Source of the DNA: Thermococcus peptonophilus
GTDB lineage: Archaea; Methanobacteriota_B; Thermococci; Thermococcales; Thermococcaceae
Direction of reading: 5' to 3'
NCBI RefSeq assembly: GCF_001592435.1
Contig: NZ_CP014750.1
Location: 1 to 64,000 of the forward strand
Length of the DNA: 64,000 nt
This document shows, piece by piece, positions 1 to 64,000 of this stretch (the first letter of the stretch is position 1; each line of letters begins with the position of its first letter). The translations under genes were made by a program, and so were the position numbers. Below the pieces are notes generated by a model that searched no databases, was not told where the DNA came from, and saw only the letters and a list, made by a program, of their open reading frames with translations.

Positions 1-63
1 TCACCCGTTTTTATCCATTTATCACCCGTTTTTATCCATTTATCACCCGTTTTTATCCATTTA
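1..63. repeat. three tandem copies of a 21-bp unit
   Basis: A 21-bp unit (plus strand begins TCACCCGTTTTTATCC) is repeated three times without a mismatch at 1-21, 22-42 and 43-63. It covers the last codons and the stop of the leftward ferritin-like gene, and 21 bp is a whole number of codons, so each unit restores the same Asn-Gly-stop in that frame. It begins at the first base of the window, so the true copy number is unknown. On the plus strand each unit has a T5 run that could help terminate a gene coming from the left. Confidence 0.9.
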
Positions 64-604
64 TATCATCTGAATTTGTTTTGTCGAAAATTTCCTCATA
101 TAATCTCCCCAGAAGGTTGTAGTGTTCGCTGCTAATCTTATAGAGCCATGAGAATACGTTTTTAGCTTCCTTGTCTTCAGTTTTTTCAGTTAGATGTCCG
201 TAAATTTCTTCAGCTAATCTTTCAATCTCAATGAGGGTTCCTAGGACCTCTCTAAAGCGTCCACTGAATACAGCATCTTTTAAGCGCTCCTCTGATAACT
301 CCACCTCCAGGGAAGAAATCTCGGAGTATTCCATCTTTTCTTCAGGAAACTGCTTTTTAAAAACACTGATCAGTTTTTCGGCCTGGGTAACGCTATCAAT
401 GTACATCTCCCTGAAAAGCCCCGCGATCCGCTCATCCCAGTTGATCTTTTTGGCAAGATGGTAGAGAAGCTGGTACATTTCAGCTTTTTTAACCTCTTGG
501 GTGGCCCAGTAGGAGAGGAGGTTCTTATAATCGAGTTTATAGATTTGGGCAATGATTCTCCTGAGGTTCTCCTTCTCATCCTCTCTATAAGCAATCCTTG
601 ACAT
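53..604 (-). CDS. ferritin-like/rubrerythrin-fold protein
   Basis: This 183-residue, highly helical protein has repeated Glu-rich helices (for example residues 33-45 with TQEVKKAEMY and later EIERLAEEIYGH and SSEHYNLLGRLYEE). That spacing resembles the four-helix ferritin-like diiron fold of rubrerythrin and DUF2202-type proteins. The start ATG is preceded by AGGTGGTGGG, a strong ribosome site. The family call rests on helix pattern and charge; the exact metal ligands cannot be assigned by eye, and a non-metal helical bundle is the alternative. If correct, it would act in the cytoplasm in iron or peroxide handling. Its stop codon lies inside the 21-bp tandem repeat. It is separated from ABCE1 by a short gap and reads in the same direction. 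Confidence 0.6.
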   Translation of the reverse strand: MSRIAYREDEKENLRRIIAQIYKLDYKNLLSYWATQEVKKAEMYQLLYHLAKKINWDERIAGLFREMYIDSVTQAEKLISVFKKQFPEEKMEYSEISSLEVELSEERLKDAVFSGRFREVLGTLIEIERLAEEIYGHLTEKTEDKEAKNVFSWLYKISSEHYNLLGRLYEEIFDKTNSDDING

Positions 605-663
605 CCCACCACCTGGGGTGATTGAGCAATCTAATTTATAACGTTTCCCGACTCTACGTTAGA

Positions 664-683
664 AAACTCAAAAAAGATAGAAC
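664..683 (-). terminator. U-rich terminator after ABCE1
   Basis: Immediately after the ABCE1 stop the minus strand reads a run of six T followed by a second short T run. Thermococcales RNA polymerase terminates at such oligo-T tracts without needing a hairpin. No stem was seen. Confidence 0.45.
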
Positions 684-2462
684 TCAAGCGGAGAGGTAGT
701 AGTACTCGCCCATCTCCTTCTGCTCCCTGTCCTTAACCGAGCCCTCCTTGTTGGCCCTCGGCCTTCCCGTGTCGGGGTCGCGCCTGAAGGTTATTCCGAT
801 GTTGGCTAAGAAGCGGTTCATTCCCTCCCTCATTCCCATCGGCGGGAGTGCCCTTCCGTACTTGCCCGGCTCCCCCTCAAAGACTATGAGGCGGTCGCTG
901 AGGTAATCAACCATCATGACGTCGTGCTCGACTATCAGCGCCGTCTTCTCGTTCTTGGCCATGAGAGAGCGGATGGCCTTTGAGACGGCTAACCTCTGCT
1001 CGACGTCGAGGTGAGCCGATGGTTCGTCGAGGAGGTAGAGGTCAGCGTCCCTGAGCAGGCAGGCGGTTATGGCGACCCTCTGAAGCTCACCACCGGAGAG
1101 CTCGTTTACCTGTCTGTCGTAGAGGTCGGGAATGCCGAGCGGGTTGAGGAGTTCCGTCTTGTAGAAGTTGCTCATGAGCTTTGAGGTGTCTATCTTGCTC
1201 AGAAGATCAAAGACCGTCCCCTCGTAGTCTGTCTTGATGTACTGGGGCTTGTAGCTAACGGTCAGCGACCAGTCAACCTCTCCTTCCGTCGGCTTCTCTA
1301 CCCCGGCGAGCATCTTCACGAAGGTCGTCTTTCCGATACCGTTCGACCCGACGATGCCAACAACTTCTCCAACGTAGAGCTCTCCGCCCTCGACCTCAAG
1401 CCTGAATGAGCCGTAGTCCTTCACTAGCCTCGGGTATTGGACGAGGATCTCACCTTCCTGAGCTTTTCTCTCGCTCTTCTTCGTGAAGCTTATCTCAAAC
1501 GGCCTGAAGCGAACGTTCTCGTCCCTCAGGTAGCCTCTCAGAAACTCGTTTATACCGTTTCTCGTCGATTTGGGCTGGGAGAATATACCGTAGGCACCGG
1601 GCTTACCGTAGACGACGTGGATGATGTCGCTCATGTAGTCGAGCAAGGCCAAATCGTGCTCGACTGTGAGAACGTTCTTTCCGCTCTCGGCGAGCCTCCT
1701 GATAGTTTTCGCTATCCTGAGCCTCTGCCTTATGTCGAGGTAGCTTGAGGGCTCATCGAAGAAGTAGAAGTGGGCGTTTCTCAACAGAGCCGCCGCTATT
1801 GCAACCCTCTGGAGCTCACCGCCCGACAGCTGCTGGATTTCCCTATCCAGGATGTTCTCAAGCTCAAGCTCCTTAACGACTTCGTCGAACTTTCCGCTCT
1901 CGTCAGCCTTCTTGAGAAGGTCCCTAACCTTCCCCTTCACGGCCTTCGGGATGAGGTCAACGTACTGCGGCTTGACTATAGGCCTTATCTCGCCCTTCTT
2001 GAGCTTCTCGAAGTAGTTCTGGAGCTCGTTGCCGCGGAATGCCTTGATAACGTTGTCCCAGTTATCGTTGTTTCCGCAGAGGTTCGGGATGAGCTGGCCC
2101 GAGAGTATTTTAACGGCCGTCGTCTTACCGGTTCCGTTTGGACCGAGGACACCGACGACCATACCCTCCTTGACTACAGGTAAGCGGTAAAGGACGAAGG
2201 CGTTTATCCCGTAGCGGTGGACACAGCCTTCCTCAAGCTCCTCCGGTAGGTTCACTATCGTTATCGCGTTGAACGGGCACTTGTGGACGCAGATTCCACA
2301 GCCCGTACAGCTCGCCTCCTGGATTATCGGGCGGTAGTTCTCCTCGTCTATTATGATAGCCTCTCCGCCCATCCTGTTTACGGGACAGACCCTCTCACAG
2401 AGGAAGTGACCGCACTTATCCGGATTGCACTTGTCGTAATCGATGACCGCTATCCTTGGCAT
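684..2462 (-). CDS. ABCE1/Rli1 ribosome-recycling ATPase
   Basis: Twin-cassette ABC ATPase without membrane segments that splits post-termination 70S ribosomes together with aRF1/aPelota. The N-terminus carries two ferredoxin-like 4Fe-4S motifs (Cys 12, 17, 22, 26 and then 52, 55, 58 before CP at 62). The first Walker A is GPNGTGKTT at about 107-115, with LSGGELQRVAIA and the FFDEPSSYLD Walker B. The second is GSNGIGKTT, with another LSGGELQR and LLDEPSAHLD. At 592 residues it matches the family length. The ATG at 2462 follows GGTGGTGAGA. A GTG nine bases further upstream (2471) is also in frame and matches the longer N-terminus of Pyrococcus homologues, so three more residues are possible. 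A TATA-like TTTAAAAGG lies near 2492-2502. Confidence 0.97.
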   Translation of the reverse strand: MPRIAVIDYDKCNPDKCGHFLCERVCPVNRMGGEAIIIDEENYRPIIQEASCTGCGICVHKCPFNAITIVNLPEELEEGCVHRYGINAFVLYRLPVVKEGMVVGVLGPNGTGKTTAVKILSGQLIPNLCGNNDNWDNVIKAFRGNELQNYFEKLKKGEIRPIVKPQYVDLIPKAVKGKVRDLLKKADESGKFDEVVKELELENILDREIQQLSGGELQRVAIAAALLRNAHFYFFDEPSSYLDIRQRLRIAKTIRRLAESGKNVLTVEHDLALLDYMSDIIHVVYGKPGAYGIFSQPKSTRNGINEFLRGYLRDENVRFRPFEISFTKKSERKAQEGEILVQYPRLVKDYGSFRLEVEGGELYVGEVVGIVGSNGIGKTTFVKMLAGVEKPTEGEVDWSLTVSYKPQYIKTDYEGTVFDLLSKIDTSKLMSNFYKTELLNPLGIPDLYDRQVNELSGGELQRVAITACLLRDADLYLLDEPSAHLDVEQRLAVSKAIRSLMAKNEKTALIVEHDVMMVDYLSDRLIVFEGEPGKYGRALPPMGMREGMNRFLANIGITFRRDPDTGRPRANKEGSVKDREQKEMGEYYYLSA

Positions 2463-2550
2463 TCTCACCACCGGGCGGGACTGGGAAAATGCCTTTTAAA
2501 GGGTTGCGGGCGGTGACAACCCCATAGAAAAACCGGGGGAACAAGGTATC

Positions 2551-2958
2551 TCAATGCCTGCCGTGTCTCTCGTACCAGCCCCACTCCTTTTTCGGCCCGA
2601 AGGCCCTTACTCCCCTTTTGGCCAGGACTATCCTAAGCTCCTTTGCCATCTCGTGGGTTATCTCTCCTCTTTCCTCCATCCAGTTGATTATCTCCAGGGC
2701 CTCATCGTCGGTCTCACATCTCCTCAGGAAGTCGATTATCGTCGGGCTGTAGCCGGAGAAGTCCTGGAGTTCAAGCTCTTCCTCTTCGAGGGCTTTCTCC
2801 TCGGAAGTCCTGTAGGCGTCTATGCTCAGGCCAGGTTCCTCCTCAAGCTCTCTCGCAAGGGCCGGAAAAGTTCTTTTAAACTCTTCAAGGTCGTATTCCT
2901 GCCATGCGAACTCATCAACGGGGCGCTTTTTAACCTCTCTCTTTTCGTCTTCGACCAT
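2551..2958 (-). CDS. conserved archaeal protein of unknown function (DUF2095-like)
   Basis: 135-residue acidic soluble protein. It has a helical middle rich in Glu, then a segment (YSPTIIDFLRRCETDDEALEII) that looks like a small helical domain, and a basic, Trp-rich tail. I see no catalytic motif. Size and pattern recall DUF2095 of Thermococcales, but this is from memory and weak. The ATG at 2958 is preceded by AAAGGTGTTGATC; an upstream in-frame GTG at 2967 is less likely. The gene is divergent from the GIY-YIG gene and lies upstream of ABCE1 in the same direction. Confidence 0.6.
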   Translation of the reverse strand: MVEDEKREVKKRPVDEFAWQEYDLEEFKRTFPALARELEEEPGLSIDAYRTSEEKALEEEELELQDFSGYSPTIIDFLRRCETDDEALEIINWMEERGEITHEMAKELRIVLAKRGVRAFGPKKEWGWYERHGRH

Positions 2959-2992
2959 GATCAACACCTTTGTTTAGGACTCGGCGGAACTC

Positions 2993-3000
2993 TTTATAAA
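2993..3000 (+). promoter_or_regulatory. TATA box for the GIY-YIG gene
   Basis: TTTATAAA ends 21 nt before the ATG at 3022. With the usual 24-27 nt spacing to the start of transcription, this gives a nearly leaderless mRNA, which fits the absence of a ribosome site before that ATG. Confidence 0.55.
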
Positions 3001-3021
3001 CCCTGCAGCAAACCGCCACAT

Positions 3022-3450
3022 ATGAAGGGTTCCTACTTTCTCGTAATTCTCTTGGAGAACGACAAAATCATCCGCACTAAAGCCAGGGAGTTTCCATTAA
3101 AGGCGGGCTACTACGTCTACGTTGGCTCCGCTATGAACTCTCTCGAAAAGAGGGTAGAAAGGCACTTCAGAGAAGACAAGAAGCTCCACTGGCACATTGA
3201 CTACCTCCTCAAAGAGGCGGAACTTTTGAGAGCCTATCTAATTCCGAGCGAAGAAAGACTTGAGGAGAAGCTTTCACTGGAGGTCTCGAAGTTTGGAGAG
3301 CCGGTGGAAGGCTTCGGAGCTGGAGACGTCAGAGTTAGCACAAACCTCTACCGCTTCGAAGGGGAGCCTGACAAAATCCTCATCGGAGTTCTTGCCAGAC
3401 TTGGTCTCAGCTGGAAAACCGTTAAAAGTGCTGAGGAAATACTTGAATAA
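3022..3450 (+). CDS. GIY-YIG/DUF123 family protein
   Basis: 142-residue protein with the N-terminal motif GYYVYVGSA (residues 28-36), the GIY-YIG signature of the DUF123 (Uri-like) branch of this nuclease superfamily. It is followed by the Arg-containing helix SLEKRVERHFREDKKLHWHIDYLL that usually carries the catalytic Arg and His. The true substrate of the archaeal members is unknown. The open frame continues far upstream, but the first residues of the domain begin at this ATG and the TATA box at 2993 supports it. It is followed after 11 bases by a toxin-antitoxin remnant. Confidence 0.8.
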   Translation: MKGSYFLVILLENDKIIRTKAREFPLKAGYYVYVGSAMNSLEKRVERHFREDKKLHWHIDYLLKEAELLRAYLIPSEERLEEKLSLEVSKFGEPVEGFGAGDVRVSTNLYRFEGEPDKILIGVLARLGLSWKTVKSAEEILE

Positions 3451-3461
3451 GGTGGAAAACA

Positions 3462-3665
3462 ATGGGGACAGTTATCGAGGCCGTCTATGATGGGGAGAAG
3501 TTTAGGCCTCTCAAAAAAGTTAATCTCCCCAAGGGGGCCAAGGTTAAAGTTATTGTTGGAGAAACAATTTGGGACTTAATGGAGAATGTTAAGGGAATTC
3601 CCGTTAACACAGATATCGAGGAAGTGCTGGACGATGTTAGAGGGAGAAAGAGGGTTCGTTATTGA
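3462..3665 (+). CDS. antitoxin of the DUF104/AF2212-like (VapB) family
   Basis: 67-residue protein starting with the family hallmark of a short beta-rich N-terminus (IEAVYDGEKFRPLKKVNLPKGAKVKVIV) followed by a C-terminal helix that would embrace the toxin. DUF104 antitoxins pair with PIN-domain VapC RNases. The next frame, overlapping by 32 nt, encodes such a PIN protein but is internally truncated, so this antitoxin may be an orphan. The ribosome site is weak (AAGGTGGAAAAC upstream of the ATG). Confidence 0.8.
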   Translation: MGTVIEAVYDGEKFRPLKKVNLPKGAKVKVIVGETIWDLMENVKGIPVNTDIEEVLDDVRGRKRVRY

Positions 3666-3876
3666 TACAAACGTCATTATAGGAGCCTTTTTTTACAATT
3701 CGAATCATCCTCAATTAAAGCAGACTTATTTCCTAGCCCTTGCCCTTGAGAGGGGATACTCTCTAATAACCCGTGATAAACCTATGTGTGCCCATGCTAA
3801 CAGTCTTGGCGTGCACTGTCTCTTAATTGACGAATCCATGGGTGAAGATGACATCAGAAAGTTTATGGGGGTGTAA
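3634..3876 (+). pseudogene. internally deleted VapC-type PIN toxin
   Basis: 80 codons that keep the first PIN strand (FVIDTNVIIGAFFYNS) and the C-terminal part (FLALALERGYSLITRDKPM). The middle third of the domain is missing; PIN toxins are usually 125-150 residues. The acidic residues normally placed around positions 40 and 90 are gone: the segment before FLALALERG reads LKQTY instead of an acidic pair. RNase activity is therefore unlikely. It overlaps the DUF104 antitoxin gene by 32 nt, the usual arrangement of an intact operon, and the GGGP synthase gene begins two bases after its stop. Confidence 0.7.
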
Positions 3877-3878
3877 CT

Positions 3879-4643
3879 ATGCTCAAGCTTGGAAAAGTCG
3901 AAACATACATTCACGAAAAGCTAGAAAAAGAGAAGCTCCACTTCTTTCTTCTCGATCCGGACGACGTTTCGCCTGAACTCGCGGGAGAACTGGCGAGGAT
4001 AAGCGAAGAAGTTGGCGTTGATGCGATAATGGTTGGCGGCTCAACAGGAGCCGAGGGAGAAGTCCTCGACAGCGTTGTTAGGGCCATAAAGGAAAGCTCG
4101 AACCTTCCCGTGATCCTGTTTCCAGGTTCACACGGCGGGATAAGCAAATACGCCGATGCCATTTTCTTCATGAGCCTTCTCAACTCGAGAAACCCGTTCT
4201 TCATAACCGGCGCCCAGGCGTTGGGAGCTTTTCAGGTCAAGCGCTACGGCATAGAGCCAATCCCGATGGCCTATCTGATCATTGAGCCCGGAGAGACCGT
4301 GGGCTGGGTCGGGGATGCAAAGCCCATCCCAAGGCACAAGCCGAAGATAGCAGCAGCATACGCTTTAGCCGGCCAGTATCTCGGGATGAGACTCGTCTAT
4401 CTTGAGGCGGGAAGCGGTGCACCTCAACCAGTTCCGCCCGAGATGATAGGCCTTGTAAAGCGCGTTATTGATGTTCCTCTGATAGTCGGCGGCGGCATCA
4501 GAACTGGGGAGCAGGCGAGGGCTGCCGTAAAGGCTGGAGCCGATATCATTGTCACCGGAACCGCAATAGAAAAGGCGGGCTCCGTTGAAAGGGCCAGGGA
4601 AAAGCTGGAAGAACTAAACAGGGGTGTAAAATCAGACCGTTGA
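3879..4643 (+). CDS. geranylgeranylglyceryl phosphate synthase
   Basis: 254-residue TIM barrel that joins sn-glycerol-1-phosphate to geranylgeranyl diphosphate, the first committed step of archaeal ether lipids. The phosphate- and prenyl-binding landmarks are clear: FLLDPDD near residue 23, VGGSTG near 51, LFPGSHGGISKYADAI near 78, YLEAGSGAPQPVP near 168, IVGGGIRTGEQA near 200 and VTGTAIE near 222. Length and motifs fit the archaeal GGGPS/PcrB family. The ATG follows the upstream stop by two bases, so it may be translated from the toxin-antitoxin mRNA or from an internal promoter. Its 3' end overlaps the convergent small gene by 12 nt. Confidence 0.95.
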   Translation: MLKLGKVETYIHEKLEKEKLHFFLLDPDDVSPELAGELARISEEVGVDAIMVGGSTGAEGEVLDSVVRAIKESSNLPVILFPGSHGGISKYADAIFFMSLLNSRNPFFITGAQALGAFQVKRYGIEPIPMAYLIIEPGETVGWVGDAKPIPRHKPKIAAAYALAGQYLGMRLVYLEAGSGAPQPVPPEMIGLVKRVIDVPLIVGGGIRTGEQARAAVKAGADIIVTGTAIEKAGSVERAREKLEELNRGVKSDR

Positions 4644-4868
4644 AAGAACCCTAAAGGACACTCTTCCTTTATTTATGAGCTTTTTAAGTTCGGTAAGGGT
4701 TTTGGTTCCCTCGCTCAGGATTTCTATTCTGACCTCACTCAGGCCATTAATATCAGGCGGGTGGAAGTGTATGTCCCTTATCCTGTCACCTAGCTTGGAA
4801 ACGATCTTCGATAGTATTGCCCCCCTCTCCTTGTAGGGGAGCTTCATGTTTATTTCGACGATTTGCAT
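4632..4868 (-). CDS. small conserved protein, possible ACT-like fold
   Basis: 78 residues with an alternating strand-helix-strand-strand-helix-strand pattern (MQIVEINMKL, KERGAILSKIVSKLG, IRDIHFHPP, EVRIEILSEG, TLTELKKLINKG, RVSFRVLSTV), which suggests an ACT-like regulatory fold. No ligand residues can be named. The start at 4868 is supported by GGTGATAAGC just before the ATG and by a TATA box (GGTTTTATATGCC on the minus strand near 4900-4910). It converges on GGGPS with a 12-nt overlap. Function not recognised. Confidence 0.65.
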   Translation of the reverse strand: MQIVEINMKLPYKERGAILSKIVSKLGDRIRDIHFHPPDINGLSEVRIEILSEGTKTLTELKKLINKGRVSFRVLSTV

Positions 4869-5018
4869 GCTTATCACCACTTTATTCTATAAAAGAAGGC
4901 ATATAAAACCTTTTTCATGAGCGGTAGTTGTTAGGCTGTCCACGGGATATTCCTGGTAGTTATCGCCAGATCAAAAGGGATTTATTGTTCCGATTCCTGT
5001 AGAAAAGAGGTGGTGCCA

Positions 5019-5858
5019 ATGAAGGCGTTCATATCCCTCGACTTGGAGGGTCTACCCCACGTCGTCAGTCCCGAACACCTGAGCGTAAAGAAGGTGCTCT
5101 ATGGAGAGGCCAGAAAAATAGCGACAGAGGTCGTTAAGATAACCGCAACGACACTCCACGAGCTCGGCTTTGAGGAGGTCGTTGTCGCCGACAGCCATGG
5201 TCCCATGGTGAACATCATCCCCGAAGAAATGCCCAGCTTTGTAAAGCTCGTTAGGGGTTTTCCCAGGCCCCTCAGCATGGTTGTTGGAGGTAAGGGAAGT
5301 GACGTGGCCATCTTTCTTGGCTATCACGCAAGGAGTGGCGTTAGAGGGGCGACTTTTGACCACACTTACAGCAGTGCCACGATAGACTGGATAACCGTGA
5401 ACGGGAGGCCCGTCAGCGAGACCCTTCTAAACGCCTACCTGCTCGGAGAATGGGGCGTTCCCGTCATCCTAGTTGCTGGCGACAGGGCACTGCTTGAAGG
5501 GGACGTGAAAGAGGCACTTCCGGAGACCGTTGGTGTTCCCCTCAAGGAGAGCTTCTCAAGGTACTCAGCCATCAGCCCCTCAATGGAAGCAATAAAGAAG
5601 CTCCTCATAAAAGGCACAAAAGAGGCTGTAAAGCGCTGGAAAGAGGGAGCTATAAAACCCCTGAGTGTGGAGAAGCCCGTTAAAGTAGGGGTGCGCTTCC
5701 TGAACAGCGGCTTTGCTGACGCAGCCGAGCTGTGTCCCCGGGTCAGGAGGATGGATGGTAAGACTGTCGAGTTTGAAGCAAACAGCGTGGAAGAGGCCTA
5801 TAAGATGATAGAACTTCTGATATTTGCTGCATCTGGCGTGAGGGCGCTCTTCGGCTGA
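5019..5858 (+). CDS. M55-family D-aminopeptidase (DppA-like)
   Basis: 279-residue protein beginning ISLDLEGLPHVV, the zinc-ligand Asp-x-Glu-Gly motif of M55 peptidases. It is followed by VVADSHGPM (His ligand) and FLGYHARSGV (second His region). DppA-type enzymes are cytoplasmic, ring-forming zinc aminopeptidases acting on D-amino-acid-containing or small peptides, here probably part of peptide fermentation. The ATG at 5019 has GAGGTG six bases upstream; two in-frame GTG codons just before it are part of that ribosome site. The H/ACA RNA candidate lies just after its stop on the opposite strand. Confidence 0.9.
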   Translation: MKAFISLDLEGLPHVVSPEHLSVKKVLYGEARKIATEVVKITATTLHELGFEEVVVADSHGPMVNIIPEEMPSFVKLVRGFPRPLSMVVGGKGSDVAIFLGYHARSGVRGATFDHTYSSATIDWITVNGRPVSETLLNAYLLGEWGVPVILVAGDRALLEGDVKEALPETVGVPLKESFSRYSAISPSMEAIKKLLIKGTKEAVKRWKEGAIKPLSVEKPVKVGVRFLNSGFADAAELCPRVRRMDGKTVEFEANSVEEAYKMIELLIFAASGVRALFG

Positions 5859-5860
5859 AG

Positions 5861-5929
5861 TGTGCCCCCGGGGAGCGAAGGGGAATCACGGCTCGCCGAG
5901 GCGCTCATCCCCCGCGGTTTCCCGGGGGC
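5861..5929 (-). ncRNA. probable single-hairpin H/ACA guide RNA with K-turn
   Basis: Read on the minus strand, a GC-rich 66-nt hairpin ends directly in ACA (5863-5861). The lower stem is nine perfect pairs, 5929-5921 with 5872-5864. An internal loop with 7 nt on each side (AAACCGC at 5920-5914, TTCGCTC at 5879-5873) fits a pseudouridylation pocket. The upper GC stem (from 5913 and to 5880) leads into a K-turn-like element with tandem GA pairs (ATGAGC against GCCGTGATT). The distance from the upper stem to ACA is 16 nt, in the 14-16 range for archaeal guides. It lies 24 nt after the hef stop on the same strand, so it may ride on that mRNA or use the weak TATA-like CTTAAGTTT near 5955. The plus-strand reading lacks a correctly placed ACA. 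Confidence 0.72.
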
Positions 5930-5953
5930 GGTCTCCACTACAATTTCGAAAAC

Positions 5954-8386
5954 TTAAGCCTTATCCTCTTCCTCAACATAGGGTGCCGTGATGACCCTCC
6001 TTATCTCCCTTGCCTTCTTCGGCCCTATCCCCTCAACTTCCTTCAGCTCCTCCTCCGTTGCCGTGAAGACCCTCTCGACGTTGCCGAAGTGCTTTAACAG
6101 CCTCTTGGCCAGCGTTGCCGAGACGTTTGGAAGGCCCTCAACGATCAGCCTCTGCCTCTCGGCCAGCGTTAGGGCCTTCTTCTCGCTCCTCAGCCGGACT
6201 TCCTTCTTCCGCTCCTCCTGTTCCCTCTTCGCCATGAGGTAGATGAACTGGGCGGTCTCCTCTGGGCCTGATGAGAACAGTACCGGGACTCCCCAGTCCA
6301 GGGTCACCGCCGCTATCGCTCCCCTTATTGCATTGGGGTGGACGTTCCTTATGCCGTACAGCTCCCCTTCAATGATGATTACCGGCTTCTCGTAAGCCCT
6401 CTTCAGCCTCTCCACTTGATCAAAAAGTCTTCCATCGATTATCGACTGGATGAAGTCGTTGGCGCTCTTCCTCTCTATGCCCACCTCTTCGCTAACAACG
6501 TAGTCGGCAACGTCGAGGGTTCTCACTTCAACTTCAGCTCCAAGCTCCCTGAGGTGCTTCGGGACACCGCTCCTCAGCTCCCGGGAATCTACATAGACCA
6601 CTATCCCCTTTGGCTTTCTCACGAAGATGGGCTTTATCGGAAGCTCTTCGGTCGTTTCTTTCGGCTTTTCAGCTGATTTTTCTTCGGGGGCTTGGGATGT
6701 GGCTTTTCTAGCATCTTCACCCTTCTCCGCTTCGGCTTTCTCAGCCTTCTTCGGCTTCAGGAAAGCGTCCAGCGGGGTGATCTTCCCCTTGGACACATCG
6801 ACACTCCTCCTTGACTTTTCAACACCAGCATGTACTCTATCAATTTCCTCTTGAACCGCCGCCTTTTCCCTATGTGCCTCCTCAAGCTCCCTCGCGATTT
6901 TCTTTATCGCATCGAACATTCCCTTCTCCTTTCTCCGGGAAGCCCAGTAGTAGGCTTCATCCCTCGTCCCCTTGGCCATGAGGATGACGACCCTTCCCGG
7001 CCTGTGCCTCCCGGTTCTTCCCCGCCTCTGAATGCTCCTTATTGCTGAGGGAACCGGCTCGTAAAACACTACAAGGTCAACTTCAGGGACGTCCAGGCCC
7101 TCTTCCCCGACGCTCGTGGCAACGAGGACGTTGAACTCTCCCCTTGAGAAGCGGTCGAGGACTTCCTTCTGCTCCCTCTGGCTCATCCCCCTATCATTCT
7201 TCCTGCTCGCCTGCCCGATGAACCTCCCGGCGGAGATCCCAATAGAGCGCAGTTCCTCGACGATTTTCTTTCCGGTGTCGCGGTAGTTCGTGAAGACTAT
7301 TATCTTGGAGTTTGGTTTTTCTTCGAGCTGCTTTTTAACGAGCTCCTTCAGTTTCTCCATCTTGGGATGGTCTATGCCTGCTTCCTTCGCTTGGACGAGC
7401 AAATAGATAATCTTCCTCATGCGCGGGTCTTCCATTAGTTCTCTGCTCGACTTTGTCCTCTTGTCCTCCCTGAGCTTCTTCAGGTAGGCCCGAAGGGCGG
7501 TGAGACCCTGGGTTTCAAGCAGTTCAAGGGCGTGCAGGAGCTTTACAGCCTTCGCTTGGTGCATCCTCAGCCTTCCGAGCTCGTAGTCCCCCCTCGCTAC
7601 CTCCTGGTTGATCTTTGAGCCTGCCTGGAGGACTTCCTTCTTTGAGATGTCCGGGGAATACGTCGAAACCAGCTTAAACTGGGCGAGGGGCTTGAGGCTC
7701 TCCTTCAGCATCTCGCGAAGGATGGAGCGGACTTCCTTGTAGATGCCCGGGAGGTCAACCTTAACCCACTCGAAGGCTATCCTCTGGACGTAGGGCTTGA
7801 CGTCGGGAGAGCTTTCAGTCCGAACCTCTATCCTTTCTATCCCAAGGTTTCTCACTATTTCCCTTATTTTTTCTTCGTCGCTTCCGGGGGAGGCCGTAAG
7901 GCCCAGAACGAGCGGATGTTTTGCGGTCTTCAGATACTCCTTCGCTATAAAGACGTAAGAGTAGTTCCCGACTGCTCGATGGGCCTCGTCAAAGACGAGG
8001 AGAACCACGTCCTCAAGGGATATTCTTCCAGTTAGGATGTCGTTCTCAACGGTCTGGGGGGTAGCGGTTATTATGACACTATTCTTCCAGACTTCAGCCC
8101 TCTTCTTTGGAGACAGCTCCCCTGTCAGGATGTTTATCTTCTCAGGCGGGAGGTTGAAGAGTTTTTTGAAGCTCTCAGCGTGCTGAACTGCGAGCGGTTT
8201 CGTCGGGGCGAGCATGAGAACCTTTCCGCCGTACTTTGAGAGGCGGTAGTCAGCTATGAGCATGGCTATGAGGGTCTTTCCCAACCCTGTCGGGAGGACA
8301 ACGAGGCAGTTGGACTCTTTACACCTGGCGTAAATGACCTCCTGGTAAACACGGGGCTCTATGAGGTCTCTTCTGAGGTACTGCAT
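5954..8386 (-). CDS. hef: Hef helicase/nuclease (FANCM-XPF type)
   Basis: 810-residue two-part enzyme for stalled replication forks. The N-terminal SF2 helicase has LPTGLGKT (Walker A, about residue 30), LVFDEAHRAVG (DEAH), the SAT-like motif GLTASPGS and QRRGRTGRHRPGR (motif VI). A charged Lys/Glu-rich linker follows (about 500-580). The C-terminal XPF nuclease has ERKSANDF at about 638-645 and two helix-hairpin-helix motifs at about 750-800 (GLPNVSATLAKRLLKHFG and EVEGIGPKKAREI). Length and order match Pyrococcus Hef. The ATG at 8386 lies two bases after the stop of the upstream membrane-protein gene, whose end supplies GAGTTGATT as ribosome site, so the two are probably co-transcribed. Confidence 0.97.
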   Translation of the reverse strand: MQYLRRDLIEPRVYQEVIYARCKESNCLVVLPTGLGKTLIAMLIADYRLSKYGGKVLMLAPTKPLAVQHAESFKKLFNLPPEKINILTGELSPKKRAEVWKNSVIITATPQTVENDILTGRISLEDVVLLVFDEAHRAVGNYSYVFIAKEYLKTAKHPLVLGLTASPGSDEEKIREIVRNLGIERIEVRTESSPDVKPYVQRIAFEWVKVDLPGIYKEVRSILREMLKESLKPLAQFKLVSTYSPDISKKEVLQAGSKINQEVARGDYELGRLRMHQAKAVKLLHALELLETQGLTALRAYLKKLREDKRTKSSRELMEDPRMRKIIYLLVQAKEAGIDHPKMEKLKELVKKQLEEKPNSKIIVFTNYRDTGKKIVEELRSIGISAGRFIGQASRKNDRGMSQREQKEVLDRFSRGEFNVLVATSVGEEGLDVPEVDLVVFYEPVPSAIRSIQRRGRTGRHRPGRVVILMAKGTRDEAYYWASRRKEKGMFDAIKKIARELEEAHREKAAVQEEIDRVHAGVEKSRRSVDVSKGKITPLDAFLKPKKAEKAEAEKGEDARKATSQAPEEKSAEKPKETTEELPIKPIFVRKPKGIVVYVDSRELRSGVPKHLRELGAEVEVRTLDVADYVVSEEVGIERKSANDFIQSIIDGRLFDQVERLKRAYEKPVIIIEGELYGIRNVHPNAIRGAIAAVTLDWGVPVLFSSGPEETAQFIYLMAKREQEERKKEVRLRSEKKALTLAERQRLIVEGLPNVSATLAKRLLKHFGNVERVFTATEEELKEVEGIGPKKAREIRRVITAPYVEEEDKA

Positions 8387-8388
8387 AA

Positions 8389-8787
8389 TCAACTCTTGGT
8401 GGGAGAGAATAAAAGTTTTCCTGAGTTCCTAACGAGGGATAGAAGCAGGAACCCCACAGGAAGTGAAGCAAATATAACACTCCTCCCTGCCAGAAGATAC
8501 ACATTGTTGAACACTGGCAGTGCCTTCAGCAGGATGAAAAGTGGGGAGAGATACCCAAAGACCCTGGAAAAGCGGCTCATATAGCCTGACACGAGTATTA
8601 CCAGAAGCCCGAGCACAGTGAAAAACGCAAAGCTCCCGAAGAACAGCCCTGGATCGGAAAGTCTGCTCGCAACGATTGGATTTGTCTCGGAGAAGCCCTT
8701 ATGGGCTCCAACCCAAGTAGTAAGCGCGTCGAGGAATGAGAACGCCAAAAAAACTACGCTATAAACCTTTCCTTTTGTTTCCACCAT
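8389..8787 (-). CDS. small membrane protein, DUF5658-like
   Basis: 132 residues with about four hydrophobic helices: VYSVVFLAFSFLDALTTW, then about residues 45-65, 75-95 and 105-122. The first helix ends in LDALTTWVGAHKGFSETNPIV, a pattern (D-x-x-T then E-x-NP) typical of DUF5658 membrane proteins of unknown role. The start at 8787 is chosen for GAGGTC five bases upstream; an ATG ten codons earlier lacks such a site. It is the first gene of a likely operon with hef. TATA-like GTATTTAAAAGAT lies near 8818-8828 on this strand. Confidence 0.7.
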   Translation of the reverse strand: MVETKGKVYSVVFLAFSFLDALTTWVGAHKGFSETNPIVASRLSDPGLFFGSFAFFTVLGLLVILVSGYMSRFSRVFGYLSPLFILLKALPVFNNVYLLAGRSVIFASLPVGFLLLSLVRNSGKLLFSPTKS

Positions 8788-8847
8788 TTTTGACCTCAGT
8801 CCTCTTTTATTTATCATCTTTTAAATACTTTTTGATGAAGTCATAAC

Positions 8848-8871
8848 CTACATATGTATCTACATGTGTAG
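8848..8871. promoter_or_regulatory. 24-bp inverted repeat between divergent genes
   Basis: Half-sites CTACATATGTAT and CTACATGTGTAG pair at 10 of 12 positions. The dyad lies between the TATA-like element of the leftward membrane-protein/hef unit (about 8818-8828) and that of the rightward gene at 8917 (TTTTAATTG near 8888-8896), so one regulator could act on both. Confidence 0.4.
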
Positions 8872-8916
8872 CTACCTTATCGACAAATTTTAATTGTTCT
8901 CCTGTAATGTTCTTTC

Positions 8917-9339
8917 ATGCTGTTCACCCGCCATGCAAAGGAGAGGCTGAAGAAGAGGCTTGCAAAGAGGGGCAGGCTCGAAAGGATATACTCCGAGCTG
9001 TGGGCCTTTCTGGACCGCTCCAAGCGGATCGATGTCAACGAGAAAATCACGATATTTACAGACGGGAGGAAGTCACTCGTGTGCACTCGTTTAGACTGTG
9101 AGAGGCTTCAGAAGAGCGAGATTCTTGAGCGGGTTAGGGACATAATGGGCTCCTACGAGTGCGTATATTTCGATGGGCGGGTTGCGAAGGTTACCAGGCC
9201 CGAAAAGTTTATTGAGGCAGTCCCCGATGGTGAATACTGCTTCTACCTGAACAGGGAAAAGAAGAGCCTCTACGTTGGGAGCGAACCTCCATTCCTAGTC
9301 ATTACCCTCCGCCCAGCGAAAAGGGAGGAGAGGAGTTAG
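8917..9339 (+). CDS. conserved hypothetical protein
   Basis: 140-residue protein beginning [18 protein letters not shown], a His-x-x-x-Arg-x-x-x-Arg helix as in DUF4258 and related small RNase-like toxin folds, followed by beta strands ([46 protein letters not shown]). A DUF4258 relation is only suggested by the first helix. No ribosome site precedes the ATG, and a TATA-like TTTTAATTG 20-30 nt upstream suggests a leaderless mRNA. It ends with a 4-nt overlap against the convergent scpA. Function not recognised. Confidence 0.65.
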
Positions 9340-10001
9340 GAGTTTTCCTCCAGCGGGACTACCAGGATTTCTCCAAAAGGCTCTTCCTGGAGGAGGTCTA
9401 CCTTCCCCATGTTGGACAGGAAAAGCAGATAGAGGAATGTTCTGGCTATTATCTTCGGCTGCGGATCAAAGACCAAATCCCAGAAGCGTATCGGCTCTCT
9501 GGTCTCGCTGTAGAGTTTTCTGACTATCTCATACAGCCTGTTCACGTGCTTCTCAATGTCAACGCGGAAGTCATCAACGACGAAGATCTCCTCCTCGACT
9601 TCCTCGCGCTTCCTCTTTCTCGGCTTCCTCCTCTCAGCTTCTTCAAGGGCGTCCATGAGGGCCTCGATGAGGTCTTCGAAGGTGTAGTAGCGCTCCGCCC
9701 TTCTCAAGGGCGGTGCCAGCGGTTCGACATCCACGCGGATGCGCTCCTTTTCTTCTTCCCCGTTTTCCTGCTCCTCGTCGGAGTAGAGAAGGGCCTCGCT
9801 CTTCATCCTGACAAGAATGGAAGCTGCCAGAATTGCCCTCGCCGAGATGCGCAGGTCAAGCTCCTTCATCTCCCTAAGGCGCTCTATGTACTTTTCCGTT
9901 AGGTCAACTATGTCAATGTTCCATGGATCAACTTTTCCCATCTGAACGAGCTGGAGGAGGATGTCGACGGGTGTTATCTCCGGCTCGAATCTGGATTCCA
10001 T
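9336..10001 (-). CDS. scpA: ScpA, kleisin partner of SMC
   Basis: 221-residue kleisin. The N-terminal part ([37 protein letters not shown]) is the signature that binds the SMC neck. An acidic linker follows (about 75-130). The C-terminal winged-helix part ([43 protein letters not shown]) binds the SMC head. It starts three bases after the smc stop, so smc and scpA form one operon and their products should work together as the chromosome-condensing ring. No scpB is seen next to it. Confidence 0.95.
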
Positions 10002-10004
10002 ATA

Positions 10005-13000
10005 TCACGCCTCCAGCCGGCCGAACATCTCCCTGTGCTCGGCCTCGTCCCTCTTCCTTATCTCCTCAAGTATCTTCCTGGCCTTTTCGAGGCTGAGGGA
10101 GACCACCTTTGAAACGCCGTTCCTCATGCTGACACCGATTATCCTGTCTGCCTGCGCCATCATGACATCTCTGTGAGTTATTACGATAAACTGGCTGTTC
10201 TGGGAAGCTTCCTTGATTAGGTCAGCAACACGCTTGACATTTGCATCGTCGAGGTGGGCATCAATCTCGTCGAGCAGGTAGAAGGGGGCCGGCTTGTAGC
10301 GTTGAATTGCAAAGACGAAGGCGAGCGCTATTATCGCCTTTTCACCGCCGCTCATGGCCTCTATCCTCTTGACGTCCTTACCGGCCGGCTTCGCCTCTAT
10401 CTCAAGCCCTCCTGAGAACGGATCCTCAGGGTTCTCAAGGATGAGCTTCGCTTCTCCTCCTGGTGAGAGCTTTGCAAACAGCTCAGAGAAGTTCTTAGCT
10501 ATTGCATTGAGGGTCTGGAGAAAGACCTGTCTCTTCTGCCCCTCGATCTCCTCTATGAACTCTTCTATGCTTTCCTTCTCGGCTAGAACCTGCTCGCGCT
10601 TGCTGCTCAGCTCAAGGTACCTGCGTTCGACAACTTCAAAGTCCTCAATGGCCTTCATGTTAACGGGCTCAAGCGAGCGTATCTCCTCCTCCATCCTCTC
10701 AATGTCCTCTCTGAGCTTCTCAACTTCAAGCGGGATTTCCTTTATCGAGCGTACAAGCTTTTCATCAAAGTGCTTGAGCTCGGCCTTCTTCTCCCGGAGT
10801 GTTGTCTCGACCTGCGCCAATCTGACTTTTAGTGTATTAGCCTCTATCCTAAGCTCCTGGAGCTTTGAGGTAAGCTCGTCTTTCTCCCTTCTGAGCTCGG
10901 CTATTTCCTTCCTTATCTGCTCCCTCCTATCGCGGAGTTCCTTGAGTTCGCCCTTGACGTTCTCTTCAGCCTTCTTCAGCTCTTCAAGCTCTTTCTCAAG
11001 CTCTGTTATGGCGTTTTTATTCTCCTCGATGTAGGCGTTCAGGGCGTTTATCTTGTTGATAAGGCCTTCTATCTCCTCCTCGAGGTCGGCCTTCCTTGGG
11101 AGGAGCTCTTCGTTTATCCTCGAGTCGAGGCTCTCGAGCTTGCTCTCAACCCTGCTTAACTCTTCCTTGAGCTTGGATATCTCCGCTTCAATTTCCCTTA
11201 TCTTTGAGTTCAGCTCCCTCGCTTCCGGGTTCTCAAGGGCCTTCTTTATCTTCTCCCTCTTCCCCTCAAGTCTCTCTATTCTCCCCCTGAGCTTTGCCAT
11301 CTCGCCCTTCGATTCCTCTATCCTTTTCTCAAGCTCCGAGATGAGATGTTCGTTTTCTTCAATCTCTTCCTTGAGGGAGCGGTCTTCGGCAAGGTAGGAG
11401 TCGAGTTCCTTCTGGATGACCTGAATGTCCTTTGAAAGCTCGCTCTTCTTCATGCGGAGCTCGAAAAGCTCGTTCTCAAGCCCCTTAACCTCTACCTTTA
11501 GGGCGTTCATCTGCGCCTCAAGGGCTTCCTTTTGGCTCTTGAGGGTCTCGACCCTCTTCTTTATCTCGTCAACGTTGACTCCCAGCCTGCCCCTCGGCTT
11601 GTAGTGGCCTCCAGTTATCGCACCGCTCCTCTCGAGGAGTTCCCCGCCGAGGGTGACCATTCTGACCTTTCCTATTCCGACATTCCTCGCCTCGTCCATG
11701 TCGTTCACTATGAGGGTATCCCCGAGGGCGTAGGCAACCGCATTCCTGAAGCGGGGGTCGTAGGAGACGACGTCCATAGCTGGAATTCCAAGCTTCGGCT
11801 TTTCCTTCATGGAGCGCGGCTTTATCTTGTTGAGTGGCAAAAACGTCAGCCTGCCGAGCTTTTTCTCCTTGAGGAGCTTTATAGCCCTCTCGGCGACCCT
11901 GTCGTCCTCCACCACGACGTTGTCGTAGTTGCCGCCGAGTGCGACTTCAACAGCTAAAGCATACTCACCCCTGGGAACGCTTATCAGCTCTCCAAGAGTG
12001 CCATATAGGCCCTCTATTCTCTGGGACTTCAGAAACTCGACGGCTCTGTTGCCCCTGACTTCCCTCTGGGCTTCAGCTTTAATCAGCTCTTCTCTTGCCT
12101 TAGCCAGCTCACTCTCTACCTTATGGAGCTCCCTTGTTTTTTCTTCGAGCTCCTTCTCGGCTTTTCTGTGCCTTGATTCCACTTTGGATATTTTGCCCTC
12201 TATCTGGGACAGCTCAGACCTCTTGGCTTCGAGAGAAGCTTTTGCCTCCGCTATTTTCTCCTTCAGAAGGTTCCTCCTAGCGTTAAACTGGGTTATCCTG
12301 GCTTTGGCCCTGCTGATCTCTTCTTCAAACTTGGATATGTCACCTTCCTTCATGTAGAGTGCTTTTTTGGCCTCTTCAAGCTCAGCAACCACCTTGTCGA
12401 ACTCCTCCCTGGCCTCGGAGAAGCGCTTGTCTATCTCACCCAGCTTAATAACGAGCTCGTTTCTGACGGTTTCCCTCTCCTTTATCTGGACGAGGAGCTG
12501 CTCTCTCCTCTTTCTCCAGCGCTTCACAGCTCCTTTGCTTTTCTCTATTTCATCAGAAACACGTTTTAACTCGTTTTTTGCCTTTCTGAGGCGGGCTTGG
12601 CTCTCCTCTATCTCCTTCTGCGCGTTTTCTATGTTCCTCTTCGCGACCTCTATCTTGGACTTGACCTCGCTTATCTTCCTCGTTATTTCGAGAATGCCGT
12701 CGCCGCTCTTCTCCTCAAGCTGGCGCTCTATTTCGGCGAGTTCCTTTTCCTTCGCGACTATTTCCTTGGCTATCTCCTTCAGCCTGTCTTCAAGGGACTT
12801 GATCTGCCCCTCAATTTCTTCCTCCCGCGATCCGCCTTCCTCAATGAACTTTTCAAGCCTCTTTATTTCCGCCAGAAGGAGCGTAACCCTCGCTTTTTCC
12901 AGCTTCTCCTTAAGGTCGAGGTAGCGGAGGGCGTCGTTGCGCTCTTTTTCAAGCTTGTCGAGCTGGGCTTTCACTTCCCTTATCAGGAGGTCAACCCTCG

Positions 13001-13571
13001 CGAGGTTCTCCTCTGTCTGCTTCAGCTCTTTTAGGGCCTTCTCCTTTTTGGCATCGTACTCGGCTATTCCAGAGATTTCATCTATGATGAGCCTCCTCTC
13101 GATTGGAGACATTTTAATGAACTTAGTTATGTCGCCCTGCAGGACGAGGTTGTACCCCTCTGGAGAGATCATGGCAGCGCTTAAGAGGTCTATTATCTCG
13201 CTCCTCGTTGCTCTCTTCCCGTTGAGCCAATACGTACTCCTTCCATCGGGATAGACGCGCCTTTTTATCACGATTTCGTCTTCATCTATCGGAAAGCCCC
13301 TGTCCTCGTTGTTAAAATACATGGCCACCTCTGCATATTTGGCAGGTGGCTCACCCTTTGAGCCGGCAAAAATGAGGTCACTTATTCTGCTGGCCCTCAT
13401 AGCCTTTGCAGAAAGTCCTCCAAGGACAAACAGAACGGCATCTCCGATGTTGCTCTTTCCAGAACCGTTTGCTCCTACTATAGCAGTAAAACCCCTCGCA
13501 AGCGGCACTACAACCTTTTTGTTACCATAAGATTTGAAACCTTTCATTTCAATTTTCTCAATGTAAGGCAT
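10005..13571 (-). CDS. smc: chromosome segregation ATPase SMC
   Basis: 1188-residue SMC. The N-terminal head has VGANGSGKSNIGDA (about 33-46). A first long coiled coil runs to about residue 500, then a hinge with Gly-rich strands (GLYGTLGELISV, RLTFLPLNKIKPR, LGGELLERSGAITGGHYKPRG). The second coiled coil follows, and a C-terminal head has the signature MSGGEKAIIALAF and Walker B FYLLDEIDAHLDDANV. Start at the ATG 13571, preceded by GGTGTGGGTG; TTTATATA at about 13605-13612 is the TATA box. Followed after three bases by scpA. The long open frames on the other strand are shadows of the Glu/Lys-rich coiled coils. Confidence 0.98.
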   Translation of the reverse strand: MPYIEKIEMKGFKSYGNKKVVVPLARGFTAIVGANGSGKSNIGDAVLFVLGGLSAKAMRASRISDLIFAGSKGEPPAKYAEVAMYFNNEDRGFPIDEDEIVIKRRVYPDGRSTYWLNGKRATRSEIIDLLSAAMISPEGYNLVLQGDITKFIKMSPIERRLIIDEISGIAEYDAKKEKALKELKQTEENLARVDLLIREVKAQLDKLEKERNDALRYLDLKEKLEKARVTLLLAEIKRLEKFIEEGGSREEEIEGQIKSLEDRLKEIAKEIVAKEKELAEIERQLEEKSGDGILEITRKISEVKSKIEVAKRNIENAQKEIEESQARLRKAKNELKRVSDEIEKSKGAVKRWRKRREQLLVQIKERETVRNELVIKLGEIDKRFSEAREEFDKVVAELEEAKKALYMKEGDISKFEEEISRAKARITQFNARRNLLKEKIAEAKASLEAKRSELSQIEGKISKVESRHRKAEKELEEKTRELHKVESELAKAREELIKAEAQREVRGNRAVEFLKSQRIEGLYGTLGELISVPRGEYALAVEVALGGNYDNVVVEDDRVAERAIKLLKEKKLGRLTFLPLNKIKPRSMKEKPKLGIPAMDVVSYDPRFRNAVAYALGDTLIVNDMDEARNVGIGKVRMVTLGGELLERSGAITGGHYKPRGRLGVNVDEIKKRVETLKSQKEALEAQMNALKVEVKGLENELFELRMKKSELSKDIQVIQKELDSYLAEDRSLKEEIEENEHLISELEKRIEESKGEMAKLRGRIERLEGKREKIKKALENPEARELNSKIREIEAEISKLKEELSRVESKLESLDSRINEELLPRKADLEEEIEGLINKINALNAYIEENKNAITELEKELEELKKAEENVKGELKELRDRREQIRKEIAELRREKDELTSKLQELRIEANTLKVRLAQVETTLREKKAELKHFDEKLVRSIKEIPLEVEKLREDIERMEEEIRSLEPVNMKAIEDFEVVERRYLELSSKREQVLAEKESIEEFIEEIEGQKRQVFLQTLNAIAKNFSELFAKLSPGGEAKLILENPEDPFSGGLEIEAKPAGKDVKRIEAMSGGEKAIIALAFVFAIQRYKPAPFYLLDEIDAHLDDANVKRVADLIKEASQNSQFIVITHRDVMMAQADRIIGVSMRNGVSKVVSLSLEKARKILEEIRKRDEAEHREMFGRLEA

Positions 13572-13615
13572 CACCCACACCTAAATCTTGGAGAAGAGTC
13601 CACAGTATATAAACT

Positions 13616-14047
13616 TCACTCAACTATTCTGCGGAGCATGGCGCGGGTTTTTTCGTCAATTCCTTCACTAACAGTGACGTAAAACTTCGCCCCGTTCAGG
13701 ATGGCTATGTCCCTCAGCTTTCCGACGAACCTCAGCGCACTCTCCAGGCCGTTTTCAATTATAAGGTATTCGAGTGCGTCCAGAATTACAGATTTGGTGC
13801 CGTTTTGAAGTTCTTTCCACACGATGCTCTCGAGTATGTGGAGGTCAGTAGGTTTTATGGCCCTGGGGTGGCCTGCCTTGCTCACCCAGATCAGTACCAC
13901 GTCGCTAGGAGTGGAATTGACAATCGGCCGACGAGTTATGAGAAGCTTTTTGTAGCTATCCTGGGTAAGTAGTCTGTCGAGCTCTCGATAGTCTATGATT
14001 GGAGTTTGAACGTCCCTCTTTCTCCTCAATGGGAGGGCCACGTGCAT
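13616..14047 (-). CDS. DUF835 family protein
   Basis: 143-residue soluble protein. The segment SVILDALEYLIIENGLESALRFVGKLRDIAILNGAKFYVTVSEGIDE is the conserved core of DUF835, an archaeal domain with a RecA/KaiC-like look but no P-loop, often found near or fused to sensor proteins. Function unknown. The ATG at 14047 has a Gly-rich GGGGATG upstream and begins the hydrophobic first strand; an in-frame GTG eight codons earlier (14071) is also possible. It reads toward smc but has its own upstream region with a TATA-like CCTTATAAGG near 14097. Confidence 0.78.
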   Translation of the reverse strand: MHVALPLRRKRDVQTPIIDYRELDRLLTQDSYKKLLITRRPIVNSTPSDVVLIWVSKAGHPRAIKPTDLHILESIVWKELQNGTKSVILDALEYLIIENGLESALRFVGKLRDIAILNGAKFYVTVSEGIDEKTRAMLRRIVE

Positions 14048-14305
14048 CACCAGACATCCCCTAGTGCTCACTACGTTGGAAAATTGTTCGTTACTCCTTA
14101 TAAGGTTTACTTCGGACTAAAGGTATACATCCAAGTATGGAACATATAATGTCATCTTTGTTCCTAGGCTGTATAACTGAGTTTTATAATGTGGAAAATC
14201 TATTACAGACACAGATTCGACAATATAGGTGGAACCCGATGGGCAGAAAATTTTGAATCTCATTGAATACCAGCACAAAGTGCATTACACCTGGGCACTG
14301 TATTT
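14048..14305. other. intergenic region between aLhr2 and the DUF835 gene
   Basis: 258 nt without a supportable gene. It holds the probable DUF835 promoter (palindromic CCTTATAAGG near 14097-14107). It also holds an AGTGC/GCACT inverted pair with an 11-nt loop near 14278-14298, just beyond the aLhr2 stop, which might mark its 3' end. Confidence 0.5.
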
Positions 14306-17065
<2,760 letters not shown>

Positions 17066-17110
17066 GTGCTCACATAGTTAAAAACGGTTTATAATTTCTA
17101 CCGACCGCTA

Positions 17111-17141
17111 GCTTTATAAGTGATATATCGTTCGATACATC
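17111..17141 (+). promoter_or_regulatory. promoter and palindromic operator of the DHA2 exporter gene
   Basis: A TATA box (TTTATAAG, 17113-17120) is followed at 17122-17141 by a dyad with half-sites GATATATCGT and TCGATACATC, 9 of 10 positions paired and a perfect core TATCG-TT-CGATA. The dyad covers the expected start of transcription and ends before GGTGGTGAAAA and the ATG. That is the place for a repressor, as is usual for drug-exporter genes. No regulator gene is adjacent. Confidence 0.6.
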
Positions 17142-17152
17142 GGTGGTGAAAA

Positions 17153-18637
17153 ATGCAGGTAGTCGAGAATGGTGAGACCTACGACCTGACCTACGCAAAG
17201 AAAGCGGTTATTGTGGTCGTTCTCCTCCCGCTCCTCGTCATGTACACCGAGGCGATGCTGACGCCGGCTTTGCCGACGATCCAGAAGGAGTTCGCGATAA
17301 ACCCCAACGACGTCAGCTGGATTTTGACCATATACCTCCTCGTTGGGACCGTTAGCGTCGCCCTCTTTGGAAAACTTGGAGACATGTACGGAAAAAAGAA
17401 GATGTTCCTCGTGGCGCTCGGCTTTTACACGCTGGGAGTCATCCTCAACGGCTTCGCGCCGAGTTTCCAGTGGTTACTCGTTACTAGAGCCATCCAGGGC
17501 TTTGGAATGGCAATTATGCCGCTCGCGTTTGCCCTCGTCCGCGAGGAGTTTCCGCCAAGTATGGTGCCGCAGGTACAGGGAATGATAAGTGCCATGTTCG
17601 CGGTGGGTATGGTCATAGCGCTCCCCCTCGGCGCGTGGGTCACCCAGAACTGGGGATGGAGGTGGACCTACCACTCGGCGGCTCCCTTCGCCGTGCTGAT
17701 GTTCTTCCTCGCTTGGAGGATACTCAGGGAGAGCCGCTACATAAACCCCGGAAAGGTTGATTGGGTCGGGGCGGTTCTCCTTACGGTCTTCGTGGTGCCC
17801 ATGCTCGTGGCGGTCACGAGGGCGCCAAACATAGGCTGGACCGCTAAAGAAACCCTCGTGCTATTTGCGGTTGGTGTCATTGGTGCCATATTGCTCGTCC
17901 TCTGGGAGATGAGAGCGGAAAACCCGCTGCTGCCGCTCGGCATAATCTCCTCAAGGAACCCCGCCATAGCCAACCTGGGCATAATGTTAGCGGCCTTTGG
18001 CCTCTCAATGATGAGCCAGGCGAACACCTACCTCCTCCAGATGCCGGAACCCTACGGCTTTGGAAAGACGATACTCCAGAGCGGCCTGCTCATGACCCCA
18101 ATGGCCCTCGTCATGCTCATCGTTGCCCCGCTCGCCGGAAAGTTCATGCCCAAGATAGGAGCAAAGCCCATAGCAATAGCGGGTGCCCTCATAGGAAGCG
18201 GCGCTCTCGCAGTAATGTCCCTCTACGCAACGAAGATGTCCCTCTGGCAGTTTGTGACAACGCTTGTATTCGTTGGGGTGGGCATAAACCTCATGAACAT
18301 ATCTCTTATCAACGTGCTGACCTTCTCAGTACCGAAGAGAATGATGGGCATTGCCACTGGTTCAAACACACTCTTCAGGAACTTCGGCTCTACCTGGGGG
18401 CCGGCAATAGCGGGAACGGTGATGAGCACCTACTACGTCCTCTTCCACCCGCCGGGGGCTCCGGCCTTCGTCCAGATCAAGATCCCGACGGAGAAGGCCT
18501 ACGAGGTGCTCTTTGGGGGAGCGTCCATGGTTTATCTCCTCCTGGCCCTGCTGGCATTTGCCATTGTTGAGGTCATGAAGAGGGGAAAGATACGCGAGGT
18601 TAAGGAAGGAGGAGAAGAGGAAGTTATAGTTGAGTAA
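17153..18637 (+). CDS. DHA2-type MFS drug exporter (EmrB/QacA family)
   Basis: 494-residue, strongly hydrophobic protein with about 14 membrane helices. Motif A between helices 2 and 3 is seen as GKLGDMYGKKKMF, the Arg-rich helix 4 region as VTRAIQGFGMAIM, and motif C-like Gly/Pro residues as MVIALPLGAWV. The early segment MLTPALPTIQKEFAINPNDVSWILTIYLL is the hallmark of the proton-driven 14-TM exporters. It ends in a short acidic tail. The ATG has GGTGGTGAA upstream. Expression is probably repressor-controlled through the dyad at 17122-17141. Substrate unknown. Confidence 0.93.
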   Translation: MQVVENGETYDLTYAKKAVIVVVLLPLLVMYTEAMLTPALPTIQKEFAINPNDVSWILTIYLLVGTVSVALFGKLGDMYGKKKMFLVALGFYTLGVILNGFAPSFQWLLVTRAIQGFGMAIMPLAFALVREEFPPSMVPQVQGMISAMFAVGMVIALPLGAWVTQNWGWRWTYHSAAPFAVLMFFLAWRILRESRYINPGKVDWVGAVLLTVFVVPMLVAVTRAPNIGWTAKETLVLFAVGVIGAILLVLWEMRAENPLLPLGIISSRNPAIANLGIMLAAFGLSMMSQANTYLLQMPEPYGFGKTILQSGLLMTPMALVMLIVAPLAGKFMPKIGAKPIAIAGALIGSGALAVMSLYATKMSLWQFVTTLVFVGVGINLMNISLINVLTFSVPKRMMGIATGSNTLFRNFGSTWGPAIAGTVMSTYYVLFHPPGAPAFVQIKIPTEKAYEVLFGGASMVYLLLALLAFAIVEVMKRGKIREVKEGGEEEVIVE

Positions 18638-18666
18638 CGCCCTTTCCTTCTGTTATTTTGTTCCAT

Positions 18667-19803
18667 TCATTCTCCATAGAAAGCCTTCAGATAAAGCTCT
18701 CTTATCTCCTCTGGCTTTGGTTCAACGGGGTTGAACGTTATCAGCCCATCACGGTAGGCCTTCTCTGCCATCTCGTCGAGTCTTGCCATGAAGGTCTCTT
18801 CGTCAACAAGCTCGTTAAGCTTTGGAACTCCAAGGCTCTCGTTGAGCTCCTTAACGGCTTTTATCAGCTCTTCCGCACTCTTCAGTCCGAGTTCGCGTGC
18901 TATCTCAGCATAGCGCCTTTTTGCATACTCGCTCATCTCTGCGTTGAATTCCATTACGTAGGGTATGAATATCGCGTTGAGCAATCCATGCGGCCCTATC
19001 CATGCTGCCTTGTGGCTCATCGCGTGAGCTAATCCAAGCCTCGCGTTGAGGAACGCTATCCCAGCCATCGTCGCCGCGTAGTGCATCCTTGCCCTCGCCT
19101 CGGGATCGCCTTCAACCGACTTAGGAAGCCACTCGAAGACGGTCTTTATTGCCCGAATTGCCATGGCGTCACTGAAGGGCCCGGCGACTTTTGTCGTGTA
19201 TGCCTCTATCCCGTGAACGAGGACATCTAAGCCGGAGTTTCTGGTTACTTCCCTCGGCATCGTTCTCGGGAGTCTCGGGTCGAGGATAGCCACGTCGGGC
19301 GCTATCTCCGGCGTTACGATGTTGTACTTTACCCCGTTTTTCTTCAGAACGCTCGCCGCTGAGACCTCGCTTCCAGCCCCGCTCGTTGAGGGAATAGCGA
19401 TTAAGGGAGTTTTGAGCTTCGGCACAGGTTTTGGCCTTGAGAAGCGGTCAATGAAAGCTATCTCCTCAAAGACGGGCTCGGGGGCATCATAGAAGACCTT
19501 GAGTGCTTTGGTAGTGTCAATGACGCTACCGCCACCTATAGCCACGAGAAGGTCTGGCCTGAACTCTCTCACCTTCGGTAGGAACTCCTCAATGACCTCC
19601 ACACTGGGTTCGGTCGGGAGGCCTGTTATGCTCATGACCTCTGCTCCGGCTTCCCTAACGTAGTCCTCGGCCTCGCTCAGAAAACCGTGCCTCTTCATAG
19701 AACCAGATGCCAGTATGAGAACCCGCTCGTGCCCCTTGGCCTCGTTCTTGAGGCTCTCAAGTGATCCTTCCCCCTCAATTATCCTCGTCTTGAGCCAGAA
19801 CAT
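18667..19803 (-). CDS. iron-containing alcohol dehydrogenase
   Basis: 378-residue group III (iron-dependent) dehydrogenase. The NAD(P)-binding part has AIGGGSVIDTTKAL (about 91-104) and PSTSGAGSEVSAASV. The metal site is formed by Asp and His residues in SGLDVLVHGIEAY (about 200) and in LGLAHAMSHKAAW. The enzyme would reduce aldehydes from amino-acid fermentation to alcohols, or the reverse, in the cytoplasm. The length fits the family. The ATG at 19803 follows GGTGACGACT; a GTG nine bases before it is in frame. Convergent with the exporter gene, 29 nt apart. Confidence 0.93.
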   Translation of the reverse strand: MFWLKTRIIEGEGSLESLKNEAKGHERVLILASGSMKRHGFLSEAEDYVREAGAEVMSITGLPTEPSVEVIEEFLPKVREFRPDLLVAIGGGSVIDTTKALKVFYDAPEPVFEEIAFIDRFSRPKPVPKLKTPLIAIPSTSGAGSEVSAASVLKKNGVKYNIVTPEIAPDVAILDPRLPRTMPREVTRNSGLDVLVHGIEAYTTKVAGPFSDAMAIRAIKTVFEWLPKSVEGDPEARARMHYAATMAGIAFLNARLGLAHAMSHKAAWIGPHGLLNAIFIPYVMEFNAEMSEYAKRRYAEIARELGLKSAEELIKAVKELNESLGVPKLNELVDEETFMARLDEMAEKAYRDGLITFNPVEPKPEEIRELYLKAFYGE

Positions 19804-19817
19804 AGTCGTCACCAGAG

Positions 19818-21107
19818 TTAGTTGGGTTTTCTGCTTTTAACGTTCTCGCCGAGGAGCGGAAGTATTGAAACCAGAAGAAGGGCAGTTGCAACCGTGAAGT
19901 TCACGGTAAAACTAGCCCTTCCGTCAGAAAACCGCTGAGGAAGTTCCCAGCTATCGCACCCAGGGAGCTTATCATGTTGTAAGTTCCTATCAGTGCACCC
20001 CTCTCCTTAGGGGGAGCGAAGCGCGAGATTATCGAGGTCGTCGAGATTCCTATGTACGCCCAGGTGTAGCCCGCCAGGAAGTAAGATACAAAGGCAAAGA
20101 GCACAAAAACTTGGCCCTCAATTAGCGTGGATACCGCAAGGAGCGAGAAAGCAAATGCCCTAACTGAAAGCCCACGAATGAGGGCAAGGTAGCCCCCGCT
20201 CTTTTTGAGTTTCAGACCGACCCGCGTGTACATGAAGGCCGATATGGTGGAGTTCCCTATGCTCATGAGATAGAGGTGAGTGGCACCGAAGCCTCTCGAC
20301 TTGAGGAGAACCGGGAACTGGGTGAAGTAGAGCATTGCCCCCACCCAGAACAGAAAGGATGAGAAGTAGAGCCTCCCAAAGCCCTTCGTAGAGAACCTCG
20401 GTAGGTGGGTTATCATGTTCGGAAGGTATCTGAACTTCTCAACGACATAGCCGGCGTAGACACCCAGGATTTTTCTGTCAATGTGAAGCGGAACTTCTCG
20501 TATTGTTTTCTTTCCCCATGGAAACGAGAGAAGCCCTATGACTCCGAGAGCAATGAAAGTTCCCCTAATTCCGAGCACGGGCGTCAAGAGCAGGCCCGCT
20601 ATGAGACCAAGAACCCACGCCCAGCCGCCGATCTCGTTGAACTTCCCTATCGCGTAGTCCCAGTCCTCAAGGCGGAAGACCTTCGTTATTATGAGTATCG
20701 GAATTGGTATCGTCGCGGCTATGAAGAATGTGTAGGCCGCGTTTATGGCAATAACCTGGGAGACACTGTGAGCAAAAGCAAAGACGAGCGTGGCTATCGC
20801 AGTCCCCAGGAACCCAATGAGGAGGAATACCTTTCTCCTGTTGAGCCTGTCGCTGAGCTTCCCCCAGAAAAGGCCGCCGAGCATTGAGAATGTACTGCCC
20901 ACTGCGTTGACTATCCCCACATCAGCCGGCCCGCCGCCGACGTTCATCGTGAGGAGTGGAATTAAAGGTGCAGCTCCGCCGGTGGCGAACCTTAAACGGG
21001 ATAAAAGAATAGAACCACCTGCCGGGATCCGGCCGGTGCCGCATCTGGCGGCGCTTTTCAAGGGTCTTGAGGGTGGTCTTCTGTCTCTTTACCGGCCGAC
21101 CTTTCAT
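19818..21107 (-). pseudogene. MFS transporter gene with two opposite frameshifts
   Basis: Read with two single-base corrections this is a full 429-residue, 12-helix MFS transporter. The start ATG at 21107 has GAGGTGCTTCC and opens a basic N-terminus ending WFYSFIPFKV. Near 20987 one extra base shifts reading into the frame that carries ATGGAAPLIPLLTMNVGG and the bulk of the protein, including the motif GKLSDRLNRRK. Near 19911-19914 one base is missing from a G run, and the last helix (VNFTVATALLLVSILPLLG) and charged tail continue in the original frame to a TAA at 19818. The shifts cancel. As written, the middle frame has no proper start (only a TTG at 21061) and stops early. Sequencing error or real inactivation cannot be told apart here. 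Confidence 0.75.
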
Positions 21108-21132
21108 GGAAGCACCTCAAAAGGAGGAGAGT

Positions 21133-21342
21133 TCAGTAGTCTTCGTCCTCTTCCCAGTCCTCGTCCCAGTCTTCTTCGTCCTCCCAGTCTTCGTCCCACT
21201 CTTCCTCTTCTTCCCAGTCCTCGTCAAACTCTTCTTCCTCGTCCCAGTTCTCGTAGGCTTCTTCGACTGCTTCGAGAGGCTCGAACTCTTCTTCCTCTTC
21301 CTCAACCTTAGGCGGGACCTTCTTCTTGGGTGGGTAGTACAT
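21133..21342 (-). CDS. very acidic Trp/Asp/Glu-repeat small protein
   Basis: 69 residues: a short basic, Pro-rich head (MYYPPKKKVPPKV), then about 55 residues almost entirely Glu, Asp and Trp with a repeating EDWDEDW-like unit. The start at 21342 is firm, with GGAGGTGGTC six bases upstream and a TATA box (GTTTATAAAC, 21391-21400) at the right distance. No domain is recognised. It is the first gene of an operon with the frameshifted MFS transporter, 25 nt downstream. A tail like this could bind cations or mimic nucleic acid, but that is speculation. Confidence 0.75.
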   Translation of the reverse strand: MYYPPKKKVPPKVEEEEEEFEPLEAVEEAYENWDEEEEFDEDWEEEEEWDEDWEDEEDWDEDWEEDEDY

Positions 21343-21423
21343 GCCGACCACCTCCCCTCCTACGAGGGGCGTCGGACATGGAGCTAAAGGGTTTATAAAC
21401 TTTGCTGCGCTGATTAGCAGCAT

Positions 21424-21655
21424 ATCTTTTGCTTTCTGAAGGATTCAAGCTCGATTGTCTTTGTTAGGCAAAAATACTGCCTCTGAACGAGAGGAACGAT
21501 TCCTAAGTCAGTAATGCTTCATAAGATGGGAAACAATGTCCATGAGCAGATAGTTGGCGGGAGCAATTTTAGACTGCTCTCTGTTATGCGATTTGATATG
21601 TAAGTTCAAGCTAAAATCTTAAAAGCACCGCCCCGGACTTACTCCGGTGGTTGAA
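21424..21655. other. intergenic region before prefoldin alpha
   Basis: About 230 nt between the divergent acidic-protein and prefoldin genes. The last 40 nt hold the prefoldin promoter (AAAATCTTAAAAGCAC near 21614-21630) and ribosome site. I see no gene or stable hairpin in the rest. Confidence 0.5.
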
Positions 21656-22096
21656 ATGGCGGAGGACACCAAGAAGCTTGAAGAACTCGCATACCAGTAT
21701 CAGCTCCTTCAGGCTCAGGCTCAACTGCTCGCCCAGAACCTTGAGCTTCTGACTCTCGGAAAGAACGAATTCCAGGCGGTCAAGGAGACCCTCGAAGGCC
21801 TTAAGAAGGAGGAGGGTGCGGTCGAGATCCTTGTCCCCATTGGGGCTGGATCGTTCCTCAAGGGCAAAATCCTTGATGCCAAGAACGCGATAGTTAGCGT
21901 TGGGGCTGGCTACGCCGTCGAGAAGAGCCTTGATGACTCGATTGCGTATCTCGAAAAGCGCATAAAGGAGTACGAAGAGGCAATAGCAAAGACACAGGAA
22001 GCCCTTAAGAAGCTCGAAGTCCAGCTGGGGGATCTCGCCAAAAAGGCCCAGGAGATTCAGCAGAAGCAGGCAATGGGTTTCAGCGTCAAGAAGTGA
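21656..22096 (+). CDS. prefoldin alpha subunit
   Basis: 146-residue protein with the alpha-class layout: an N-terminal coiled coil ([25 protein letters not shown]), a central beta hairpin region ([35 protein letters not shown]) and a C-terminal coiled coil ([31 protein letters not shown]). Two alpha with four beta subunits form the jellyfish-shaped holdase that passes unfolded proteins to the thermosome. The ATG at 21656 has GGTGGTTGAA upstream; the in-frame GTG nine bases earlier is part of that site. A U-rich tract about 25-30 nt after the stop may terminate it. Confidence 0.96.
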
Positions 22097-22111
22097 AGAA
22101 AATGGCTCTCA

Positions 22112-23038
22112 CTACAGTTTATTTTTGGCATACCACTCTACAGTCTTTTTCAGTCCCTCCTCGAGGGACCACTCTGGCTCGAAGCCCAGTTTTCTGATCT
22201 CGCTAATGTCGGCCCTGCTGTGCTTTATGTCGCCGGGCCTCGGTTTGTCGAAGACTATCGAGCTCGTAGTTCCTGTTATTTCGATTATCTTCATAGCGAG
22301 CTCAAGGATTGTAGTCTCTCTCCCTGTCGCGACGTTGAAAACCCCCCCATTGGCTTTTCTGCTTTCGGCTACCAGAAGGTTAGCCCTGACCACGTCCCTG
22401 ACGTAGATGAAGTCCCTCGTCTGCTTTCCGTCGCCGAAGATGACCAAGGGTTCTCCTTTCAGCGCGCGGTTGATGAAGATGCTTATCACTCCTGCATACT
22501 GGTTGGCGCTCTGTCTAGGCCCAAAGACGTTGAAGTAGCGGAGGGAAACAACTGGCAGGCCGTAAAGCTCGTGGAAGACGCGGAGGTACTCCTCGGCGGT
22601 TGCTTTGGTTATGCCGTAGGGAGAGAGGGGCCGGGGTCTCTCCGTCTCCTTTAGCGGCAGGTGAGGATTGTCTCCATAGACAGCTGCAGAAGAGGCGAAA
22701 ATGAGCTTCCCATGTCCTTCAAGAAGGGCCTTCAAGACGTTGAGCGTCCCGAGGACGTTCACCTCTTCTGTAAAAGCGGGATCGCGGATGCTCTCGACGA
22801 CGCTCACCTGCGCCGCCTCGTGGAAGACGTAGTCAGCATTGCTTATCAGCTCGGCTGTGGCTTCATAGTCCCTTATGTCTGCCCTAACGAGCTTTGCTCC
22901 GGGCGGAACGTTTTCTTCTTTTCCAGTGTAGAGGTTATCAACGACTATTACGTCGTTGTCTTTTACCAGCTCCCAGGCAAGATGCGAGCCTATAAAACCC
23001 GCCCCCCCTGTGACGACAACTAACTTATTCCTGATCAT
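22112..23038 (-). CDS. NAD-dependent sugar-nucleotide epimerase (GalE-like SDR)
   Basis: 308-residue extended short-chain dehydrogenase. VTGGAGFIGSHLAWEL (about 9-24) is the NAD-binding Gly motif, FASSAAVYG holds the catalytic Ser, and SPYGITK the Tyr-xxx-Lys pair. SLRYFNVFGPRQ and DGKQTRDFIYVRDVV are the substrate motifs seen in UDP-glucose 4-epimerases and related enzymes. It probably supplies UDP-galactose or a similar sugar for glycoprotein or glycolipid synthesis; exact specificity cannot be read. It converges with prefoldin alpha, 15 nt apart, with no other sugar gene beside it. Confidence 0.9.
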   Translation of the reverse strand: MIRNKLVVVTGGAGFIGSHLAWELVKDNDVIVVDNLYTGKEENVPPGAKLVRADIRDYEATAELISNADYVFHEAAQVSVVESIRDPAFTEEVNVLGTLNVLKALLEGHGKLIFASSAAVYGDNPHLPLKETERPRPLSPYGITKATAEEYLRVFHELYGLPVVSLRYFNVFGPRQSANQYAGVISIFINRALKGEPLVIFGDGKQTRDFIYVRDVVRANLLVAESRKANGGVFNVATGRETTILELAMKIIEITGTTSSIVFDKPRPGDIKHSRADISEIRKLGFEPEWSLEEGLKKTVEWYAKNKL

Positions 23039-23074
23039 GGTGAATGCCCTTTGGTTGTAAGCCCGTGGTCTCTT

Positions 23075-23344
23075 TTAATACTTTCTTTTCTTTAGCATGT
23101 CGATGAGGATTTTCTTTTCTGGGAGCTTGTCATAGCTTTGTGTAATGTATGCGAGGTCTTCCAGAACGAGCGCTACCTTATCTAGTGAGTCCTTTGTAAC
23201 GTTCCACGGCGTAGCGTATCTGAACTCGACAACCTCTGCTAAGTCGTCAATAGTTAGTTGGGCAAGCGCTCTGCCATCTTCGCCCCTTACAGTAATAACC
23301 TTCTTATCTGGGAGGATCTCAATGCAGGCCGTAGTCATCACCAT
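23075..23344 (-). CDS. small conserved hypothetical protein
   Basis: 89 residues starting MVMTTACIEILPDKKVITV; a start two codons later (MTT) is also possible. The N-terminal half is a beta meander (CIEILPDKKVITVRGEDGRALAQLTIDDLAEVVEFRYAT), followed by a helical C-terminus (DSLDKVALVLEDLAYITQSYDKLPEKKILIDMLKKRKY). No motif is recognised. Upstream codons in the same frame are unlikely to be translated, since a TATA-like CATTAAATCTTTT lies just before the start (about 23360-23372). It is divergent from purA and may share its promoter region. Confidence 0.65.
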   Translation of the reverse strand: MVMTTACIEILPDKKVITVRGEDGRALAQLTIDDLAEVVEFRYATPWNVTKDSLDKVALVLEDLAYITQSYDKLPEKKILIDMLKKRKY

Positions 23345-23453
23345 GTAAAAATTTTCACAAAAAGATTTAATGATTTCGTGAGGGGTCTGACAATTACATG
23401 TCAATACAGAAATCATTATAAACACCCTCTTGACTTAAATATGGGTAAGAGCC

Positions 23454-24473
23454 ATGCCGAGCTACATCGTTGTTGGTGGTCAATGGGGAGATGAGGGCAA
23501 GGGTTCTGTTATAGCATACCTTGCCCTCAAGGACGAGCCCGAGGTTATAGCACGCGGCGGCGTCGGAACGAACGCAGGCCACAGCGTTTTCATCAATGGC
23601 AAGAAGTATGCTGTGAGGCAGCTCCCTACAGGTTTTATGCAGACCAAGGCGAGGCTTCTCGTCGGTGCTGGCGTTCTCGTTGATCCAGAGGTCTTCTTCC
23701 ACGAGCTTGAACACCTAAAGGACTTCAACGTTGGGGAGAGAGTCGGGATAGATTACCGCTGTGCCATAATCGAGGAGAAGCACAAACAGCTTGACCGGAG
23801 CAACCACCACCTGCACGAGGAGATTGGAACTACCGGGAGCGGCTGCGGGCCGGCGAACGCCGACAGGGTCATGAGGAGGGCGAAGCTCGCAAGGGACATC
23901 AGGGAGCTTGAGCCGTACCTGACGGATGTTGCCGCGGAGATCAATGACGCCCTTGACGACGGAAAGCTCGTTCTCGTTGAGGGAACGCAGGGCTTCGGCC
24001 TGAGCCTCTACTACGGCACCTATCCTTACGTCACCTCCAAGGACACAACGGCCTCTGCCATTGCGAGCGACGTTGGAATCGGTCCAACGAGGGTGGATGA
24101 CGTAATCGTCGTCTTCAAGAGCTTCCCTACGAGAGTTGGTGCAGGGCCGTTTCCGACGGAGATGTCCCAGGAAGAGGCCGAAAGGCTCGGTCTGATCGAG
24201 TACGGAACTGTCACTGGGAGAAGGAGGAGGGTAGGCTGGTTTGACTTTGAGTTCGCCCGCTACTCTGCGAGAATAAACGGCGCAACGATGCTCGCGATAA
24301 CAATGCTCGACAAGTACGACAGGGGAGCCTTTGGTATCACAGACTATGACAAACTTCCGAGGAAGGCAAAGGAGTTCGTTGAGGAAATAGAGGAAAGGGT
24401 TGGTGTCCCGGTTGCCCTCATCAAGACTGGGCCGGAGCTAGAGCACGTTATCGACAGAAGAGAGAACATTTAG
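23454..24473 (+). CDS. purA: adenylosuccinate synthetase
   Basis: 339-residue GTP-dependent enzyme joining IMP and aspartate, the first step to [17 protein letters not shown] at the N-terminus is the phosphate loop. [12 protein letters not shown] and [19 protein letters not shown] follow, then the IMP-binding segment [27 protein letters not shown]. It lacks about 90 residues relative to bacterial PurA, as is normal for the short thermococcal form. ATTATAAACACC at about 23413-23424 is a well placed TATA box. Its end overlaps the convergent metallopeptidase gene by 4 nt. Confidence 0.96.
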
Positions 24474-25267
24474 AGGAGAAACTCCAGGATCTTATCTTTG
24501 ATCTCTTCTCTTTCAAGTTTCGCAATTTTCTCCAGAGAATGGTCTCTTTCAAGCCAGCGGATGAACTTATATCCAAGATAGTAACCCAAAAACTGCTTCC
24601 CAAAGAGCGTATACCACGAGCCGAAAAACGGGTTTAGGGGTTCGTTTTCCTTTATCCTTCTCAGGAATTCGGCCTTCAGGAGTCCCTCGTTCTCCTCACA
24701 CCACTCGAACCATCCCTCCTCCTCTAGGTGCCATGGCCTTCCGAGTATTATGTCTTCAATTCGCTGGGCGAAGCCCTCTGTATAAAGCAAGAACATCTGC
24801 TCATCTTCAAGCATCTCTATGTTTTCTCCCCTCAAAAGCCAGTGAACCAAGTGGCCAAACTCGTGGACAGCTAGCCCATCAAGTTTGTTGTACCACTTAA
24901 GCTCGGATATTGCCTCCAAGCCGAAGAGAATCGAGGGCTTTCCCATAAATTCCGTTACCCAGCCGGCTCCGTTTTCAAGACCTATGTAGATAACCACGTT
25001 GTAGTCCTTCGGTTTGATTCCAAAAAGCTCCTCAATCTTTGTTTCCACCCTTGGAAGAACTTCAAGCAGCTTTTCGTGGGCAAGGATGAGCTCCTCCACT
25101 GCTCTTTTTGAGAGCACCTGCGTGAACTCCCTCCAGTTCATTCCATAGCGCTCGTAGTCCCCTCTGATTTTTTCAAAAAGCTCTGGATACTGTTTGATAT
25201 ACCTCAACCAACTATCTACGCTGCCGTCCCACTGTCTGAGAAAAGAGGAAAATGTGTCAATCAGCAT
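24470..25267 (-). CDS. putative zinc metallopeptidase (HEFGH)
   Basis: 265-residue soluble protein with the zinc motif [11 protein letters not shown] near residue 141 and a Glu 25-30 residues later ([13 protein letters not shown]), the pattern of gluzincin-type peptidases such as DUF2268 relatives. No signal peptide and no membrane helix, so it probably acts in the cytoplasm. The substrate is unknown. ATG at 25267. The hydrolase gene lies 21 bases upstream in the same direction, so they are likely co-transcribed. Confidence 0.75.
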
Positions 25268-25288
25268 TGTGTTCCTCCTTATCTCGTC

Positions 25289-26068
25289 CTAAACTACGCC
25301 GTAAGCGATCAACCACTCAACTATCGTCCTGTGGAACTCCTCCCCCCATTCTGGATCCCCAAAGATTTCATGGTATGCTCCTTCGAACTCCTTGATTTCC
25401 TTGTCCTTCACCTTGAGCTCCTCGAAGAGCTTCCTTGAGCCTTCGGGGGGTGTTATAACGTCGGCCGTACCCACAAGCAGGAGAATGGGTACTTTAATTC
25501 TGTCCGCTTCCCTGTGAGCCAGTTCCATGTTCTTGAAGATGCTCATTCCGAGCTTTGTTGAGATTCTGTCGTGGACGAGAGGGTCTTCGATGTAGCGCTT
25601 CACTGCATCCGGATTCCTTGAAAGGAGATTTGGGTCAATGCCGTTGGAGAGTGTCAGACTGGGGGCTATTCTTCCCAGAACCTTGGCGAGGGCAACCATA
25701 AAGCCCGGTGTTTTGGGGCTTTTGGCCAGGGCCGGGGAGGACGCGACGACGCCTCGTATCTTATCAGGTCTAGTCTCGGCATAGCGGATGACGGTCAAAC
25801 CTCCGAGGCTGTGTCCGAAGAGGAAGGGCTTTTCACATAATTCTTCAATTATAGAATCAATTATTTCCATAGCCTCTTCGACGCTGGTGTGTCCCCTCTT
25901 TCCTCGGCTCTTCCCGTGTCCGGGCCAGTCGAAGGTGTAAACGGCAAAGCCAGCATCGTTGAGCATCGAGATGAGCTTTCCGTACCTCCCGCTGTGCTCC
26001 CCAAGGCCGTGGACGAGAACGACCCAGCCCCTCTCGGGGGCTCCAAACTTGGCTTTGTAGATTTCCAT
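25289..26068 (-). CDS. alpha/beta hydrolase, monoacylglycerol lipase/lysophospholipase-like
   Basis: 259 residues. VVLVHGLGEHSGRYGKL (about 17-33) is the oxyanion-hole region. FLFGHSLGGLTVIRY holds the nucleophile Ser, LLLVGTADVITPP the catalytic Asp, and FEGAYHEIFGDPE the catalytic His. The HGLGEHSGRY opening is typical of the Hydrolase_4 (serine aminopeptidase S33/lysophospholipase) group, probably acting on lipid monoesters. No signal peptide. It begins three bases downstream of the VapC stop, so it may share that mRNA. Confidence 0.9.
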   Translation of the reverse strand: MEIYKAKFGAPERGWVVLVHGLGEHSGRYGKLISMLNDAGFAVYTFDWPGHGKSRGKRGHTSVEEAMEIIDSIIEELCEKPFLFGHSLGGLTVIRYAETRPDKIRGVVASSPALAKSPKTPGFMVALAKVLGRIAPSLTLSNGIDPNLLSRNPDAVKRYIEDPLVHDRISTKLGMSIFKNMELAHREADRIKVPILLLVGTADVITPPEGSRKLFEELKVKDKEIKEFEGAYHEIFGDPEWGEEFHRTIVEWLIAYGVV

Positions 26069-26071
26069 ACC

Positions 26072-26476
26072 TCAAACCTCCAGCCATATTCTCTTGATAG
26101 GGAGCTTATCAAAATCCTCGTCCTCACTCACAATCGCCTGAAGGCCGTTGTTCTGAATCGTGGCCACATGGAGGGCATCTGAAGGGCGGAGGTCATACTC
26201 AAGAACGAGCTCTTTTGCAGTGAGATAATCAATAACAGTCAGCGGGAGGACGTTAACGTATGGGAGGACTTTTTCGTCTATGAACTGGATGGATGTTTCG
26301 TAGGGAACCTTGTACTTCTTTTTCGACACGTGGATGGCCTCGTCAAGCACCAGAGGGTTAGTGTAGAGCGTATGTTTCTCCACAAGATCCGCATAAAATT
26401 CCACGAGCCTTTTTGCTTCATCGGGGGTTTTTGTTAGCAGATACACCAGAAGGTTCGCGTCAACGAAAAGTTTCAT
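26072..26476 (-). CDS. VapC-family PIN-domain toxin
   Basis: 134-residue PIN RNase with the expected acidic residues: FVDANLLVYLL (first Asp), PLVLDEAIHV (Glu), LRPSDALHVATI (Asp) and VSEDEDFDKL (Asp). Its start overlaps the end of the AbrB-type antitoxin gene by 4 nt, the usual translational coupling of VapBC pairs. The toxin would cut a tRNA or other RNA when free of antitoxin. It appears intact, unlike the PIN remnant at 3634. Confidence 0.9.
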   Translation of the reverse strand: MKLFVDANLLVYLLTKTPDEAKRLVEFYADLVEKHTLYTNPLVLDEAIHVSKKKYKVPYETSIQFIDEKVLPYVNVLPLTVIDYLTAKELVLEYDLRPSDALHVATIQNNGLQAIVSEDEDFDKLPIKRIWLEV

Positions 26477-26748
26477 TCTTCAATCCCCCAGACCTCGTCA
26501 AATTCGTCTTCAAGGCTCACTCCTTTGAGTTCCCCAAGTTTGGCGGGCTTCCCCTTTGCTCTTTTATACTTCCATTCCAGAAGTTCTTTTATCAGCTCCT
26601 CTTTACTTTTCTTGGGCATTATCACCAGTCCCCTATCCGTAGGCTCCACTATAACCTCCCCACCCTCTTTAATCCCGTAGGCCTCCCTGAAGACTTTGGG
26701 AATTACTATCTGGCCCTTTGGGCCGACCTTAAGGCGGATGCTAACCAC
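26473..26748 (-). CDS. AbrB/SpoVT-type antitoxin (VapB)
   Basis: 91-residue protein. RLKVGPKGQIVIPKVFREAYGIKEGGEVIVEPTDRGLVIMP is the swapped-hairpin AbrB DNA-binding domain; the C-terminal Lys/Glu-rich half should wrap the toxin. The start is taken as the GTG at 26748 because it begins the domain and is preceded by GGTGATACCA; the open frame upstream has no ribosome site. The inverted repeat at 26757-26771, overlapping the ribosome site, is a likely autoregulatory site. Confidence 0.85.
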   Translation of the reverse strand: MVSIRLKVGPKGQIVIPKVFREAYGIKEGGEVIVEPTDRGLVIMPKKSKEELIKELLEWKYKRAKGKPAKLGELKGVSLEDEFDEVWGIEE

Positions 26749-26756
26749 TGGTATCA

Positions 26757-26771
26757 CCAAGTATAACTTGG
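26757..26771. promoter_or_regulatory. inverted repeat upstream of the antitoxin gene
   Basis: CCAAGT-ATA-ACTTGG is a perfect dyad (6-bp arms, 3-bp centre) lying 8-23 bases before the GTG start, between a TATA-like CTTTTATGAG and the start. This is the expected place for repression by an AbrB-type antitoxin and its toxin complex. Confidence 0.5.
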
Positions 26772-26815
26772 AGTTTAACTCATAAAAGGGTTGCGCCGCG
26801 AAGAAGGGGGAAAGG

Positions 26816-27469
26816 TCAAGAGGAGAACGGGCTTTCTTTGAGCTTCTCTTTGACAAAACGGACTATCTTCTCAACGTCATCCCTTATCGTGTCTGGCTCA
26901 GGCCTCATCTGGACGTAGAAGACGTTCGTCTTCGGTGTCAGTGCTACGTGTTTGATGTTCTCTGGCTTTGAGAAACTTTCCACGAAGGATTTAAGCTTCT
27001 CAACGTCCCGCTTCTTCTCAAACAATGCTTCGTACTTCTTGCCCGCTATCTCGATTTCCTCCCTCTGCAGTAGCTCAACGTTCTCGATGTCTGGCCTGAG
27101 CCTGTAGTAACCCTTCTGGATGAGGTGAGCCTCGCGCTTGATCTGGGCGAAGGGTTTGACGACTATAAAGAGCTTGTCGTGTCTGCTCGTGACCAATGAA
27201 ATCGGGAAGTAGAGGATGCTGTGCCTTGGAAGGAGCGTGAGTGTGTATTCAAACTTCCTTATGTTGTCACGGTTTACCTTGTACTCCGCGCGGAAGCCAA
27301 TGTAACCGCCGAGCCACGTGTAGTTTTCGTCCTCCGGCTTCACGACGTCCTTGATCATCCTTATGTAGTGCTCCATGAGGATCAGGTTCATCTTCCTTCC
27401 GCGGTAGTACTGGATCACGGATATCCCCGCCAGCACAAAGATTATCGTAAACAGGAGCTGATTGTCCAT
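26816..27469 (-). CDS. membrane-anchored conserved protein of unknown function
   Basis: 217 residues: one N-terminal membrane helix (LLFTIIFVLAGISVIQYYRG), then a soluble alpha/beta domain rich in basic strands (RKFEYTLTLLPRHSILYFPISLV, DKLFIVVKPFAQIKREAHLI, KKYEALFEKKRDVEKLKSFVESF). The topology suggests a short outside end and a cytoplasmic domain. The start ATG has GGAGGAGGATTGAG, a very strong ribosome site, and lies two bases after the stop of the MIP18-like gene, so it is the last gene of the ArsA operon. No family recognised. Confidence 0.7.
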   Translation of the reverse strand: MDNQLLFTIIFVLAGISVIQYYRGRKMNLILMEHYIRMIKDVVKPEDENYTWLGGYIGFRAEYKVNRDNIRKFEYTLTLLPRHSILYFPISLVTSRHDKLFIVVKPFAQIKREAHLIQKGYYRLRPDIENVELLQREEIEIAGKKYEALFEKKRDVEKLKSFVESFSKPENIKHVALTPKTNVFYVQMRPEPDTIRDDVEKIVRFVKEKLKESPFSS

Positions 27470-27470
27470 C

Positions 27471-27755
27471 TCAATCCTCCTCCGGATAGTATCTCGTAAG
27501 ATTTCTGGCCTCGAGTATTTCAAGTTTTGGTACATCATCAAGGGCCTTAACCACATCTCTAACGATTCTCCACCTGACCGGCCAGCTGAGGGCGTTCTGG
27601 AACGGGTGCCGTATTCCCTCGGCGAGCCGGAGGTAAATTTTAACACCATCTTCGTCAACGGTAACCCTCTCAACGAGGCCCAGACTGACTATGTCCATCT
27701 CCGTTATGGGCTCCTTCACCCTGCGGAGTCTCTCATATATTTCCTCAGCGTTCAC
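27471..27755 (-). CDS. MIP18/DUF59 family protein
   Basis: 94 residues. VKEPITEMDIVSLGLVERVTVDEDGVKIYLRL is the DUF59 core found in SufT, PaaD and MIP18, proteins that serve iron-sulfur cluster assembly or delivery. The acidic Pro motif is EPITEMD rather than DPE. The family's conserved Cys is absent, since the protein has no cysteine at all, so a direct cluster-carrier role is doubtful. Its start overlaps the end of the ArsA-type gene by 11 nt, which suggests coupled translation. Confidence 0.82.
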   Translation of the reverse strand: MNAEEIYERLRRVKEPITEMDIVSLGLVERVTVDEDGVKIYLRLAEGIRHPFQNALSWPVRWRIVRDVVKALDDVPKLEILEARNLTRYYPEED

Positions 27756-28740
27756 CTATTATCGCCCCTCCAAGTTCTCTGAGCCTCTCCACGCCGCGGG
27801 GCTCTTCGGGAAAGATGGGTATCTTCACGATGTCAACTCCTTTGAACTTTTCAGAGACCTCCCTCAGCACTCTCTCCTGCGCCTCCAGTTTGGCTTTCAG
27901 TTCCGGAACTTTCCCCTTCAGCTCGAAGACCTTGTTCATTACTATCATGTTGAACGGAATCCTGAACTTTTTGAGGCTCTCGTAGGCCCTCTCAGTTTCA
28001 TACAGCGGGAGCATCTCGGGGTTCATAACGGCCACAACGCTCGTCTTATCCGGGTCAGTGAGGACACTCTCAACGAATGCTACTTCTTTCCTGTAGGCCT
28101 TTAGCTCCTTCATCACGGGGTCTTCCTCTTCCTTGGTGGGGAGCTTTATCCGCTCTCCTTCTACCACGAACTCCTGCTCGCCGTGGATGTTGGCTATCGC
28201 GGCCCTCCTCTCCAGAATTGCCCGCCGTATCTCGATGAGCTTGTCCGTCCAGATGAGTGATATCCTCGGGAGCGCGAGAACCCTGAGTGTCAGTCCCGTA
28301 GGGGGAGTGTCGAACACTATAACGTCCCATTCGTCACCCTTCATCAGTATCTCCTTTACAGCCTCCAGCGTTGCGTACTCCTCTATCCCCGGTGAAAAGC
28401 TGAGAACCTCGAAGTACTTTTCGAGGTTTATGACCGTCAGGTAGCGGTACATGTGCTTGAGGTTTTCCTCCAGGTGCTTCAGGTAGCTCTTTATCAGCTT
28501 TTCCATGTCCAGCTCGCTCGCGTAGAGATTCTCCGCTATCTTTTTTGGCTTATCTGAGAGCTTTTCCATGAGAACATCGCCGAGGTTGTGGGCAGGGTCT
28601 AAGGAGACTATCAGAGTTTTGTATCCCCTATCGGCGAGGGCAACAGCAGCTGCCGCAGAGCTTGTCGTCTTGCCGACTCCGCCTTTCCCTATGAAGAAAA
28701 CAACACGGTAGTCTTTCTTCGGCAGGAAGAATTCTCGCAT
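27745..28740 (-). CDS. ArsA/Get3-family ATPase
   Basis: 331-residue P-loop ATPase with the deviant Walker A FIGKGGVGKTTSSAAAA (about 15-31), switch I LDPAHNLGDV (about 48) and switch II DTPPTGLTLRVLALPR (about 142). It is a single ArsA domain, as in archaeal Get3 homologues that bind tail-anchored membrane proteins, and has no CxxC zinc motif. The start at 28740 follows GGTGGTGGCC. It sits in the middle of a five-gene operon with a MIP18-like protein, two related small proteins and a membrane-anchored protein. This setting does not match the classical arsenite pump (no ArsB). Confidence 0.9.
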   Translation of the reverse strand: MREFFLPKKDYRVVFFIGKGGVGKTTSSAAAAVALADRGYKTLIVSLDPAHNLGDVLMEKLSDKPKKIAENLYASELDMEKLIKSYLKHLEENLKHMYRYLTVINLEKYFEVLSFSPGIEEYATLEAVKEILMKGDEWDVIVFDTPPTGLTLRVLALPRISLIWTDKLIEIRRAILERRAAIANIHGEQEFVVEGERIKLPTKEEEDPVMKELKAYRKEVAFVESVLTDPDKTSVVAVMNPEMLPLYETERAYESLKKFRIPFNMIVMNKVFELKGKVPELKAKLEAQERVLREVSEKFKGVDIVKIPIFPEEPRGVERLRELGGAIIGER

Positions 28741-28750
28741 GGCCACCACC

Positions 28751-29032
28751 TCATGTGATTTCAAACATCCCCGCGAGCTCGCCGAGAATGTCGTCCATTT
28801 CAACGGCCCTTCTCTGCATCACGTACAGCTCGCGAGTCATGTGTGGGAGGAGCCTTATAACCAGAGTCGTTGGCGGACTCGGTATTCCTACGAATTCCCC
28901 CATGAGGGTGAGAGCGAAGACGTTCTCAAGCTCCCTAAGCTCAAACTCAAGGTATTCGGTTGAATTGTGCTTAAACGACTCTGCAAATCCTTTCAGGAAC
29001 GCCCTTATATTCTCAAGGACTCTTTTCGGCAT
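28751..29032 (-). CDS. small protein, paralogue of its upstream neighbour
   Basis: 93 residues. The core ELENVFALTLMGEFVG-PSPP and the following RLLPHMTRELYVM closely match the neighbour at 29045 (ELENIFALILFGDYVG and RLLPYVIRELYVM), so the two arose by duplication. Mostly helical, with amphipathic ends. No known domain recognised. It lies 11 nt before the ArsA-type gene and ahead of it in the same mRNA. The partner function is inferred only from position. Confidence 0.75.
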   Translation of the reverse strand: MPKRVLENIRAFLKGFAESFKHNSTEYLEFELRELENVFALTLMGEFVGIPSPPTTLVIRLLPHMTRELYVMQRRAVEMDDILGELAGMFEIT

Positions 29033-29044
29033 TTTTATTCCCCC

Positions 29045-29329
29045 TCAAACGCCTATCCATCCGGTTTTCAGGGAAACCTCTTTCTTGCTCTTCTGCTCCA
29101 TCACGTACAGCTCTCTAATGACGTATGGAAGGAGCCTGTATGTAAGCCCGGTTGGAGGGTGGGGCAGGCCTACGTAATCTCCAAAGAGTATGAGCGCGAA
29201 TATGTTTTCAAGCTCTTGCTCTTCCCATTTTATCCCCTGGATGTAGTACAGTTCAAATCCCCTGTGAAACTCCCAGAGGAAGCGGAGCGGGAGAGCGAGC
29301 TTTGAAACAATACCTCTGATTTTCCGCAT
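29045..29329 (-). CDS. small protein, first gene of the ArsA operon
   Basis: 94 residues with a basic N-terminal helix (MRKIRGIVSKLALPLRFLWEFHRGFELYYIQ) followed by the shared core ELENIFALILFGDYVGLPHPP and RLLPYVIRELYVM. It is homologous to the next gene downstream (spacing 12 nt). Both carry a Gly-x-Pro-x-Pro-Pro turn and an Arg-Glu-Leu-Tyr-Val-Met helix that might bind the ATPase or a membrane. A homotypic pair or heterodimer is plausible. Family not recognised. Confidence 0.72.
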   Translation of the reverse strand: MRKIRGIVSKLALPLRFLWEFHRGFELYYIQGIKWEEQELENIFALILFGDYVGLPHPPTGLTYRLLPYVIRELYVMEQKSKKEVSLKTGWIGV

Positions 29330-29337
29330 CCCTTGTC

Positions 29338-29369
29338 CCTCAAAAAAGGTTAAAAATATGCAAAGAACT
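29338..29369 (-). terminator. U-rich terminator after cstA
   Basis: After the cstA stop the minus strand reads two T runs (TATTTTTAACC and CCTTTTTTGAGG) just before the ribosome site of the next gene. They could end or attenuate the cstA mRNA. Confidence 0.45.
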
Positions 29370-31109
29370 TCAGGCCGCGGCTGCAGCGTACTCCTCTTCC
29401 GGCCTCTTCCAGGCGATGTAGAAGTCCCAGGCGAGGAGGAAGTTCAGGAGCAGGCCGATGAGGAGCGAGCCTTTGACCGCTATAAGGGTGCTTCCGCTCA
29501 GCGGCACTACTGCTATGTACCAGATCAGTGCTGCAGTCACCGTTATCCAGAGGAAGAGTGCCGGTATCAGGACGGCCCAGGACCACTTGCCGGCCCTCTG
29601 AACCTTGGCGGCCCAAAGGGCTGCAGTCATCATTGCTATGCTGGCCAGGAGCTGGTTCATTCCTGCGAAAGCCGGCCAGAGGACTTTGTAACCTGCACCC
29701 CATGCGAGCCAAGTGCCGAGACCTGCTATGATTATTGAGGCAACCCACTTGTTGGTGATGAACTTCCACACACCCTGGCTCGTGTCGGCGACCATTCCGA
29801 AGAGCTCCTGCCAGGCGAACCTTCCAAGCCTTGTGGCGGTGTCGAGGGAGGTCAGTGTGAAGGCCGAGACCCAGAGGGTAGCGAATGTCTTTCCAAAGGT
29901 CTCGCTTACGCCGTAGAACTCGCTGACGCCCTTAGCGTAGCCCCCGATGAAGGTTCCAAGACCGCCCTTGGTGATGTACTCTGTTGCCCACTTGGCTGGC
30001 TCAAGCCCGGTAAGCTGGACACCGTAGACCGCTATGGCCGTTATGACAATGGTTGAGAGGAAGCCCTCTGTGAACATGCCGCCGTAGCCAACGAGGAGGC
30101 CGTGGATCTCGTTGTCAAGCTGCTTGCTTGAAGTTCCGGAACCAACGAGGGAGTGGAAGCCGCTGAGCGCACCACACGCTATTATAAGCGGCACCGTCGG
30201 CCAGAACGGTGAGGGAACGGCCTTCGTACCCTTGATTACGTACGCGCTCCAGGATGTAAACGCTGGTGCAGTGAAGTCCTTAGCGAGAAGTACAAAGGCT
30301 ATGCCTCCGAAGAGCAGGCCGAACCAGAGGATGTATGCATTGAGGTAGTCCCTGGGCTGGAGGAGAATCCACACTGGGAGAGATGCGGCTACGATAATAT
30401 AGACCAGCAGAATTATGTTCCAGTAGTGGTATGCGGTGGTATACGCAGCGGAGCTTGTGTCGGTCTGACCATTAACGAAGACAAGCGGGTGGTTGAGGCC
30501 GATCCAAACAGATATGGCCAGCAGCACAAGTCCTATTACCGTTGCCACTGTGAAGTTCATCTTCATCTTGTAGAGTAGCCATCCAAGAATCACTGCCACC
30601 AAGAGGAAGAGCAGAGTTGCAGTTGCTGCCTCAGGGGTTATTGTCAGGAGTTTGGCAGTTACTGCGACGAACGCAGCCACAACGAGCAGGAGGGTAAACC
30701 ATATGTAGAGCTCGAATGCCACTCCCGTTCTCTTGCTCATGAGCTTTCCTGCGATCCACTGGACGGACTTACCATCGTAGCGAACCGATGACATCAATGC
30801 AAGGTAGTCATGGACGGCACCGATGAAGACGTTTCCGAACCAGACCCAGATCAGCCCTGGAAGCCAACCCCAGGCCATTGCCACCGCCGGGCCTACTATT
30901 GGTCCTGCACCGGCTATCGAAGCGAAGTGGTGCCCGTAGAGGACGAGCGGGTGTGCTGGAACGTAGTCAACGCCGTCGTAGAGCTTGTGGGCAGGCGTTG
31001 GCCTGTTGGGGTCGGCCTTAACGACCTTGTTCTGAAGGCTCTTACCGTAGGTGAAATACATGGCCACATATATTGCAGCGGCCAGCAGAACAATTACAGC
31101 CGAGTTCAT
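29370..31109 (-). CDS. CstA-family carbon-starvation transporter
   Basis: 579-residue membrane protein with about 15-16 helices. HPLVLYGHHFASIAGAGPIVGPAVA (about 57-80) is the CstA signature; FGNVFIGAVHDYLALMSSVRYDGKS and LVGSGTSSKQLDNE are also conserved. Family members import peptides or pyruvate in starving cells; here peptide uptake for fermentation is the likely role. The C-terminal tail ends in a run of Ala. The start at 31109 has GGAGGTGCAGAG. The TATA-like ACATTTAAGTA (near 31157-31167) and the palindrome AATGTACATT at 31140-31149 mark its promoter. Confidence 0.94.
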   Translation of the reverse strand: MNSAVIVLLAAAIYVAMYFTYGKSLQNKVVKADPNRPTPAHKLYDGVDYVPAHPLVLYGHHFASIAGAGPIVGPAVAMAWGWLPGLIWVWFGNVFIGAVHDYLALMSSVRYDGKSVQWIAGKLMSKRTGVAFELYIWFTLLLVVAAFVAVTAKLLTITPEAATATLLFLLVAVILGWLLYKMKMNFTVATVIGLVLLAISVWIGLNHPLVFVNGQTDTSSAAYTTAYHYWNIILLVYIIVAASLPVWILLQPRDYLNAYILWFGLLFGGIAFVLLAKDFTAPAFTSWSAYVIKGTKAVPSPFWPTVPLIIACGALSGFHSLVGSGTSSKQLDNEIHGLLVGYGGMFTEGFLSTIVITAIAVYGVQLTGLEPAKWATEYITKGGLGTFIGGYAKGVSEFYGVSETFGKTFATLWVSAFTLTSLDTATRLGRFAWQELFGMVADTSQGVWKFITNKWVASIIIAGLGTWLAWGAGYKVLWPAFAGMNQLLASIAMMTAALWAAKVQRAGKWSWAVLIPALFLWITVTAALIWYIAVVPLSGSTLIAVKGSLLIGLLLNFLLAWDFYIAWKRPEEEYAAAAA

Positions 31110-31139
31110 CTCTGCACCTCCATTTGAGTTTTGCACTCT

Positions 31140-31149
31140 AATGTACATT
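31140..31149. promoter_or_regulatory. 10-bp palindrome at the cstA start of transcription
   Basis: AATGTACATT is a perfect 10-bp palindrome placed just downstream of the TATA-like element and about where transcription should begin. Short for a site, so only a weak candidate. Confidence 0.25.
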
Positions 31150-31280
31150 TTCTGTACTTAAATGTCTTTCGGCAATGGGCTGAAGATATTTCGATTTTTA
31201 ACTAGAAAGCATAAGAGCAACTCTTTAGTGCTTTGTTAGAACTTTTCCAAAGGGATAAAAACGAAAAGGGCAACCAAAAG

Positions 31281-33080
31281 TCATCCCATTTCTATTAGTG
31301 GGTCGCCGGTGTTTACGGTGTCGCCTTCTTTGACCAAGATTTTCTTTACCACACCGTCTTTCGGCGCTGGAATCTCGTTCTCCATCTTCATCGCTTCCAG
31401 AATGAGGAGTCCTTGCCCAGTCTTGACTTGCTCGCCTTCCTTCACGAGCACTCTCAGGATTTTCCCAGGCATTGGGGCTGTAACAACACCCTCACCAGCG
31501 GGCACTGGAGTGGAAGCTGGCGCTGCAGGAGCGGGGGCAGGAGTTGAAACCGGAGACGGAGAAGCAGGAACACTTGAGGCGGAACTCTTTTGTGGTGCAG
31601 GAGCGGTTGCTCCAGCGCTTGCTATCTGGGGCAGATATCTAAGCGCGCTCAAATCGATTCCCTCAATCCCGACCTCAAACTCAACACCGTCCACATAGAG
31701 TTTGAACTTCTGGGCGGTAGGCGGCACTTCTGGAGTCTTTCTTCCCTCTTTCCTCACATCGAAGAACTCCAGCGCAACCTGCGGGAAGAGGCAGTACGTC
31801 AGGACGTCTTCCTCCGTTGCGGTATATCCCTTCTCCTCAAGCTCCTTCCTGCACTTTTCAAGCATCGGCTCCAGAAGGTCGGCTGGCCTGACCGTTATGG
31901 GCTCTTCGTCGCCCAGGATTTTCTTCTTGACTTCAGGGTTTATCTCCGCCGGAGGCCTTCCGTAAAGTCCCTTCACGTAGTCCTTGACCTGCTGGGTTAT
32001 CCTCTCGTACCTTCCAAAGAGGACATTGAGAACCGCCTGAGTGCCGACTATCTGGCTGGTAGGTGTGACGAGCGGCGGCCAGCCGAGGTCTTCCCTCACG
32101 CGGGGTATCTCCTCAAGGACTTCGTCGAGCTTATCCAGGGCGTTCATCTCCTTGAGCTGGCTTATGAGGTTAGAGAACATTCCACCCGGAACCTGGTACT
32201 TGAGGACGTAGGGGTTGACCATCAGCGCCTCTTTGTGGAGCAGTCCCCCGTACTTCTCCTCCAGGAGCTTCTTGAGGTAGCGCGAGACCTCGTGGATCAG
32301 CTCCCTGTCGATATATGACCCAACGGCCTCGGGGAGAGCGTGCCATATCGTCTGAATTCCCGGCTGCGCAGTACCGAATGCTAGGGGGCTTATTGCGGTG
32401 TCTATGAAGTCAGCCCCCGCTTCTACGGCCTTGAGGTAGGTGGCGACGGCCATTCCCGTAGTTGAGTGGGTGTGCACATTGACCGGAACACCGTAGGTCT
32501 CCTTTATCTCACTGACCAGTTCGTACGCCTTCCAAGGCGTCAGCAGGCCTGCCATATCCTTTATTGTTATGACATCCACGTCAAGGGCTAAAAGTTCCTC
32601 AACCTTCTTCATGTAGTACTCGAGTGTGAAAACCTTGCCTGTCGTGTATGCTATTGCCCCCTGAACCTCTGCTCCGACTTCTTTTGCCTTTCTTATCGCG
32701 ACTTCCATGTTCCTGACGTCGTTGAGGGCATCGAAAACGCGGAAGATGTCTATTCCGTTCTTATGTGCGAGCTCGACGAACTTTTCGACGACATCGTCTG
32801 GGTAGTGGCGGTAGCCGACGAGGTTCTGGCCCCTGAGAAGCATCTGGAGCTTCGTCTTCTTTATGTGTTCCCTCAGGAGGCGGAGCCTCTCCCAGGGGTC
32901 TTCCCTCAGGTAGCGGATGCAGACGTCGAAGGTCGCCCCTCCCCAGACTTCCATTGAGTAGAAGCCGATTCTGTCCATTTTCTCCGCTATGGGGAGCATA
33001 TCCTCTGTCCGAAGGCGCGTCGCTATTAGTGACTGGTGAGCATCCCTAAACGTCGTATCTATTATCTCCACCTTTCCCAT
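31281..33080 (-). CDS. biotin-dependent carboxyltransferase (OadA/PycB fusion with biotinyl domain)
   Basis: 599 residues in three parts. The TIM-barrel carboxyltransferase comes first (IIDTTFRDAHQSLIATRLRT at the start, WGGATFDVCIRYL, KDMAGLLTPWKAYELV with the carbamylation-site Lys, and VHTHSTTGMA metal-binding His residues). It is followed by the conserved PYC/OADA domain to about 470. A 50-residue Ala/Pro/Ser linker leads to a C-terminal biotinyl domain with EAMKMENEI, whose Lys takes biotin. It would move a carboxyl group between oxaloacetate and biotin, as pyruvate carboxylase subunit B or oxaloacetate decarboxylase alpha. The biotin carboxylase is not in this window, but the biotin ligase is 1.1 kb away. 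ATG at 33080 follows GGTGAGGAGA. Confidence 0.93.
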   Translation of the reverse strand: MGKVEIIDTTFRDAHQSLIATRLRTEDMLPIAEKMDRIGFYSMEVWGGATFDVCIRYLREDPWERLRLLREHIKKTKLQMLLRGQNLVGYRHYPDDVVEKFVELAHKNGIDIFRVFDALNDVRNMEVAIRKAKEVGAEVQGAIAYTTGKVFTLEYYMKKVEELLALDVDVITIKDMAGLLTPWKAYELVSEIKETYGVPVNVHTHSTTGMAVATYLKAVEAGADFIDTAISPLAFGTAQPGIQTIWHALPEAVGSYIDRELIHEVSRYLKKLLEEKYGGLLHKEALMVNPYVLKYQVPGGMFSNLISQLKEMNALDKLDEVLEEIPRVREDLGWPPLVTPTSQIVGTQAVLNVLFGRYERITQQVKDYVKGLYGRPPAEINPEVKKKILGDEEPITVRPADLLEPMLEKCRKELEEKGYTATEEDVLTYCLFPQVALEFFDVRKEGRKTPEVPPTAQKFKLYVDGVEFEVGIEGIDLSALRYLPQIASAGATAPAPQKSSASSVPASPSPVSTPAPAPAAPASTPVPAGEGVVTAPMPGKILRVLVKEGEQVKTGQGLLILEAMKMENEIPAPKDGVVKKILVKEGDTVNTGDPLIEMG

Positions 33081-33225
33081 TCTCCTCACCTTAGTTTTTA
33101 TTTCTCATAGCAGTTTTTAATGTTGTCGGCTTTTGACGATGAAATTTTAGGCATTGAACGAGCAAAATAGTACTCCCGTGTCCCTTATGAAAACTGCTGA
33201 ACATAAAGGAACATCAGAGTGATTA

Positions 33226-33271
33226 TTTCATTGAAAAAGTGTCCAAATCAATGAAAAAAGATAGAACCGGG
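33226..33271 (-). terminator. hairpin and U tract after the aldolase gene
   Basis: Just beyond the stop the minus strand has a T6 run and then a perfect 9-bp inverted repeat, TCAATGAAA at 33248-33256 with TTTCATTGA at 33226-33234, spacer 13 nt including a second T run. It looks like a 3'-end element for the aldolase mRNA. Confidence 0.5.
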
Positions 33272-34117
33272 TCAAATTAGCCCCTCGGCCTTTGCAGCCT
33301 CTTCCGGATCCTCGTTTCTGTGGATAACTCTTATGAGGGCCTTTATCATCGGCTCCGGGTTCTCGCGCTGGAAGATGTTCCTTCCGACGACAGCTCCGGC
33401 CCCTCCAGCCTCGATGACCTCCCAAACAACATTTAGGAAGTCCAAGGGGTTCTCTGTCTTCGCTCCTCCGCTGAGGAGAACGGGAACGCCAGCGGCGGCA
33501 TCAACGACCTTGGCGAAGGTCTCCTTTGATCCCGTCCAGTAGGTCTTTATCATGTCGGCCCCGGTCTCAGCCGCGGCCCTTGCACCGTACATGACGACGC
33601 GGTAGTCCTCCTTTCTGCCGTACTTCTCGTTGATGTACGGACCCCTTGGATAAGCGAACTGAACCACCGGGAAGCCGAGGTCGTGGGCGTAGCTCGCTAT
33701 CTCCGCGAACTGGCGCATCATAACGTCCTCCTGCGGTGAGCCCCAGTAAACGGTTGCCGCTATCGCATCGGCACCGAGCTTTATCGCGTCATCAACAAAA
33801 CCCAGCTGGCTCTGGAGGAGCTGTTCTTCCTTCGGCCTGAGGTTGGTCTTGCTGGTGAGCTTTACCATAAGACCCCTATCCGACTTGACCTCATCGCCGG
33901 CCATCCTGACGATACCTGGAAGCATCATGACGCCGTCAATGCCTGCCCTAACAACTTTTCTAATGATAATCCTCGGGTTAATGTGCTCCCAGACGGGCTC
34001 GAAATCAGTCGGCCCGTGCTCGAAGCCGTGGTCCATAGCGAATATCAAAGCCCTCCCGTCCCTGCGGAAGAACCTCTTAAGCCTTCTCCTAATACCAACG
34101 CTCTGGTATGCGTCCAT
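33272..34117 (-). CDS. class I fructose-1,6-bisphosphate aldolase (archaeal DhnA type)
   Basis: 281-residue TIM barrel of the archaeal aldolase family. [11 protein letters not shown] (about 30-40) is the conserved first loop, [18 protein letters not shown] (about 190) holds the Schiff-base Lys, and [12 protein letters not shown] and [12 protein letters not shown] bind phosphate. It joins or splits the triose phosphates in both glycolysis and gluconeogenesis. The ATG at 34117 follows GGTGATTAGT and gives the usual length; an open frame upstream is not translated. The promoter carries the Thermococcales glycolytic motif at 34121-34137, so sugar-dependent control by Tgr/TrmBL1 is expected. Confidence 0.95.
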
Positions 34118-34120
34118 ACT

Positions 34121-34137
34121 AATCACCGAGAGTGATA
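34121..34137 (-). promoter_or_regulatory. Thermococcales glycolytic motif (Tgr/TrmBL1 operator) of the aldolase gene
   Basis: TATCACTCTCGGTGATT on the minus strand matches the known consensus TATCAC-N5-GTGATA at all but the last base. It overlaps the downstream end of the TATA element (TTTAATATAT, 34135-34144) and ends three bases before the ATG. Sites downstream of TATA are repressing in known glycolytic genes. Confidence 0.85.
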
Positions 34138-34201
34138 TATTAAAGGGGAATTTAAGGTTTTCCATCGTTAACGGTTTAAACTCATTGATCAACTGGAAGG
34201 C

Positions 34202-34900
34202 ATGAAATGGAAAATCCTCCGCCTTAGTGAAGTTGACTCGACCAACGAGTACGCGAAGGGGCTCATTCCAGATGCTCCTGAAGGAACCGTTGTGGTTGCG
34301 AAGAGACAGACAGCTGGTAGAGGAAGAAAGGGCCGCTCTTGGGCTTCTCCGAAGGGCGGTCTGTGGATGAGCGTTCTCCTGAAACCCCCCAAGATTGACC
34401 CGAGGCTCGTCTTCGTGGGTGCTCTGGCCGTTGCGGACACGCTGGGAGACTTCGGCATTGAGGCATGGATAAAGTGGCCTAACGACGTTTGGGTTGGAAA
34501 CAGGAAAATTTCCGGGGTTCTGACCGAAGTGAAGAGGGGCTACGTGATAATGGGCATTGGCCTCAACGTGAACAACGAGATACCTGAGGAACTGGAGGGT
34601 AGTGCAACTTCCATGAGAGACATCCTGGGCAGATCTGTTGGCATTGAAGAAGTCTTAAAAAGGCTGCTTGAGCATCTCGGCCGCTGGTATAAGACATTTC
34701 TTGAAAATCCCTATTTAGTTGTTGAGGAAATTCGCAAGAGGACGATACTAATCGGGAAGGAAGTAAGAGTCCTGCGCGATGATAATGACCTTGTTGGCAG
34801 GATAATTAACATATCAGATGACGGCTCACTTCTTTTGGACGTTGATGGTCAGACAGTTAAAGTAGTGTATGGTGATGTATCGGTTAGAATTAACCGGTAA
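34202..34900 (+). CDS. biotin-protein ligase (BirA without repressor domain)
   Basis: 232 residues, the catalytic and C-terminal SH3-like parts only. [15 protein letters not shown] opens the fold. [22 protein letters not shown] (about 38) is the biotin- and AMP-binding loop, [19 protein letters not shown] (about 92) the second signature. There is no N-terminal winged helix, so it cannot act as the E. coli-type repressor. Its likely substrate is the EAMKMEN biotinyl domain of the carboxyltransferase at 31281. It is transcribed divergently from the aldolase gene and is followed by an oligo-T terminator. Confidence 0.95.
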
Positions 34901-34901
34901 G

Positions 34902-34925
34902 TTTTGACTTTTTGACAATTTTTCT
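34902..34925 (+). terminator. U-rich terminator after the biotin ligase gene
   Basis: Three T runs in succession (GTTTTGAC, TTTTTGAC, AATTTTTC) begin right after the stop, a typical thermococcal intrinsic terminator without a stem. Confidence 0.55.
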
Positions 34926-34935
34926 GGAGCAATCC

Positions 34936-34985
34936 TAATAAACTTCCTTTTCTAATTGGGCTATGCTGGCAATAAGCCAGCCAAT
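34936..34985 (+). promoter_or_regulatory. promoter and leader hairpin of the glutamate/aspartate transporter gene
   Basis: TAATAAAC (34936-34943) is a TATA-like element. About 22 nt downstream a perfect hairpin GCTGGC-AATAA-GCCAGC occupies 34965-34981, flanked by TTGG and CCAA that extend the symmetry. It covers the expected start of transcription and the mRNA leader, so it could be an operator or an RNA stem. GGGGGTGA before the ATG is the ribosome site. Confidence 0.5.
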
Positions 34986-34999
34986 AAGGGGGTGAAAGA

Positions 35000-36289
35000 A
35001 TGGGAAAAAGCCTTTTGAGGCGGTATCTCGACTATCCGGTTCTGTGGAAAATTCTCTGGGGTCTGGTTCTCGGTGCCGTCTTCGGCCTGATAGCAGGGCA
35101 TTTCGGCTATGCAGAGGCTGTGAAGACCTATATCAAGCCCTTCGGTGACCTATTTGTCAGACTGCTGAAGATGCTCGTGATGCCAATAGTTCTAGCGTCG
35201 CTTGTCGTCGGTGCGGCAAGCATCAGTCCAGCGCGCCTCGGTCGCGTCGGCCTCAAGATAGTCGTCTATTACCTCGTTACCTCTGCCATGGCTGTTCTCT
35301 TCGGTCTCATCGTTGGCAGGCTCTTCAACGTCGGTGCCAACGTGCACCTCGGCACCGGCACGGGGAAAGCCATAGAGGCTAAGTCGCCCTCACTCGTCCA
35401 GACGCTCTTAAACATAGTCCCAACGAACCCGTTCGCTTCCCTTGCCAAGGGCGAAGTCCTTCCCGTAATATTCTTTGCAATAATCCTCGGAATAGCGATA
35501 ACCTACCTGATGAACAGGGACGAGGAGAGAGTTAGAAAGTCAGCCGAAACCCTCCTGAGGGTCTTTGATGGCCTAGCCGAGGCAATGTACCTTATAGTAG
35601 GAGGAGTAATGCAGTACGCACCGATAGGCGTCTTCGCTCTCATCGCCTACGTCATGGCCGAGCAGGGCGTCAAGGTCGTCGGACCGCTTGCGAAGGTCGT
35701 TGGGGCGGTATACACTGGTCTCTTCCTCCAGATAGTCATCACATACTTCATCCTTCTGAAGGTCTTCGGTATTGACCCGATCAGGTTCATTAAAAAGGCT
35801 AAGGACGCCATGATCACAGCATTCGTTACGAGGAGCTCAAGCGGAACCCTCCCGGTTACAATGCGCGTCGCCGAGGAAGAGATGGGCGTTGACAAGGGCA
35901 TATTCTCTTTCACCCTACCGCTCGGTGCGACAATAAACATGGACGGTACTGCCCTCTACCAAGGTGTTACGGTTCTCTTCGTCGCCAACGCTATAGGACA
36001 CCCACTTACGCTCGGCCAGCAGCTTGTCGTCGTCCTAACGGCAGTTTTGGCTTCAATAGGAACCGCAGGTGTTCCCGGCGCTGGTGCAATAATGCTCGCA
36101 ATGGTCCTCCAGAGCGTCGGCCTCGATCTTACCGCTGGAAGCCCTGTAGCGCTCGCCTACGCCATGATACTCGGCATCGATGCTATCCTCGACATGGGCA
36201 GGACGATGGTCAACGTTACTGGTGACCTCACGGGAACCGTTATCGTAGCAAAGACCGAGAACGAGCTGGACGAGAGCAAGTGGCATTAA
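35000..36289 (+). CDS. sodium-coupled aspartate/glutamate symporter (GltPh/GltTk type)
   Basis: 429-residue DAACS-family transporter. Landmarks are [17 protein letters not shown] (hairpin 1 tip), [14 protein letters not shown] (helix 7 NMDGT sodium site), [16 protein letters not shown] (hairpin 2) and [19 protein letters not shown] (helix 8 with the substrate-binding Asp, Arg, Thr and Asn). The sequence is close to the crystallised transporters of T. kodakarensis and P. horikoshii. It forms trimers in the cytoplasmic membrane and brings in L-aspartate with three sodium ions. A dyad in its leader suggests regulation. A T-rich stretch follows the stop. Confidence 0.97.
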
Positions 36290-36405
36290 ACTAATGGTTG
36301 TTTTCCTTTATCCCATTTCTGGTCTCTTCTTCACTCTCACGGATCTGGGCAAAGGTTATATACTCTCCCGGGTTTCCCCTCTGGAGAATGCATGGAGGTA
36401 ATGGC

Positions 36406-37812
36406 ATGAGAAAGTTTGGATTTTTGATGGTTTTCCTTGTCCTCTTCGGACTTCTCGCGGGTGCGGTCTCCGCAGGGGAGGACTACAAAGAGGTTCAGAA
36501 GAGCGAATACATTGTTGGATGGGACGGCAGTGCGAACGTGACCCTCCAGACTATCTTCTACAGCCCAGAGGACATGGTGAACGCGACCAAGAAGAGCATA
36601 CTTGAAATGGGTATCGAGAACGCAACGAAAATGTTCGTTGCCCAGAAAGTCCAGGCACTGGCAGGCCTCGGGCTTACCCTGGAGAACGCCACCGGTGAGA
36701 TAATCGGCTACAACACCACAGGGCCGCTCACGACCGTTGTAAGGGGCAGACTGGTGAACTTTGCGAGGTACTACTCCTACGACGGTGTTTGGGAAATAAC
36801 ACTCGATGCGCTTAGGATTTCTGACCTGGTTAGAATAAACCCTGCCGCAGTTAACGGCTCAATCTACCTTGAGAACTACTTTACGATAACCCTCCCCGAA
36901 GGGGCCGTCATTAAAAACCTCACCAGAGGATTTGACGTTGAATCAAACGGGAGCTACATAAAGCTGGAGACTGAGAGCTCTGGCAGGGTTATCAACGTTC
37001 ACTCCGTCATCTATCTGAAGGAAGGTATCTCCCAGGACAGCCTCAAGGTTCTCTACTCAAAGCTTCAGCCAGTTGTGATAGCCTATACCGGAAAGGAGGG
37101 GAGCGAAAACTACACCACCTGGAACATGGTAATCAGGAACAACATCACCGTCAGGGAAAACGAGACGATCCTCGATACTGTCGAGGAGTACATAGAGCCC
37201 GCGGACTACGTGAACTACCTGAAGGTTCAGTTCATCAGTGGGGGAGTCCAGAACGCGGAGCAGTCCCTCTACCAGAGGTACTTCCAGCAGTTCCAGGCTG
37301 AGGGAATACAGGTCATAGGTGGGAACGTTAGAATCCTCAACCTCAACTCAACCGGCCCCCTTGTCGTTAAGTACCACTGGGTTCTCCAGGGTCTTGTAAA
37401 GAGGGCCAACGACAGCTACGTCTATGTTTACAACCCGAAACTTGAACTCGGAACCCTCGACTTCCCATACAGGTTGAACGCCGAAGTCAACGAGACGAAG
37501 ATAACCAGAATAATCCTACCCGAGGGCTATCACTTCACTTCCATTCCCAGCGACATCTCTGTGAGCTCCAAGGCTGGATCGGTCACAATGAAAATAGAGA
37601 ACGTTAGCGAGAGGGAAGTTGTGATAACCAGCAACGTCCTCCTCCGCTACGGCGTTCCGGCCGAGGACTACAAAGACCTAATGGCGAAGGTGCCCGATAA
37701 GGTCGAGTTCAGGTATGTAAACGACGTTGAAGCGGGCTCAAAGAGCACCTGTGGTCCAGCTTTCCTCGTCGGCCTTGCCGTCGTGCCGCTCCTCCTCAGA
37801 AGGAGGAAGTGA
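36406..37812 (+). CDS. cell-surface protein with CGP-CTERM anchor
   Basis: 468 residues. The N-terminal signal peptide (MRKFGFLMVFLVLFGLLAG, cleavage near AVSAGED) is followed by a large extracellular beta-rich region with more than a dozen Asn-x-Ser/Thr glycosylation sites (for example NVTL, NATK, NTTG, NETI). The C-terminal anchor CGPAFLVGLAVVPLLLRRRK is the CGP-CTERM sorting and membrane tail known from Thermococcales surface proteins. The role of the body is unknown. The start is fixed by GGAGGTAATGGC before the ATG and by the signal peptide. A TATA box (GGTTATATAC near 36354-36363) precedes it. The longer open frame upstream is not translated. Confidence 0.9.
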   Translation: MRKFGFLMVFLVLFGLLAGAVSAGEDYKEVQKSEYIVGWDGSANVTLQTIFYSPEDMVNATKKSILEMGIENATKMFVAQKVQALAGLGLTLENATGEIIGYNTTGPLTTVVRGRLVNFARYYSYDGVWEITLDALRISDLVRINPAAVNGSIYLENYFTITLPEGAVIKNLTRGFDVESNGSYIKLETESSGRVINVHSVIYLKEGISQDSLKVLYSKLQPVVIAYTGKEGSENYTTWNMVIRNNITVRENETILDTVEEYIEPADYVNYLKVQFISGGVQNAEQSLYQRYFQQFQAEGIQVIGGNVRILNLNSTGPLVVKYHWVLQGLVKRANDSYVYVYNPKLELGTLDFPYRLNAEVNETKITRIILPEGYHFTSIPSDISVSSKAGSVTMKIENVSEREVVITSNVLLRYGVPAEDYKDLMAKVPDKVEFRYVNDVEAGSKSTCGPAFLVGLAVVPLLLRRRK

Positions 37813-37895
37813 AAGCTTTTCGCTTTTGGTTTTCCTCTTCTTTCCTTTCGATACTCATTTAAATGGCGAGGTCTTATTTTCTGCTGGTGATGATA

Positions 37896-38543
37896 ATGGC
37901 CACGAGGAAGCTCTACTACGAGGACGCCTATTTGAAGGAGGCCAAAGCGAAGGTTCTGGAAATAAGGGACAACGCCCTCCTTCTCGACCAGACGGTATTC
38001 TACCCGACCGGGGGCGGCCAGCCCCACGACAGGGGGACTATAAACGGCGTTGAAGTTCTGGATGTTTACAAGGACGAGGAAGGCAACGTCTGGCACGTTG
38101 TCGCTGAGCCTGAGAAGTTCAAGATTGGAGATGAAGTTGAGCTGAAGATAGACTGGGACTACCGCTACAAGCTGATGAGGATACACAGCGCGATGCACCT
38201 TCTCGACCACGTCCTCAACGAAGTCCTTGGAAGGGGCAACTGGAGGCTCTACGGGAGCGGGATGAGCGCCGAGAAGGGCAGGTATGACATAGAGTACCCC
38301 GAGAACGTCAACCAGTACAAGGAGAAGATAATAGAGCTCTTCAACCGCTATGTCGATGAGGGCGGCGAGATGAAGATATGGTGGGAAGGTGAAACGCGCT
38401 ATACCCAGATAAGGGACTTTGAGCCAATTCCCTGCGGCGGAACGCACGTGAGGGACATAAAGGAGATAGGCCACCTCAAGAAGCTCAAGCGCTCCAGTCT
38501 CGGAAGGGGCAAGCAGAGGCTTGAGATATGGCTTGAGGACTGA
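37896..38543 (+). CDS. alanyl-tRNA editing protein AlaX (AlaX-M type)
   Basis: 215-residue stand-alone editing domain that removes Ser or Gly from wrongly charged tRNA-Ala. TVFYPTGGGQPHDRGTI (about 33) is the Gly-rich motif of the N-terminal beta barrel. HSAMHLLDHVL (about 104) and CGGTHVRDIKEIG (about 182) provide the zinc ligands HxxxH and CxxxH. Length fits AlaX-M. The ATG at 37896 follows GGTGATGATA; the longer upstream frame is not supported. Followed closely by the phosphatase-fold gene. Confidence 0.94.
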   Translation: MATRKLYYEDAYLKEAKAKVLEIRDNALLLDQTVFYPTGGGQPHDRGTINGVEVLDVYKDEEGNVWHVVAEPEKFKIGDEVELKIDWDYRYKLMRIHSAMHLLDHVLNEVLGRGNWRLYGSGMSAEKGRYDIEYPENVNQYKEKIIELFNRYVDEGGEMKIWWEGETRYTQIRDFEPIPCGGTHVRDIKEIGHLKKLKRSSLGRGKQRLEIWLED

Positions 38544-38588
38544 ATTTTTGCTGCCCTTCTCCATTTACTTTCAGGGGGCTTTATTATC

Positions 38589-39326
38589 TTGGCGGTTTTA
38601 AGAGTCTGCACCCTCAACCTACACGGGAAGCAGGAGAACGACGATATTAGATTTTCTCGCATAGCTGACCTTCTCTCTGAGCTCGAACCAGACCTCTGCG
38701 CCCTCCAAGAAGTAGTAGTGGATGGCGAGAGAACAACGGCGGGGAGGCTCGCGGAACTGCTCGAAGAAAGAACTGGGGAAGAATACTATCCCTACTTCGT
38801 CGAGACGCACCTCTTTTATGAGAAGTACCCTGAAGGAGTGGCCGTCCTCTCAAGGCACCCGTTCAGAAGTACGTGGGCGGCGGACTTGAACGATATCCCA
38901 ATTCCCCCGCTCCTCCCGAGGAAGGCCGCGATCGTGGAAGTTGATGTGGAAGGAAATTCGCTTATCTTCGCCTCCGTTCACCTCGACCACCACGAGAACC
39001 CTTTGGTGAGGAAGTTCCAGGCCGAGAAGCTGCTTGAGGCTCTGGACAAGTTATCTCCAAAGGATGCCGCCGTGCTCCTAGCCGGAGACTTCAACGACAC
39101 CGAAGACTCCCCTGTGGTTGGGCTCCTGCAGGAACGTGGTTTTGTGGATGCCTACCGAGTCATTAACGATGATCCAGGATTCACATTCCCTGCGGAAGGC
39201 CCGAAGATGAGGATAGACTATGTCTTCGTAAAGGACCTAGAAGTGCTCTCTGTGAAGAGAATCCTGATGGATAAAGGGCTTAGCGACCACTTTGGGGTTT
39301 ATTTGGAATTCGAAGTGAAAAGATAA
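38589..39326 (+). CDS. endonuclease/exonuclease/phosphatase-family enzyme
   Basis: 245 residues with all motifs of the DNase I-like EEP fold: CTLNLHGKQEN (Asn), DLCALQEVV (metal-binding Glu), FASVHLDHHENP (His), LLAGDFNDTEDSP (Asp/Asn), RIDYVFVK and LSDHFGVYLEF (catalytic His). It may be a nuclease or a phosphodiesterase for lipids or inositol phosphates; the family does not say which. No signal peptide. The start is a TTG at 38589, the only start fitting the domain edge; GGGGG 14 bases upstream is a weak ribosome site. It ends nine bases before the convergent cas3. Confidence 0.85.
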   Translation: MAVLRVCTLNLHGKQENDDIRFSRIADLLSELEPDLCALQEVVVDGERTTAGRLAELLEERTGEEYYPYFVETHLFYEKYPEGVAVLSRHPFRSTWAADLNDIPIPPLLPRKAAIVEVDVEGNSLIFASVHLDHHENPLVRKFQAEKLLEALDKLSPKDAAVLLAGDFNDTEDSPVVGLLQERGFVDAYRVINDDPGFTFPAEGPKMRIDYVFVKDLEVLSVKRILMDKGLSDHFGVYLEFEVKR

Positions 39327-39334
39327 AAAGCAGA

Positions 39335-41425
39335 TCAGAAGACCATGGCTTTCCTCTTTTTCTCCACTATCCCAACATCGCTGTTGTAGTCCATCTCGAT
39401 GCCGAAGACACCGAAGCGCTCGTAGAGGTCTTCGCTGGAGAACTTCGCCTCGTTCAGCACCCATATCGGAACGTTCACCGTCTTTTCGATGACGAATATC
39501 GTAGCCCTCAGCCTCTCCTCGTCGCTCAGCTCTTCCCAGTTCGAGGCGTACTCAAGGGCGGTGTCCAAGAACGGTCTTGGAACGGCAGGCAGGCTAATGA
39601 AGGTGTCCCTTGTTGACAGCCAGTCCTCGCTCCCCTTCCACCTAGACAGCGTTTTCAGGGTTTTCCTCATCAACCAGTGTTGACTTATGGCCCTCTCAAA
39701 TCCGCTCCAGATCTCCTCGTAGAATCTGTCGTTAAGTCTGAGAAGGTAGAGCTCGCTTCCAATCCCTTCAAGCTCACCGAGCAGATTAACGCTCGCCTCG
39801 AAGCTCTTTTTGTCGTAGGGGAGGTGGGTTTTCTCCCCCTCAGGCTCGAATATAAGTGCTTTTCCCTTCTTCAGCCCCCTCCTGTTCACCCTCCCGAATC
39901 TCTGCACAAGGGCATCGAGTGGGGCGACCTCAGTATAGAGGACGTCATAGTCTATGTCGAGCGAAACTTCAACCACCTGGGTCGCCACGAGGATACCGCT
40001 CTCGATACTCTCAACGAGCTCCATCTTTTTCCTCTTGTCCTCGTTGGTGAAGCGGGAGTGGAAGAGGTAAACGTCCTCCCTCTTCCCCTTCAGCTCCGTG
40101 TAGAGCTCTCTCGCCCTCGTTACGGTGTTCGCAACCACGAGCACTTTTCCCCTCTCCCCGGCAATCTCGTCCACCGCGTTGAGCAGGGGTTCGTCCCTCA
40201 CTTCCACATCAACCCTCTTCCTTGAAGAATACCTCTCCTCCACCTTTTTGAACGGAATCAGTGGTTTCAGGCCCCTCTTCTCAAGCTCCTCCGCGAGGGG
40301 AGAGGGCAGGGTAGCCGACATGACCGTTACTTCCGCCCCGAGGTGTCTCCTCGCGTACTCAATTCCGTCCAGAATGAGGGAGAGAGTATAGGGGCTGTAG
40401 GCGTGTATCTCGTCTATTATCCAATGTGCACCCCTCAGGGCGAACTCCCTCACAGGATAACGCGGGTAGTTGAGGAAAGCGAGGAGAACCTGGTCCACCG
40501 TCGAGACGAAGACCGGTTTCATAGCATAGCGGTGGAGGAGCCTCTCGTCGAGCGCTCCCCTGTAGTAAAGGCTTAGGAACAGAAGGCTGTGGGCAAAGGA
40601 AACTTTCTCCCCAAACACCGCTTCAAAGCGCCTTCTCATGGCTTCCGTGGTGGTTATGGTGGGGAGGGAGTAGACGAGCTTAACCGCCTCGTCAGGGGTC
40701 GCCAAAAGGCTCGTTTCCGTCTTTCCGTCACCTGTAGGCAGTCTAAAGTATCCCCCTCCCTTTCCGAGGACGGCCAGCTGATAGTCCCTCGGCTCAAAGC
40801 CCCTTTTCTCCAGGTACTCGAGAGTCTTCTCTCTTGCCCAGTCTCCGGAGAGATGGTAGGTTTCTGCTTTCATTCCCGCGCTCTCAAGCCAGTCCGAAAC
40901 ACGGAGAAGGCCGTTGAAGAGGGTGTAGAGCGCGCGGACGTTGACCGGATCGAGGCCGTAGTCCTCAAGGTCTCCCCCAAGGACGGCCTCTCTGAGCTCC
41001 CAGACGAAGTCGGATGGGTTGGATAGTACTTTTCCATCAACTATCAGCTTCTCTCCCCTATCAATCTCCCGCTCGTAGAGGCCCTGGTGGAGATCGGAAT
41101 GGTGTGACAGGATTGAAGCGAGGGCAATGCTCCTGAAGGGTTCATTGCACGCCAGGAAGGCAGAGGCAAGCTCTACTCCAAGGTAAGCGTGCGGTGGAGC
41201 CCTTTTCACATTTCCTTCAAGCTTTGCCTGGAACCTGTCGTCGAGCTTGCCGAGGTCGTGGAGGAAGACGTGCCGCAGGAGGCAGGGTTCGAGGGATGGA
41301 TCGTGCGGCACCTTCGAGAGCAGCACCTTCGCTATCCCTTCCGCCCCCTTGGAGTGCTCGTAGAGGCTCTTATCGGGCTTCGCTTTCTTTTTCTTCATAA
41401 GCTCGACCAGCTCTTCCCACTCCAT
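39335..41425 (-). CDS. cas3: CRISPR effector nuclease-helicase Cas3 (HD fused)
   Basis: 696 residues. The N-terminal HD nuclease has LYEHSKGAEG (His 23), VFLHDLGKLDDRF (HD pair about 53), PPHAYLGVEL and ILSHHSDLHQG (HH). The SF2 helicase has LPTGDGKTETSL (Walker A, about 227), IIDEIHAYSP (DExH), VMSATLPSP and LVQRFGRVNRRG (motif VI). Cas3 is recruited by Cascade and degrades the invader DNA. It is the last gene of cas1-cas2-cas4-cas3, with ATG four bases after the cas4 stop and GGGTGTGAGCT as ribosome site. Confidence 0.96.
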   Translation of the reverse strand: MEWEELVELMKKKKAKPDKSLYEHSKGAEGIAKVLLSKVPHDPSLEPCLLRHVFLHDLGKLDDRFQAKLEGNVKRAPPHAYLGVELASAFLACNEPFRSIALASILSHHSDLHQGLYEREIDRGEKLIVDGKVLSNPSDFVWELREAVLGGDLEDYGLDPVNVRALYTLFNGLLRVSDWLESAGMKAETYHLSGDWAREKTLEYLEKRGFEPRDYQLAVLGKGGGYFRLPTGDGKTETSLLATPDEAVKLVYSLPTITTTEAMRRRFEAVFGEKVSFAHSLLFLSLYYRGALDERLLHRYAMKPVFVSTVDQVLLAFLNYPRYPVREFALRGAHWIIDEIHAYSPYTLSLILDGIEYARRHLGAEVTVMSATLPSPLAEELEKRGLKPLIPFKKVEERYSSRKRVDVEVRDEPLLNAVDEIAGERGKVLVVANTVTRARELYTELKGKREDVYLFHSRFTNEDKRKKMELVESIESGILVATQVVEVSLDIDYDVLYTEVAPLDALVQRFGRVNRRGLKKGKALIFEPEGEKTHLPYDKKSFEASVNLLGELEGIGSELYLLRLNDRFYEEIWSGFERAISQHWLMRKTLKTLSRWKGSEDWLSTRDTFISLPAVPRPFLDTALEYASNWEELSDEERLRATIFVIEKTVNVPIWVLNEAKFSSEDLYERFGVFGIEMDYNSDVGIVEKKRKAMVF

Positions 41426-41428
41426 AGC

Positions 41429-41929
41429 TCACACCCAGCAGAAGTCTCTATAGGCACATCTTTTACAGTAAGGCTTTCTTTCGGCTCTAGGTGGGCTCTC
41501 AAGGGAAATAACCTTTTCGATTCCCCTAAAAGCGTTCTCAAGGGTTTCAACGTCATCCTCGGTCAGCTCGACCTCTTCGGCAGTGCCCTCCCTCGGATAG
41601 GAAACGAGCCCCTTGGCCTTCATCCCGGCCTTCCGGAGGAGGTAGAGGTAGTATTTCAGCTGCCATCTCGCAGGTTCCTCGAGCTTTGAGCTCTTCTTCA
41701 CCTCGATCACCTGGAGGCCATCTCTCTTCCTCACGACGTCGAGCTTCGCCCCCTCAAGGAGAACCTCCCTCCAGTCCCGCTCGTAGGCATCGCCGTGGAT
41801 CATCCTACCTATAAGCATGTCGTCGTTGTCGAAGTCAAAGTTGAGCCCACGCGAGAAGAACCACAGCTCCCTCCTGCAGGCGAAGTAGTACTGCACCATA
41901 ACTCCTGTTATCCTAACGCGTTCCTCCAT
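41429..41929 (-). CDS. cas4: CRISPR adaptation exonuclease Cas4
   Basis: 166-residue RecB-like nuclease with a 4Fe-4S cluster. The N-terminal Cys is in YYFACRRELWFF and the C-terminal Cys cluster in YCKRCAYRDFCWV. Nuclease motifs are GRMIHGDAYERD (His), KLDVVRKRDGLQVIEVKKSSK (Asp and ExK) and RWQLKYYLYLL (QxxxY). It trims protospacers and selects the PAM side before Cas1-Cas2 integration. Its ATG overlaps the cas2 stop by one base (TGATG). Confidence 0.95.
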   Translation of the reverse strand: MEERVRITGVMVQYYFACRRELWFFSRGLNFDFDNDDMLIGRMIHGDAYERDWREVLLEGAKLDVVRKRDGLQVIEVKKSSKLEEPARWQLKYYLYLLRKAGMKAKGLVSYPREGTAEEVELTEDDVETLENAFRGIEKVISLESPPRAERKPYCKRCAYRDFCWV

Positions 41930-42186
41930 CAGATTATCTCCCCCACGGGGCTTTTGTCGGTTCCAATTACGTGGAGCGTGAAGTTTGAACCTGGGAGCTC
42001 GTAGATTAGAACGGAGTCGTTATCCTCAATGAGGTCCTCAAGCGTTCTCTTTATCTCGTAAAGCTGTGCCCTCGTCACTTCGCCCTCGAAGACGCTGTTC
42101 TGGCGCCAGTGGAGGTGAGTCCTGAGGAAGCGGTGAACTTTCGAGACACGCTTAACGTCAACATCATAGACAACTATGACGTACAT
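41929..42186 (-). CDS. cas2: CRISPR adaptation protein Cas2
   Basis: 85 residues of ferredoxin-like fold. MYVIVVYDVDVKRVSKVHRFLRTHLHWRQNSVFEGEV is the canonical Cas2 start with the conserved Asp 8 and the Arg-rich helix; SVLIYEL is the last strand of the core. With Cas1 it forms the spacer integrase. Its ATG overlaps the cas1 stop by one base (TGATG), and its own stop overlaps the cas4 start the same way, so the three are translated as a chain. Confidence 0.97.
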   Translation of the reverse strand: MYVIVVYDVDVKRVSKVHRFLRTHLHWRQNSVFEGEVTRAQLYEIKRTLEDLIEDNDSVLIYELPGSNFTLHVIGTDKSPVGEII

Positions 42187-43139
42187 CACCACCACGCCCG
42201 CAGAGAGGTGTAAGTCTTATCCCCAAATAGGTGCCTAACGAGGGAGTACCCTTCAAGCCTGATGAGGTACCTAATGGAAACGTTCCTCTTGAGCCTCGGG
42301 TGGAGGACTTTCCTCTCAAGCTCGCCGTTAAGCTCTGGCAGAAAAACCCTCAGCCCCTCGCGGTTGAACATGACTCCAACGTCCCTCTCGAAGTGCTCTT
42401 CCTTTATCTTTCCCCTGTTTACGAGCCTCAGAATGACGCGGAAGACCGTTACCGGCTTGAAGATGTCGGCGAAGTCGAGGGCCAGCGAGTACCTCCTCTC
42501 GAGAGGTTCGTGGAGGAAGCTTATGGCAGGGTGGAGGTAGGTCTTCCTTATCTCCGAGAGGGCCACAGTGTATAGGACGGAGTTGCCGTAGCTTATCATG
42601 GCGTTGACCTCGTCCTTAGGCGGCCTTCTGTTCCTCTCCTTGAACTCGAAGTTCTTTAAGAGCGACCCGAAGATCGTGTAGAACTCCTTCCAAAGGGTGC
42701 TTTCAACTCCCATAAGCTCGGCCGGGCTTTCTCCCTCAACTGGAACTTCCTCGATTGCTGAGGCATCGGCGCGGTAGGACTTCAGAAGGGCGAGCATTGA
42801 GGCCTTTATTCCCTTAACGAACTGGCCTGCTATGTAGAGGCGCTTTTCACTGTCAAGGTAGTGCTCAGCCTGCCTTATAACAACGCTCCCGCTCACCTGC
42901 CCCTCGGCGGGCATGTAGGAGCCTCTGTAGTAGCCGTACTTGTTGTAGAAATGGACGGGAACGTTCTTCTCGGAGAGGAGCTTTATGGCGCCGCTCGTCA
43001 GCGTTACTGGTTTGAAGCAGTGCACCTCGCTTGTGGAGTTCACGGGAATGGCCTTCTTCCCGTTTTCGTTCTCGAAGAAGAGGGTGTTGCCCTTCCTCTC
43101 AAGGACACCCATCTGGGTTATGTACACGGGCTTCTTCAT
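42186..43139 (-). CDS. cas1: CRISPR integrase Cas1
   Basis: 317-residue integrase. Metal ligands lie in GVESTLWKEFYTIFG (Glu), THPAISFLHEPLERRYSLALDFADIFKP (His and Asp/Glu). The fold opens with VYITQMGVLERKGNTLFFENENGKKAIPV, as expected. The start ATG at 43139 is only three bases from the terminal degenerate repeat of array 1 (43143-43171), whose last six bases GGTGGT act as its ribosome site. There is no space for a separate promoter between array and gene, so cas1-cas2-cas4-cas3 may be read from the array 1 leader or from a promoter inside the array. Confidence 0.97.
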   Translation of the reverse strand: MKKPVYITQMGVLERKGNTLFFENENGKKAIPVNSTSEVHCFKPVTLTSGAIKLLSEKNVPVHFYNKYGYYRGSYMPAEGQVSGSVVIRQAEHYLDSEKRLYIAGQFVKGIKASMLALLKSYRADASAIEEVPVEGESPAELMGVESTLWKEFYTIFGSLLKNFEFKERNRRPPKDEVNAMISYGNSVLYTVALSEIRKTYLHPAISFLHEPLERRYSLALDFADIFKPVTVFRVILRLVNRGKIKEEHFERDVGVMFNREGLRVFLPELNGELERKVLHPRLKRNVSIRYLIRLEGYSLVRHLFGDKTYTSLRAWW

Positions 43140-43142
43140 AGC

Positions 43143-44313
43143 ACCACCGCACGACTGCGTTCTACGGAAACTTTCCCGGAGAACTCCACTGATTTCGGCC
43201 CGAGGACCAGCATCACCTTTCCACACGATTACGTTCTACGGAAACCTCTACAGGTTCGTCACCATGGAGGAGGCACCAAGGGCTTTCCACACGATTACGT
43301 TCTACGGAAACCCCCTAAGCACTTCATTATCTACTTTGGTCCGTATAATCTTTCCACACGATTACGTTCTACGGAAACGGGTCTTGTCGGTGTCATAAAC
43401 GACTTTGACCTTGTAACTTTCCACACGATTACGTTCTACGGAAACATAAGCGAGAGGGTCTGGAACCTTGAGAATTGTTGAACTTTCCACACGATTACGT
43501 TCTACGGAAACCGAGGCTAACGCTTGAGATGGTCGGAGCGGTCGTATCAGCTTTCCACACGATTACGTTCTACGGAAACGTTGGCATAGCCCTGTGGGTG
43601 AAAAGCGTCCATCAGTGCCCCTTTCCACACGATTACGTTCTACGGAAACGCAATCATCCCTCACAAACGCCGCGTTCTTCGGCGGACTTTCCACACGATT
43701 ACGTTCTACGGAAACCTTCGTGATGGATGCAATACGTCACAGGATCGAGGAATACTTTCCACACGATTACGTTCTACGGAAACCTCGCGACCTCCCCTTC
43801 AATTTTCTCCCGCTCAAGATCTTTCCACACGATTACGTTCTACGGAAACCTCACCATCCCGGCCGGCACGAGCGAGCCGGCGAGAAGCTTTCCACACGAT
43901 TACGTTCTACGGAAACTCTGGCTATTTCCAGAGTCTTACCCTCGAAAAGCAACTCCTTTCCACACGATTACGTTCTACGGAAACAAGAGAAAGTCCAGAA
44001 CGACGAGCCTGTGCAGTGGACTTTCCACACGATTACGTTCTACGGAAACCAGGCAGTACATCAGGCACTCCAGGAGCTCGACAAGCTCTTTCCACACGAT
44101 TACGTTCTACGGAAACCTCTTCGATGTCGATGTTCAGAATATCTCCCTTGGCTTTCCACACGATTACGTTCTACGGAAACGGGTTTGACCTCAGTGCTCA
44201 GGCCAGGACCCTTTCCGCCTTTCCACACGATTACGTTCTACGGAAACTTGGTAGTGAAGAGTGTGGTAAGCTGTGCTTGAAGGCCTTTCCACACGATTAC
44301 GTTCTACGGAAAC
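43143..44313 (-). CRISPR. CRISPR array 1: 18 repeats of 29 nt, 17 spacers
   Basis: Repeat starts on the plus strand are 43143, 43217, 43283, 43350, 43417, 43483, 43551, 43621, 43687, 43755, 43821, 43888, 43956, 44021, 44088, 44152, 44219 and 44285. In crRNA sense (minus strand) repeats begin GTTTCCGTAGAACG and end CGTGTGGAAAG. Seventeen are identical. The one at 43143 is degenerate at its 3' end and marks the old, leader-distal end. Spacers are 35-41 nt, except the last one next to the degenerate repeat (45 nt). The leader is on the right (44314 onward), so transcription is leftward, toward cas1. Cleavage by Cas6 should leave the 8-nt handle GTGGAAAG. Confidence 0.98.
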
Positions 44314-44774
44314 ACTTCACTTTCCTCCTTCATTTGACAAATAAAGTGATTTCCCAACTCCTATTTAAGGCTTTCTTTGGGAACCCGTGGCACTGCACCC
44401 CATTTATAAACCTGACACAAAAACGAAGAACCCACCAAAGGGCTTGGAATTGTGACAACACACTTCAAAACATTTGAAAATTCTATTTCAAAAATCGAAA
44501 CTAAGTTTAATAAATTTATGGCCAATAAAATCATTGAAAACAAAATCCATGGACAAAGAGGACTTTTCAACTATCTAAACTCCAGAGACTCTACTTCATT
44601 TGCATATTTGGGACTTTTTATGTCTTTTATGCAAAACGTATCCATTCAGCGAACTCTTACCACCAGTATGGTAAACAGAAAATGAAAACTCTTCTAATCA
44701 ACATAAATCTTTTTTAAACCCTTTAAATCAACTAAAATCAAAAACATAGAGTGAACAGAAAGTGAAATGAGATT
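44314..44774 (-). promoter_or_regulatory. leader of CRISPR array 1 and cst operon 3' region
   Basis: 461 AT-rich nt without a gene. The first 105 nt match leader 2 almost base for base and hold a conserved TATA box (TTTATAAA, 44403-44410) and a second TATA-like element (CTTAAATAG near 44362-44369). Next to the array are a palindrome ATTTG-A-CAAAT (44332-44342) and CACTTT/AAAGTG arms (44318-44323, 44343-44348), both conserved in leader 2 and likely integration-anchoring signals. An 18-bp palindrome lies at 44657-44674. The right end holds oligo-T runs on the minus strand that could end the cas5 mRNA. Confidence 0.8.
44657..44674. promoter_or_regulatory. leader-associated palindrome, copy 1
   Basis: TTACCACCAGTATGGTAA has TTACCA/TGGTAA arms and is followed by ACA. 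A near copy occurs at 51121-51138 at almost the same distance from the other array (343 nt against 342 nt from the last base of the first repeat), while most of the sequence between is not conserved. A protein-binding site for leader control is the simplest reading. Confidence 0.5.
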
Positions 44775-45458
44775 TCAGAACACGAAAACAGGTTCTCCGT
44801 CAAAGAGTAGCACGCTCGCTGGATTGGCGAGCTCCACGAAGCCGCCGGCGAAGGCTATGACCCGCTGGTAGACCGCCCTCCTCTTCTTCCCGCTGTAGGT
44901 AAAGTCCACGGGCATTCGGTACTCCCTGGGCGTCAGGTTGTTCCGTCTCATCACGAGGAACCTCGCGCCCCTGGCGTAGTCCTCGGCCGGGATGATGCTC
45001 TTCAGCGTGCTTTCCCTCCCCTCCTCGACCTCGACTACTTTCATCCACTCCCTCTTTGCTGGGTAGAGTAGGCTCTCGCTGTCCCCAACGTAGGGGGCAA
45101 ATACCGGATCGAGGAGGGCATCGTAGGCCTTTTCTATTAGTTTATCATCGCCCGCAAAGAACATACGGTAGTGAGGCCTGTGGAAGAGCACCTTCGTTAT
45201 TGGATAAATGGGGGCGCTGGCGTTCTTGAATATCGCCGCCGTCTCCTCCACCCTCGCTCCAGGGTCTTCTACTACGACACCGTACTTTAGCTCATTCAAG
45301 AGCTTTCTGAAGCCCTCCTCCGGCAGCCCCATGGCCCCAGCGACCATTCCTATCGCCGTTGTCCTCGGTGGGAATGGATAGCTGTCGAGGAGGAGGGAGT
45401 TGTAGGGAATCCTGAAGTGCGCCTGCAGGGGCTTTACTTCCACGACGAGGCCCAGCAC
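44775..45458 (-). CDS. cas5: type I-B Cascade subunit Cas5 (Cst5-like)
   Basis: 227-residue RAMP protein. The N-terminal strand and loop (LGLVVEVKPLQAHFRIPYNSLLLDSYPFPPRTTAIGMVAGAMG) is the Cas5 hallmark, where the pocket holds the 5' handle of the crRNA. The rest is a compact RAMP with Gly-rich turns (FAGGFVELANPASVLLF). It caps the foot of the Cascade backbone with Cas8. The GTG at 45458 has GGTGAGTGAC upstream; a GTG at 45467 is also in frame but lacks a site. The gene overlaps or abuts the cas7 stop and is the last of the cas6-cas8-cas7-cas5 operon. Confidence 0.9.
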   Translation of the reverse strand: MLGLVVEVKPLQAHFRIPYNSLLLDSYPFPPRTTAIGMVAGAMGLPEEGFRKLLNELKYGVVVEDPGARVEETAAIFKNASAPIYPITKVLFHRPHYRMFFAGDDKLIEKAYDALLDPVFAPYVGDSESLLYPAKREWMKVVEVEEGRESTLKSIIPAEDYARGARFLVMRRNNLTPREYRMPVDFTYSGKKRRAVYQRVIAFAGGFVELANPASVLLFDGEPVFVF

Positions 45459-45459
45459 G

Positions 45460-46443
45460 TCACTCACCGAGCTTCAGGTTTTGTATCCTCTCCCTCAGCT
45501 CCTTCATGCTGAGAACCTCTACCTTCTCCATTCCCTCAAAGGCCTTCTTAAGCTCGTCCACGTTGGCGAAGCGGTTTTCGAAGAGGCCGATGTAGAGCTT
45601 CTCTATGTTGTCGTCAAACGCCTCCACGGTCTCCTTGAGGAGGTCAACGTCGAGGACGAGCTTTCCGTCAACGTAGCCGGGCTTCACGCGGAGAGCGTCC
45701 CCGATTACTGGAATCTTGTACCTCAGCAGGGCGACGACCATCACCTCGGGATAGACCTTGGTGAAGAAGTTGCTGAGCTTTGCGCCGCCGTGGTACTGCA
45801 TTATAGCCTCAAGCAGGGCCTTCAGGCGCTTCTCCCGCTCCTCCTTCGGGAGAATGTAGAGCGTAACTTCCTTTCCCGTGGCGTCCTTCTCCTTTTTAGC
45901 CTCAAGGCCCTCAAGTTTGGGAACCTCAAGGCCCTCCTTGAAAACGCCGAGCCTGTCAACCTCTATGAAGAAGTTGCCCCTCATGACGTTGGTGGTTATC
46001 TCGGTCTCGTATATGTTGTGGTTGTCCCCGCTCGGGTCGTAACGGACCCCAAAGTCCCTGTCCTCCTGATAGGGGAAGATTGATATCATGCCGTTTGTTC
46101 TGACGACGGCTGTCCTCTTGGGGTCTTTCACATTACCAACTTTCTTTCCTGCGAGCATGTAGCCAAAGAGGTCGTCGTCTATGTACTTGTGCGGCTCGCC
46201 GAGGGAAACTATGACCTTTTGGCCGCCCTCGCTCTTTGGAACGACCTGGCTCAGATCCCAACCAAGCTCCTTCAACAGCTGTCTGAGGTGGTACTTAACG
46301 CTCTGGCCGCTCACTCTGACGTACTCCCTACCATCAATGGGGTCGCGCACCTTCTTGAGGACGGCGATAACGCCCTCAGTCCCGTTCGAGTTCAAGTTTG
46401 CACCTTCAACCTTCGTCAGGGTAACGACCTCAATCGCCTTCAC
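45460..46443 (-). CDS. cas7: type I-B Cascade backbone subunit Cas7 (Cst2/DevR family)
   Basis: 327-residue RAMP. EVVTLTKVEGANLNSNGTEGVI at the start, VRVSGQSVKYHLRQLLKELG (about 44) and TNVMRGNFFIEVDRLGVFKEG mark the Cst2/DevR family that coats the crRNA spacer in Tneap-type Cascade. Start is taken as the GTG at 46443, with GGAGGTGATAAGG just upstream inside the cas8 end. A GTG at 46452 would add three residues, but then the ribosome site overlaps the start. The 14-nt overlap with cas8 suggests coupled translation. Confidence 0.93.
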   Translation of the reverse strand: MKAIEVVTLTKVEGANLNSNGTEGVIAVLKKVRDPIDGREYVRVSGQSVKYHLRQLLKELGWDLSQVVPKSEGGQKVIVSLGEPHKYIDDDLFGYMLAGKKVGNVKDPKRTAVVRTNGMISIFPYQEDRDFGVRYDPSGDNHNIYETEITTNVMRGNFFIEVDRLGVFKEGLEVPKLEGLEAKKEKDATGKEVTLYILPKEEREKRLKALLEAIMQYHGGAKLSNFFTKVYPEVMVVALLRYKIPVIGDALRVKPGYVDGKLVLDVDLLKETVEAFDDNIEKLYIGLFENRFANVDELKKAFEGMEKVEVLSMKELRERIQNLKLGE

Positions 46444-47758
46444 CCTTATCACCTCCGTAGAGAGCGTTCAGCATCCCGTTGAGCAGGATCGCCTTCACGA
46501 CCTTCCATTCATTGCGGTTCTCGTAGACGGGCCTGAGGTCGAGGCCCGTCTCAAGCTTCGCCTGGAGCTCAACGAGCTTGTTCACAAACTCCTCGAAGCC
46601 CCTTGCCCTGAAGAGCTCCCACTGGTAGCGCTCAAGGTTCGTGCCCTTCATGGCTTTCCCAAGGGCGTAGCCGAGCCCGTTAATCTTCTCGAAAGTCTCC
46701 TTGTCCACAACATCACCCCCGAAGGCTTCAAAGTAGGAGCGGGCCCAGGTGAGGTAGTAGGCAGGGAGCGGCAGTTTGTTCTTCACCCGCTCCATGAAAA
46801 TCCCGTTTAAAAGAACGAAATCGAACCTTCCCGAGAGGAGCCTTGAGATGAACTCCTCCCGCTCAAGGAAGTTCTTAGCCCTGTCCTTTCCCCTCGGTAT
46901 CTCAAGCATCTCGTAGAAGAGCACCACACCGGAGTCCCTCCTTTCGAGGTGCCGTTTTCCCCAGTTCGTCTCCTTCCCCGCTTCCTGAACTCTATCAATG
47001 AACCCGATGAGCCTCTCAAGGGTCGTGCCCTCTATCGTTCTCTCTTTGTATATCTGGCCCGAGCCGTAAACCAGGTATGCCCTAACGGTTCTTCCAACTT
47101 CAACGGTTTCCTTCAGCATCCTCCTGTTCTTGAGGAACTTGACGAACTCGTGGAGAACGGCAAAGAAGGCCTCGTTCGGGTGGTACCTGCTGAGTGCCAG
47201 CTTGGCGCTTATGGAGTACCTTTTCTTTCCGTCCCTTGTCTCTGCCGTGACCTTGAAGTTTTCCATCCAGAAGTCGTCCTTGAAGGTTTTCTTGAAGCGC
47301 TTCAGATCGCGTTCAGGGGCGTCGAAGAAAAAGCGGAGCGTTGAGCCTCCAACCGGGACGGTGTAGAGGTAGGCCATCGCGGAGTAGAGCTTGAAGGCAT
47401 GCTCGATGCAGAAGTGTAATCTGCCATTGTCCGATACTATTGAATCTATCTTCCTCTCGAAGGGAAAAATGAACGATTTATTACTCACTATCTCTTTCTT
47501 CTGCCCGCAAAGCGAACATACTCCCTTTTTTGATTTGGTGAGGCTCTGATGGATCTTCACTTTGTTGTCACTTTTTGGAAGCTCAAACTTGAACGCTCGG
47601 AGAACCGATATCGCGTCTTGCTCTGAATCAACGGGAGCGCCGTTGGTCATCTCCGAGACTGGCAGTAGATAGTTTTCATTGATGACCCCTGGTGTTATCT
47701 CCTCAATTCCCATCTCCCGGAGAAAGAGCTCGCCGTTCTTGAGGTATGCGTCTAGCAT
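46430..47758 (-). CDS. cas8: type I-B Cascade large subunit Cas8 (Cst1 family)
   Basis: 442 residues. The zinc-finger half CSLCGQKK (about 96) is the Cst1 mark, with another Cys/His pair in LHFCIEHAFKLY about 50 residues later. The remaining sequence is mostly helical and poorly conserved, as usual for large subunits. It should recognise the PAM and recruit Cas3. The ATG at 47758 is preceded by GGAGGTGAGTTGCCGG, whose TGA is the cas6 stop, so spacing is tight and the genes are surely co-transcribed. Confidence 0.88.
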   Translation of the reverse strand: MLDAYLKNGELFLREMGIEEITPGVINENYLLPVSEMTNGAPVDSEQDAISVLRAFKFELPKSDNKVKIHQSLTKSKKGVCSLCGQKKEIVSNKSFIFPFERKIDSIVSDNGRLHFCIEHAFKLYSAMAYLYTVPVGGSTLRFFFDAPERDLKRFKKTFKDDFWMENFKVTAETRDGKKRYSISAKLALSRYHPNEAFFAVLHEFVKFLKNRRMLKETVEVGRTVRAYLVYGSGQIYKERTIEGTTLERLIGFIDRVQEAGKETNWGKRHLERRDSGVVLFYEMLEIPRGKDRAKNFLEREEFISRLLSGRFDFVLLNGIFMERVKNKLPLPAYYLTWARSYFEAFGGDVVDKETFEKINGLGYALGKAMKGTNLERYQWELFRARGFEEFVNKLVELQAKLETGLDLRPVYENRNEWKVVKAILLNGMLNALYGGDKGEGD

Positions 47759-47766
47759 CCGGCAAC

Positions 47767-48480
47767 TCACCTCCAAATAGGATTAACAAAGCCAAAGCCG
47801 AGACTGTTCTTTTCCCCAAGGCCGACATCCATGAGGAAGCGGTAGAACTTCCTCTCCTCTGGTTTTATGCGCTCCTTTTCGAGAAGCTCCCAGTTGGAGC
47901 CGATGACTGGAAAAGGAACCCCGTTCTTGACGACCTTCACGTAAACGTCTATCTTCCCATTCTGTCTAACTTTTGGTATCATCCTATCAAACAACGGGCC
48001 TTCGAGGGAAAGTTCCTCTCCATAGAAGGCGTTGTACTTCTTCTCGGCGTTCTCTTTAAGACGATCGAGAAAAAAGCGCAGGTCCCTATGGGCGTGGAGC
48101 TTGAAGTACTCGTTTTTGCTGGCGTTCCTGTAGATGACAACCGGTGAGCCTGTCTGGAAGGCTTTCCTAAGAGGGAGCCTGAACTTTCTGAGCTCCGCAA
48201 CTTGGTACTCATTCTTCCCGATGTGGATACTCTCCCTTTCCTTGATGGTCGAGTGAAGGGCATTAATGAAGCCTCTCTCTGGGGAGGAAACTATAAAAGT
48301 CGGCCTCCCCTCCCTGTCCAAGAAAAAGTCAGAGAACGTGAAGAACTTGAACTTCGGCTGGTCGTGTCTCTCCCCGTACTCAGTTCCTTTCAGCATGTGG
48401 TAAATAAAGCCTTGGACTGCGTGCTTATTCGGTCGCGAAAACTCGTTATTTAAGGATATTAGTGTTAACTTTAGTCTCAT
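47767..48480 (-). CDS. cas6: CRISPR repeat endoribonuclease Cas6
   Basis: 237-residue double-RAMP RNase that cuts pre-crRNA in the repeat. The C-terminal Gly-rich loop GLGEKNSLGFGFV is diagnostic. By comparison with P. furiosus Cas6 (Tyr31, His46, Lys52), Tyr27 (in FIYHMLKG), His39 (in ERHDQ) and Lys45 (in KFKFFTF) are the likely catalytic triad. It is the only Cas6 here and must serve both arrays, although their repeats differ at two positions. The ATG follows GGTGAAAATT. Its own promoter and a dyad lie upstream (48492-48540). Confidence 0.94.
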   Translation of the reverse strand: MRLKLTLISLNNEFSRPNKHAVQGFIYHMLKGTEYGERHDQPKFKFFTFSDFFLDREGRPTFIVSSPERGFINALHSTIKERESIHIGKNEYQVAELRKFRLPLRKAFQTGSPVVIYRNASKNEYFKLHAHRDLRFFLDRLKENAEKKYNAFYGEELSLEGPLFDRMIPKVRQNGKIDVYVKVVKNGVPFPVIGSNWELLEKERIKPEERKFYRFLMDVGLGEKNSLGFGFVNPIWR

Positions 48481-48491
48481 AATTTTCACCA

Positions 48492-48540
48492 GACAACACG
48501 AGTTGTCGATTACATCCTTTGTTATCCGTGCTTATAAATT
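48492..48540 (-). promoter_or_regulatory. promoter and dyad of the cas6-cas8-cas7-cas5 operon
   Basis: AATTTATAAG (48531-48540, minus strand) is a TATA box about 52 nt before the cas6 ATG. Downstream, at 48492-48507, is a perfect inverted repeat of 6-bp arms, GACAAC and GTTGTC, with a 4-bp centre, ending 12 nt before the ATG and covering the expected start of transcription. It may be an operator for Cascade expression. Confidence 0.55.
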
Positions 48541-48597
48541 TTACTTTCAAATAGCTATTTGGGATATTATCATTGTGGGAGAGAAGACTAGATGCTG

Positions 48598-50778
48598 GAA
48601 TTCGTACGATTATGTCCTACGGAAACAGAACGGCAACGGGATAATTACACGGAAGCAAAAGTTATTTCCACACGACTACGTTCTACGGAAACTTACCCTT
48701 TCTTTTTCTGGCTCTTCTGCTAGAATTCAAAAATTTCCACACGACTACGTTCTACGGAAACCAGCCGCGATGACGACGGGAATGTGCTCCTCTCTGAATT
48801 TCCACACGACTACGTTCTACGGAAACTTCAGAATGCGGGCGACGAGGTTAGTATTAGCGTGGATTTCCACACGACTACGTTCTACGGAAACCGGGGAAGG
48901 TCCCGCGGGCGGGCCGTTGAAAGGCCCGGATTTCCACACGACTACGTTCTACGGAAACTTTTCAGGTTTGATGTGTGCCAGCAATAACACTTCTAATTTC
49001 CACACGACTACGTTCTACGGAAACCCTCGAGCTGAAAGACATAGAGACGGGGCTATTTGGTTCATTTCCACACGACTACGTTCTACGGAAACGTGAGGGG
49101 TCTTCAGATCCGCGTGAAGGAGCTCGAGGAGAGGGTATTTCCACACGACTACGTTCTACGGAAACTCAAACTGGTAGGCCTCGGGCTGGCTGCATGTTTT
49201 TCGTATTTCCACACGACTACGTTCTACGGAAACCCGAAGATCATGAGAGCAATGCCCCAAATCAGGTGGGATTTCCACACGACTACGTTCTACGGAAACT
49301 TCTCCAGGAACTTCTGAAAGCCAACGAGGAACATTGATTTCCACACGACTACGTTCTACGGAAACGTCGCCCTCTTTCCTGTACAGGCCGGACTTCTTCG
49401 AGATTTCCACACGACTACGTTCTACGGAAACAATTTCCGCGTGCTCAACCGTCGTAAGGTTCCCAAAATATTTCCACACGACTACGTTCTACGGAAACTC
49501 TGAAAGCTGAAAATGAAAAACTGAGGAAGGAGCTATTTCCACACGACTACGTTCTACGGAAACAAGGGTGTTTATGCCATTAAGGTGAACGGAAGAACAT
49601 ATGATTTCCACACGACTACGTTCTACGGAAACCCCTGTTGAGTCGAAGCGCCAGGCCTTGATGGCTAATTTCCACACGACTACGTTCTACGGAAACGTGT
49701 TCTCCAGTACCCGGAGTTTGAACTCGACGGCGATTTCCACACGACTACGTTCTACGGAAACCAGAATAGCTGTGAAAACAAATGATGGCTTTACAGCGAC
49801 ATTTCCACACGACTACGTTCTACGGAAACATCGTCCGTGACGGTCTGCGTGCTCAGGTTGCCGAGGATTTCCACACGACTACGTTCTACGGAAACCCCGA
49901 TTCTGCCCGTCACGAGGCTCGGATTTGTCCCGTATTTCCACACGACTACGTTCTACGGAAACCGAAAGGGGCTTCTCAACGTATTACTCACAAAAAAGAA
50001 AGCATTTCCACACGACTACGTTCTACGGAAACGTTCAGGAGCTCAACCACGTGGGCCAGCCTCAGGCCAGATTTCCACACGACTACGTTCTACGGAAACA
50101 CATTTACATCGACAATGCTCTTGTCGCATCTAAGGCTGATTTCCACACGACTACGTTCTACGGAAACTGTTCCCTGAGTGCTTTAGGCAGGTGTATCAAC
50201 CTGTTATTTCCACACGACTACGTTCTACGGAAACCTCTTCATATATTCAAAAGATACGAGCATTCTCGACAGCTATTTCCACACGACTACGTTCTACGGA
50301 AACGCGCCCTAGATAGGTGGGTCTCGAAGAGGAAGCTCGATTTCCACACGACTACGTTCTACGGAAACCTCAAGCTTCGGCTACGAGAGTGAAGGCTTCC
50401 TCCGTATTTCCACACGACTACGTTCTACGGAAACCGGACGAGGAGGAGCGTTTCAAGAACGCTCGGAGAGAAGATTTCCACACGACTACGTTCTACGGAA
50501 ACGGCAAGGACGCAGTGAAGTACCTGGAGGAGGTTGTGCCATTTCCACACGACTACGTTCTACGGAAACCTGGTCAAAATAAGCTCCAATCATCGCCTCG
50601 AACTTGTCAGATTTCCACACGACTACGTTCTACGGAAACTTGTCTTCCACGCTGGTCTCGGTTTGTAGGCAATGAATACTCATTTCCACACGACTACGTT
50701 CTACGGAAACGCCCTGCCCAACTTCTCCAGCTCACCCATGATGGCCTTGATTTCCACACGACTACGTTCTACGGAAAC
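48598..50778 (-). CRISPR. CRISPR array 2: 33 repeats of 29 nt, 32 spacers
   Basis: The first canonical repeat on the plus strand starts at 48664, the last at 50750. A degenerate repeat at 48598-48626 marks the old end. In crRNA sense repeats begin GTTTCCGTAGAACG and end CGTGTGGAAAT. Compared with array 1 there is G for A at position 17 and T for G at position 29. Thirty-two repeats are identical to each other. Spacers are about 36-41 nt. The leader is on the right at 50779 onward, so transcription is leftward, toward cas6, whose start lies 118 nt beyond the degenerate repeat. Confidence 0.98.
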
Positions 50779-51273
50779 CCTTCACTTTCCTCCTTCATTT
50801 GACAAATAAAGTGATTTCCAACTCCTATTTAAGACTTTCTCCGGAAACCTGTAGCACTGCACTCCACTTATAAACTTGCCACAAAACTAGAGGAGCGTTC
50901 ACAGACTTTCTAACCCCAATTTCATGCACAAATTGGGTTCTATTACCTATCCAAAAAATCGAAAATGAAATAGATGGATTTAAACCTCTATATCGGTCTG
51001 AAATTCTTGTCTATCTTGTTTCAGGCCTTCCAGACTATTTAAACTTCCCCTAGAATTGTCCAACAGAACCATTGGGGCCTTCTGGCCTTTTTCTTACGGA
51101 TGGATACATTTTACGAAAAATTACCACTGACGTGGTAAACAAAAGCTGATCTCCTATATTGGGCCTTAAAATTTCAAAGTTGACGTTTATCTCCTCCTAA
51201 TTACTCATCTGAGGACAAGCAGAGCTTTAAAGCTTAAAAGTTAGCCCGAGAGCCATTCTTGCCCTTCCCGGTG
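50779..51273 (-). promoter_or_regulatory. leader of CRISPR array 2
   Basis: 495 nt with no gene. The first 105 nt are nearly identical to leader 1, including CACTTT/AAAGTG arms, ATTTG-A-CAAAT, the TATA-like AAATAG element and CTTATAAAC at 50867-50875 (90 nt from the array, as in leader 1). Beyond that the sequence is AT-rich and mostly unlike leader 1, except for the 18-bp palindrome at 51121-51138. No other gene or RNA was recognised here. Confidence 0.8.
51121..51138. promoter_or_regulatory. leader-associated palindrome, copy 2
   Basis: TTACCACTGACGTGGTAA is a perfect dyad with 7-bp arms and is followed by ACA, as is the copy at 44657-44674. Between the two leaders both its sequence and its distance to the array (342 against 343 nt) are kept, which argues for function. 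Confidence 0.55.
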
Positions 51274-53120
<1,847 letters not shown>

Positions 53121-53141
53121 GAAACCACCACCTGTCTTTGT

Positions 53142-54854
53142 TCAGTTCTCGAAAATCAGCTCCTTCAGCTTCTTTGGAAGCTCCTCAATCTTCACCCTGA
53201 CCTGCTCCCTTGTGTCGCGGTCTCTGATCGTCACGGTTCCGTCCTCCGGCGTCTGGTTGTCAACGGTCACGCAGTAGGGCGTACCAATCTCGTCATAGCG
53301 CATGTAACGTCTTCCAATGGTGTCCTTTTCGTCGTAGACGGCTATGAAGCCCTCCTTCTGGAGCGTCCTGAAGATATCGTAGGCTATGCTCTTGAGCGGC
53401 TCTTTGGCAACGAGCGGTAAAACCGCTACCTCGATTGGGGCCATGTCCTTCTTGATCTTCAGGTAAGTCCTGTCCTCTTCGATGACAAGGCTGTTCTCGA
53501 GGAGCAGGTAGAATGGCCTGTCTATACCAAAGCTCGGCTCGAGGACATGCGGGACGATTTTCTCACCGGTTATCTTCTCCTCGACCTCCCTGATTATGAA
53601 GTCGTCCCTCTCGAGCTCGTAGCCCTCGATCGTGACTTTTCCTTCTTTTTCGAGGAGCTCAACCAGCTCGCGCTTCTTCTCCTCGTCCCAGTCCTTGATC
53701 AGCTCGTTTATCATCTTGGCGTCCTTCTTCAGCTTAGGACCGACCCTCTTCATGTTGAGGCTTACTTCAAGCTTCTTCACAATCTTCGGCTCGTCGTAGT
53801 GGATGAGGACCGTTAAGTCGGCGCCGCTCTCGCGCATGTGCCTGCTCAGGTCGTAGTCGCCCCTGTTCGCTATCCCGACGCACTCCACCCAGCCAAAGCG
53901 CTCGCTGTGTATCTCAGCGTCCCATGTATCTCTTGAATAGTGCGCCCTCTCTTCGGGGAGCTGCTGCCTGAAGCGGATTTTGTCCTCGGGAATGCCGATG
54001 TCGAGGAGAACCCTCTTGACCATGACCATGTAGTAGGCGAAGAGAGTGTTCATTATGTAGCCCTTCTTTACGGCTTCCTCTGCTGTTATCTCGATCATAC
54101 CGAGTTTCTTGAGCTGGTGCTCTATCGGGTAGAGCCTGAGGACTTCGTCCTTGACCTCGTCGAAGTGCGGATGCGCTGTCTCGTTGGGGTTGAAGAATAT
54201 CTCCGCCTCTGCCTGCGTGAACTCCCTGAGGCGAAGCATACCCTGTCTTGGCGAAATCTCGTTTCGGTATGCTTTGCCTATCTGGAAGACGCCAAAGGGA
54301 AGTTTGTTCCTCGCAAAGGCGTTCAGCCTTTTGAAGTTCACGAAGATGCCCTGGGCAGTCTCGGGTCTGAGGTAACCCTTCTGGTCGCCGTAGGGGCCTA
54401 TCTTCGTCTCGAACATGAGGTTGAAGTACCAGACGTCAGAAAGCTCACCGCCGCACTCCGGACAGCGGATGTCGTGCTCGCGGATGAGCTGGGTGAGGTG
54501 CTCCGCGCTCATTCCCTCGGTGTCTATTCCGAGGGCTTCCTCAACCAGGTGGTCTGCCCTGAACCTTGCCCCGCACTTTTTGCACTCTACCAGCGGGTCG
54601 ACGAACTTTTCAACGTGACCGCTTGCTATGAACACCTTCTCAGGCGTTATATCGGGTGTCTCTACTTCAAAGAAGCCCTCCCTCTGGAAGGCCTCTCTGA
54701 TCTTTCTCTCTATCTTTCTCTTTATCGTCGCTCCAAGCGGTCCGTAGTCATAGAATCCGCGTGAGCCGCCATAGATTTCAAAGCTCCCCCAGGCAAAACC
54801 TCTCCTCCTCATCAAATCCTGGAGAATCTCGTACTTGTCGGGCTTCTCTCCCAT
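53142..54854 (-). CDS. glyS: glycyl-tRNA synthetase (alpha2 type)
   Basis: 570-residue class II synthetase. MRRRGFAWGSFEIYGGSRGFYDYGPLGATIKRKIE is the N-terminal motif 1 region. A zinc site is formed by CKKCGARF and CPECGGEL (about 92 and 134). YLRPETAQGIFVNF and AYRNEISPRQGMLRLREFTQAE form motif 2 (about 205), and VLEPSFGIDRPFYLLLE motif 3. The C-terminal anticodon-binding domain runs from about 470 (APIEVAVLPLV). ATG at 54854, with GGTGGTGAGTG upstream. Downstream lies the TauE/SafE gene. Confidence 0.96.
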   Translation of the reverse strand: MGEKPDKYEILQDLMRRRGFAWGSFEIYGGSRGFYDYGPLGATIKRKIERKIREAFQREGFFEVETPDITPEKVFIASGHVEKFVDPLVECKKCGARFRADHLVEEALGIDTEGMSAEHLTQLIREHDIRCPECGGELSDVWYFNLMFETKIGPYGDQKGYLRPETAQGIFVNFKRLNAFARNKLPFGVFQIGKAYRNEISPRQGMLRLREFTQAEAEIFFNPNETAHPHFDEVKDEVLRLYPIEHQLKKLGMIEITAEEAVKKGYIMNTLFAYYMVMVKRVLLDIGIPEDKIRFRQQLPEERAHYSRDTWDAEIHSERFGWVECVGIANRGDYDLSRHMRESGADLTVLIHYDEPKIVKKLEVSLNMKRVGPKLKKDAKMINELIKDWDEEKKRELVELLEKEGKVTIEGYELERDDFIIREVEEKITGEKIVPHVLEPSFGIDRPFYLLLENSLVIEEDRTYLKIKKDMAPIEVAVLPLVAKEPLKSIAYDIFRTLQKEGFIAVYDEKDTIGRRYMRYDEIGTPYCVTVDNQTPEDGTVTIRDRDTREQVRVKIEELPKKLKELIFEN

Positions 54855-54947
54855 CACTCACCACCTGAAACTGGAGTAAAGCCAGTTCATAAAAAGCTTT
54901 TGGGATGCTCATTGTCAGCGTGCCAAACAAATTAACGGAAGCGGGGG

Positions 54948-57245
54948 TCAACCCCGCTCAAGGATGATGATACCTACGGCTGGCACTTCAACTGTGCCAT
55001 GAAGCGGTTCCGGGCTGAAATTCTCAGGCCAGATTACTTTCCACTCTCCCTCAGGAAGCTCCAGTGAAGCCGGCTTCTTCCAGCTGTTGGCAACGACGAG
55101 AACCTCGTCGTCGTGTCCCCTGAAGAAGGCCATGACGCCCCCCTTGGCAGTGTAGAACCTTATTGCGCTGCTCCTCAATGCAGGAACTCTTTTTCTGAGC
55201 TCCGCCAATGCCCTGTAGTGGGTCAGGACGTCTTCGTTCACAGCATCCCACTGTATCGGGTAGCGCTGTTCGTCATAGTGCCCCTTTTCTCCGAGCAGTC
55301 CCCTCTCATCTCCCTGGAAGGTGACGGGAGTCCCGGGCAGGGTGTAGAGGAGCGTTGAGAGGAGCTTAAGTCTCTGAATTGACTCGTTTGACGGCGTGTC
55401 ACCCAGTTTGCCGCCGCCGAGATCAGTGAGAACCCTCGAGGTGTCGTGCGAATCAACGAGGTTGAAGCCCATCGCAACTACGTTCTCACCGTAGGAAGCG
55501 TAATAACGTCCCATCATTTTCATTGCACTTCCCCCGCTGAGCAGGCCCTTGGCGTAGTTCAGGAGGATGTCCCTTCCGAGGGCGTAGTTCATGAGCGAAT
55601 CGAAGCGGTCCCCTTTTACCCACTCCGGAGAGAGCGTCCATATCTCTCCGACAAGATATGCGTCCGGCTTTTTCTCCTTGACTGCCTTTCTCAGCTCCGG
55701 GAAGAACGTCTCCGGATCGAGGACTTCGTTCGGCACGTCAACCCTTATGCCGTCAAAGCCGAACTCTATCCAGTGGATGGCCGCTCCTATCAGGTATTCC
55801 CTGACCACAGGGTTGGCAGTGTTGAGCTTCGGGAGGCTCCCAAAACCCCACCAGCCGACGTAGGCGCTCCCATCGCCGAGCTTGAAGGGCCACTTCTTGA
55901 CGAAAAACCAGTCCCAGTTGGGGCTTTCGCTGCCCTTCTTCCAGACGTTGAGGAAGGCGGGATTCCCAATGCCGCAGTGGTTGGGCACGAAGTCGAAGAT
56001 TACCCTCATCCCCCTTCTATGGGCCTCGTCGAGAAACTCCCTCAGCTCCTCCTCGGTCCCGAACTTGGGGTCGAGCCGGTAGTAGTCGTAGGTGTCGTAG
56101 CCGTGGGCGCTTCCTGAGAGGAAAATCGGGTTGAGGTAGATTATGGTCACGCCCAGGCTCTGAAGGTAGTCGAGCTTCTCCGTTATTCCCTTTATGTCGC
56201 CGCCGAAGTACTGGTGGCAGCAGTGGAGGGGTGTTATCGGGTCGCTCCAGTTGGAGAGGATTGGCTGCCCTGGATTGACCTGGTTCAGAATTAGCTCGTC
56301 GTGGTCCAAAGCTAGGGCATCGTTGCTCCTGTTTCCGTTGTTGAACCTGTCAGGGAATATCTGGTAGGTTATCCCGTTGCTCACCCACTCCAGCTGGGGG
56401 AACCCCTCAACGCCATCAAAGTGGAAGAACGGGGTTTCACTTGTGTCTAGGACGGCAAACTTCTCGCCGTCAGAGGAAGTTATGAGAATGTAATAATCAG
56501 CAGGTTCAACCGGCATCTCAGCGCGCCACATCTCGCTGGAGTCCCACCAGAGCTGGAGCCTCATCGTGTAGTTTCCGTGATCCGTGACAAGAACCGCGGA
56601 CTCAACCGTGTCCCTCTTAACCTCAAACCTGACCACGGTTCTGTTGTCCGCGATGCTGAGATAGGCAGGGTCCTTTGGATCGAACTCGACGTAGAACACT
56701 TCATGGCCATCAACTACCCTCACGGCGTTCTTTCCGCCATAGCCATCGGGTGCGTAGGCATCGGCATCGGGGTCATAGGGCTTTCCTGTCCCGTCGTCGG
56801 ACATGTCCTTGACCCACTGGCCGTTGATGAAATATTTGTACTCGTACCTTCCAGGGCGGAGACAGACGGTCTTCCTCCATGTGCCGTTCTTCAGCCCCAT
56901 TGGCCACTCTCCCCAGTCATTGAAGCTCCCGCGGAGGCTGACCGACTTTACGGTCCTGTTTCCGGGGTTGTATGTGAACTTTACGGGGACTCTTCCGGAG
57001 GGACAGCCTTTCTCTATGCCGATGTAGATGGGAGTGTAGTTAACCGAAGGCAGTCCGAGTTCTGTTTTTTCGGAAGGGCCGTACGTTGAGGTAGAGGCCG
57101 TAGAAGTGGAAGACTGGGAGGATGGTATTGACGTCGGTGGAACTGTCGAAGTCGTTGCCGGTTGATTTTCATGGCTCTCTGAGATACAGCCGCTTGCTAC
57201 TGAGGCCAGAAGCAGGAGAATTAGCAACAGGCTACCTTTTTTCAT
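54948..57245 (-). CDS. secreted lipoprotein pullulan/starch hydrolase (GH13)
   Basis: 765 residues. The signal peptide ends in ASVASGC, a lipobox-like Cys 20, followed by a 40-residue Ser/Thr linker. An immunoglobulin-like starch-binding domain has SVSLRGSFNDWGEWPM and GRYEYKYFINGQWV. The GH13 barrel has VIYLNPIF, DFVPNHCG, DGIRVDVPNE (nucleophile Asp), LVGEIW (acid Glu) and LVDSHDTSR (third Asp). Size and layout match the type III pullulan hydrolase of T. kodakarensis, which cuts alpha-1,4 and alpha-1,6 bonds. It works outside the cell to feed maltodextrins. A glycolytic motif in its promoter implies Tgr/TrmBL1 control. Confidence 0.93.
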   Translation of the reverse strand: MKKGSLLLILLLLASVASGCISESHENQPATTSTVPPTSIPSSQSSTSTASTSTYGPSEKTELGLPSVNYTPIYIGIEKGCPSGRVPVKFTYNPGNRTVKSVSLRGSFNDWGEWPMGLKNGTWRKTVCLRPGRYEYKYFINGQWVKDMSDDGTGKPYDPDADAYAPDGYGGKNAVRVVDGHEVFYVEFDPKDPAYLSIADNRTVVRFEVKRDTVESAVLVTDHGNYTMRLQLWWDSSEMWRAEMPVEPADYYILITSSDGEKFAVLDTSETPFFHFDGVEGFPQLEWVSNGITYQIFPDRFNNGNRSNDALALDHDELILNQVNPGQPILSNWSDPITPLHCCHQYFGGDIKGITEKLDYLQSLGVTIIYLNPIFLSGSAHGYDTYDYYRLDPKFGTEEELREFLDEAHRRGMRVIFDFVPNHCGIGNPAFLNVWKKGSESPNWDWFFVKKWPFKLGDGSAYVGWWGFGSLPKLNTANPVVREYLIGAAIHWIEFGFDGIRVDVPNEVLDPETFFPELRKAVKEKKPDAYLVGEIWTLSPEWVKGDRFDSLMNYALGRDILLNYAKGLLSGGSAMKMMGRYYASYGENVVAMGFNLVDSHDTSRVLTDLGGGKLGDTPSNESIQRLKLLSTLLYTLPGTPVTFQGDERGLLGEKGHYDEQRYPIQWDAVNEDVLTHYRALAELRKRVPALRSSAIRFYTAKGGVMAFFRGHDDEVLVVANSWKKPASLELPEGEWKVIWPENFSPEPLHGTVEVPAVGIIILERG

Positions 57246-57256
57246 GCTTTCACCTT

Positions 57257-57283
57257 AATCACTTTGAGTGATACAATTTATAG
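57257..57283 (-). promoter_or_regulatory. TATA box and Thermococcales glycolytic motif of the pullulan hydrolase gene
   Basis: On the minus strand CTATAAATT (57275-57283) is followed by TATCACTCAAAGTGATT (57257-57273), the Tgr/TrmBL1 motif with only the last base differing from the consensus, as in the aldolase gene. Position just downstream of TATA predicts repression in the absence of maltodextrin. Confidence 0.85.
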
Positions 57284-57346
57284 CCCTTTCCTCTGGAGAC
57301 GAGAACTCCAGCTTTAATGTTGGGTGTGGCCAGAAGAACGGAAAGA

Positions 57347-57356
57347 GTTATAAACC
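57347..57356 (+). promoter_or_regulatory. TATA box of the LSm-L37e operon
   Basis: GTTATAAACC, a good thermococcal TATA box, lies about 50 nt before the LSm ATG and is not preceded by any other gene on this strand. Confidence 0.5.
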
Positions 57357-57405
57357 GTTTCCCTCGTTTAGGCTATGAGCTTTGATTATTTGGAGGTGCG
57401 TGAAA

Positions 57406-57636
57406 ATGGCGGAAAGACCACTCGATGTTATCCACAAGTCCCTTGACAAGGACGTCCTCGTGCTCCTGAAGAGGGGGAACGAGTTCAGGGGTAAGCTCAT
57501 CGGTTACGACATCCACCTTAACGTTGTCCTCGCCGATGCCGAGCTCATCCAGGACGGCGAGGTCGTTAAGAAGTACGGTAAAATCGTCATAAGGGGAGAC
57601 AACGTCCTGGCCATCTCCCCAGTTGAGCTTGAGTGA
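57406..57636 (+). CDS. Sm-like archaeal RNA-binding protein (LSm)
   Basis: 76 residues carrying the complete Sm fold. Sm1 is VLVLLKRGNEFRGKLIGYDIHLNVVLADAEL and Sm2 is KIVIRGDNVLAISPVE. These form heptameric rings that bind U-rich RNA and take part in RNA processing. The ATG at 57406 has TGGAGGTGCGTGAAA upstream; the longer frame from 57382 contains this ribosome site and so is not the start. Twenty bases separate it from the L37e gene, a pairing common in archaea. Confidence 0.95.
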   Translation: MAERPLDVIHKSLDKDVLVLLKRGNEFRGKLIGYDIHLNVVLADAELIQDGEVVKKYGKIVIRGDNVLAISPVELE

Positions 57637-57656
57637 GAGCTTAGCGGGGTGATAGC

Positions 57657-57848
57657 ATGGGAGCCGGAACTGCGCCGAAGGGCAAGAGGAACCGTACTCC
57701 AACTCATATAAGGTGCAGGCGCTGCGGTAGGAGGGCCTTCAACGTCAAGAAGGGCTACTGTGCCGCCTGCGGCTTCGGGAGGAGCAGGAGAATGAGGAAG
57801 TACAGCTGGTCCCACAAGTGGAGGAAGAAGAGGAACCTCTCCTACTGA
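57657..57848 (+). CDS. 50S ribosomal protein L37e
   Basis: 63-residue, very basic zinc protein of the large ribosomal subunit. The zinc site is two CxxC pairs, CRRC (about 20) and CAAC (about 35), with the typical [11 protein letters not shown] and [19 protein letters not shown] segments. It follows the LSm gene in one operon. A T-rich tract follows the stop. Confidence 0.97.
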
Positions 57849-57868
57849 ACTCTTTTTCTTTTCTCTGA
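57849..57868 (+). terminator. U-rich terminator after L37e
   Basis: CTCTTTTTCTTTTCTC directly after the stop is a typical thermococcal oligo-T terminator. Confidence 0.5.
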
Positions 57869-57946
57869 CCTACTTACGTAGTTCTGCAACACTACCGCAA
57901 CCCTTATTAACTAAACGTTTCTCTGTTCGTTTAGAGGCGCATCTTA

Positions 57947-59314
57947 ATGTTCCGCAACGAGACCCAGAGGAAAATATGGGCACTGGCGTGGCCTGCTATA
58001 CTTGGCAACATCTCACAGACGCTGCTCAACCTAGTGGACACTCTAATGGTCGGTCACGTCAGTGCACTGGCGATAGCGGCCGTCGGCCTCGGCGGACAGG
58101 TAAGCTGGTTCATGTTCCCCATAATGATGGCAGTTTCTGTTGGGACTCTCGCCTTGATAGCCCGCTTTGTTGGTGCCAAGGATTATCCTCAGGCAGAACT
58201 CGTTCTAGAGCAGAGCCTCTACCTTGCTTTCCTCCTCGGAATCCCAGTTATGCTCTTCGGTTGGTTTTTCGGAGATGAAGTTCTCTGGATTATGGGTGCC
58301 AAGGGAGAACTCCTCAGAACGGCCTACGCTTATCTTAAGGTCGTGTTCTTGTTCTATCCAATCAGGTTCGTCGGTTTTACGCTCTTTTCGGCTCTAAGGG
58401 GAGCGGGGGATACGAAGACTCCCATGAAGCTCGGTATCTTCATGAACGTCGTCAATGCCACTTTTGACTATCTCCTGATCTATGGTAAGCTCGGCTTTCC
58501 GCGGATGGGTGCCGTGGGAGCTGCTTGGGCCTCGGGGATTGGGATCACGTCTTCATCTCTGATTGGCCTGTACCTTCTCCTGGCTGGAAAGCTCGTCCTC
58601 AAGTTCAGGCCAAGCTGGAGCTTCCATCCGGAGATGGTCGTCAGAATACTCAGAATAGGCGTCCCCACATTGGTGGAGCGCGGCCTCTTCAGCTTCTACA
58701 ACTTCCTCTATATGAGCATAGTCACCCGCTTTGGGGATGTGGCGTTAGCTGCCCACCAGATAGGTCTCAGGGTCGAGAGCATAGCCTACATGCCCGCCTT
58801 TGGATTCAACGTCGCTTCCTCTGCCCTCGTTGGTCAGAACCTCGGTGCTGGAAAGCCAGAAGAGGCTGAAAGGACTGTTTACGAGGCCCTGAAGATGGTG
58901 AGCGTCTTCATGGGCGTGATGGCAGTCATCCTCATAGCGTTCCCGCGCTACCTCGTCATGCCCTTCCTGTCTTCAAGCGACCCGCACTACCATGAGGTGC
59001 TCCACCTGGCGAGCATTTACCTCCTTATCGTTGGGGTGAGCGAAGTCCCCCTCGGATGGGTCTTCGTCCTGAGCGGAGCTTTGAGGGGAGCCGGCGATAC
59101 GAAGAGCCCGATGTACGTGACAGCCATAAGCAAGCTCCTCTTCAGGATAGTTCCTTCCTACGTCTTCGGGTTTGGGCTTGCGGTAGGGCCTTTCGTGATA
59201 GAGGGGATGGGCGTCATAGCGGCCTGGCTCGCGATGACCCTTGAGACGTTCACGAGCGCTGTTATGTACTGGTGGATATTCAAGAAAGGCAGGTGGAAGT
59301 ACGTTAAGGTCTGA
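57947..59314 (+). CDS. MATE-family efflux transporter
   Basis: 455 residues with 12 membrane helices in two related halves. WALAWPAILGNISQTLLNLVDTLMVGHVSALAIAAVGLGGQ (N-lobe start) and IGVPTLVERGLFSFYNFLYMSIVTRFGDVALAAHQIG (C-lobe start) show the internal repeat. FSALRGAGDTKTPM and LSGALRGAGDTKSPM close each half. It would export cationic compounds with sodium or proton exchange, like the P. furiosus MATE. No good ribosome site before the ATG; CTTATTAACTAAAC 35-45 nt upstream is the likely TATA region. Confidence 0.94.
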   Translation: MFRNETQRKIWALAWPAILGNISQTLLNLVDTLMVGHVSALAIAAVGLGGQVSWFMFPIMMAVSVGTLALIARFVGAKDYPQAELVLEQSLYLAFLLGIPVMLFGWFFGDEVLWIMGAKGELLRTAYAYLKVVFLFYPIRFVGFTLFSALRGAGDTKTPMKLGIFMNVVNATFDYLLIYGKLGFPRMGAVGAAWASGIGITSSSLIGLYLLLAGKLVLKFRPSWSFHPEMVVRILRIGVPTLVERGLFSFYNFLYMSIVTRFGDVALAAHQIGLRVESIAYMPAFGFNVASSALVGQNLGAGKPEEAERTVYEALKMVSVFMGVMAVILIAFPRYLVMPFLSSSDPHYHEVLHLASIYLLIVGVSEVPLGWVFVLSGALRGAGDTKSPMYVTAISKLLFRIVPSYVFGFGLAVGPFVIEGMGVIAAWLAMTLETFTSAVMYWWIFKKGRWKYVKV

Positions 59315-59386
59315 GCAGTTTTCCTTTTCTGGCTCTTCTCCAAAATGTTTATATTACTGTATTACAAAAGTGTAAACGGTGATCGT

Positions 59387-59608
59387 ATGGCGGTTATAAG
59401 TGTGCGTATTCCCGACGAGCTCAAGGCGAAGATGAGGGAGCTTGACATCAACTGGAGCGAGGAGATACGGAAGTTCATTGAAGAGAGGGTTCGTAGGGCA
59501 GAAAAACAGAAAAAACTTGACGAAATCCACAGGCTCCTCTCTGGTGGAACTCCTGCGGATGAAGGGGCTGCAAGAAAGTACGTGAGGGATGACCGTGATA
59601 GTAATTGA
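59387..59608 (+). CDS. ribbon-helix-helix antitoxin (VapB/CopG)
   Basis: 73 residues. AVISVRIPDELKAKMRELDINWSEEIRKFIEERVRRAEKQKK is a CopG-type ribbon-helix-helix DNA-binding domain; the C-terminal part would bind the toxin. The start at 59387 has GGTGATCGT upstream; a start 14 codons earlier lies in the promoter region (ATATTACTGTATTAC). It overlaps the VapC gene by 20 nt. Confidence 0.88.
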   Translation: MAVISVRIPDELKAKMRELDINWSEEIRKFIEERVRRAEKQKKLDEIHRLLSGGTPADEGAARKYVRDDRDSN

Positions 59609-59996
59609 CGCATCGTCTCTTGCCAGGTACATCCTTTTAGAACCTGGATGGGAGAGAATCGAGGAGTTCATAAGGGGAAACGACCTTGCGTCCCTGGAAT
59701 ATGCGTTAGTTGAAGTGTCAAACGCCCTGTGGAAGCACTGCGTGTTGTACTCTCGCATAGACCGAGAAGAGTTTGAAAGAAGAAGCCAGGCCTTAGACCT
59801 TATGAGAAGTGTTTTATTTCTCGAAAATCCTTTTGAATACCTGTCCCAAGCGCGGGAGATAGCGTGTGAGGAAAGGATAACGGTCTACGACGCCCTCTAC
59901 ATAGCCCAGGCCCTAAAGTATGGAAAGCTCGCTACAAGCGATGAAAAACAGGGGAAAACGGCGGAAAAGCTCGGCGTTGAGGTCACCTACCTCTAA
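59589..59996 (+). CDS. VapC-family PIN-domain toxin
   Basis: 135 residues with all PIN acids: VIVIDASSLARYIL (Asp), YALVEVSNALW (Glu), ITVYDALYIAQAL (Asp) and LATSDEKQGKTA (Asp). It overlaps the antitoxin gene upstream and converges with the VIT1 fusion gene with a 4-nt overlap. Apparently intact, so the third PIN gene in this window. Confidence 0.9.
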   Translation: MTVIVIDASSLARYILLEPGWERIEEFIRGNDLASLEYALVEVSNALWKHCVLYSRIDREEFERRSQALDLMRSVLFLENPFEYLSQAREIACEERITVYDALYIAQALKYGKLATSDEKQGKTAEKLGVEVTYL

Positions 59997-61087
59997 AGGG
60001 CCGAGACGTGAAAGACTGCCTCCATCAGCCTTCCGAAGAGGTAACTTAGGAACGCCGCCCCGAGGCCTGTTGATACCATCTCCAGGGCCTTCTTCCTGAT
60101 GGAGATTCCCGATAGTAGTGCCACCATCGTGCCGACGAGGCCAAGGACTGTACCAGCGAGCAGGATTGAGAACGGGAGGGCCGTTAAGGAACTCGACGCC
60201 AGGAAGTAGGGTGTTACTGGAAACGCCACTCCGAGCAGATAGGAGAGACCCGTATAAAGGGCCGACCGGACTTCGTTCTCATTGTTCTCCCCGATAAGAA
60301 GACTTATCACCGCATCCCCCTTCTGGGCGAGTTCTTCGGCGGTTTTTTCCGCGATCTCCTTCGGTAGGCCCCCTTCAATTAACCTTTCCATTATCTCTTC
60401 CCTGGCCCTCTCTGGGGAGACCCTGAAGAGGACTTCCATCTTCTCCCTGAGAGCCTCGTTGACCTGTCTCTGGGAACGGACTGAGATGAACGCCCCTATC
60501 CCCATCGAGAGCGAGCCAGCGACACCGACGATTAGGCCGCTTATGCCGACGAGTTCTGGCCTGTTGGGATAGACAGCCGAAAGGCCCGTAACTGCACCGA
60601 GAATCTCGACGAGGCCGTCGTTCATGCCCAAAACCAGGTCGCGGATGTTCTCGGTGTGGAATGTTTTCTCCTCTTCCCTGAAGAACTTCTCGTGCTCAAG
60701 CTCGTCGAGGATGACACTCTTAAGTTTCTCCCTTTCATCTTCGCTCATCTCTGAGGAGTACTCGGTCAGAAACCTGTAGTACTTCTTTACCGCGTCCCTC
60801 TCGCCCATTTCGAGAAGAGAGGCCACAGCCCCCGCACCGAGTACTCTCCTGAGGACGAAAACCGATGTGAAGTGGAAGCGCCCTATCTTCGGCTTCTCCG
60901 GTTTTATACCCCGTCTCTTGAGAAACTCGTACCAAAAACTAGCATGATCAGACTCTATCTGGGCCAGCCTCTGGAACTCTGCTTTGATTCTCTCGTCCTT
61001 TTCCGCCTTAGCCAGCCTGGAGTAGAGGACTGAATCCGTGTACTCGTCCCTGTAGAATTTCTCAGCGAGCTCAATCAGCCTGGACAT
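59993..61087 (-). CDS. ferritin-like/VIT1 fusion iron transporter
   Basis: 364 residues. The N-terminal half (about 1-140) is a rubrerythrin-like diiron domain: [38 protein letters not shown] gives the E and ExxH ligands, and [14 protein letters not shown] the second pair. The C-terminal half is a VIT1/CCC1 transporter starting [25 protein letters not shown] (about 149), with five helices and the charged loop typical of the family. Such fusions (MbfA type) move iron across the membrane. The start overlaps the end of trm1 by 17 nt, with GGAGGTGATGAAGA as ribosome site. Confidence 0.92.
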
Positions 61088-62210
61088 TCTTCATCACCTC
61101 CGCAACCACTCTGAAGGGAGCGTCAGTTTTCACAGAGGTTGGGGAAAAGTGGGTCTTCGTGGCACTATATCCAAGATCTTTAAGGCGCTGGATTATGACA
61201 TCAAGCTTCGGTGGAGTCAGGGAGCAGGCTCTAGCTAGGGTGTGCGTGTCGTAGTGGAAGGGAACGTCGAGCTCTTCTGAGATGAGCTGGATGAACGGCA
61301 GCGTCTTCTTGTGGGCGAGCGGGTGGTCTTTGGCAGATTCAATAAGTTTCTCGACGAAACTTTCGTCCTTCAATGGGCCGAGCCAGAGCGGGCCGCTCGC
61401 CCCTGGTTTGTCTGGTAAAAAACCTCTTCTGTACTCGAACCTTCCACTTTTGTCGGCCCATAGGTAGCCGAGCTGGGAAACGCTTCTGTCCGCCTTCTTC
61501 GCTCCGCTCTCCAGTCTTAAAAAGACCCGGAAATAGTGGTCTCGATGATAAGCCAACAGGACTCCAACACCCAAGTCATACTTGGCCGCGTACCTAACGA
61601 TGGTTCCAATGAGTATCCTGAGCCCCGCCTCGTGGCAGAGGGGACCCCTTATCGGTTCCGCGAGGTATTTCCTCAAGCAGGCGTTCCTGTAGGCGCCGCA
61701 CAGGACGCCGGTGTCTGTAGCAGTTACCGCCAGAACGCCGTTCCGCCTTACGCTCCTGAGGGCGGTGTCGAGGAACTCTACTGGCGAGCCAAAGGGATCG
61801 AGGTCAAGGAAGTCAAAGTACCTGAAGTTCTCGGCCATCAGCCTGTTGGCGTCGCCCCTGTTTATGACGACGATCTTCTCTCCCCAGAGGTACGACCTGT
61901 CACCCTCTTCGTAGAGCTCCCCCCCGATGTTAAGGCCCACGTTCTTCTTCATAAGCCCGTAGGCTTCCTCATTGATGTCGTTCAACCATACTTCCTCAGC
62001 GGGAGTTTCAAGGGCGTAGCGTATGCCCCTGATTCCCGTTGCGGAGAGTGCATCTAGAACCCCCTTCGGCCCAAGAACCTTAACCGCGAGAACGCTTATA
62101 TCTCTGTTCAGGGACATTATGGGATTGTAAAAGACGGGGGCATCGTATATTCTCTCTGCCTTTGGTACGAGGATCCTCGCGAGACCTTCCTTTACCTCCA
62201 CAAGCTTCAT
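61071..62210 (-). CDS. trm1: tRNA (guanine-26-N2) dimethyltransferase Trm1
   Basis: 379 residues. [35 protein letters not shown] (start), [16 protein letters not shown] (SAM motif I, about 59), [19 protein letters not shown] (about 132) and [13 protein letters not shown] are all Trm1 signatures; the C-terminal domain runs to the end. It makes m2,2G26 in tRNA. ATG at 62210, 45 nt downstream of the L35Ae stop, in one likely operon with L35Ae and the VIT1 fusion. Confidence 0.96.
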
Positions 62211-62255
62211 TCTCTCACCGGATAAAGAAAAGGTAGGGGCCTTAAAGGAGTTGCG

Positions 62256-62516
62256 TCAGAGGATTTCAACGTAGTCGCCAAGGGCCTGACCCGGAAGGCC
62301 GGGCTTGAAGACTGCCTTAACCTCGCCGCGGGTACCGTGAGTCCTGACGATCTTTCCGATGAGCTTCCTCCCAGTTGGAGTCCTCCAGACAACCCTCCTG
62401 CCGATGAGCCTCGCCGCGTTGCCCCTGTCGTTGACGTCGAGCGGCTTGAGAATCACTCTGTTTGGATCCCTGTGCTCGTGGGACCCAGCGTAGGACAGAA
62501 CGACGGCCTTCCTCAC
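62256..62516 (-). CDS. 50S ribosomal protein L35Ae
   Basis: 86 residues: [58 protein letters not shown] and [14 protein letters not shown] are the full conserved family pattern. The start is most likely the GTG at 62516 (Met-Arg-Lys-Ala-Val), with GGGTGGTGGTC upstream and the homologous length; an upstream GTG at 62525 is in frame. Confidence 0.95.
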
Positions 62517-62595
62517 GACCACCACCCCCTTAGCCCTTGGCTAAGGTGTGGTGCCGTTCATAGGTTAAGCGGGCAGTTTTTAAAAATTTCGAGTC

Positions 62596-63249
62596 TCACA
62601 GAAACTCCGAGAGGCCCTCATCTATGTCGAGCACCTCTCTCAGTGACTTTATTTTCAGGAAATTCTGCCTCTCGAAGAGCAGGGCAACGTCGCTCTTATG
62701 GGGCGATGCCTTTTGGACGAGCAGGGTGTTTTCATCGAGGATGTACGTGAACCTGCTGGGGCTGTCGTCGATCCAAACAAATGGTTCGTCCGGATAAAGT
62801 TCCCTAAGGGTCTCAAACTTCGTGAGCATATCCTTGGTGCTCTTAAAGGTGATCACCTCGTCGAACTCGTCGTACCACTTTGTCCTCTTGAGGAATATTA
62901 CCTTGCCGCCTGGATAGGTGTGCTCGCCGGAGAAGCTGATAACCGTTCTCCCGCGCTTTCTTAGAGTTCTGATGACTCTCCTCGCGTGTGGAAAGTCTTT
63001 GATGTACTTGGGCATTTGACGGTAGTACTCGTGTATTGTACCTTGAGCGACGAGCTCGTGGATGACTCCGAGATGCTGGTATGTTAGTTTGCCCTTTATA
63101 AAGAGGAACAGCGCCTTATAGTACTCGTCGTAGAGGTCGCTCTCTATCACCGCAGGGATTGTCTTCTCGATGGCTATCCGCAGGGCCTTCTCGACGGCGC
63201 CGGTGCTGTCCACAAGGGTTCCATCGAAATCAAAGAGATAGACGACCAC
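62596..63249 (-). CDS. HAD-family hydrolase
   Basis: 217 residues. YLFDFDGTLVDSTGA is motif I with the nucleophile Asp, a helical cap follows (about 20-85), VISFSGEHTY is motif II, LKRTKWYDEF includes the Lys, and FVWIDDSPSRF is motif IV. A phosphatase for a small phosphorylated metabolite is likely, with substrate unknown. The GTG at 63249 has AGGTGTCAGGA just upstream; an in-frame GTG at 63258 is less likely. It precedes L35Ae by 79 nt. Confidence 0.88.
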   Translation of the reverse strand: MVVYLFDFDGTLVDSTGAVEKALRIAIEKTIPAVIESDLYDEYYKALFLFIKGKLTYQHLGVIHELVAQGTIHEYYRQMPKYIKDFPHARRVIRTLRKRGRTVISFSGEHTYPGGKVIFLKRTKWYDEFDEVITFKSTKDMLTKFETLRELYPDEPFVWIDDSPSRFTYILDENTLLVQKASPHKSDVALLFERQNFLKIKSLREVLDIDEGLSEFL

Positions 63250-63340
63250 TCCTGACACCTAGCTGACAGTAAACACTGGAGTTTATATTCCTTCCGAAAC
63301 TGTTTTATCTCTCCTGAGAGAGTCATCACTGGTGGTCAGA

Positions 63341-64000
63341 ATGCGGATCGAGAGGCTGAAGGAGTTTATAGCCGAGAAAGAACTTGATGGAATTCTGATA
63401 ACGTACAAGCCTAACCTCTTCTACTTCACCGGTTCCGCCCCGGTTCTGGGGGGCTACCTCTTGGTTACTCCCGATGAGGAGCTCTTCCTCGTCCCACAGC
63501 TCGAGTATGAAGAGGCCAAGGAGAACTCGAGAGTCCCAGTTGAGTATTTCAAGAAAGGGGCTGACCTGTACGAGAAATTGAAGGCCTTCAATCTCAAGAG
63601 GCTCGGCATCGAGGGAAGGACGAGCTACTCCAGCGTCCAGAGCCTTAAGGAGAAGGTTGGCGTTGAGGAGTTTGCCGTCGTTGACGATGTCATCAAGGAG
63701 CTGAGAATGGTTAAGACGCCCGAGGAGATCGAGGTCATAAAGCGGGCCTGTCAGATAGCGGACAAGGCCATGCTCGTCGCCATAGAAGAGGTGCGTGAGG
63801 GGGTCAGGGAGAGGGAAGTCGCGGCCAAGATGGAGTACGTTATGAAGATGGAGGGGGCTGAAAAGACGGCATTCGACACGATAATAGCAAGCGGCTGGCG
63901 CTCGGCACTTCCGCACGGAATAGCGAGCGACAAGAGAATTGAGAGGGGAGAGCTCGTTGTCATCGACGAGGGGGCACTCTTCAACCACTACCACTCCGAC
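63341..64000 (+). CDS. pepQ: Xaa-Pro dipeptidase (prolidase, M24), cut by the window end
   Basis: The first 220 residues of a creatinase/prolidase-like protein. The N-terminal domain (RIERLKEFIAEKELDGILITYKPNLFYFTG) leads into the start of the pita-bread domain (RMVKTPEEIEVIKRACQIADKAM, then EKTAFDTIIASGWRSALPHG, whose His and following DEGALF Asp are metal ligands). It cuts dipeptides with C-terminal Pro in the cytoplasm, as part of peptide fermentation. Start at 63341 with GGTGGTCAGA upstream. The rest of the gene is beyond the window. Confidence 0.93.
   Translation, partial: MRIERLKEFIAEKELDGILITYKPNLFYFTGSAPVLGGYLLVTPDEELFLVPQLEYEEAKENSRVPVEYFKKGADLYEKLKAFNLKRLGIEGRTSYSSVQSLKEKVGVEEFAVVDDVIKELRMVKTPEEIEVIKRACQIADKAMLVAIEEVREGVREREVAAKMEYVMKMEGAEKTAFDTIIASGWRSALPHGIASDKRIERGELVVIDEGALFNHYHSD

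Follow-up and report, generated by a model that had tools for sequence, protein, structure and literature searches.

A terminal CRISPR repeat joined to the cas1 ribosome-binding site in Thermococcaceae may let Cas6 set the 5' end of the adaptation-gene mRNA

The window, a 64,000-nt stretch at the start of a Thermococcus peptonophilus contig (NZ_CP014750.1), carries on its minus strand a CRISPR-Cas locus in which array 2 is followed by cas6, a gene in the cas8 position, cas7, cas5, a leader, array 1, cas1, cas2, cas4 and cas3 (Table 1). The locus resembles type I-B CRISPR-Cas in that its cas1 and cas7 match I-B models (Cas1b, TIGR03641, 408.9 bits for a cut-off of 304; Cst2/DevR Cas7, TIGR02585, 282.7 bits for a cut-off of 72.8), and it differs in having an array within the operon, where it separates cas5 from cas1. 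Cas5 is recognized by the general Cas5 model and falls below the cut-offs of the best I-B Cas5 models. The cas8-position protein had zero Pfam or NCBIfam matches, despite being conserved at 53-85% identity in relatives. The repeats of the three arrays of this genome (the third at 1654477-1656204 of contig 1) differ slightly, with A17 or G17 and a final G or T, and are uniform within each array.

Table 1. Features of the CRISPR-Cas locus (window coordinates)
Feature	Coordinates	Strand	Remarks
cas3 (HD + helicase)	39335..41425	minus	
cas4	41429..41929	minus	
cas2	41929..42195	minus	
cas1 (type I-B, TIGR03641)	42186..43139	minus	profile match
cas1 ribosome-binding site, GGTGGT	43143..43148	minus	3 nt before ATG; fits GGDGRD
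Degenerate terminal (trailer-end) repeat of array 1	43143..43171	minus	reads GTTTCCGTAGAACGCAGTCGTGCGGTGGT from 43171 to 43143
Terminal repeat, nt 1-21	43171-43151	minus	mostly kept
Terminal repeat, handle, nt 22-29	43150-43143	minus	now GCGGTGGT
Putative Cas6 cut, repeat nt 21/22	43150..43151	minus	from the 8-nt handle rule of Thermococcales and the conservation boundary
Penultimate repeat, intact	43217..43245	minus	cut before 43224 would give cas1 an 85-nt 5' UTR
CRISPR array 1	43217..44313	minus	17 identical 29-nt repeats, GTTTCCGTAGAACGTAATCGTGTGGAAAG
Leader of array 1	44314..44774	minus	two TATA-like boxes, 44410-44403 (TTTATAAA) and about 44368-44362 (TTAAATA), conserved in relatives
cas5 (from GTG 45458)	44775..45458	minus	
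cas7 (Cst2/DevR, type I-B)	45460..46443	minus	
cas8-position protein	46430..47758	minus	442 aa
cas6	47767..48480	minus	
cas6 BRE/TATA (AGTAAAATTTATAAG)	48531..48545	minus	65 nt before ATG; internal control
CRISPR array 2, upstream of cas6	48597..50778	minus	own degenerate terminal repeat near 48598-48626

Array 1 closes at its leader-distal end with a degenerate repeat that stands in register behind a slightly long last spacer of 45 nt and is therefore not a chance match. This terminal repeat agrees with the array repeat at 22 of 29 positions, and the mismatches (positions 15, 17, 23 and 26-29) are not scattered: nt 1-14, 16 and 18-22 are intact, and what has been lost is the 3' handle. It is followed by GCT and then by the cas1 ATG at 43139-43137. 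The sequence-only reading had described a repeat that ends in GGTGGT where the array has TGGAAAG, with this ATG three bases further on, which is exact (the ending in full is CGGTGGT), and had taken GGTGGT(G) for the ribosome site of many genes in the window; GGTG indeed lies upstream of 27 of the window's 46 large ORFs, and GGTGGT upstream of 6 of the 46. GGTGGT also fits the ribosome-site consensus published for T. kodakarensis, GGDGRD (PMC4247193). The cas1 start is placed at ATG 43139, where relatives open with MK[KR]PVYITQMG; an in-frame upstream GTG at 43226 is not conserved in relatives and was rejected.

The junction holds up in related genomes. Using Cas1 as query on 94 Thermococcaceae genomes, we recovered 24 loci of this cas1 subfamily, and in 20 of them cas1 begins 3-65 nt beyond the end of an array. 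The array lies 150-280 nt from cas1 in L025 and L037, cas1 has no same-strand array in L035/L062, and L016 is cut by a contig end. The gene order cas6-cas8-cas7-cas5-leader-array-cas1-cas2-cas4-cas3 is conserved across genera. Nine loci, the window and eight relatives, have a fused junction, the ATG following the 29-nt repeat after 3-4 nt; junctions of presumed Pyrococcus type, so labelled from their repeat type, read GTGGGCTGGAGGCT-ATG and those of Thermococcus type GTGCGGTGRTGCT-ATG. A single origin of the fused state was rejected, as the Cas1 tree, whose backbone is not settled, requires at least two changes.

Several relatives depart from this layout in ways of their own. In L081 (genome G080), a 47-repeat array ending near 3834 on the minus strand retains the fused junction (GCGGTGGTGATATGAAGAGGCCC...) in front of a cas1 that stops after about 28 codons, and the 3' part of cas3 persists downstream; the adaptation genes survive there as a remnant. 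In L033, a partial tandem copy (GTTTCCGTAGAAGTTTCCGTAGAAC) is present in the terminal repeat some 35-45 nt ahead of cas1, as if a duplication had been aborted. The cas6 and cas8-position genes, adjacent in the window, are separated by about 7 kb in L051 (8411-15867), where the intervening stretch holds six large same-strand ORFs (783, 292, 294, 280, 463 and 428 aa); similar gaps occur in L050, L055, L056, L057, L061 and L063, and the stretch is possibly a type III module.

Unfused relatives bear on the origin of the ribosome site. In L018 (GGTTGGTGGTTTC-ATG) and L020 (GTGGTGGTTCTC-ATG), GGTGGT stands 3-4 nt before the ATG, outside the repeat, so that the site seems to be cas1's own and likely predates the fusion. 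The sequence-only reading had proposed that decay of the repeat was the source of the translation signal; a truncated repeat is indeed fused to the site, but the proposal is weakly supported, since L018 and L020 have the site without the repeat. Five point changes within the repeat are a possible route, and a single deletion joining a handle-less repeat to an existing ribosome site would be a simpler one.

The same reading had seen no room for a cas1 promoter, and two simple home-made matrices, one built on consensus and one trained on CRISPR leaders only, bear this out over the 120 nt upstream of cas1 in 16 array-linked loci, where scores under both equal background. With cas6 (14 loci) as internal control, medians were 10.5 for cas1 versus 15.8 for cas6 by the consensus matrix (P = 5e-6) and -0.2 versus 9.2 by the leader-trained matrix (P = 2e-5), Fisher and Mann-Whitney P values being too small throughout because the loci share ancestry. 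The leader-trained matrix gives a window background with a median of about 0 and a 95th percentile of 6.9. In the array-cas1 loci, the BRE/TATA of cas6 usually lies 54-67 nt before the ATG, and cas6 too follows an array in several of them. At cas1 itself, a TATA box is seen in L062 (genome G009), where the neighbouring array is divergent; it lies at -56 and scores 16.5 (consensus) and 8.7 (leader-trained). That cas1 lacks its own promoter in array-linked loci is thus well supported as a matter of matrix scores rather than of start-site mapping. Conserved TATA boxes were found in the leaders of nearly all arrays inspected. The sense strand of array 1 contains no T5 run, and none of 17 cas1-adjacent arrays has one within 120 nt past the repeats, versus 7 of 28 other arrays (P = 0.03).

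Comparison of 20 cas1-adjacent terminal repeats with their own arrays revealed a single change in all over nt 2-13 and none at nt 18, 20 or 21, versus changes in 50-95% of repeats at nt 23-29; the handle is lost in 19 of the 20. Among 28 trailers of other arrays of the family, nt 18, 20 or 21 is changed in 11, and half retain most of the handle. This contrast in core loss (0/20 versus 11/28) gives a Fisher P of 0.001 overall and 0.0002 among handle-less repeats, with shared ancestry ignored. These 28 trailers contradict generic terminal-repeat decay as a full account, and the description of the oldest repeat as decaying does not fit one whose 5' 21 nt are preserved and whose loss is confined mainly to the handle. 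The conservation boundary coincides with the step between T21 and G22, where Thermococcales Cas6 leaves an 8-nt handle, the position for this repeat being deduced by analogy.

Part of this conservation reflects more than copying from the array. L014 and L021, at a cas1 dS of 1.44, are identical over terminal nt 14-21 and differ at 1 of 19 sites over nt 14-32. Their arrays, by comparison, disagree at 4 of the 8 positions of nt 14-21, so the terminal segment was not copied from the array. Across L014, L021 and L023, whose cas1 synonymous sites differ at 44-68%, terminal repeats differ at 0-1 of 8 positions in nt 14-21 and arrays at 2-4 of 8. Only 1-3 of 19 sites over nt 14-32 have changed between species with cas1 synonymous sites near saturation, and terminal nt 14-21 are shared despite array divergence; nt 14-32 thus belong to the cas1 leader and are under constraint there. 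In several other loci, identity to the own array up to nt 22 makes it seem that unequal crossing-over refreshes the 5' part of the terminal repeat.

We infer that these data are best explained by transcription running on from the array into cas1, with the 5' end defined by Cas6, and we give a probability of roughly 0.6 to cas1 being read from the array transcript with its 5' end set by Cas6 at the terminal repeat. Transcription would start in the leader of array 1, or perhaps further upstream in cas5, and yield pre-crRNA and adaptation-gene mRNA in one molecule, with cas1-cas2-cas4-cas3 as its 3' part. Cas6 would cut this RNA at every repeat. In the terminal repeat, the part that Cas6 should need (nt 1-21 and the cut site) is retained, and the 8-nt handle could be dispensed with, there being no following spacer for it to serve; the freed space would hold, or abut, the cas1 ribosome site. 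A cut between T21 and G22 (43151 and 43150) would produce an mRNA beginning GCGGUGGUGCU-AUG, with an 11-nt 5' UTR that includes the ribosome site, and might help cas1 expression. In T. kodakarensis, the median 5' UTR measures 16 nt, and the 5' end of crRNAs is extended by 8 nt (PMC4247193), the handle length reported for Thermococcales Cas6 (PMC3124441, PMC4247193). Were the terminal repeat left uncut, the intact penultimate repeat should still be cut, leaving the 85-nt leader, and Cas6 would set the 5' end either way, as the sequence-only reading had proposed. A hairpin masking the SD or start codon until the Cas6 cut (CGUAG with CUAUG) was considered and rejected: folding was no better than in shuffles (z -0.44, +1.13), and growth temperature makes short stems doubtful.

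Whether the terminal repeat itself is cut is where the closest alternative parts from this scheme. If Cas6 cut intact repeats only, the cas1 mRNA would start in the penultimate repeat and the terminal repeat would be a passive fossil. Background promoter scores at cas1 fit this equally well, no crRNA was detected from the last spacers beside degenerate repeats in P. abyssi, where such terminal repeats appear unproductive (PMC3124441), which counts against a terminal cut, and array recombination explains some of the core identity (L018, L019, L020, L028 and L029). We nevertheless regard it as doubtful, since nt 14-21 are kept between species whose arrays differ there and the core, often lost elsewhere, is never lost beside cas1; in haloarchaeal type I-B systems, moreover, Cas6 cleaves even strongly degenerate repeats (PMC8501985). 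It is distinctly unlikely that the terminal repeat is kept solely for translation, for its SD and the spacing of that SD, or through recombination with the array, with Cas6 playing no role in cas1 expression: the SD does occupy nt 24-29 and several loci have their 5' part copied from the array by crossovers, but constraint reaches nt 14-21, upstream of the SD, and copying fails to account for L014, L021 and L023.

Equally little probability attaches to a non-canonical or spacer-borne cas1 promoter near the array end, which would make the junction incidental packing. Cryptic promoters can occur in spacers (PMC10883916), and scores of 13-16 arise upstream of cas1 in four loci, of which L021, L027 and L028 have weak TATA-like stretches and L026 has a better one (16.0). 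The last spacers of the window, on the other hand, are GC-rich and without a TATA match, their score of 9.0 being equalled by 77% of background windows; last spacers vary between species, which leaves no conserved promoter there, and the cas6 promoter is clear in these genomes. The L026 match is a possible TATA box 45 nt before cas1, formed by a truncated repeat end and trailer (GTGTTTAAATAAG), and is perhaps a promoter arising at a repeat edge.

Control of spacer-acquisition genes in archaea is poorly known. Read-through with Cas6 processing at the terminal repeat would place the memory (the array) and its writing machinery (Cas1-Cas2-Cas4) on one transcript, parted by Cas6; it predicts a cas1 mRNA 5' end at a single nucleotide, 43150, and would give a reason for the persistence of handle-less terminal repeats. 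More tentatively, the last repeat might be a conserved regulatory element whose cutting ties expression of the adaptation genes to how far the array is transcribed and Cas6 is active. As each new spacer moves the only promoter about 66 bp farther from cas1, memory length could then feed back on memory formation.

Degenerate last repeats are known from the trailer ends of CRISPR arrays, for instance in P. abyssi (PMC3124441); here, in contrast, the loss falls mainly on the handle and spares the core on the Cas6 side, and the missing part overlaps or adjoins the ribosome site of cas1. The creA gene of type I-B CreTA likewise consists of degenerate repeats in a cas locus that keep the nucleotides for Cas6 cutting, but its product is a regulatory guide RNA (PMC8501985), whereas the product proposed here is the 5' end of the adaptation-gene mRNA. 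The open full-text literature yielded no description of cas1 read from an array, nor of a ribosome site for cas1 lying within a repeat. Csy4 insulation uses synthetic 5' UTRs in which a Cas6-type RNase cuts just upstream of the ribosome site and so standardizes the mRNA 5' end. The arrangement proposed here shares with these designs a Cas6-family cut upstream of a ribosome site, and would differ from them in being natural and lying within a CRISPR locus.

What the first reader, a model, noticed from the sequence alone, without database searches (positions are those of the whole stretch)
44314..51138. Duplicated leaders with a distance-locked upstream palindrome
The proximal 105 nt of both leaders are nearly identical. 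Farther up most of the sequence differs, yet an 18-bp palindrome (TTACCAC-N4-RTGGTAA, then ACA) occurs in both at 343 and 342 nt from the array. Keeping motif and spacing while the rest drifts points to a bound protein: a regulator of pre-crRNA, an integration host-type factor, or the edge of the duplicated unit.
Basis: seen in the sequence. Interest (0 to 1): 0.7.

Follow-up and report, generated by a model that had tools for sequence, protein, structure and literature searches.

The report
Fixed-address palindrome in archaeal CRISPR leaders
Far upstream of many CRISPR arrays in Thermococcus and Pyrococcus relatives sits a short palindrome at an almost fixed distance, probably a docking site for an unknown protein that helps to extend or read the array.

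Summary
Both palindromes are where reported, with 343 and 342 nt between them and the arrays. The genome's only other array of this repeat family carries one too, also at 343. A model of the proximal 115 nt of the leader found 57 leaders in 31 of 94 Thermococcaceae genomes; 42 have the palindrome at 342-346 nt. The intervening DNA is near-random (median identity 0.33; composition baseline 0.265). The 42 form 20 groups at 50% interval identity.

The palindrome is one of several sites at fixed distances (about 322, 256, 180, 89 and 73 nt). A model of the palindrome block finds nothing strong outside CRISPR leaders or their remains (45 strong places, then chance level). Seven leaders keep the shared sites but carry another block (ATCGAA, exactly 346 nt out) at the same address, so this palindrome is replaceable while the address is kept.

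There are no compensatory changes, so an RNA hairpin is unlikely. Best reading: the outer docking site of a dimeric protein in a leader-wide complex that guides spacer integration, perhaps also transcription; Sulfolobales offer published parallels. The binder is unknown; Csa3 does not fit. Function was not tested.

The parts
44657..44674 (-). palindrome of leader 1, TTACCATACTGGTGGTAA read towards the array; gap to array 343 nt
51121..51138 (-). palindrome of leader 2, TTACCACGTCAGTGGTAA read towards the array; gap to array 342 nt
44623..44698 (-). distal block of leader 1 (match of model R2)
   Evidence: E 1.2e-13 (the model was built with this sequence)
51087..51161 (-). distal block of leader 2 (match of model R2)
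   Evidence: E 7.2e-14 (the model was built with this sequence)
44636..44645 (-). weaker second dyad position of leader 1 (ATG-N4-CAT type), gap 322
   Evidence: suggestion only,
51100..51109 (-). weaker second dyad position of leader 2 (ATG-N4-CAT type), gap 321
   Evidence: suggestion only,
44570..44580 (-). shared site of leader 1, GTTTAGATAGT, gap 256
51034..51044 (-). shared site of leader 2, GTTTAAATAGT, gap 255
44494..44500 (-). TTTCGAT of leader 1, gap 180
50958..50964 (-). TTTCGAT of leader 2, gap 179
44403..44410 (-). TTTATAAA (TATA-like) of leader 1, gap 89
50867..50874 (-). TTTATAAG (TATA-like) of leader 2, gap 88
44391..44396 (-). GCAGTG of leader 1
50855..50860 (-). GCAGTG of leader 2
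44315..44427 (-). proximal leader 1 (match of model R1)
50780..50891 (-). proximal leader 2 (match of model R1)
43217..44313 (-). CRISPR array 1, 17 full repeats (CRISPR-DR41), leader at its high end
48664..50778 (-). CRISPR array 2, 32 full repeats (CRISPR-DR41), leader at its high end
42186..43226 (-). cas1b next to array 1 (context; the true start is probably inside this ORF)
   Evidence: TIGR03641 408.5 bits over cut-off 304.1

Best explanation
The palindrome is the outermost docking site of a long, multi-site leader. A dimeric DNA-binding protein (unknown; not a full-scoring Csa3) binds it through one strong half-site (GTGGTAA) and one weaker. With proteins on the other fixed sites (about 322, 256, 180, 89 and 73 nt from the array) it folds or organises roughly 375 bp of leader DNA into one complex that presents the leader-repeat junction to the Cas1-Cas2 integrase; it may also influence pre-crRNA transcription. 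Shown here: the sites, their fixed distances, their confinement to these leaders, near-random sequence between them, and the swap of the distal block for another one at the same address. Inferred: that a protein binds, that it is a dimer, that the complex serves integration.
For: Palindrome at 342-346 nt in 42 of 57 leaders found with a model that holds no distal sequence, although intervals are 0.33 identical and the leaders form 20 groups. Other sites locked as well. No strong place outside CRISPR leaders or remains in 94 family and 115 phylum-sample genomes, so no ordinary regulon. Leader family tracks one Cas1 lineage: 22 of 24 genomes with it have these leaders, 9 of the other 70 do (my reading). 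A second block sits at the same address in 7 leaders. A leader whose sites were brought closer by a deletion (gap 194 nt, G060) stands before degenerate repeats only (one case). Precedent: S. solfataricus needs at least 400 bp of leader and a host factor for specific integration (PMC5815122); in S. islandicus the Csa3a-bound leader-distal motif matters for acquisition (PMC9456107).
Against: No binding, acquisition or expression data. The palindrome itself is dispensable in 15 of 57 leaders, several next to cas1 and before multi-repeat arrays. Perfect palindromes survive in P. abyssi (G004), which has no Cas1 match, and before a relic array there. No gene for the binder was identified. The neutral indel rate was not measured.
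Confidence: 0.5

Rival explanations
1. A transcription regulator (activator or repressor of pre-crRNA) binds the palindrome and acts on the leader promoter some 250-290 bp downstream.
For: Dyads with a 4-nt spacer look like regulator operators. In S. islandicus one protein, Csa3a, activates array transcription and aids adaptation from the same distal motif (PMC9456107), so both roles may coincide.
Against: The site is far from the TATA-like boxes, and a looping regulator would tolerate steps of a helical turn, not a fixed length. No strong site elsewhere, not even at cas genes. P. abyssi CRISPR 2, most likely the G004 array with a perfect palindrome, gave no transcript (PMC3124441), though that organism has no Cas1 match.
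Confidence: 0.25
2. The whole conserved leader is inherited and the fixed spacing is only a low indel rate; the palindrome has a local function or none.
For: Leaders of one lineage are related, and the first-repeat distance can only change by indels.
Against: Substitutions in the intervals are near saturation while the length stays within about 2 bp in 20 groups; GTGGTAA is near-invariant in the same leaders; a different block holds the same address in seven leaders.
Confidence: 0.12
3. The block belongs to a leader-encoded antisense RNA (the sRk49 locus of P. abyssi), with the palindrome as its 3' hairpin.
For: Phok et al. 2011 report sRk49 RNAs of about 150 and 220 nt, 5' end 1067923, minus strand, TATA 60 nt away (PMC3124441). 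In G004 that 5' end lies 150 nt upstream of the relic array and the TATA distance falls on the locked TTTATAAA; a 220-nt RNA would end just past the palindrome (my arithmetic).
Against: Palindrome pairing is no better than shuffled columns (84.3% against 84.2%) and has no both-side change in 41 sequences. The authors could not clone primary transcripts.
Confidence: 0.07
4. An intrinsic terminator that shields the leader from upstream transcription.
For: Leader 2 reads TTACCACGTCAGTGGTAA then TTTTTC on the minus strand and is picked by the terminator scan.
Against: The T-run is not kept: 23 of 42 leaders have fewer than 5 T in the next 8 nt, leader 1 among them. No covariation. A terminator needs no fixed distance.
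Confidence: 0.04

Closest known systems
Long CRISPR leader of Saccharolobus (Sulfolobus) solfataricus type I-A (PMC5815122; abstract and passages seen)
   Same: An archaeal leader whose far part matters: 400 bp minimum for specific integration in vitro, 100-bp internal deletions abolish it, an unidentified host factor is needed.
   Different: Crenarchaeal type I-A, sequence not compared here; function shown there by assay, here only sequence evidence; no fixed-distance palindrome is mentioned in the passages seen.
Csa3a-bound leader-distal motif of Sulfolobus islandicus (PMC9456107; abstract and passages seen)
   Same: A distal leader motif proposed to dock an accessory factor for Cas1-mediated acquisition and for array transcription.
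   Different: It lies at -143 to -94, not about -352; Csa3 passes its cut-off in only 9 of the 27 genomes with the block here, and not in the window's genome.
sRk49 locus family of Pyrococcus abyssi and P. horikoshii (PMC3124441; passages and section 6 seen)
   Same: The same DNA: sRk49 has two relatives in P. abyssi and three in P. horikoshii, the latter all beside CRISPR cassettes; short elements at fixed distance from the first repeat are mentioned (data not shown).
   Different: Read there as a noncoding RNA locus; only 200 bp of leader analysed for signals; the main text mentions no leader palindrome (find; supplementary files not read).
IHF-bent leaders of bacterial types I-E and I-F (as described in PMC5815122, PMC9456107 and PMC12259127, passages)
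   Same: A host factor bound upstream shapes the leader for the integrase.
   Different: Much shorter leaders; IHF site is not this palindrome; IHF-type proteins were not searched for here.

Membership tests
CRISPR leader (distal part) | Lies directly upstream of the first repeat and is shared by arrays of the same repeat family | tested here: met
   42 of 57 leaders, 342-346 nt
CRISPR leader (distal part) | Needed for acquisition or array transcription | not testable with these tools
   no experiment
Csa3a-type leader-distal motif | Csa3 present in the genomes that carry the site | tested here: not met
   over the cut-off in 9 of the 27 genomes with the block, not in the own genome (best 34.8 bits, cut-off 60.2)
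Csa3a-type leader-distal motif | Distal leader motif whose loss reduces acquisition | not testable with these tools
   only the position was compared
Operator of an ordinary transcription regulator (regulon) | Further sites upstream of other genes | tested here: not met
   no strong place of the 80-nt block outside CRISPR leaders or remains in 94 genomes. The bare 18-mer with 1 mismatch also occurs away from arrays in other genomes, so lone weaker sites are not excluded
Structured RNA (sRk49-type) | Compensatory changes in the palindrome arms | tested here: not met
   0 pairs with both-side change in 41 sequences
Intrinsic terminator | Stem followed by a T-run in most members | tested here: not met
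   19 of 42 have at least 5 T in 8 nt
IHF-type leader site | IHF homologue in the genome | not tested
   no search made

The most novel reading that the evidence does not exclude
Thermococcales leaders are a modular, measured scaffold about 375 bp long: shared sites at fixed addresses near the array, and an outermost address that accepts interchangeable modules (TTACCAC-N4-GTGGTAA, or the ATCGAA block), each read by a different dimeric factor. Together they form an archaeal integration complex without IHF, which would explain why archaeal leaders must be so long.
Probability: 0.3. Interest if true: 0.8.

Novelty: new variant of a known kind. Interest (0 to 1): 0.64.

Why it matters
How archaea steer Cas1-Cas2 to the leader end without IHF is open: in S. 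solfataricus at least 400 bp of leader and an unidentified host factor are needed (PMC5815122). This leader family gives a map with exact addresses that can be mutated one by one, baits for finding the factor, and a natural swap experiment (two distal blocks at one address). Part of the DNA was already known as sRk49 in P. abyssi. In the searches made I found no report of the palindrome or of its fixed distance; a 2025 survey of leader motifs (CRISPR J., cited in PMC12259127) is not held and may list it.

Tried and rejected
RNA hairpin: no covariation. Terminator: T-run not kept. Csa3: over the cut-off in only 9 of the 27 genomes with the block. Edge of a local duplication: the block recurs across genomes. 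A remote resemblance of the palindrome to the CRISPR repeat was considered and dropped without a test. A rough regularity of the site centres (about 78-93 bp apart, from palindrome through -256, -180 and -89 to the array) was noted by arithmetic and not tested. A scan of genome contigs for palindrome + 338-350 nt + repeat start gave 8 loci: 4 Thermococcaceae records and 4 unrelated bacteria, about what chance gives for 20 fixed bases (my estimate is six). It did not list complete Thermococcales genomes that do carry the feature, so it says little about absence. The second dyad (ATG-N4-CAT) has 14 both-side changes but lies within the shuffles, so it stays a suggestion. A third shared block in L096 and L090 was looked for and not seen (identity 0.40). 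Flanking genes of the window gave no DNA-binding regulator (18 ORFs scanned).

Rows and choices: none of the 57 R1 matches was dropped from the count of 42; one (G036:133705) is a weak partial match beside another repeat type. 'Palindrome present' meant at least 9 of 14 matches at 341-347 nt; one leader (L094) scores only 9 because its spacer is 3 nt. Of the 25 leaders in R1, four (L040, L055, L060, L084) had first come in through the palindrome region; the model holds no distal sequence. Alignment A2 used 41 of the 42 leaders (one identical copy left out). The Cas1 group was set by its score and anchored only by the window's own Cas1b. For genomes that share a species-like origin no further thinning was done beyond the grouping.
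Full report
What was checked. The window is from a Thermococcaceae genome of 1,896,106 bases. Two CRISPR arrays with 29-nt repeats flank cas6, an unassigned ORF in the Cas8 position, cas7/cst2 and cas5; cas1b, a probable cas2 (by position and length only), cas4 and cas3 follow, all on the minus strand. Both leaders carry the palindrome described, 343 and 342 nt from the arrays. The genome has 75 repeats of this type in three arrays. The genome's only places with at most 1 mismatch to the pattern are these three leaders.

Relatives. So as not to select on the palindrome I built a sequence model, R1, from the proximal 115 nt of 25 leaders and searched 94 family genomes: 57 matches in 31 genomes. 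Of the 57, 42 have the palindrome (at least 9 of 14 positions) at its address: 2 at 342, 23 at 343, 10 at 344, 6 at 345, 1 at 346; 39 of the 42 match at least 11 of 14. In mononucleotide shuffles of the same leaders about 0.6% reach 11 anywhere in a 150-nt stretch. The half nearer the array, GTGGTAA, is perfect in 34 of 42 and one off in the other 8; the outer half is perfect in 7 of 42.

Not only shared ancestry. Grouping the 42 by identity in the intervals between sites gives 20 groups at 50%; in 15 of the 20 the first member lies at 343. Among the 23 leaders at exactly 343 the intervals have median identity 0.33 over 253 pairs, 218 of them below 0.40, against 0.265 expected from composition. 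The length has stayed within about 2 bp while these intervals have nearly randomised. I did not measure a neutral indel rate, so this is an argument, not a test.

More than one site. The same leaders share TTTCGAT (6 or 7 of 7 letters in all 42; gap 180 in 37), a [AG]TTN[AG]AT[AG]GT site (good match in 32 of 42; gap 256 in 26), TTTATAAA (39 of 42; gap 89 in 34), GCAGTG..AC (35 of 42; gap 73 in 31), and a weaker dyad ATG-N4-CAT (33 of 42) whose end lies 21 nt nearer the array than the palindrome's end in 32 of those 33.

Swap at one address. Fifteen of 57 leaders lack the palindrome at its address. Seven of them carry another block with ATCGAA (GTCGAA in one) exactly 346 nt out in 7 of 7; the block is 0.64 identical against 0.38 in its flanks. 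Six of these seven keep TTTCGAT at gap 180 and the seventh has an altered copy there (one search lists for L128 its additional copy at 195). In two of the seven the block holds a perfect dyad with 7-nt arms and a 4-nt spacer (GTTTTAT-AACC-ATAAAAC, GTTTCAT-AGTT-ATGAAAC; by eye). A model of this block found only those seven strongly in 94 genomes (E at most 1.2e-11, next 3.1e-4). The other eight of the fifteen: L090, L096 and L139, which keep TTTCGA[TC] at 180 but have neither block; two in G030; one in G023; the weak G036 match beside another repeat type; and G060, where the block is present but only 194 nt from two degenerate repeats.

Confined to CRISPR. A model of the 80-nt distal block, R2, gives 45 strong places (E at most 2.9e-7), then nothing until 0.0023. 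They are the 42 leaders, the G060 leader, a leader fragment in G004 that ends just after TTTCGAT with no array found in the 3 kb fetched, and one at a contig end in G045 where the array would lie off the contig. In 115 genomes of the phylum sample the same 45 places in 27 genomes are found, all in this family. The bare 18-mer with one mismatch does occur away from arrays in other genomes; several such places are tandem palindromes of another kind.

Cas partners. In one search one Cas1 score group (226-257 bits), which includes the window's Cas1b, occurs in 24 genomes; 22 of these have R1 leaders, and 9 of the other 70 do. In 20 genomes a Cas1 gene lies within about 3 kb of an R1 leader; that leader has the palindrome in 13, the other block in 3, neither in 4 (my reading). 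In the four genomes with both palindrome leaders and others (G012, G017, G022, G033; the weak G036 match set aside) the cas1-adjacent leader is always one without the palindrome; the numbers are small. Csa3 exceeds its cut-off in 27 of 94 genomes, 9 of them among the 27 with the block, and not in the window's genome.

What it is not. The palindrome shows no both-side change in 41 sequences and pairs no better than shuffled columns, so selection on an RNA stem is unlikely. The following T-run is not kept.

Known before. Phok et al. 2011 (PMC3124441; passages and section 6 read) described P. abyssi sRk49 with relatives beside CRISPR cassettes in P. horikoshii. They examined 200 bp of leader and mention fixed-distance elements without data. 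Two Sulfolobales papers give the functional precedents: a leader of at least 400 bp with a host factor (PMC5815122, abstract and passages) and a distal Csa3a motif that matters for acquisition (PMC9456107, abstract and passages).

Verdict. The mechanism proposed, an outer docking site in a measured leader complex for integration, is the best fit but rests on distance, distribution and precedent. Transcription control is the main rival, and the two are not exclusive.

Noticed in passing
L095, L127, L128, L092, L093, L089, L133 (leader, about -372 to -318): A second, unrelated distal block (ATCGAA exactly 346 nt from the array, followed by GTTTTATA-like sequence) replaces the palindrome at the same address.
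   Followed up: partly
L087 (G004:C1:1066000-1070500) and L083 (G004:C1:835000-838000): The P. abyssi noncoding RNA locus sRk49 is a complete CRISPR leader before a relic array of one damaged and one better repeat; another copy is a leader fragment cut after TTTCGAT.
   Followed up: partly
L125 (G060:C83): A leader with an internal deletion (palindrome only 194 nt from the repeats) stands before two degenerate repeats.
   Followed up: partly
L113 (G048:C168): A complete leader with the palindrome at 343 nt stands before a single repeat; what follows looks like the start of a cas6-like gene, so this may be an empty or minimal array.
   Followed up: no
L065, L070, L071, L074 (G044, G064, G065, G070): Tandem palindromes of the type TTACCAGTATRCTGGTAA spaced by 34 nt or its multiples, away from detected CRISPR arrays; perhaps iterons or operators of another system.
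   Followed up: no
L063, L067, L068, L078, L080, L085: TTTCCACAGTAGTGGTAA or near-identical copies recur in six genomes away from detected arrays.
   Followed up: no
window 46430-47776, minus strand: The ORF in the Cas8 position of the cas operon matches no NCBIfam or Pfam family at E 0.001.
   Followed up: no
window 43217-44313 and 48664-50778: Array 1 and array 2 repeats differ by one letter throughout (GTAATCG against GTAGTCG); the third array of the genome has the array 2 form.
   Followed up: no
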